Virus record (IMG/VR): IMGVR_UViG_3300020473_000122
Coordinates: 1-24,335 of that record
Origin: a virus
DNA: 24,335 nt
Strand: one strand, 5' to 3'
The notes beneath the pieces were generated by a model, which worked only from the letters and a program-made list of their open reading frames with translations, did not search any database and was not told the DNA's origin. Shown piece by piece: positions 1-24,335 of the stretch; position 1 is the first letter of the stretch; every line of letters begins with the position of its first letter. The translations under genes were made by a program, and so were the position numbers.

Positions 1-3000
1 TATGTTGCTGATGAATTCACTCACGTTACAACCAACCTAGCTGCAAACTCAGCTACAACTGTTCACGACTTCTCTGATCACTTTAGGTTACAAAAGAATC
101 AGAAAGATGGTTTTTATGATGTATCGTCATTAGAATTGATTACACCAGCTAATCCAAGTAAAGGTCCACCAACAATTGCTTCTGGCTCAAAAATTATTCC
201 AGTGTTCAAGACATTTAATACAGATACTAGTGGTGGTGGTATTGGTTTTTACAATGTTGATAGTTATCCAGTTGATGACACTACAGCAACATTGCCTACC
301 AATAAAATAAGAACACAAAACATTCCTGTATATGTTTCACCTGCAGATGGCAGTAGATTTGATTTGAGAGACTCTATTGACTTTAGACGGGTATGTGCAA
401 ATACGGCTAACTCAGTAGCTAGCTGGAATAGTTTTGGGTCTATAGATGTAACATCAGCAACATTAAATCCGAGTAATACAGTAACATTTACTGGTGAACA
501 ATTTAACTTTGCACCTAGAAAGCGCTTGGTGTCAAGTTATGAATATTATTTGCCTCGTAAAGATTCAGTGACATTATCAGAGTCTGGTAGAGTACAAATA
601 GTCGAAGGTAGGGCATCAGATAATCCAACACCACCATCTTCAGATAAAACTCAACTGTTGCTTCTTGGTGAAGTTAATCTTCCAGTCTTCCCAACCTTAA
701 CAGCACGACAAGCAGAAGATGTTGATAGGCCAGATTATCGTATAACCTATGCTGATAAGCAAGTCAGAGGCTATACTATGAGGGATGTTGGTAAGATTCA
801 TGAATCTGTCAAACGTATAGCTCAGGTAACAGCGTTAAGTACATTAGAAAAATCGGCTACTGATTTAACAATTCCTTCTGAAGTTGATCCTTCTTTGAAT
901 AGATTTAAGAATGGAATTTTGGTTGACAATTTCCAAACAACTAAGACGTCTTCACAGAGGCATCCTGAATTTAGAGCTTCGTTTAATAAAGCGTTAGGTA
1001 CAGTTTCACCTAGACACACACAAATACGTATTCCTCTTAATCACGAGCCATTAACAGCAAATAACGTTGCTGTAACTGGTAATACAATTACTCTTGCTTT
1101 CTCCCACAAAGTATTGGCTGAGGTTGATAGTGCAACGTCACGTAGAACAGTTGCAGTAATGAATTATAGGTTTAGAGGAAACCTTACCATGTTGCCTTCT
1201 GATTATGATAACTGGGTCGATACACGGTATAGACCAGAAGATCAAATTCAGGCAACAATTGATCTTGGTGCAAGCGCTGAGAGCCTTGCAAGAGTTGTTG
1301 AGCAAGATGTTGATTTCCAGCAGCCATCAAGTGAAGTGCAGGTATCACGAATTGAAGAAGTAATGTCGTCAATGACAACCACATCTTCCAGTTCAAGTCA
1401 AGTTCAACGAGGCAATGGTTTATTCAACCAACAGATTACTAATACAATCCTAAACGAAACACTTGCAGTAGAAACAACTACAACTACTACAAATTCCAGG
1501 AATGTTCTTGATAGTGTTGAAACGTTTGACACTATTAACATGGGTTCGTTTGTTAGAGATATAAGGGTTGAGCCCTTTATGAGAGAACAAACGATATCGT
1601 TGTACTTTGTAGGTGTTAAGCCATCAACACGCCATCATGTATTCTTTGATAAACAAAATGTTGATGAGCATTGCAGACCATGTACTGTTAGAGACGCTGC
1701 TTTGTCGTCTGGTGGAACATTTACACATGAAGATTTTGAGCCAACTGATGTTAAGGGTGCTACTCTAAGATCAAATAACCGTGGTGAGCTTTTTGTACAA
1801 TTACATATTCCACCTCAAACATTTAAAGTTGGTACTAATGAAATTGTAGCAATGAATCAACCATCATATAGTTCGGTTGAAAAACAACCCAACTCATTTG
1901 CTATTGGTACTCATAACTCAAGTAACTTTGGTATTGATATGGGTAGCTCTGAGTTAACATTACGTAATGTTAACTTTGATAAGAGAAGAGTCTCAGATGT
2001 TCTTGTTGAAACAGAAAATACAATTGAGAATAGAAGTCTTGTTGTTGGCCAATCAGTAACATCACAATTTGCTGGTTTCATATCTCAAGATGATGATGGT
2101 GATGGAGATCAGGCAGATGGAGATGATGGAGATTGCGGAGATCCATTAGCTCAAACATTCTTTGTTAAGCCTCCTAGGAGCTTTGGTCCTTCCAGAAACA
2201 ACAATTCAACGCTTGATGGTACACCAAGAGAGACAGTTAATGATGATGGTGTCGTTCTTAGCCGACCAGATAACGAATCACAAGAAGGTGTATTTGTATC
2301 TAAGATCGATCTATACTTTGCTCAAAAAGATCCATTAATGGGTGTTATTGTTGAGCTAGTAGAGACTGTTAACCACGTTCCTACTGATAAAGTGGTACCA
2401 TTTACAAAAGTACATAAAAGACCTGAAGATGTTGCTACCAGTACCGATGCAACAGCAGTTACTACTTTTGAGTTTAGTGGACTAGTATTCCTTAGAGCAA
2501 ACAAGACATATGCAATACGAATATTAACAGATGGGTCTACACCGTTATATGAATGTTGGACGCATACCGTTGGCCAACCAGATGTTGCAACTCCAACAAA
2601 AATATCAACTAAAGATTTACACGAAGGTTTCTTCTACGCATCTAATAATTTGAGAAACTGGACACCGTTACCACATGAAGATCTAAAATATACATTGTAT
2701 ATGGCAGACTTCTCACCATTTGAGGGTTCGGTAGAGTTTAGAAACAGTAACATTGAGTTTATGTCTGCAAACTCTATGAATGGTGCATTCTTAGCTGGTG
2801 AGAAAGTATTTAAATTTGGCAACACAACTACTGCTGGTTATAGTTCTGGTAACCTTGCTGGTAATGTCACATTTAGTACAACAAATAGTGAAGTAACGGG
2901 TGTTGGTACATCATTTAATACATCAATAACAGCTGGCCAGTATATTCTTCTTTCAAATGGAAGTTCACACGATGTCAAACAAGTTCAGTCGGTAACAAAT

Positions 3001-4242
3001 GCTACTCACATGGATCTAAAAGGATTCCCATCGTTTGCGTCAACGTCTTCACCAAACACATATGTTTATGAGGTAGCAACTGGAACAGTATATCAGCAAA
3101 AGGTTACAGACCAAGGCAATACAATTATATTAGATGAATCGTCTGCTAACTCGTCAGTTAAATTCTCAGCTGGTGATATTATTATTGGTGAGACATCTGA
3201 TGCAAACGCATCACTTACATCCGTCGATGACTATACGTTCCATTATTTTGACAACTTATCGTATGTTCTTAACCCAGCTGGTACAAAAGTAACGCAGACA
3301 ATGGTTGCAAATGCGGCTACTGGTCAAACAAACCTGAAGGCATATCCTCTCAATCAAAGAAACTTCTTAAAAGAGGATCATATTATTAGATCCCATTCAA
3401 ACCAACCTGATAGTAAATCACTAAGAATTAAGTTGGAGTTGAATACATCTGAAGGTCATATGTCTCCTGTAGTTGATCATGTTACCTTTGATGTTGTTGC
3501 TTATCAAAATATAATCAACAATGATAGTACTAATGAGCATGATCCAGAGGGTGGTAATGCAACTGCTAAATTTGTTTCAAAAGTGTTTAACTTAGAAACA
3601 TCTTTTGCTGCAGAAGATCTGAAATTCTTGTTAACAGCTGCTAAGCCTGGAGCAGCTAATGTTGAGGTTTATGCTAAGTTCTCATCTGAACTTGATCCTG
3701 AACCTTTAGAGACGGCAAACTGGACTAAGTTGAATATGTTGTTTGATCAAGATACAGATGAACTTAACAAACTTGACATTGCAGATTACGAATTCAACTT
3801 ACCACATACACCTCAGAATGCCACGTTCATAGATGGTGCTGTAGATGCAGTTGTTGGTTCAAAAGAGTTGGTTGCAACTGGTGTAAGTCCTTCTGGCGCT
3901 GGAATAGCAGCTGGTGATCTTGTTAAGATTTGTCAGGATGAGTTCTCAGCAAATGTATTCTTCCAACTAGAAAGAGTTGCAAGCGCTAACAGTACAGTAA
4001 TTGTTCTGGAAAGAGAAATGGAGTTTGACCAACGAGGCGCCAAGGTTCAAGAAGTTGGATCGGCAGGGTTACGAACCGCATTTAAGGATCCAATGCGTAA
4101 TGGTGTATTGACTTACTTTAACAGTGGAGGCAATAGAGTGACTGGATACAATCAAGTGCAATTTAAAATTGTAATGTTATCAAGCCAAGCATTTACCCCA
4201 CCAGAGCTCTATGATTATCGTGCAATTTGTCTGACAATCTAA
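1..4242 (+). CDS. Large virion/baseplate structural protein, DUF4815-like, 5' end missing
   Basis: The frame is open from the first base of the window, so this is the C-terminal 1413 codons of a longer protein. The TTG at 136 is not a credible start, because the coding sequence before it continues the same protein (DGFYDVSSLEL and similar). The opening part (YDVSSLELI, FYNVDSYPVDD, SRFDLRDSIDFR) resembles the DUF4815 domain of large structural proteins in T4-like cyanophages and pelagiphages. A second block starting at GDPLAQTFFV, followed by EGVFVSKIDLYFAQKD, is also typical of these marine baseplate/tail proteins. Just before that block lies an Asp/Gly-rich stretch (2089-2142) that looks metal-binding. 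A beta-rich role at the baseplate periphery is inferred from family and from the fibre genes downstream. The stop overlaps the next start as TAATG. Confidence 0.85.
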   Translation, partial: YVADEFTHVTTNLAANSATTVHDFSDHFRLQKNQKDGFYDVSSLELITPANPSKGPPTIASGSKIIPVFKTFNTDTSGGGIGFYNVDSYPVDDTTATLPTNKIRTQNIPVYVSPADGSRFDLRDSIDFRRVCANTANSVASWNSFGSIDVTSATLNPSNTVTFTGEQFNFAPRKRLVSSYEYYLPRKDSVTLSESGRVQIVEGRASDNPTPPSSDKTQLLLLGEVNLPVFPTLTARQAEDVDRPDYRITYADKQVRGYTMRDVGKIHESVKRIAQVTALSTLEKSATDLTIPSEVDPSLNRFKNGILVDNFQTTKTSSQRHPEFRASFNKALGTVSPRHTQIRIPLNHEPLTANNVAVTGNTITLAFSHKVLAEVDSATSRRTVAVMNYRFRGNLTMLPSDYDNWVDTRYRPEDQIQATIDLGASAESLARVVEQDVDFQQPSSEVQVSRIEEVMSSMTTTSSSSSQVQRGNGLFNQQITNTILNETLAVETTTTTTNSRNVLDSVETFDTINMGSFVRDIRVEPFMREQTISLYFVGVKPSTRHHVFFDKQNVDEHCRPCTVRDAALSSGGTFTHEDFEPTDVKGATLRSNNRGELFVQLHIPPQTFKVGTNEIVAMNQPSYSSVEKQPNSFAIGTHNSSNFGIDMGSSELTLRNVNFDKRRVSDVLVETENTIENRSLVVGQSVTSQFAGFISQDDDGDGDQADGDDGDCGDPLAQTFFVKPPRSFGPSRNNNSTLDGTPRETVNDDGVVLSRPDNESQEGVFVSKIDLYFAQKDPLMGVIVELVETVNHVPTDKVVPFTKVHKRPEDVATSTDATAVTTFEFSGLVFLRANKTYAIRILTDGSTPLYECWTHTVGQPDVATPTKISTKDLHEGFFYASNNLRNWTPLPHEDLKYTLYMADFSPFEGSVEFRNSNIEFMSANSMNGAFLAGEKVFKFGNTTTAGYSSGNLAGNVTFSTTNSEVTGVGTSFNTSITAGQYILLSNGSSHDVKQVQSVTNATHMDLKGFPSFASTSSPNTYVYEVATGTVYQQKVTDQGNTIILDESSANSSVKFSAGDIIIGETSDANASLTSVDDYTFHYFDNLSYVLNPAGTKVTQTMVANAATGQTNLKAYPLNQRNFLKEDHIIRSHSNQPDSKSLRIKLELNTSEGHMSPVVDHVTFDVVAYQNIINNDSTNEHDPEGGNATAKFVSKVFNLETSFAAEDLKFLLTAAKPGAANVEVYAKFSSELDPEPLETANWTKLNMLFDQDTDELNKLDIADYEFNLPHTPQNATFIDGAVDAVVGSKELVATGVSPSGAGIAAGDLVKICQDEFSANVFFQLERVASANSTVIVLEREMEFDQRGAKVQEVGSAGLRTAFKDPMRNGVLTYFNSGGNRVTGYNQVQFKIVMLSSQAFTPPELYDYRAICLTI
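2089..2142 (+). other. Asp/Gly-rich acidic stretch within the DUF4815-like protein
   Basis: About 18 residues of mostly Asp and Gly (DDDGDGDQADGDDGDCGD) lie immediately before the DPLAQTFF block. The DxDGDGD spacing is similar to calcium-binding loops of dockerin or thrombospondin-3 type. Metal binding is an inference from the motif only. Confidence 0.5.
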
Positions 4243-4457
4243 TGCGTATTAAATCTGACAATCCCTCATTCGACAGAGATATGTCGAGTATGGGTCTTAT
4301 AAATAAAGATGTCAATGAGTATCATTCGTATATGCATAGACGTGAGGCTCTACTTCATCAGAAGTCTAAGGCACAAAATGTTGTACGTGATGTTGAAGAA
4401 TTAAAAAACGACATGCAGGAAATCAAAAGTCTATTGCACGAGTTAATAAGGAAGTAA
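4242..4457 (+). CDS. Small hypothetical protein with C-terminal coiled coil
   Basis: This encodes 71 residues from the ATG at 4242, which shares its A with the TAA stop of the preceding gene (TAATG). That junction makes translational coupling likely, and there is no clear Shine-Dalgarno site of its own. An upstream TTG at 4227 is in frame but would overlap the previous gene further and is less likely. The N-terminal half is polar. The last 30 residues (VVRDVEELKNDMQEIKSLLHEL) show heptad spacing of Val/Leu/Ile/Met and probably form a coiled coil. Its position between a large baseplate-type protein and fibre genes suggests a small virion or fibre-attachment protein, but no family was recognised. 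Confidence 0.75.
   Translation: MRIKSDNPSFDRDMSSMGLINKDVNEYHSYMHRREALLHQKSKAQNVVRDVEELKNDMQEIKSLLHELIRK
4298..4305 (+). promoter_or_regulatory. Possible T4-type late promoter inside a gene
   Basis: A perfect TATAAATA octamer lies inside the small coiled-coil gene, about 154 bases before the fibre gene at 4459. It matches the T4 late-promoter core, but it also spells Leu-Ile-Asn-Lys in frame and could be chance in AT-rich DNA. Confidence 0.25.
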
Positions 4458-4458
4458 G

Positions 4459-5127
4459 ATGGCAAAAACAGCATATAATGGAGCTAACGTCACAATAGTA
4501 ACGGATACGTTTGGTGAGTGGATTGAAAGAACAAATCAACTCGTCTACGATCAAGCTACTATTGTGTTGACTGCTGCTGATGTTGCCCAACCAAACACAA
4601 CCAATTATGGACAGGTTTCTGGTAACTCTTACATTAACGGAACATTTACTGCTAATACCGCAACAGTTATTGATGCTCTCCGTGGAGGTACGACATCTAC
4701 AGCTGCTCAGTTAGATATTTCCTCGAATGTAGCACCAACAGCTAACCTTACGTTAGAATTTGGTTCTGAATCAAAGGCATGGGGAAATGGCTACTTCAAC
4801 AACGTTAGAGCTTTTGGTGATGTTGAAGCTAGTTACTCATCTGACATAACTCTTAAAACAGATCTCAAGAAGATGGAGAATGCTCTCGAGGTTTGTCAAA
4901 AGATAAATGGCTATATGTTTAAGTGGAATACAGACGATGCTAAAGATGGTGAAACAGACTTAGGTGTTATTGCTCAAGAAGTTATTGAAGAGCTACCTTT
5001 CCTTGTGAAAGAAAATGGTAACGGACATCTTTCAGTCAAGTATCAATCTTTAATTCCTCTTCTGTTGGAAGCCATTAAAGAACTATCACAAAGAGTAGAG
5101 AAGCTGGAGGGAACAGATGCCTCTTAA
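4459..5127 (+). CDS. Fibre-type protein with C-terminal S74 self-cleaving chaperone domain
   Basis: This is a 222-residue protein. The start ATG has a good ribosome site (AAGGA at 4448-4452, 6 bases upstream). The C-terminal half from about residue 126 carries the hallmarks of the peptidase S74 / intramolecular chaperone domain: SSDITLKTDLKK with Ser128-Asp129 and Lys133, then YMFKW, DLGVIAQEVIEELP, VKYQSLIPLLLEAIKEL and a terminal helix. In characterised members this domain trimerises, drives folding of the N-terminal beta-fibre and then releases itself by Ser/Lys-dependent cleavage at the conserved Ser-Asp. The expected mature product would be about 128 residues of Thr/Ala/Asn-rich beta-type sequence. 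The gene overlaps the next by 11 bases. It is small for an S74 fibre, so it may be a short tip or collar fibre. Confidence 0.85.
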   Translation: MAKTAYNGANVTIVTDTFGEWIERTNQLVYDQATIVLTAADVAQPNTTNYGQVSGNSYINGTFTANTATVIDALRGGTTSTAAQLDISSNVAPTANLTLEFGSESKAWGNGYFNNVRAFGDVEASYSSDITLKTDLKKMENALEVCQKINGYMFKWNTDDAKDGETDLGVIAQEVIEELPFLVKENGNGHLSVKYQSLIPLLLEAIKELSQRVEKLEGTDAS

Positions 5128-5416
5128 AGTTAATGGTGTCACGATTGTTAATAGTACAGCTAACGTACAAACATCGACGCTACCAGATGTTGGAATCACA
5201 AACGGGACTACTTTTGGTAATACCACCCATACCACAAGTACAAATGTCTCTAGTCGAGGTCTAATAAACACAATAACAACCAACGAAATTCAGGCTACAT
5301 CAATCCACTTTGAAGCGGCGGCTAATACTGCTATGTCGAATCAAACTATATTTGTAAGCACGTCGACTCCTACTGGTGGTGCAAACGGAGATATCTGGTA
5401 CCAAACTTTTAGTTAA
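5117..5416 (+). CDS. Small fibre-like structural protein
   Basis: This encodes 99 residues, with the start set by a strong GGAGG at 5106-5110, 6 bases before the ATG; it overlaps the S74 gene by 11 bases. The composition is rich in Thr, Ser, Asn and Val with no charged core, typical of phage fibre beta-structure. The C-terminal PTGGANGDIWYQT resembles the short P-x-GxxGDIW motif often found in phage tail-fibre and collar proteins. It sits between two fibre genes and probably forms part of the same appendage. No named family was recognised with certainty. Confidence 0.75.
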   Translation: MPLKVNGVTIVNSTANVQTSTLPDVGITNGTTFGNTTHTTSTNVSSRGLINTITTNEIQATSIHFEAAANTAMSNQTIFVSTSTPTGGANGDIWYQTFS

Positions 5417-5427
5417 GGATTCTCTAA

Positions 5428-8400
5428 ATGGCATCTGTCACAAGGTCATACGCAAATACGACTACGGGAACATTTAGAGATTTTCAGATTTCCTTTAGAA
5501 CTGAAAGAGCTCACGATCCCCTTATTGCGTATAACACAGAATTTGCAGGGTTTTATAATGGCTTCCTAGGCCAATATGCTGGTGGAACAGAGGGTCCTTT
5601 ATCGTGGATGGGTACATTTACATCCACGTATCAAAAATTCACATTGTACAACAAAAACTGGACATCGGAGACATCCGTATATGCCAAGAACTTTGTTGGT
5701 ACAAGAAAATATACAAATTCCCAAACAGGTTATAAGAAAGAGTATGCTCATGAACATGAGTATAATAAAGTATGGACAAAGGCTTGGGAAAAAGATTATA
5801 ATGCTAATTGGTCTAAAGAGTGGACAAAACAATATAGCAAAGATTGGGTTGGATCAACCGGAACATATACAGCAATCTATGAACAAGGATGGGTTGCTGA
5901 TTATGCAATAACGTATACGAAAACTTACGAAGCTGATTATACTGCTACATATGTTGGTAAGGCTGCTATGTGGTCAGGTATCTTTGCGGCCGCAAACATA
6001 TTTAAAGATTATACCGGCGTTTATTCGGCTTCTACTGCGTATACAAGCGTCGTTAGCTTTGCAGCCGACGCCACATACGAGGGTGCAACATATTCCAAGA
6101 GTTATGTTGGAGCAGCAACTGGATATGCTCCAAATTGGAATGGTTTTGTTCCATTCGTGGCTTATTCAAAAACATATTCAGCACCAGCAAACTTTGATAC
6201 CTTATATCTTAAAACGTATTTGGGTGCAAGAGCTTATGGAAGTGATGTTGTTGAGTCAGCAACGTATACAGGAACAACACGCCTTGCTTTCTTTACTGGA
6301 GACTCACCAGGAGTGTTCTACACGAAAGAGTATGTTGGGACAGAACAATCATTTACAGGACTAAACTTAGGAAGGTTTACTAAAGAGTTTGCTGGTGTAG
6401 CTCAGTATGTAAAAGCATACACAAGAGACTTTGAAGGAACGCATGCGTTTACTCCTCAGTTTGCTGGTACAGCTTTTTACACCAAAGCATACACAGGAAT
6501 GAAGTCATACCTAGGTGCTGATAGTGTTTACTATACCGGTGCAGCTAGCTTTGACAAAGCATATGCTGGTACAGAGTCATATACTGGTACTCATAATTTC
6601 ACTGGATACTTCAATAAAGAATATGTTGGTGCTCGTAATTGGGATGGAACATTTATTGGTGCTAGAGATTATAGCGCTGAAGTAGCATATGAAAAACATT
6701 ATGCAAAGAGTTGGGCTGGTGTTGCTGATTATAATGCAACATTTGACGCTGTATTGTTCTATAAGCCAGCAACAAAATCATATGTTAAGGATTACGTTGC
6801 TCATTATGTTGGTACTAGAAACTATACCTCATTCCAATCATTTGAAGGGTCAGAAACACTATACACTGGTGTATATAGAGGCATTGCTGAAAATTCATTT
6901 AGAATGTCAGCTTATGTTGATGGTGATGGTAACATTTTTGTTACATTCGATAAGTTCTATCAAGGTGAGGGACCATCGTTTGCTGGTCCTCGAAGCTACC
7001 ACAAAGATTATGTAGCTGCTTATGTTGGTACTGGACCATCTGGACCTGGTACGTTTACAAAAAATTGGGTTAAAGCATACGTACCATCTGAGACATTTAC
7101 AAAGACATATCTACAAGGGTTTAATGCAGATTATACCAAGTCATGGGAGAGAGCTTGGACAAAGGCATATGATGCTGTATATAGCGCTGCTTATACAAAA
7201 GTTTGGTCAAAAACTTATACCAAATTATACACAGGTAGCTGGTCAGCAACGTATAATAAAATATACACATCGGCTGTTGCTTGGGGTTCGTATCGAGCAG
7301 GTTCTGGTGGTGTGTTTTATGCTGGTCCTAATGGTACTAGAAATATTGACTTCACAAGAGCATGGGAAGGTTCGTGGAGTAAAGATTATGAAAAGTCTTG
7401 GTCGATAGATTATACAGCAGTTTATAATAAAGATTGGACAAAGGCTTGGGAAAAGGATTACCTAAAGACATATGATGCTGTATATACCAAAACATGGGAA
7501 ACAGCTTGGAACAAAGACTACGGAGGATTGGGTGTTGGATTCTCTGCTTATCTTGGTGGTTGGACAGGCACAGCAACTAGCGTTGGATTCTTCGAAGGGA
7601 CTAACTTCTTTGTTAAGGATTGGCAAAAAGATTATGTAGCTGCTTATGATAAAAACTGGGTTAAGACTTACACCAAGAATTGGTTAAAGGACTACGTTGT
7701 TGATTATCAAAAAGACTATGTTGCAACCTATGATAAGAACTGGGTTAAGGCATACGAGGCATCTTATGATAGAGCATACACTAAGATATGGCAAGGTGCT
7801 GCATATCAAAGAAACTATGGTGCAGTTTATACAAAGACGTGGGACAAGGATTATCTCAAAAACTGGGTTAAGACATATACCAAAGATTGGATAACAACAT
7901 ATGACAAAAACTATGTTAAGGCATATGATAAAACATACGACAAAGACTATGTTGGTACGTATGAAAAGAACTGGGTCAAAACATATACTAAAGATTGGTT
8001 AAAAACATATGACAAAGACTGGACAAAAATCTGGCAAAAGGATTATGTTGCTACGTATGAAAAGAACTGGACCAAGACATATACAACAGAGTATCTAAAA
8101 AACTATGTTGGTACATACCTCAAAAGTTGGGACAAGGTTTACACTGCTGGGTTGTGGAATAGAGATTATACCAAAGCCTGGGAGAAAGATTATACAAAAG
8201 CATATGAAGCTAGTTGGGCTAAAACATACGATAAGACCTATGATGCAGTATACAACAAAGATTGGGTAACGCTGTATACAAAGGTCTGGTCGAAAGATTA
8301 TGTTAAAGTATACGGTGGTATATTTACATCCGTGTGGACTAAGGCTTATGATGCTGTGTATACAAAGAATTATGATGCAACGTATACTAAAATCTGGTCT

Positions 8401-11400
8401 AAAAATTGGGTTAAAACGTATACTAAAAACTGGGTCAAAGCATATGATAAAACCTATGATGCAGTATACACCAAAGCATATTCAGCTGCTTATACAAAGG
8501 TTTGGGAAAAGGCATGGTCGAGAGATTGGGGTAAGATTTATAGTGCAGACTATAACAAAGATTATTCAGTTGATTATACTAAGGTATGGACCAAGTCTTG
8601 GTTGAGAGATTACATTAAAGGATATGCTGCAACATATCTTGGTCCTGTGTATTATGGTTCATGGTTGAATGCTAATGGTGTTTTTTATGGAAACTATACA
8701 CCTACAGGAACCAACTGGAATAAGGATTATGTTAAGACATATGTTGGTCAAGTGTTCTTTGGTGGTTTTGCAGCAAACAGAAGTTACAATAAAACATACA
8801 CTAAAACGTGGTTGTTGGCAACAGCATATGATAAACTTTGGGAAAAAGCATACACCAAAAACTTTGACAAAGATTATACTAAAGTCTACACAAAAATTTG
8901 GACCAAAACATACTCCAAAGATTGGGGTAAGGTTTGGACTGCGTTGTATAACAAAACTTACGATGCGGTATATAACAAGGATTGGAATAAAGACTATACC
9001 AAAATTTGGACAAAGGCTTGGGAAAAAGATTACGTTGCTGACTATAATAAAGATTATGTTGCAAACTATGATGCAGTATATACTAAAATCTGGGCCAAAG
9101 ACTATACAAAGGTTTGGGAGAAAACATACGAAGGTGCCTATGGAGCTGCTTGGGAAAAGAATTATGTTAAGGAATACACAACAACCTACGAAAAGGCTTG
9201 GTCAGCTGCGTATACCAAAGTTTGGACAGCTGCATGGGTTAAGAATTACGAAACCAATTACGAGAAGGTATACACCAAAAACTATGATGCTGTGTATACT
9301 AAGACGTATGCTGAAGGTGTTGATTATACCAAGTCATGGGTAGCTGCGTATGATAAGGATTGGGTCAAAACATATACCAAAGATTGGAATAAAGATTACA
9401 CAGCAGCATATGATAAGAACTGGGTCAAAGACTACGATCAAATCTATGTTGGAACGTATATCAAAAACTGGGTTACAGACTACAATAAAGATTATGTAGC
9501 AGCATATGATAAGAACTGGGTTAAGACGTATACCAAAGAATGGCAAAAAGATTACGTTAAGACATACACTAAAAATTGGGTTGTAGATTACAATAAAGAT
9601 TATGTTGCAAACTATGTCAAGACATATACAACAACATACGATAAGGTTTGGCAGGGTGATGTTCTTGGTACCTTCGAAGGTACTTACACTAAGCTCTGGA
9701 CAAAAGATTGGAACAAGACATATGAGAAATCATATGCTGCATTGTATACAAAAATTTATACATCTGCTGTTAACTGGGGTTCATATCAAAACTCAGGTGG
9801 TGTATTCTATGCTGGTCCTCGAGGTGCAAGAAACGTAGACTTCACAAAAACTTGGGAGAAGAGTTGGGTCAAGGCATACGTCAAGACTTATACTACAACA
9901 TACAGTAAAGATTATGTTGGAGCATATATTGGATCTGTTCCAGGTGATTGGAGTACAGATTATGTCAAGGCCTGGTTGAAAAACTGGGAGAAAGACTATG
10001 TTGGATCGTATGACAAAAATTGGGTTAAAACGTATACTAAAAACTGGGTTAAAGATTATATTACCACATACGATAAAGATTATGTTGGTACATATCAAAA
10101 GAATTGGGTTAAAGAATATACTAAAGATTATGCTGGACCAGTTAGTTGGACTGCAGCATATTCTGGTGTTGCATCATACGAAGTAACTAGACAGAAACCA
10201 TTTACACCAACATACACTGGTGATCAAGACTTTGCTCAAGGTTATAAAGGCACGTTGGATACACATACACCATATAGTGGTACGACGTCGTTTGTTGGTC
10301 CTACGACAGGTGAAATGTCAACTGATGCTCCAAGAGTACAAATTAAATATGAAGATAACTGGGAAGTTATTAAGAAACTTCATGTTGTACAAAACAATGC
10401 ATTTAAAGAAGTTAGAACTGGTTTTGTTAAGACTGGTAGTGAGTGGAAAGCATTCCACATTGGTTATAAACACGTCAACATTAATTTAAACAGCAATGAG
10501 TCAACAGGAATTATTGCACAATCAGCTGCTGGTTTGGGTCGTGGTGCAACTACAATTGATGGTAAAGTAACATACTTTGTTAATAACTTGAACTTGAGAA
10601 ACTACCTAGTTGATCGTGGAGATGATCCAGACAACATTCCGCATCTTGTAACAATTACAGTAGGTGAAGATGATGTAACATCTAAGAACTTCATCTTTGG
10701 TTCACAAGATGATAGTGAGGCTTCAATTGACTTGAGTACAATGGTTAAGCCAACTGTTAATGTTGTTGGATCTGTTCAATCAGAAATTTCACATCTTGTC
10801 AAGATAGTAGTTAAACCTTCGGGTTATGTTATCGGCAAGGGCGGTACAGGTGGTAATGCCTTTACTGCTGCTCGAGGTGTTGGGCTGTCTGGTACGGACG
10901 GTGGTAATGCTATCAAGACAGCCAACACTGTCGAGCTATTTATAGAAAATTATGGAATCATCGGTGGTGGTGGAGGCGGTGGTGGAGCCGGTGGAATTAC
11001 CGATCCATATTCAACACCAACCGGTACTTATACTAAGACATATACAGGTCCATCGTATCAAGGTACAACAGGCAATGTCGACTTTGCTAGAGATTATGCT
11101 GTAAATTATTCAGGAACCTTTGAAGGTGATAGAGCTTTCTTACGGACATCGTTTGAAAGAACTGCTGGCTTTGGTGCTGCGTTTGTTGGTGGATTTGGTG
11201 GATCGTTTGTTAGAGATTACAGCAAAGCATACTCCGGTGGAAGTTTTGTTGGTTCAACTGGAACCACATATCAGGGTGGTAATGCTCCAATATTCTATGG
11301 TGGTGATAGTAACACACCAGGTGCATGGTCTCCTGTTGGTACAGCATTTAATAAGTTGTTATTCTTTGGTGGTTTTTCAGGATTAGAACCATACATCGGT

Positions 11401-14400
11401 AGCTTTGTTGGTGGTACATATACCGGTACTGCACAAACATATATTAGAAACTGGCAAAAGAATTTTGACATAACATATGAGAGATCGGCTGGATTTACTG
11501 GTGCGTTTGTTGGAGCATTTACCGGTGCTGAGGCAGCATATAGAGGTAGTTTCTTAAATTATGTTGGTGACTATCAAAAAGATTACCAAAAAGATTTTGG
11601 TGGTGCAGCATCATTTGTAAGAGATGTTGATGGTGAGTCTTATGTTGGGTTTGCTGGTGCAGCAACCAACTTTGTTAAGCACTTTGTTGGATCAGGAACG
11701 GGTGATGTATTTGCAACAACCTATTCAGACTCATTTGTAAAAGGTTATCAAAGATCATTTGAAGGCACACAGTTTACTCGAGTGACTGCTGTTAACTTTA
11801 CTGGTGCATATAGTCAAATTTATACCGGTTCATTTGTTGGTGAGTATGGTAAAAACTACGTACCAACATACACTGCAACTTGGGGTACTAATTTTGCCAA
11901 AGACTTTGCTTCAACAGGAATATCAACGTTTGTAGGAACAACAGGTTCATTTACTGGCACTGGTACAGTTAACTACGAAACAAACTTTACTGTAGAATAT
12001 TCAAGAGCATATGAGCCAACAACAATTAGTTCATCATTTGATAAGGCATATGAATCATCGTTTATAAGAACAGATGGATTTACTGGAAACTTTCAAGAGC
12101 AATATATTGGAACATACACTAAATCATACTCTAAGTTGTTTGGTGGTGTTGTGGCTTCTGGGTTTGTCACATACTCCGGAGCCTCTTCAGATTTCAATGC
12201 TACAGCAGGATTTAGTGGTGCCTTAGATTACCAGAAAATTTATGCACCAACGTTTGTTGAATCTTACAGCAGACAAGCGTTTGCTGGTTCGTTCAGTAAC
12301 ATATTTACCACATTAGCATTTGATGGTGATTCTTACGCACATACGTATGTTGATAGTGACTCTGTTGCTTCCTACACTGGAAACTTTACAGCAACGTATG
12401 CAAAGACTTATGAAAAGGTTTGGTCGGCTAGTTATGATGGATCATTCACAAATGATCTAACTGGTGCTGTAAGAGGATACACAATAAGTGGTTTCAGTGG
12501 TCCATATCGACAAGAACGTACTTCACCAGAAGTGGATCTATTCTGGAGCGGTAGTCCGTATGTCGATATGTTCGAAAAAACATATGAAAAGATTTGGACT
12601 GGTCTTAAAGATGTTGAAACAGTATTTACAAAGACGTATCATGGAACAAGTGCTGTCTTCTATCCGAGAACTTACGTTTTCGAAGATGATTCCACTGGAG
12701 ATTTCCGATCATTTACTAAAGGTTGGCAAGCACACGAATCACGTGCTTACACCAAGGAATATACTGGTAACGTTGAAGAACTTAAAAACTATGCAGCACA
12801 ATACACTAAGAGTTGGCATGGTCCTGGCACACGTTATACTGGTTCGACGGGTCCCTTTACTAAAGACTGGACAGCTTCGTATATTAAGAACTATGCTAAG
12901 TCATGGGAAGGGGCTGCATATAGTAAAGATTGGGATGTAACTGGAACATTTGTCAAGGATTGGACAGGTACGTATAGCTCTGTAAGATCATTTGTTTCAT
13001 ATCAAAGAGCTAGCTTTGATGGAACAGCATTTGGTAAGACATACTCTAGCTTTGCTGTATATAGAACACAAGAAACACAGTTTGCAGGTGATTGGTCTAA
13101 GCAGTGGGCTAAAGAGTTTAATGTTAACTTTGGTTCGTCTGTTGTTAATTATGCTGCTGGTGGTGCTACAGATTATTCAGCAACATACGCAGCGTTCTAT
13201 GGTCAATTGTTTGCTGGTGAGTTTGGTAAAGACTATAATGTTAATTACAGTGGTGCATATATCAAAGACTTTACAAATGAGTTTGTTGGTTCTACATTTA
13301 CAGGTGCGTTTACCAAAAATTGGAACATTACATTTACTAATTCATGGCTCAAGACGTACGGAAGAGAGTCTGTAGCAAGCTATACGTTAGGTACATTTGA
13401 GGGTACATATCAAACCAGCTTCTTGCCACTAGAATACATAAAGGCATTTATTGGTTCGTGGACTGGTACATATGTCAAAAATTATGGTGTGTTTGAGAAA
13501 CTTTATGCCAACCAAAACTGGGATAGCTCATGGCAACGTGGATATCCAGGAGCATACATTAACACAGGATTTGAAGGTCTGCCAACCTTTACTGCAGCTT
13601 ATGTTGGTTCTAGTGGAACATTCTTAAAAGATTGGGTGGGTGCAACAGGTTTCGAATCATACGGAGCAATCCAAACAACTTACGAAGGTAATACAGCAAC
13701 AACATATCAAGGTGGGGCTGGTAACTTCGAAGGTAGAAATTATGTGTCGGTTGCATATCAACAAGGAAGGTTCCAGGCTGGATTTGGTGATTCATATACG
13801 CAGACGTTTAGTACAACATTCAATGATGAGTATGCTAGAGGATATGATGCTCAAGCGTTTAGTGGATTTACAGATTGGACTAAGACGTATGCCAAAGACT
13901 ATGCTATCACATCAGTAGGCGCCTTCACAAAGGCTTGGGGTGCTACGTATTCTAAAAACTGGGTGGCCACTTACACTAAAGATTGGCAGAAGATCTTTGC
14001 TCGGACGTATCAAGTTACTGCAACTTATAACGATGAGCTGTTTTATGGTTCATATGCCAGAAACTGGTTGGGTGCATACAGAGGAACATTTGACACTTCA
14101 TTCCAAGGTCAATTGTATGTTGGTAATTATGTTGAAATATTCTACGGTGGTTTCTCTCGATTGTATGCTTCATACACAGGAACAATTGATTACAATAAAG
14201 ATTTTGTTACTAACTTTACTACTAACTACAGTAAAGATTGGGCAAGAGAGTATGCTGATGCTTCATCATACTTAACCACATACGAAAAACAGTTTGCTGG
14301 TAGTTATGCAAAGGATTATCAAGGTACAGCTTACCAAGGTGATATTACCGTATCATATCTTGGTGTTGTTGAAACATCTGGTACTGCTGGATCTGGTGGT

Positions 14401-14730
14401 GCTGGTTTCCAAGTTGGTAGAACGGGTACAACAGGAGCACCTGTAGCTCATCTCCATATTGAGCCAGGTGATGGTGGATTACTCAATGGTGGTAAGATGG
14501 GTAAACCAAAGATTGAATTTGGACATACCAAGGTCAATGGTGGTATTGGTGGTAACCTTGGTAACATGGGTAGTGGTGGTGGTGAACATTACCAACGAAA
14601 GACTAGATATGCTCAATCTGGAGATGGAGGGTTGCCTGGAGCCGCCATTAAGGGGTATAATGCTAACTTCGTGACGTTCATCCATACAGGTAACGTATTA
14701 GGGGATCCTCAGTTTAAATACGTAACCTAA
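5428..14730 (+). CDS. Giant aromatic tetrapeptide-repeat tail fibre / adhesin
   Basis: A single uninterrupted gene of 3100 codons; AAGGA lies 9-10 bases before the ATG. Most of the protein has an aromatic residue at every fourth position. Residues about 95-145 and 543-1568 are [Y/W]-x-K-x repeats (for example YTKNWVKTYTKDW), while residues about 150-540 and 1857-2981 mostly use Gly instead of Lys (for example FVGxYxGxF). Residues 1630-1856 are different: a Trp-containing segment (YEDNWEVIKKLHVV, TGSEWKAFH) of the type repeated in phage fibres, then a beta-rich domain ending in a run of eight glycines. The last 119 residues return to Gly-rich sequence and the ending GAAIKGYN...GNVLGDPQF, typical of phage glycine-rich tips. 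So the second repeat arm appears inserted into the tip domain. Host binding is inferred from context. No signal peptide, enzyme motif or transmembrane segment was seen. Its size is far above T4 gp34 or gp37. Confidence 0.9.
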   Translation: MASVTRSYANTTTGTFRDFQISFRTERAHDPLIAYNTEFAGFYNGFLGQYAGGTEGPLSWMGTFTSTYQKFTLYNKNWTSETSVYAKNFVGTRKYTNSQTGYKKEYAHEHEYNKVWTKAWEKDYNANWSKEWTKQYSKDWVGSTGTYTAIYEQGWVADYAITYTKTYEADYTATYVGKAAMWSGIFAAANIFKDYTGVYSASTAYTSVVSFAADATYEGATYSKSYVGAATGYAPNWNGFVPFVAYSKTYSAPANFDTLYLKTYLGARAYGSDVVESATYTGTTRLAFFTGDSPGVFYTKEYVGTEQSFTGLNLGRFTKEFAGVAQYVKAYTRDFEGTHAFTPQFAGTAFYTKAYTGMKSYLGADSVYYTGAASFDKAYAGTESYTGTHNFTGYFNKEYVGARNWDGTFIGARDYSAEVAYEKHYAKSWAGVADYNATFDAVLFYKPATKSYVKDYVAHYVGTRNYTSFQSFEGSETLYTGVYRGIAENSFRMSAYVDGDGNIFVTFDKFYQGEGPSFAGPRSYHKDYVAAYVGTGPSGPGTFTKNWVKAYVPSETFTKTYLQGFNADYTKSWERAWTKAYDAVYSAAYTKVWSKTYTKLYTGSWSATYNKIYTSAVAWGSYRAGSGGVFYAGPNGTRNIDFTRAWEGSWSKDYEKSWSIDYTAVYNKDWTKAWEKDYLKTYDAVYTKTWETAWNKDYGGLGVGFSAYLGGWTGTATSVGFFEGTNFFVKDWQKDYVAAYDKNWVKTYTKNWLKDYVVDYQKDYVATYDKNWVKAYEASYDRAYTKIWQGAAYQRNYGAVYTKTWDKDYLKNWVKTYTKDWITTYDKNYVKAYDKTYDKDYVGTYEKNWVKTYTKDWLKTYDKDWTKIWQKDYVATYEKNWTKTYTTEYLKNYVGTYLKSWDKVYTAGLWNRDYTKAWEKDYTKAYEASWAKTYDKTYDAVYNKDWVTLYTKVWSKDYVKVYGGIFTSVWTKAYDAVYTKNYDATYTKIWSKNWVKTYTKNWVKAYDKTYDAVYTKAYSAAYTKVWEKAWSRDWGKIYSADYNKDYSVDYTKVWTKSWLRDYIKGYAATYLGPVYYGSWLNANGVFYGNYTPTGTNWNKDYVKTYVGQVFFGGFAANRSYNKTYTKTWLLATAYDKLWEKAYTKNFDKDYTKVYTKIWTKTYSKDWGKVWTALYNKTYDAVYNKDWNKDYTKIWTKAWEKDYVADYNKDYVANYDAVYTKIWAKDYTKVWEKTYEGAYGAAWEKNYVKEYTTTYEKAWSAAYTKVWTAAWVKNYETNYEKVYTKNYDAVYTKTYAEGVDYTKSWVAAYDKDWVKTYTKDWNKDYTAAYDKNWVKDYDQIYVGTYIKNWVTDYNKDYVAAYDKNWVKTYTKEWQKDYVKTYTKNWVVDYNKDYVANYVKTYTTTYDKVWQGDVLGTFEGTYTKLWTKDWNKTYEKSYAALYTKIYTSAVNWGSYQNSGGVFYAGPRGARNVDFTKTWEKSWVKAYVKTYTTTYSKDYVGAYIGSVPGDWSTDYVKAWLKNWEKDYVGSYDKNWVKTYTKNWVKDYITTYDKDYVGTYQKNWVKEYTKDYAGPVSWTAAYSGVASYEVTRQKPFTPTYTGDQDFAQGYKGTLDTHTPYSGTTSFVGPTTGEMSTDAPRVQIKYEDNWEVIKKLHVVQNNAFKEVRTGFVKTGSEWKAFHIGYKHVNINLNSNESTGIIAQSAAGLGRGATTIDGKVTYFVNNLNLRNYLVDRGDDPDNIPHLVTITVGEDDVTSKNFIFGSQDDSEASIDLSTMVKPTVNVVGSVQSEISHLVKIVVKPSGYVIGKGGTGGNAFTAARGVGLSGTDGGNAIKTANTVELFIENYGIIGGGGGGGGAGGITDPYSTPTGTYTKTYTGPSYQGTTGNVDFARDYAVNYSGTFEGDRAFLRTSFERTAGFGAAFVGGFGGSFVRDYSKAYSGGSFVGSTGTTYQGGNAPIFYGGDSNTPGAWSPVGTAFNKLLFFGGFSGLEPYIGSFVGGTYTGTAQTYIRNWQKNFDITYERSAGFTGAFVGAFTGAEAAYRGSFLNYVGDYQKDYQKDFGGAASFVRDVDGESYVGFAGAATNFVKHFVGSGTGDVFATTYSDSFVKGYQRSFEGTQFTRVTAVNFTGAYSQIYTGSFVGEYGKNYVPTYTATWGTNFAKDFASTGISTFVGTTGSFTGTGTVNYETNFTVEYSRAYEPTTISSSFDKAYESSFIRTDGFTGNFQEQYIGTYTKSYSKLFGGVVASGFVTYSGASSDFNATAGFSGALDYQKIYAPTFVESYSRQAFAGSFSNIFTTLAFDGDSYAHTYVDSDSVASYTGNFTATYAKTYEKVWSASYDGSFTNDLTGAVRGYTISGFSGPYRQERTSPEVDLFWSGSPYVDMFEKTYEKIWTGLKDVETVFTKTYHGTSAVFYPRTYVFEDDSTGDFRSFTKGWQAHESRAYTKEYTGNVEELKNYAAQYTKSWHGPGTRYTGSTGPFTKDWTASYIKNYAKSWEGAAYSKDWDVTGTFVKDWTGTYSSVRSFVSYQRASFDGTAFGKTYSSFAVYRTQETQFAGDWSKQWAKEFNVNFGSSVVNYAAGGATDYSATYAAFYGQLFAGEFGKDYNVNYSGAYIKDFTNEFVGSTFTGAFTKNWNITFTNSWLKTYGRESVASYTLGTFEGTYQTSFLPLEYIKAFIGSWTGTYVKNYGVFEKLYANQNWDSSWQRGYPGAYINTGFEGLPTFTAAYVGSSGTFLKDWVGATGFESYGAIQTTYEGNTATTYQGGAGNFEGRNYVSVAYQQGRFQAGFGDSYTQTFSTTFNDEYARGYDAQAFSGFTDWTKTYAKDYAITSVGAFTKAWGATYSKNWVATYTKDWQKIFARTYQVTATYNDELFYGSYARNWLGAYRGTFDTSFQGQLYVGNYVEIFYGGFSRLYASYTGTIDYNKDFVTNFTTNYSKDWAREYADASSYLTTYEKQFAGSYAKDYQGTAYQGDITVSYLGVVETSGTAGSGGAGFQVGRTGTTGAPVAHLHIEPGDGGLLNGGKMGKPKIEFGHTKVNGGIGGNLGNMGSGGGEHYQRKTRYAQSGDGGLPGAAIKGYNANFVTFIHTGNVLGDPQFKYVT
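7258..7380 (+). repeat. Inter-repeat module, copy 1
   Basis: This encodes KIYTSAVAWGSY, GGVFYAGPNGTRN and IDFTRAWEGSW. It is a close copy of the module at 9751-9867, with several substitutions and one short length difference. Both interrupt the Lys-type tetrad array and imply a past internal duplication of a larger unit. Confidence 0.8.
9751..9867 (+). repeat. Inter-repeat module, copy 2
   Basis: This encodes KIYTSAVNWGSY, GGVFYAGPRGARN and VDFTKTWEKSW, matching copy 1 at 7258-7380. A more distant version (YYGSWLNANGVFYGNY) lies near 8650-8700. Confidence 0.8.
10315..10995 (+). other. Globular and Gly-rich domain inside the giant fibre
   Basis: Residues 1630-1856 break the tetrad pattern. 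They contain a Trp-bearing motif, a stretch with ordinary beta-protein composition (VTITVGEDDV, KIVVKPSGYVIGKGGTGG) and a terminal run of eight Gly plus AGG. The arrangement matches the start of glycine-rich tip domains in other phage tail proteins, whose end is found only at 14371-14727. Confidence 0.7.
10996..14370 (+). repeat. Gly-type aromatic tetrapeptide repeat array, inserted in the tip domain
   Basis: Residues 1857-2981 again place Phe, Tyr or Trp every fourth position, but the intervening residues favour Gly, Thr and Ser over Lys, with short Lys-type patches near 13876-14000. The array is less regular than the first and Phe-rich. It separates two halves of a Gly-rich domain. Confidence 0.75.
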
Positions 14731-14762
14731 ATATTATTGTCAGAATTTGAAAGGTGATTATT

Positions 14763-15491
14763 ATGGCAGAAGTTGAACCCGCCAGCTCTGAGGCAGAGCT
14801 TGTTAATAGAGAAATTGATAAAAGAATTCCGGAAGGTGAAGTCGATTACGAAGCACCTCACGATGAGGACGCTTTGGCTGATCAGGTCAAAGCAGAGGAG
14901 CCTGAAGCCGATGAACGTAAAGATCGGTTAGGTTTACATAGAGCTCCTCCTGATCTTGAGACAAACTATTGGACGCATTTTCCGGTTGATAGTAAGAAGG
15001 AGACCGAAATGGCAGAAACGCCAGTTGAACAGGATCCCCAAAAAGATCATGAGTATCCGTTTGGTGATGCTCAATTAATATATGCATTTTATGCAAATGA
15101 TAGAAGGGACGTAATTAAGTTCTTTCTGAGAATGCCTGATGATAAGGTGTCAGATCATTCTATTGATAAGAATCCAATCCACGAAGGTGCCTGGCATTGG
15201 ATTCGTAGAACCTTTACTGAAGATCAGTTGGGTGAGAATACTCAACGTGAGATCAGCAAAATTAATCGTTTCCGAGAAAAAGAAGAAGAGGAAATGAAAG
15301 AGCGTGAACGTAAAGGTAAACAAGAAGAATTGTTCCAAGCTAAGTTATCAGCATTTGAGATTCCAGCTGTTACTAATAGTAAACACAGAGAGCTGAAATC
15401 TAATATTCGTAAAGCAAAGACTACTATGGAAGTCAATGCTACTGTTGGTGCATTAATAGCTTTGGAGTATATTGATGGAAAGGCACAATAA
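14763..15491 (+). CDS. Acidic protein of unknown function, coiled coil
   Basis: This encodes 242 residues from the ATG at 14763; AAGG at 14751-14754 lies 8 bases upstream, so an in-frame GTG at 14754 is part of the ribosome site and not the start. The first 95 residues are strongly acidic, Pro/Glu-rich and probably disordered. Residues 96-155 look folded (YPFGDAQLIYAFYANDRRDVIKFFLRMP, GAWHWIRRTF). Residues 158-195 are a charged helix, probably coiled coil. The end (LKSNIRKAKTTMEVNATVGALIALE) is a helical tail. The gene follows the giant fibre by 32 bases and overlaps the next gene by 17. No family was recognised; an assembly factor for the fibre is one possibility, based on position only. Confidence 0.8.
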   Translation: MAEVEPASSEAELVNREIDKRIPEGEVDYEAPHDEDALADQVKAEEPEADERKDRLGLHRAPPDLETNYWTHFPVDSKKETEMAETPVEQDPQKDHEYPFGDAQLIYAFYANDRRDVIKFFLRMPDDKVSDHSIDKNPIHEGAWHWIRRTFTEDQLGENTQREISKINRFREKEEEEMKERERKGKQEELFQAKLSAFEIPAVTNSKHRELKSNIRKAKTTMEVNATVGALIALEYIDGKAQ

Positions 15492-16353
15492 CGGCTTTCT
15501 ATATGTTGGATCACTAAGTAAAGTTTACTATGATGCGGCAGTAATGTCAGGTGAGTCAATCAAAGACTACTGGCCAGAAGCTAACCTTACATTGTTCACT
15601 CACGATAAATGGGTTGATGATAGATGCAGAAGCATCTTTCAAAATGTTATAACAGATGTTCCGGTACATTGTCGGGCTAAGCTGTGGGCATTAGATCAAA
15701 CACCATACATTAAAACTGCATATATGGATGCTGATACTTATTGTGAGTCTGAGAGAATAAAAGACTTATTCGAAGAGCTACCTGATAACTATGATATGGT
15801 CATGACAGAAAATAGACCATACAATGCTAAGGTTGTATACTTCACAAACGAGGAGGAATTGCGTCACTACGATAAAGAGCACAAACCTCTTATCTGGGAG
15901 AATGGTGACGAAGAGAATGGCAAACCACTATATGCTGTACACAAATGGGAGCCTACAGCTAATAGTGGAGTGTATCGTATGAGATGGCATTGTGGGATGT
16001 TCATATATAATAATAAGCCACACACGCTAAAGATGTTGAATATGTGGTATCAAAACTACCGTATACAAATTGAAAATAAGAAAGGATGGGAAAAGATATT
16101 TAACTATCCTAAGTCGTTGTGGTTTTGGGATACGTTTGCGTTTTGGAGAACTAATTTTGAGGTTAACTATGAGGTTAAGATTAAGGAGATTCATCCAAAG
16201 TGGAACTTTGTAAGAGGATATAGGGATTGGGAAAAGGACGAAGATGGTCACATCATGTTTCATTACACAATTCCAAACGAGATGATAGATAAGGAGATAT
16301 TGGATGACCCCGATATACGAAATACAATCGGAGATTTTGACGTACTTAGATAG
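15475..16353 (+). CDS. Glycosyltransferase-like protein (GT-A fold, DxD)
   Basis: This encodes 292 residues from the ATG at 15475, with GGAG at 15463-15466 and a 17-base overlap with the previous gene. The sequence looks like a nucleotide-sugar transferase: an N-terminal beta-strand and helix (FLYVGSLSKVYYDAAVMSGESIKDY), FTHDKW, and the metal/nucleotide-binding motif in IKTAYMDADTYC with Asp85 and Asp87. WHCGMFIYNN (acceptor side) and a C-terminal FHYT follow. In such enzymes the DxD aspartates coordinate a metal and the sugar nucleotide. It is not closely similar to the three minus-strand transferases downstream. The substrate and acceptor cannot be read from the sequence. It overlaps the oxygenase-like gene by 50 bases. 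Confidence 0.75.
   Translation: MERHNNGFLYVGSLSKVYYDAAVMSGESIKDYWPEANLTLFTHDKWVDDRCRSIFQNVITDVPVHCRAKLWALDQTPYIKTAYMDADTYCESERIKDLFEELPDNYDMVMTENRPYNAKVVYFTNEEELRHYDKEHKPLIWENGDEENGKPLYAVHKWEPTANSGVYRMRWHCGMFIYNNKPHTLKMLNMWYQNYRIQIENKKGWEKIFNYPKSLWFWDTFAFWRTNFEVNYEVKIKEIHPKWNFVRGYRDWEKDEDGHIMFHYTIPNEMIDKEILDDPDIRNTIGDFDVLR
16291..16298 (+). promoter_or_regulatory. Strong ribosome binding site within the preceding gene
   Basis: AAGGAGAT, with GGAG 7 bases before the ATG at 16304. It supports a start 50 bases inside the glycosyltransferase-like gene over the later TTG at 16337. Confidence 0.8.
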
Positions 16354-17092
16354 CTGGAAAGATTTTGTATGGAGCCTAAACCTGGAAGAAACTTTTGGTC
16401 CAAATGGTACATACAGAGACAAAGGCGGTAAGTTTTTTAGGGAGAATAGATCAAAACATGCAACAAGTATAGAATGTCTTAGGTCCATGGATCACATGGA
16501 GCATGATGGATTTCCACCGGACAGTTATGGTTATGATTTTAACCAGATTGGTAAGTGGCTTGAAAGAAATATGATTAGTCATAAAGATGCTAAGCCTTTG
16601 ATAGAAAAGAGTAATGAGTTAGATGAAACGCTCGGTGCTTATTTGGGTACAAGATTTTGTGCTTTAAAAATGTGGTATCCAGCTGATGGATATATTGCTT
16701 GGCATACAAATTGGAACGTACCAAGTTACAACATTCTATTTACATACAACTCAGGTGAGGATGGTGATGGTTATTGGAGGCATATTGATCCAACCGGTTC
16801 AGATTCACCACTACCAAATAAAATTAATGAGGGAGATGGTCACAGCAAGTTAATGCATATACCTGATCCACATGGCTGGTCTTGTAAGGTTGGTTATTAT
16901 GGACGCAAAGAGGAACATGAAAAGATTGTTTGGCATTCAGCCTATGCTAGTGCACCTAGAATGACGTTGGGTTATGTTGTATATGAAGAGGTGTTGTGGA
17001 GAGATATGGTTGAAGAGATTGCAGGATCACAAGATGTGTGGCCACTTGCTCCATACAGTGAAGAGATGCATGCTAAGTATGTAAAAGGTTAA
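16304..17092 (+). CDS. 2OG-Fe(II) oxygenase-like protein
   Basis: This encodes 262 residues; the start is fixed by the AAGGAGAT site. The central part (GYIAWHTNWNVPSYNILFTYN, GDGYWRHIDP) and the later IVWHSAYASAPRMTLGYVVYEE match the layout of phage 2OG-Fe(II) dioxygenases. The likely iron ligands are His134 and His211, and Arg219, eight residues after the distal His, would bind 2-oxoglutarate. The position normally held by Asp or Glu in the HxD motif is Asn136 here (HTN), so the iron site may be atypical or the third ligand may come from elsewhere. Such enzymes hydroxylate proteins, sugars, lipids or nucleobases; the substrate here is unknown. The gene ends 4 bases into the convergent minus-strand operon. 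Confidence 0.7.
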   Translation: MTPIYEIQSEILTYLDSWKDFVWSLNLEETFGPNGTYRDKGGKFFRENRSKHATSIECLRSMDHMEHDGFPPDSYGYDFNQIGKWLERNMISHKDAKPLIEKSNELDETLGAYLGTRFCALKMWYPADGYIAWHTNWNVPSYNILFTYNSGEDGDGYWRHIDPTGSDSPLPNKINEGDGHSKLMHIPDPHGWSCKVGYYGRKEEHEKIVWHSAYASAPRMTLGYVVYEEVLWRDMVEEIAGSQDVWPLAPYSEEMHAKYVKG

Positions 17093-17505
17093 ACAAACCT
17101 ACCTCTACCACCTTCTTGATAGTATTTGTGTGACTTGTTAGCTATATTAACTAATGTGTAATACAATAACTGCTCCCAATGTGGTGCATCGTCAATAGCA
17201 CCTCCTCGAGCAAAGTTAATGCCATCAACTCTATAGTTTGCAATGCAATACAACACATACCATATGTCATTGATATCGTTGTAATCAACCATTCCCCAAC
17301 CTTTATAATGTATACATCTCTTTATAGCTCTAAGCCTAACATCCTCATGTAACGCTGCTTCTAGTTTTTCCAATATTGGTTGAATGTGTTTCCATTCCTT
17401 CTCAGCTTCCATATTGAAGAATCGACCAAATAATTGTTGTGTATATAATAAGATGAAGAAACCATATACCTGGCTATCCATCTTAGGCTCTAATGAATAA
17501 GTCAT
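17089..17505 (-). CDS. Hypothetical protein, last gene of the minus-strand operon
   Basis: This encodes 138 residues. The ATG overlaps the stop of the upstream methyltransferase-like gene as ATGA, and AGGTG lies 7 bases before it. The protein is helix-rich and aromatic (VYGFFILLYTQQLFGRFF, DINDIWYVLYCIANYRVDGI, WEQLLYYTLVNIANKSHKYY). The N-terminal 30 residues are hydrophobic but contain no clear signal peptide. The segment VRLRAIKRCIHYKGWGMVDYNDI resembles no motif I can place. Its job is presumably linked to the sugar and methyl transfer genes with which it is co-transcribed. Its last 4 bases overlap the convergent oxygenase-like gene. Confidence 0.8.
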   Translation of the reverse strand: MTYSLEPKMDSQVYGFFILLYTQQLFGRFFNMEAEKEWKHIQPILEKLEAALHEDVRLRAIKRCIHYKGWGMVDYNDINDIWYVLYCIANYRVDGINFARGGAIDDAPHWEQLLYYTLVNIANKSHKYYQEGGRGRFV

Positions 17506-18131
17506 TGCATAGCACCTATAACCATTATTCTTTTATTTCGAAGTATCTCTCTAACACCAGTATCATATATTCTTTTTAGTCCAGCTTGCTTTGCTAGTTC
17601 TTCTGGTGTATCAACACAATTGATGTGCATCCATTGAACATTTCTATTATCATTGCTTTGGAATGCAAACACTTTCTTATCTGTGTTCATTGATGTTAAC
17701 TCTTTCATATCAAACATATGTTCACAAGAACAATTTATAAACGTATCACCAGTAAAGTCAATATCATCAAATACCACATCGTTAGTTTTAACAGTAACTA
17801 AATCATCGTCATCAAAGATGTGGCTTGCTATCTCAGTAGTGTACCAATCTACATCATATAAGTTAAACTTAATGTGTGTGCCCAAATAATATTTAAGAAA
17901 TGGTACTATGACAATACCATACCAGCTAGCCGCTATATCAATCTCTTGGATATCTATCTTGTTGTGCTCCACAACTCCTCTAAGTCTTTCACCAAGCCAG
18001 TTCTTACTTTGGATCTGGGTTTCAAATATACACTCAGAATAATCTTTAAACTTATATACATGATTATGGTTGACATACACCATTCCTTTATGATATAATC
18101 TATAAATCTGGTTAAGAACTGGATGGAACAT
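17502..18131 (-). CDS. SAM-dependent methyltransferase-like protein
   Basis: This encodes 209 residues. It has the order of class I methyltransferase motifs: a motif I-like EIDIAASWYG at residues 63-72 at the end of strand 1, an acidic strand-2 end in FNLYDVDWY (Asp93, Asp95), and a strand-4-like FINCSCEHMFDM at residues 131-142. INxSCEHM is a pattern I associate with small methyltransferase-like proteins of marine phages. Motif I lacks the usual GxGxG, so binding of S-adenosylmethionine should be treated as likely, not certain. The gene overlaps the transferase upstream by 20 bases and the gene downstream by 4. Whether the acceptor is a sugar, a protein or a small molecule is unknown. Confidence 0.65.
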   Translation of the reverse strand: MFHPVLNQIYRLYHKGMVYVNHNHVYKFKDYSECIFETQIQSKNWLGERLRGVVEHNKIDIQEIDIAASWYGIVIVPFLKYYLGTHIKFNLYDVDWYTTEIASHIFDDDDLVTVKTNDVVFDDIDFTGDTFINCSCEHMFDMKELTSMNTDKKVFAFQSNDNRNVQWMHINCVDTPEELAKQAGLKRIYDTGVREILRNKRIMVIGAMQ

Positions 18132-18804
18132 CGTACCCCCACATTTTCTTTAATACTGTTTCTTTGTCTTGTACGTTGTCGAGAATACAAACAACATGGT
18201 TACTATCTCTCATAACATCTTGCTCACTATCATCTGGATACATTGATCCATACTTTAGACTGTAAGCTAGTTTTGGAGGTAAGAAGTTTACCAAGTCTGA
18301 GTGTCTACGGAACACCCATCCATCAATTCCATAAAAGCTCTTGAATATCTTTTCCATATTGCTTTTATACTCGTGCCACAACTCTTCGTAGTTGTTTTGA
18401 TGTATAACCATTATAGATGAGTTAACATTACAGTTATGGACTATCTTTGCCATCTCGTCACTAAACCAATGCGTTCTAAGAAAGTTTGGTTTATCATGGC
18501 TTGATCGATAAACTAATTGGTCAATTGGATTATGGATTACGCAATCAAGATCAAAGAATACTGTTGGATTGTTAAATAAGCCAGGCTGCCAAAGGTATGT
18601 TTTGTTCCACCACATTCTTTCATCATGACGTGGCTCAAACGTAACACACTTAACCTCTGGATTAATGCCACGAGGATTATCAGTATAGCAATAGAAGTCA
18701 CCTACGTGATGTTTTGAGAATTGTTTATATAATTGGTTGACAAATTCAGCTTTATAAGCTATACCAACTTTCATACAAACAGCGTCTATAGATACTGCTT
18801 CCAT
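18112..18804 (-). CDS. Glycosyltransferase-like protein, paralogue 3
   Basis: This encodes 230 residues. The motifs are shared with the two genes before it in the operon: an N-terminal strand IDAVCMKVG, FYCYTDN, MWWNKTYL, PTVFFDLDCVIHNPIDQLV with Asp85 and Asp87 as the DxD, VNSSIMV, an Asp in GIDGWVF, and FLPPKLAYSLKYG. These fit a GT-A nucleotide-sugar transferase. The start at 18804 is preferred over Met11 because SIDAVCMKVG aligns with QINVFCIKT at the start of paralogue 1. It overlaps the previous gene by 19 bases. It is the shortest of the three. Donor and acceptor are unknown. Confidence 0.75.
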   Translation of the reverse strand: MEAVSIDAVCMKVGIAYKAEFVNQLYKQFSKHHVGDFYCYTDNPRGINPEVKCVTFEPRHDERMWWNKTYLWQPGLFNNPTVFFDLDCVIHNPIDQLVYRSSHDKPNFLRTHWFSDEMAKIVHNCNVNSSIMVIHQNNYEELWHEYKSNMEKIFKSFYGIDGWVFRRHSDLVNFLPPKLAYSLKYGSMYPDDSEQDVMRDSNHVVCILDNVQDKETVLKKMWGYDVPSSS

Positions 18805-19547
18805 ATATCAGCTACCCATCCTTCCTCTATATCAAGAGGATCAGGCTCATGGTCCTCCATAAAAATACATACCGAATAATCATCTCGTTTTATATATTTA
18901 GCATAGCGGTCTACACTAAAGCTGTCTGGATAATCTCCACCTCTATTGTATGAGTATACAGTTTTGGGTGGATAGGTATGCATTGTGTTTCTCCATACTC
19001 TCCATAAGTATGCATCTGAGCTATACAACGATGCCTTTGCTTTTGTATAATGTTTGCAAAAGTGGTTCCATATATCATTTGTAACTGGTTGTGTGTTATC
19101 AACATATATCAAACTTGCATTGAACAACATTGTTAGAAAGTAATTGCCACCATGCATACCAACTTGCCATGGAGGCATCCATCTAGTCCCAATGATTGCA
19201 GGTGTTGGTGTTTCTACTACTCTATCTAGCGGCCCATGGAATAAGTTATCAAGATCAGAAAACAATATTCTTCCCTCGATACCACATAACTTAGGGGCAA
19301 ACAATGACATTTTGATTGCATCCCAAAACCACCACTGATCCATTGATAGTATATCGTCCCACAACCACTTTTCTGTTGTTTCGACGACTCTTATATCTTC
19401 ATCCAAACCATTGCCATTATCAGTCATACAATATGAGTTAAACTCACAAGGCATCCATCTTTTTGCCATACGATGTATTAGGTTTGGATATTCAGGTGGA
19501 AACTTCGAGCCCCACTTTATTGTAAGTAAGTTCAATTGGCTTTCCAT
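18786..19547 (-). CDS. Glycosyltransferase-like protein, paralogue 2
   Basis: This encodes 253 residues from the ATG at 19547. That start puts the first beta-strand (LNLLTIKWG) right after the N-terminus, as in its paralogues; an in-frame TTG at 19601 would only lengthen the overlap. It carries FNSYCMTDN, WFWDAIKMSLF, RILFSDLDNLFHGPLDRVV with Asp98 and Asp100 as the DxD, a His-Gly-Gly segment, FNASLIYVD, SSDAYLWRVW and YPPKTVYSYNRGG. The fold and metal-dependent sugar transfer are inferred from these motifs. No strong Shine-Dalgarno site is present, so coupling to the upstream gene (56-base overlap) is likely. The substrate is unknown. Confidence 0.75.
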   Translation of the reverse strand: MESQLNLLTIKWGSKFPPEYPNLIHRMAKRWMPCEFNSYCMTDNGNGLDEDIRVVETTEKWLWDDILSMDQWWFWDAIKMSLFAPKLCGIEGRILFSDLDNLFHGPLDRVVETPTPAIIGTRWMPPWQVGMHGGNYFLTMLFNASLIYVDNTQPVTNDIWNHFCKHYTKAKASLYSSDAYLWRVWRNTMHTYPPKTVYSYNRGGDYPDSFSVDRYAKYIKRDDYSVCIFMEDHEPDPLDIEEGWVADIWKQYL

Positions 19548-20412
19548 CTTCGTCGGTACGTATCCCTTCATCATCAAATATTTGTCGAAGTTCTCGAGCA
19601 ACAGTTGATTTGACCTTATAGTCTAATGGTACTGGGTCTCCACTTTCTGCAAAGTGTGCATGAACTCTATGCTTTTTTTTTCCGTATCCATTTAGCATTC
19701 TGACAAAGTATTCTGGTCTTTGTTTAAATGCATCCTTGTCTTTTGGAAAGAACTCTGATCCTTCCTCAGCACCATAGAAGAAACTATAAAAGATTCCTCG
19801 TGGAAAGAAGTTTAGAATATCTTTGTGATATAGATTTAGATACTCATCGTTGCCTCTTAAAACAACCATATGCTTATCCATATCTTGTCTAAACTGATTC
19901 CATATAAATTCTAACTCATCATCATACCACATCATAAATGAGCTATTCATTAATGTTACGTGCTTGAAGAACGGATTAAAGCCAGATGCTGGATATGCTT
20001 GACGCTCCCAATCTATTGGTTTGAAGTAGCAGTATATTGTTGTTAGTTTATCGTGTACTGCATACTGAACAATATCTGTTATGTCTCTTTGTATTACTGT
20101 ATCAAGATCAATATAAATGTTTAGTCCTGGTTGTGTATACGGTTTCTTGAATAGTAACATCTTATTCCACCAACCCCACATATCATATTTGGACACATCC
20201 ATTAGGTTGACATCAGGAGAAGATATTGTTGATTCATTGGTAAGACAAAAGAAACGGATATTACGTTTAAAGCGTTGATCAAGCTGGTTCTTTAGCTCCA
20301 TTACGTGTGTGTCAAGATAGAATTCATTACTATCAAATTCATCTTGTATTGGACCACCACCATAATCTCTATGCACCGTCTTTATACAAAAGACGTTAAT
20401 CTGATCTGTCAT
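19492..20412 (-). CDS. Glycosyltransferase-like protein, paralogue 1
   Basis: This encodes 306 residues from the ATG at 20412, chosen because GAAGGTGG lies just 4 bases before it; an ATG at 20445 has no such site. The motif order is INVFCIKTVHRDYGGG, IRFFCLTNE, GWWNKMLLFKKP, LNIYIDLDTVIQRDITDIV with Asp102 and Asp104 as the DxD, MNSSFMMWYDDELEFIW, GNDEYLNLY and FFPRGIFYSFFYG. It is a GT-A-type transferase by these features, longer than its two paralogues by a C-terminal tail of about 50 residues. It overlaps the unknown gene upstream by 17 bases and paralogue 2 downstream by 56. Acceptor and sugar are unknown. Confidence 0.75.
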   Translation of the reverse strand: MTDQINVFCIKTVHRDYGGGPIQDEFDSNEFYLDTHVMELKNQLDQRFKRNIRFFCLTNESTISSPDVNLMDVSKYDMWGWWNKMLLFKKPYTQPGLNIYIDLDTVIQRDITDIVQYAVHDKLTTIYCYFKPIDWERQAYPASGFNPFFKHVTLMNSSFMMWYDDELEFIWNQFRQDMDKHMVVLRGNDEYLNLYHKDILNFFPRGIFYSFFYGAEEGSEFFPKDKDAFKQRPEYFVRMLNGYGKKKHRVHAHFAESGDPVPLDYKVKSTVARELRQIFDDEGIRTDEDGKPIELTYNKVGLEVST

Positions 20413-20806
20413 TAATCCACCTTCTAGTAATCGTGAGATAATCATCTACACGTTCAAATACTTTACACCCTCTCCTTAATAAGATCAACGGTTCTGCATC
20501 AGCTGATACTATAATATCTTGAAATCTATGGTGATCTATTGCTACGGAGAATGTTTTCATCTTTGCAACACCACTATTTCTAAACTTTTTGAAGCTCTTT
20601 TGAATAATGTGTGTACGTAATTCGACACTGTAATCAAACTTCAGTCTTGTACGAGTCTTGAAATCTCCTACAGATAAATATGCTTGATACGTGTCTTCAT
20701 ACGTGGTGATAAACCAATACGGCCACCGTTTGTGATTATACGGTAAACGTAAATGGTCAAGTTCTGTTGTTCTTGATTCAAAATAGTCGGGAAGTGATGT
20801 ATTCAT
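20396..20806 (-). CDS. Hypothetical protein, first gene of the minus-strand operon
   Basis: This encodes 136 residues starting at the ATG at 20806, 55 bases from the divergent late gene. The protein is basic and aromatic (LPYNHKRWPYWFITTYEDTYQAYL, KTRTRLKFDY, RRGCKVFERVDDYLTITRRW). It has no signal peptide or membrane segment, and no family was recognised. It leads the glycosyltransferase operon, overlaps the first transferase by 17 bases and is presumably translated with it. No convincing promoter was found upstream on this strand; the intergenic region is AT-rich and holds a 12-base palindrome. Confidence 0.75.
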   Translation of the reverse strand: MNTSLPDYFESRTTELDHLRLPYNHKRWPYWFITTYEDTYQAYLSVGDFKTRTRLKFDYSVELRTHIIQKSFKKFRNSGVAKMKTFSVAIDHHRFQDIIVSADAEPLILLRRGCKVFERVDDYLTITRRWINDRSD

Positions 20807-20826
20807 AAACTCTAGCTCAAATCATG

Positions 20827-20834
20827 TATAAATA
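20827..20834 (+). promoter_or_regulatory. T4-type late promoter TATAAATA
   Basis: A perfect match to the T4 late-promoter core, which is read by a gp55-type sigma factor with the sliding clamp. It lies in the 55-base divergent intergenic gap, 27 bases before the ATG at 20862, and would give a short leader containing AGGAG. It partly overlaps a 12-base perfect palindrome (20829-20840). Confidence 0.75.
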
Positions 20835-20861
20835 TATTTAGTCGAGTTGTAGGAGCACAGG

Positions 20862-21206
20862 ATGGCTGAAAAAGCAAATATTTTTCTGGATAAGGGATCA
20901 AACTTTACAACCACAATTGATGTTGTAGATACTAGTGGTGTCTCTGTCAATATGGCAGCATACACTGTGTCTAGTACGATTAAGGCATCCCACAGTAATG
21001 CCCAAATTAATGCTACTTCAACCTCCAATCTTACTTTTACAACTGCCGGCTATGCTAACGGTTCTGTTGTGCTTTCCCTAACAGGCGTTCAAACAGGTTA
21101 CTTAGTAGACGATAAAAGATATGTATATGACGTAAAGGTCGTTACAGGGAGCACAACAACCAAGCTAGTAGAAGGATTTATGACAGCTCGAGCTAGTGCA
21201 ACATGA
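20862..21206 (+). CDS. Small virion-type protein upstream of gp13
   Basis: This encodes 114 residues; AGGAG at 20851-20855 sits 6 bases before the ATG. It is an all-beta-looking protein: ANIFLDKGSNFTTTIDVVD, AYTVSSTIKAS, GSVVLSLTGVQTGYLVDDKRYVYDVKV and a last strand KLVEGFMTA. Proteins of this appearance are common beside the neck genes of T4-like cyanophages and pelagiphages and resemble immunoglobulin-like or baseplate-upper-protein N-terminal domains; the name and exact role are not known to me. It is the first gene after the late promoter and overlaps the next small gene as ATGA. Confidence 0.8.
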   Translation: MAEKANIFLDKGSNFTTTIDVVDTSGVSVNMAAYTVSSTIKASHSNAQINATSTSNLTFTTAGYANGSVVLSLTGVQTGYLVDDKRYVYDVKVVTGSTTTKLVEGFMTARASAT

Positions 21207-21361
21207 CGGTAAAGAAACTAGAAAACGGTAAAAGTGTTAGAGTGGAGCTAAAGACTAGCTTTAAGTTAACACCTAGAGAAGATCACAATAGTTGGAGGGC
21301 AGCTAATACAGCGCCACTAGCTAACACAGCTGGCACAACAGCAGTTACGTTAAGGACATAA
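21203..21361 (+). CDS. Small protein of 52 residues between virion genes
   Basis: An ATG at 21203 overlaps the stop of the preceding gene (ATGA), and the frame runs to TAA at 21359-21361, leaving one base before the gp13 ATG. The product starts MTVKKLENGKSVRVELKT, is basic at the N-terminus and ends in Ala/Thr-rich sequence (ANTAGTTAVTLRT). The exact fit between two genes, with no slack on either side, argues that it is real. It has no Shine-Dalgarno site of its own and probably depends on coupling. Function unknown; a minor virion protein is plausible by position. Confidence 0.7.
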   Translation: MTVKKLENGKSVRVELKTSFKLTPREDHNSWRAANTAPLANTAGTTAVTLRT

Positions 21362-21362
21362 A

Positions 21363-22106
21363 ATGGCTATACCAAATTCAAGGGAAACATTTAAAGAGCA
21401 TTGTCTTCGAAGGCTAGGAAAAGGAGTCATCGACATTAACGTCTCTGACGAACAGGTTGATGACCGCATTGACCAAGCAATCATTTACTACCAGGATTAC
21501 CACTTTGATGGTGTACAAAAAACGTTCCTCAAACATTCTGTCACTCAAACAGACAAAGACAATGGTTATATCTCGATCACTGATAATAATATTATTGGGG
21601 TTATTAATTTGTTTGATATTGGAGATGCTACAAGCACAAATAATCTTTTCAATATTAGATATCAAATAGCATTGAATGATCTTTACGATCTTTCAAGATA
21701 TGACTTAGTACCTTTCTATATGAACTTCCAAAATATTAGATTTATTGAGGAGATTCTCGTAGGACGGCAACCTCTTAGATTTAACAGACACGTCAATCAG
21801 CTCCACGTTGATATGGATTGGGAGAAGTTAAACGTCGGAGACTTTTTAGTTGCTCATGTATATTCCAAGTTTGATCCTGACACATATACAGATATGTGGG
21901 GTGATAGGTGGTTAGCTGAATATACAACGGCTTTAATCCAAATACAATGGGGGCAGAATCTTTCTAAGTTTACTGGAATGCAAATGCCTGGTGGAGTACA
22001 ATTTAATGGAGAGACAATACTTACTCAGGGATTGGATCAAAAGAATAAGCTGCAGGATGAGATGATTAGTTCTTATTCGTTGCCAGTACATGATATGACG
22101 GGGTAG
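21363..22106 (+). CDS. 13: Neck protein, T4 gp13 homologue
   Basis: This encodes 247 residues; AAGGA lies 6 bases before the ATG. The beginning (MAIPNSRETFKEHCLRRLGKGVIDINVSDEQVDDRIDQAI) and the motifs YYQDYHFDG, NVGDFLVAHVY and WLAEYTTALIQIQWGQNLSKFTG are those of the gp13 head-completion/neck protein of marine T4-like phages. In T4, gp13 and gp14 close the filled head at the portal and make the tail-docking surface. At 247 residues it is shorter than T4 gp13 (about 309), as in other marine relatives. gp14 and gp15 follow, separated by two small genes. Confidence 0.9.
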   Translation: MAIPNSRETFKEHCLRRLGKGVIDINVSDEQVDDRIDQAIIYYQDYHFDGVQKTFLKHSVTQTDKDNGYISITDNNIIGVINLFDIGDATSTNNLFNIRYQIALNDLYDLSRYDLVPFYMNFQNIRFIEEILVGRQPLRFNRHVNQLHVDMDWEKLNVGDFLVAHVYSKFDPDTYTDMWGDRWLAEYTTALIQIQWGQNLSKFTGMQMPGGVQFNGETILTQGLDQKNKLQDEMISSYSLPVHDMTG

Positions 22107-22108
22107 TT

Positions 22109-22540
22109 ATGATATCTTTTGAAGAGTCACTTAAAGATTGGTTTGGCAAAGGACCGAAAGGTGATTGGGTCCGTATGGATACAAAGGGCAATATCAAGGG
22201 TGATTGTGCCAGAGAACCAGGTGAAGGTAAGCCAAAATGTTTACCAAGATCAAAGGCACATTCAATGAGTAAAAAAGATAGAGCGTCTGCTGCAAGACGG
22301 AAAAGAGCAAAAGATCCTCAGGTCGATAGGCCAGGAACAGGTAATAAACCTATAAATGTTAAGACAGAAGAGGTCTTAGCAGGCATGCTTTTGGAAAAGA
22401 GTAAGCCAAATAATCCTAAGCTGTGGTCAAGAGCTAAGTCATTAGCTCGTTCAAAGTTTGATGTGTACCCATCCGCATATGCAAATGGCTGGGCAGCTAG
22501 GTGGTATAAATCTAAGGGTGGAACATGGAGGAGCGGGTAA
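22109..22540 (+). CDS. Conserved basic phage protein
   Basis: This encodes 143 residues, two bases after gp13. It appears to have two modules. Residues 13-80 (GKGPKGDWVRMDTKGNIKGD, GEGKPKCLPRSKAH, then a run of Lys/Arg) are highly basic with Cys33 and Cys44. Residues 100-143 (LWSRAKSLARSKFDVYPSAYANGWAARWYKSKGGTW) form a compact motif that I know from many marine T4-like phages near the neck or capsid genes, without assigned function. The basic charge could suit binding to DNA or to acidic virion proteins; this is an inference. Its stop overlaps the next start as TAATG. Confidence 0.8.
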   Translation: MISFEESLKDWFGKGPKGDWVRMDTKGNIKGDCAREPGEGKPKCLPRSKAHSMSKKDRASAARRKRAKDPQVDRPGTGNKPINVKTEEVLAGMLLEKSKPNNPKLWSRAKSLARSKFDVYPSAYANGWAARWYKSKGGTWRSG

Positions 22541-22644
22541 TGACTTGCAATAACGATCAATGTGACAATCCATTATGTGATTGTGATCCCTGTACTTGTA
22601 CAGAACAAGATCCTTGCGTTCACTGCGTAAGCCCACCGGAGTAA
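22540..22644 (+). CDS. Cysteine-rich microprotein, 34 residues
   Basis: The ATG at 22540 shares its A with the preceding TAA and is served by a near-perfect ribosome site, GGAGGAG at 22527-22533, 6 bases upstream. The product of 34 residues has eight cysteines (positions 3, 8, 13, 15, 18, 20, 26, 29) and a His at 28, with Asp, Asn and Pro in between (CDCDPCTC, CVHC). This could bind zinc or an iron-sulphur cluster, or be disulphide-linked in the virion. The gene is followed three bases later by gp14. No characterised family was recognised. Confidence 0.75.
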   Translation: MTCNNDQCDNPLCDCDPCTCTEQDPCVHCVSPPE

Positions 22645-22647
22645 TAA

Positions 22648-23499
22648 ATGGTACAACCAAACTTCCACTTCAATAATTTTGATCACCGAGGTGAACAGAA
22701 TCTAATTGATGACCTTGTAGCTGAATCAATCCAAATCTATGGAATGAGTTGCGGCTATATGGCTAGAACATTCTCTGCAGATGGATTCGATCAGTTATAC
22801 ACTGAAGAAGATCTAGCTTCGTTTGAGCAAGTGTCAGATTTAGTAACCTATGTTAGAAGTGTTGATGGATTTGAGGGTGAGGGAGACTTTCTATCTAAGT
22901 TTGGTTTAGAGATAAGAGACGGAATGACGGTATGTATTGCTCGTCGTCATTTTGAAGAAACTGTTGAGCAAGAACAATCAATTGCAAGACCAAGACCTGG
23001 TGACTTGATCTTTTTACCATTGAATGAAAAGGTATTTGAGATTAAGTTCGTCGAGCATGAACCAGTATTCTATCAAATGGGTGCATTGCAGTTCTATGAG
23101 CTGCGTTGTGAGTTATTTGAATACTCCAACGAGAGGTTTAATACTGGTGTTGATGTAATTGATCAGATACAAACAACACATTCATTGGATGTATTCACGG
23201 AAGTAGAACTCACTGCTGAAGATGGAACTCCATTGTTTACAGAAGATGGATTTAGACTATTACTAGAAGAGCCAGATCGATCTGGTGCGGTTGCACTCAA
23301 TCACGTTACACTAGAATCTGTATTTGATTCTGGTAAGATCCTAACTGAGGATGGATTCTTTATTCTCGATGAGGATCAACAAGACGATGAAGACTTTGAT
23401 GCTGCAACAGAATCCGAAAGTGTATTCATTGAGACCAAAGCTGATGACTTCCTTGACTTTAGTGATCGTGATCCATTCAGTGAAGGAGGTAGGTTCTAA
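22648..23499 (+). CDS. 14: Neck protein, T4 gp14 homologue
   Basis: This encodes 283 residues; GGAG at 22638-22641 lies 6 bases before the ATG. The N-terminal part (NLIDDLVAESIQIYGMSCGYMAR), IARRHFEET, RPRPGDLIFLPLNEKVFEIKFVEHEPVFYQMGALQFYELRCELFEYSNE and the following IDQI are characteristic of the gp14 head-completion/neck family. In T4 it acts with gp13 between portal and tail. Residues after about 190 are more variable and carry several E-D-G elements (TAEDGTPLFTEDGF, LTEDGFFILDED) ending in a very acidic tail. The stop overlaps the gp15 start as TAATG. Confidence 0.9.
   Translation: MVQPNFHFNNFDHRGEQNLIDDLVAESIQIYGMSCGYMARTFSADGFDQLYTEEDLASFEQVSDLVTYVRSVDGFEGEGDFLSKFGLEIRDGMTVCIARRHFEETVEQEQSIARPRPGDLIFLPLNEKVFEIKFVEHEPVFYQMGALQFYELRCELFEYSNERFNTGVDVIDQIQTTHSLDVFTEVELTAEDGTPLFTEDGFRLLLEEPDRSGAVALNHVTLESVFDSGKILTEDGFFILDEDQQDDEDFDAATESESVFIETKADDFLDFSDRDPFSEGGRF
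23483..23490 (+). promoter_or_regulatory. Consensus ribosome binding site of gp15
   Basis: AAGGAGGT lies 8 bases before the ATG at 23499, inside the end of gp14. It is the strongest site in the window and fixes the gp15 start. Confidence 0.8.
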
Positions 23500-24335
23500 T
23501 GTTTGGCCATACGTTTTACCATGAGACTCTACGTAAATATGTTATTATATTTGGTACTTTGTTTAATGAAATACACTTTTATAGAACTGATGATGCTGGT
23601 AACAGACACCAGAAGATCAGAGTTCCTTTATCATATGGGCCGAGAGAGAAGACGTTAGCAAGACTAGAAGGTGATCCGAATCTCGATAGAGAGACGGCTA
23701 TCAATCTACCAAGAATGTCATTTGAGATGACTGGTCTTGCTTATGCCTCCGAAAGAAAGCTGAATACAATAAGAAGAGTGACGTCATTAGCAGATGGTTC
23801 TGAGCAAAGTAAGTTAAGGAATATGTATCAACCAGTTCCTTATGATATTGCTTTTCAGCTGAATATAATGGTTAACAGAGCAGAAGATGGTACAAAGATC
23901 ATAGAACAGATCATGCCGTTCTTCACACCTGAGTTTACTGTTACCGCTAATATTTTACCTGAGATGAACTACAAATTAGACGTACCGGTTATTCTCGACT
24001 CATTAAACATGCAAGACACGTATGAAGCAGATTTCGTGACCCGACGAGCGCTTATATATCAAGCTGATTTCACTCTTAAAGGATATTTCTTTGGTCCTGT
24101 GTCAAAGAGTGGAATCATTACAAGAGCCAACACACAATTCTTTATTGACACATCACTTCAATTAGCCAACAGTCATCCAGCCAACTCAGTGGTGTCTGGT
24201 ATTAGCACATCGGCTAATGTACAACACAGTAGACAAACTATCGATCCTGGTTTAGACGCAAATGGTAATCCAACATCTAATGCTAGCATAACAATAGCTA
24301 GGGAAAGTATTACTGCAAATGATAATTTTGGTTTC
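23499..24335 (+). CDS. 15: Proximal tail-sheath stabiliser, T4 gp15 homologue, 3' end missing
   Basis: The frame begins at the ATG at 23499, overlapping the gp14 stop, and stays open to the last base of the window (279 codons). It begins MFGHTFYHETLRKYVIIFGTLFNEIHFYR and continues with VPLSYGPREKTLARLE, LPRMSFEMTGLAYASERKLNT, YQPVPYDIAFQLNIMV, IIEQIMPFFTPEFTVT and ADFTLKGYFFGPV. These are hallmark segments of gp15 in T4-like marine phages. In T4 gp15 forms the hexameric terminator that caps the sheath and tube and joins the tail to the neck. T4 gp15 is about 272 residues, so this homologue is longer and continues past the window. Confidence 0.9.
   Translation, partial: MFGHTFYHETLRKYVIIFGTLFNEIHFYRTDDAGNRHQKIRVPLSYGPREKTLARLEGDPNLDRETAINLPRMSFEMTGLAYASERKLNTIRRVTSLADGSEQSKLRNMYQPVPYDIAFQLNIMVNRAEDGTKIIEQIMPFFTPEFTVTANILPEMNYKLDVPVILDSLNMQDTYEADFVTRRALIYQADFTLKGYFFGPVSKSGIITRANTQFFIDTSLQLANSHPANSVVSGISTSANVQHSRQTIDPGLDANGNPTSNASITIARESITANDNFGF

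What the first reader, a model, noticed from the sequence alone, without database searches (positions are those of the whole stretch)
14763..20806. Island of sugar, methyl and hydroxyl transfer genes inside the virion gene block
Four glycosyltransferase-like genes, a methyltransferase-like gene and a 2OG-Fe(II) oxygenase-like gene sit between a giant fibre and the neck genes. Six genes of the island run against the late transcripts. Tyr, Thr and Ser are very frequent in the giant fibre, so decoration of that fibre is a testable idea. Modification of the capsid or of host surface sugars is equally possible.
Basis: inference. Interest (0 to 1): 0.6.

Follow-up and report, generated by a model that had tools for sequence, protein, structure and literature searches.

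The report
Sugar-enzyme operon tied to repeat fibre
In a large group of mostly uncultivated phages, a long tail fibre built from a repeat with an aromatic residue every four positions almost always sits next to its own putative chaperone, glycosyltransferase and oxygenase-like genes, which suggests that these phages chemically decorate their host-binding fibres.

Summary
The island is real. The window matches the VrlC-to-gp14 'host recognition cluster' of T4-like marine phages. It has two layers. (1) A core on the fibre strand: fibre, g242, GT1 (GT8 fold, best match glycogenin), OX (2OG-oxygenase-like fold, but invariant HxN instead of HxD/E). (2) A six-gene block on the other strand (three more glycosyltransferases, a methyltransferase-like protein, two unknowns) that relatives keep, invert whole or lack. 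Two homology-free DNA scans for Tyr-every-four repeats gave 45 assessable fibre loci; 45 of 45 carry g242+GT1+OX downstream (37 GT1 clusters). Conversely, 51 of 51 OX loci with enough upstream DNA have an aromatic-rich fibre there, 49 with regular period-4 repeats. One clear exception (L105) has the repeat without the enzymes. Lys, Pro, Asp and Asn fall to zero in some of these repeats; Tyr and Thr never do. Best reading: GT1 and OX modify the fibre repeats, probably on Tyr or Thr, and the second block extends the glycan. No modification has been shown, sugar and residue are unknown, and host-surface modification is the main rival. I found no description of this linkage in the open-access papers searched.

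The parts
5428..14730 (+). Giant fibre, 3100 aa, aromatic residue every 4 positions ([Y/W/F]-x-[K/G]-x); putative substrate
   Evidence: Aromatic autocorrelation 3.2-fold at lag 4; phrog_2056 tail fibre host specificity at residues 1782-1871; relatives in all GT1/OX loci with room upstream
14763..15491 (+). g242: 242-aa charged protein between fibre and GT1; proposed fibre chaperone/adaptor (inference from position only)
   Evidence: Present in 83/83 fibre loci with >=2.5 kb downstream; no family match
15475..16353 (+). GT1: GT8-fold glycosyltransferase, overlaps g242 by 17 bases
   Evidence: AF2 pLDDT 88.9; Foldseek top hits glycogenin E 1e-8, UGGT, LgtC; D85xD87 and H263 conserved
16304..17092 (+). 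OX: 2OG-oxygenase-like fold with H134-x-N136...H211...R219; overlaps GT1 by 50 bases
   Evidence: AF2 pLDDT 84.5; listed PDB hits all 2OG oxygenases, weak; four residues invariant in 66/66 and again 37/37
17089..17505 (-). u138: unknown, last gene of opposite-strand block
   Evidence: Conserved with the block
17502..18131 (-). MT: methyltransferase-like by motif only
   Evidence: Conserved YDxD and IN.S.EHM; no family match; in 18 of 49 homology-free GT1 clusters
18112..18804 (-). GT2: glycosyltransferase, phrog_1962
   Evidence: E 4e-13; conserved DLD
18786..19547 (-). GT3: glycosyltransferase-like, weak phrog_1962; best conserved gene of the block (mostly about 70-80% identity)
   Evidence: DLD conserved
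19492..20445 (-). GT4: glycosyltransferase, phrog_1962
   Evidence: E 3e-12; DLD invariant
20396..20806 (-). u136: unknown, first gene of opposite-strand block
   Evidence: Conserved with the block
20862..21206 (+). s114: small protein (phrog_1084; phrog_3304 'L-shaped tail fiber protein assembly') that follows the module in many relatives

Best explanation
Fibre, g242, GT1 and OX form one fibre-maturation operon. Shown: fixed gene order, overlapping reading frames, near-obligate linkage in distant phages, conserved active-site-like residues, predicted folds. Inferred: g242 helps fold or present the fibre; OX oxidises side chains of the aromatic tetrad repeats; GT1 attaches a sugar to the repeats, most likely on Tyr or Thr; the optional opposite-strand block (GT2-4, MT) extends and caps that glycan. 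The result would be a long, densely decorated host-binding fibre whose glycan differs between phages.
For: Homology-free scans for Tyr-every-4 DNA patterns: 45/45 fibre-like loci with >=2.5 kb downstream have g242, GT1 and OX, 37 GT1 clusters at 90%, median identity 36%; further records positive when searched whole. Loci whose Tyr repeats are unrelated low-complexity sequence show none. Reverse: 75/75 GT1 loci and 51/51 OX loci have an aromatic fibre upstream. 98 same-strand triplets: g242-GT1 abut or overlap in 89, GT1-OX in 90. In repeat regions K, P, D, N, R, W drop to 0% in some fibres, Y stays >=15% and T >=5.8%. GT1 is closest in fold to glycogenin, which glucosylates Tyr (established knowledge). 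MT occurs in 18 and GT2-4 in 28 of 49 homology-free clusters. GT1 distances correlate with OX (r 0.86), g242 (0.77) and fibre composition (0.45). The window and L004 keep GT1/OX although their fibre lacks the LWxRxA-type C-terminus found in most others, so the shared feature is the repeat.
Against: No modification has been observed. L105 has the repeat protein but no GT1/OX in its 36-kb contig; L241 is a weaker case. L341 and L363 keep OX with an irregular fibre. GT1 TM-scores are only 0.41-0.50, fold level, and GT8 includes LPS enzymes. OX TM-scores are about 0.2-0.3 and its metal triad is atypical. Linkage can also arise if a receptor-binding protein travels with receptor-modifying genes. 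The fibre scans selected on Tyr, so its minimum is partly by construction. Distance and composition correlations are confounded by phylogeny.
Confidence: 0.6

Rival explanations
1. The enzymes act on the host envelope: GT1-GT4 and MT alter O-chain sugars so that superinfecting phages or released progeny no longer bind; they travel with the fibre because fibre and receptor must match.
For: Published reading for GT8-rich host recognition clusters of pelagimyophages (PMC7029224). GT8 includes LgtC, among the Foldseek hits. The opposite-strand block could be transcribed separately and is optional.
Against: GT1 and OX overlap the g242 frame directly behind the fibre, an order kept across GT1s of 36% median identity. 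A protein-hydroxylase-like partner is not expected for LPS. The enzymes follow one repeat architecture, not fibres in general: Mosig and P-SSM2 have no such fibre in the region (HTVC008M only partly covered).
Confidence: 0.22
2. The target is another virion protein (neck, baseplate, capsid) and the fibre is only a neighbour.
For: s114 and neck genes also lie close by.
Against: The linkage was found by searching for the fibre repeat alone; other structural neighbours detected differ between loci while the fibre and the three genes persist.
Confidence: 0.08
3. Hitchhiking: the genes are cargo of a variable hotspot, with no functional tie.
For: The region is a known variable island (PMC7029224). 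The six-gene block is gained, lost and inverted as a unit, and OX is inverted in three contigs.
Against: The core shows no losses in assessable loci next to these fibres and keeps its order; cargo would be lost often.
Confidence: 0.08

Closest known systems
Host recognition cluster of pelagimyophages (PMC7029224)
   Same: Position between VrlC and gp14; tail fibres together with GT8 glycosyltransferases; window ORF 1-4242 matches HTVC008M VrlC at 1e-24
   Different: That paper reads the enzymes as LPS genes; the passages read do not describe the aromatic tetrad fibre or its fixed partners
Phage C48C1 (OQ984149, Kyanoviridae), 141-153 kb
   Same: 3347-aa repeat fibre, g242, GT1, OX, then an s114 relative, in the same order
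   Different: MT/GT2-4 block not found there; repeats use R/S/G instead of K/W; all but the s114 relative annotated as hypothetical
Glycogenin (GT8)
   Same: Best fold match of GT1; transfers glucose to Tyr (established knowledge)
   Different: Self-glucosylating; identity 13-15%; acceptor of GT1 unknown
Protein hydroxylase plus glycosyltransferase pairs (collagen hydroxylysine, Skp1 hydroxyproline; from memory)
   Same: Logic: oxidise a side chain, then glycosylate; the Skp1 galactosyltransferase is the best PDB sequence hit of GT1 (E 0.07)
   Different: Lys and Pro are absent from the repeats of some fibres that keep both enzymes
Aspartyl/asparaginyl beta-hydroxylase (from memory)
   Same: A 2OG oxygenase that works without the acidic metal ligand, as OX would have to
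   Different: No profile similarity between OX and Mosig's Asp_Arg_Hydrox protein; OX has an invariant Asn at the position

Membership tests
GT8 glycosyltransferase (GT1) | GT-A/GT8 fold | tested here: met
   113 PDB matches at E<=0.001; the 50 listed are glycogenin, UGGT and LgtC, prob 1.00, TM 0.41-0.50
GT8 glycosyltransferase (GT1) | DxD motif and C-terminal metal-binding His | tested here: met
   D85, D87 and H263 in at least 90% of 71 sequences (numbers them D84, D86, H262 because the first residue was cut off there)
GT8 glycosyltransferase (GT1) | Recognisable by curated sequence family (Pfam/PHROG) | tested here: not met
   Only a sub-threshold GT2-family Pfam hit, E 0.013; PHROG none. 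So a GT8-like fold is claimed, not curated membership
Fe(II)/2OG oxygenase (OX) | Double-stranded beta-helix fold | tested here: inconclusive
   The 50 listed PDB hits are JmjC, PHD2, ALKBH-type and related 2OG oxygenases but TM only about 0.2-0.3
Fe(II)/2OG oxygenase (OX) | HxD/E...H metal triad | tested here: not met
   HxN...H invariant in 66/66 and 37/37; so OX is called oxygenase-like, not filed as a member
Fe(II)/2OG oxygenase (OX) | Basic residue shortly after the distal His (2OG binding) | tested here: met
   R219, 8 after H211, invariant
PHROG glycosyltransferase phrog_1962 (GT2-4) | Profile match | tested here: met
   GT2 4e-13, GT4 3e-12; GT3 only 0.0036
Class I SAM methyltransferase (MT) | Profile match to a known family | tested here: not met
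Class I SAM methyltransferase (MT) | SAM binding or methyl transfer | not testable with these tools
   Needs structure or assay
Pelagimyophage-type host recognition cluster | Lies between VrlC and gp14 with tail fibres | tested here: met
Phage virion glycosylation system | Glycan on a virion protein | not testable with these tools
   Needs glycoproteomics

The most novel reading that the evidence does not exclude
A fibre class not described in the papers searched (aromatic tetrad repeat) is made functional by dedicated oxidation and glycosylation: an oxygenase-like enzyme with a His-Asn-His site and a glycogenin-like enzyme decorate many Tyr or Thr residues per fibre, and a swappable opposite-strand cassette sets the outer glycan, giving phages a chemically variable receptor-binding fibre.
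Probability: 0.3. Interest if true: 0.85.

Novelty: new variant of a known kind. Interest (0 to 1): 0.66.

Why it matters
Phage fibres are usually treated as plain protein. If a widespread phage group carries dedicated fibre-modifying enzymes, host range prediction from fibre sequence alone would be incomplete, GT8 genes now labelled as LPS modification would need re-reading, and a long repeat fibre without annotation would gain a testable assembly pathway. The period-4 pattern also gives an easy genomic marker for the system.

Tried and rejected
Close DNA relatives in the phage collection: none. Invertible switch at the six-gene block: no inverted repeats at its edges in the window, and only 8-12 base matches in relatives. 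Late promoters: TATAAATA is at chance level (3 found, 2.4 expected), although one copy lies 27 bases before s114. tRNA and Rfam: none. Prolyl, lysyl or Asp/Asn modification as a universal target in the repeats: each of those residues is absent in some fibres that keep both enzymes. Profile comparison of OX with three Mosig oxygenases or hydroxylases and of GT4 with GT1: no similarity. g242 as a known chaperone: no family match. Bacterial homologues of GT1 (L290-L297) are lone genes without detected fibre or OX; L289 is a MAG contig with the full module.

Full report
WHAT WAS CHECKED. The window is a 24,335-base virus record with no close relative in the phage collection. It runs from a VrlC-like baseplate protein (E 1e-24 to HTVC008M VrlC) through an S74-type fibre piece, a 3100-aa fibre and the island to gp13, gp14 and gp15 homologues. 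This is the 'host recognition cluster' position described for pelagimyophages in PMC7029224.

THE ISLAND. Three genes follow the fibre on its strand: g242, GT1, OX. They overlap (17 and 50 bases in the window). Six genes follow on the opposite strand: u138, MT, GT2, GT3, GT4, u136. GT2 and GT4 match a PHROG glycosyltransferase family, GT3 weakly. GT1 and OX match no curated family, so AlphaFold2 models were made from 25-row alignments: GT1 pLDDT 88.9, OX 84.5. GT1 is GT8-like, glycogenin first, E 1e-8. The PDB hits listed for OX are 2OG oxygenases, weak; in the viral library its best hit is an uncharacterised phage protein (TM 0.70/0.83), followed by weaker hits many of which are annotated 2OG-Fe(II) oxygenases. 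Its residues H134, N136, H211 and R219 are invariant in 66 aligned sequences, one per 90% GT1 cluster plus the window, and in a second set of 37. The usual acidic metal ligand is therefore Asn throughout the family. The MT label rests on motifs seen by eye and no profile supports it.

THE FIBRE. Aromatic residues recur every four positions: autocorrelation at lag 4 is 3.1 to 4.1 times expectation in 21 fibres. The tetrad is mostly [Y/F/W]-[T/S]-[G/K]-x. Repeat chemistry varies by clade (K/W-rich near the window, Q/G-rich in a sister group, R/S/G-rich in C48C1).

CO-OCCURRENCE, FORWARD. Pattern loci fall into phage fibres and unrelated low-complexity repeats. Of the fibre-like loci from these scans, 45 have at least 2.5 kb downstream and 45 of 45 carry g242, GT1 and OX. 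They represent 37 GT1 clusters at 90%; median identity among cluster representatives is 36%. Six loci that failed my fibre filter also have hits; their repeats are short fibre fragments of the same kind. Searching whole records for loci that were too short added further positives. L105, a 586-aa repeat protein, has neither enzyme in its 36-kb contig; L241 (few tetrads) is a weaker exception. Other negatives looked at are fibres at or near a contig end.

CO-OCCURRENCE, REVERSE. 75 of 75 GT1 loci with at least 2.5 kb upstream have a tetrad fibre within 4 kb. Of 51 OX loci with at least 3.5 kb upstream (a separate search that shares contigs with earlier ones), 49 have a tetrad fibre; the other two, L341 and L363, have an aromatic-rich fibre with irregular repeats. 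In bacterial genomes eight GT1 relatives are lone genes; the ninth locus, L289, holds the full module in a MAG contig.

SECOND LAYER. The MT and GT2-4 families also accompany the fibre: 18 and 28 of 49 homology-free GT1 clusters, often as 'MT- GT- GT- GT-' on the opposite strand as in the window. Many of these loci are truncated, so the figures are lower bounds. The comparison group was defined partly by lacking GT1, so its zero count is supportive only. In L008, L011, L013 and L014 the whole six-gene block is inverted; in L015-L033 it is not found.

WHICH RESIDUE. Over 56 fibres the repeat regions always contain Tyr (at least 15.2%) and Thr (at least 5.8%), while K, P, D, N, R and W each reach 0% in some. 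If all pairs share one target inside the repeats, Tyr or Thr fits and Lys, Pro, Asp or Asn does not. The scans selected for Tyr, so Thr deserves equal weight. Glycogenin similarity leans to Tyr but is fold level only.

MECHANISM. Shown: order, overlap, linkage, conserved residues, predicted folds. Inferred: g242 as chaperone, OX oxidising repeat side chains, GT1 adding the first sugar, GT2-4 and MT extending and capping. The main rival is modification of host O-chains, the reading given in PMC7029224. The fixed position directly behind one particular repeat architecture and the frame overlaps favour the fibre.

LITERATURE. Seven full-text searches of the open-access library gave no description of this fibre class or linkage; only one paper was opened and subscription papers were not searchable, so novelty is provisional.

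CORRECTION TO THE NOTEBOOK.

Noticed in passing
window 5428-14730; L004, L064; most other fibres: At least 57 of 63 fibres next to g242 end in an LWxRxA-type C-terminus, but the window fibre and those of L004 and L064 end in a Gly-rich tip. Some relatives carry both fibres in tandem; the window seems to have lost the second and kept GT1/OX.
   Followed up: partly
L008, L011, L013, L014: The six-gene block is inverted as a unit, with no long inverted repeats at its edges.
   Followed up: partly
L194, L214, L254: OX lies on the strand opposite to GT1, so OX can be expressed apart from the operon.
   Followed up: no
L105:3086-4846: YSGSYTG repeat protein without GT1 or OX anywhere in its contig.
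   Followed up: partly
L289 (JAAXIF010000028.1): Complete module with three fibre ORFs in a contig binned as a Sphingobacteriales MAG, possibly a phage contig; a host hint.
   Followed up: no
L066:13249-17104 (Mosig): Mosig carries four annotated 2OG oxygenases between its fibres and neck genes; the two compared with OX show no profile similarity.
   Followed up: partly
window 20827-20834: T4-type late promoter sequence TATAAATA shortly before s114; the count in the window is at chance level.
   Followed up: partly
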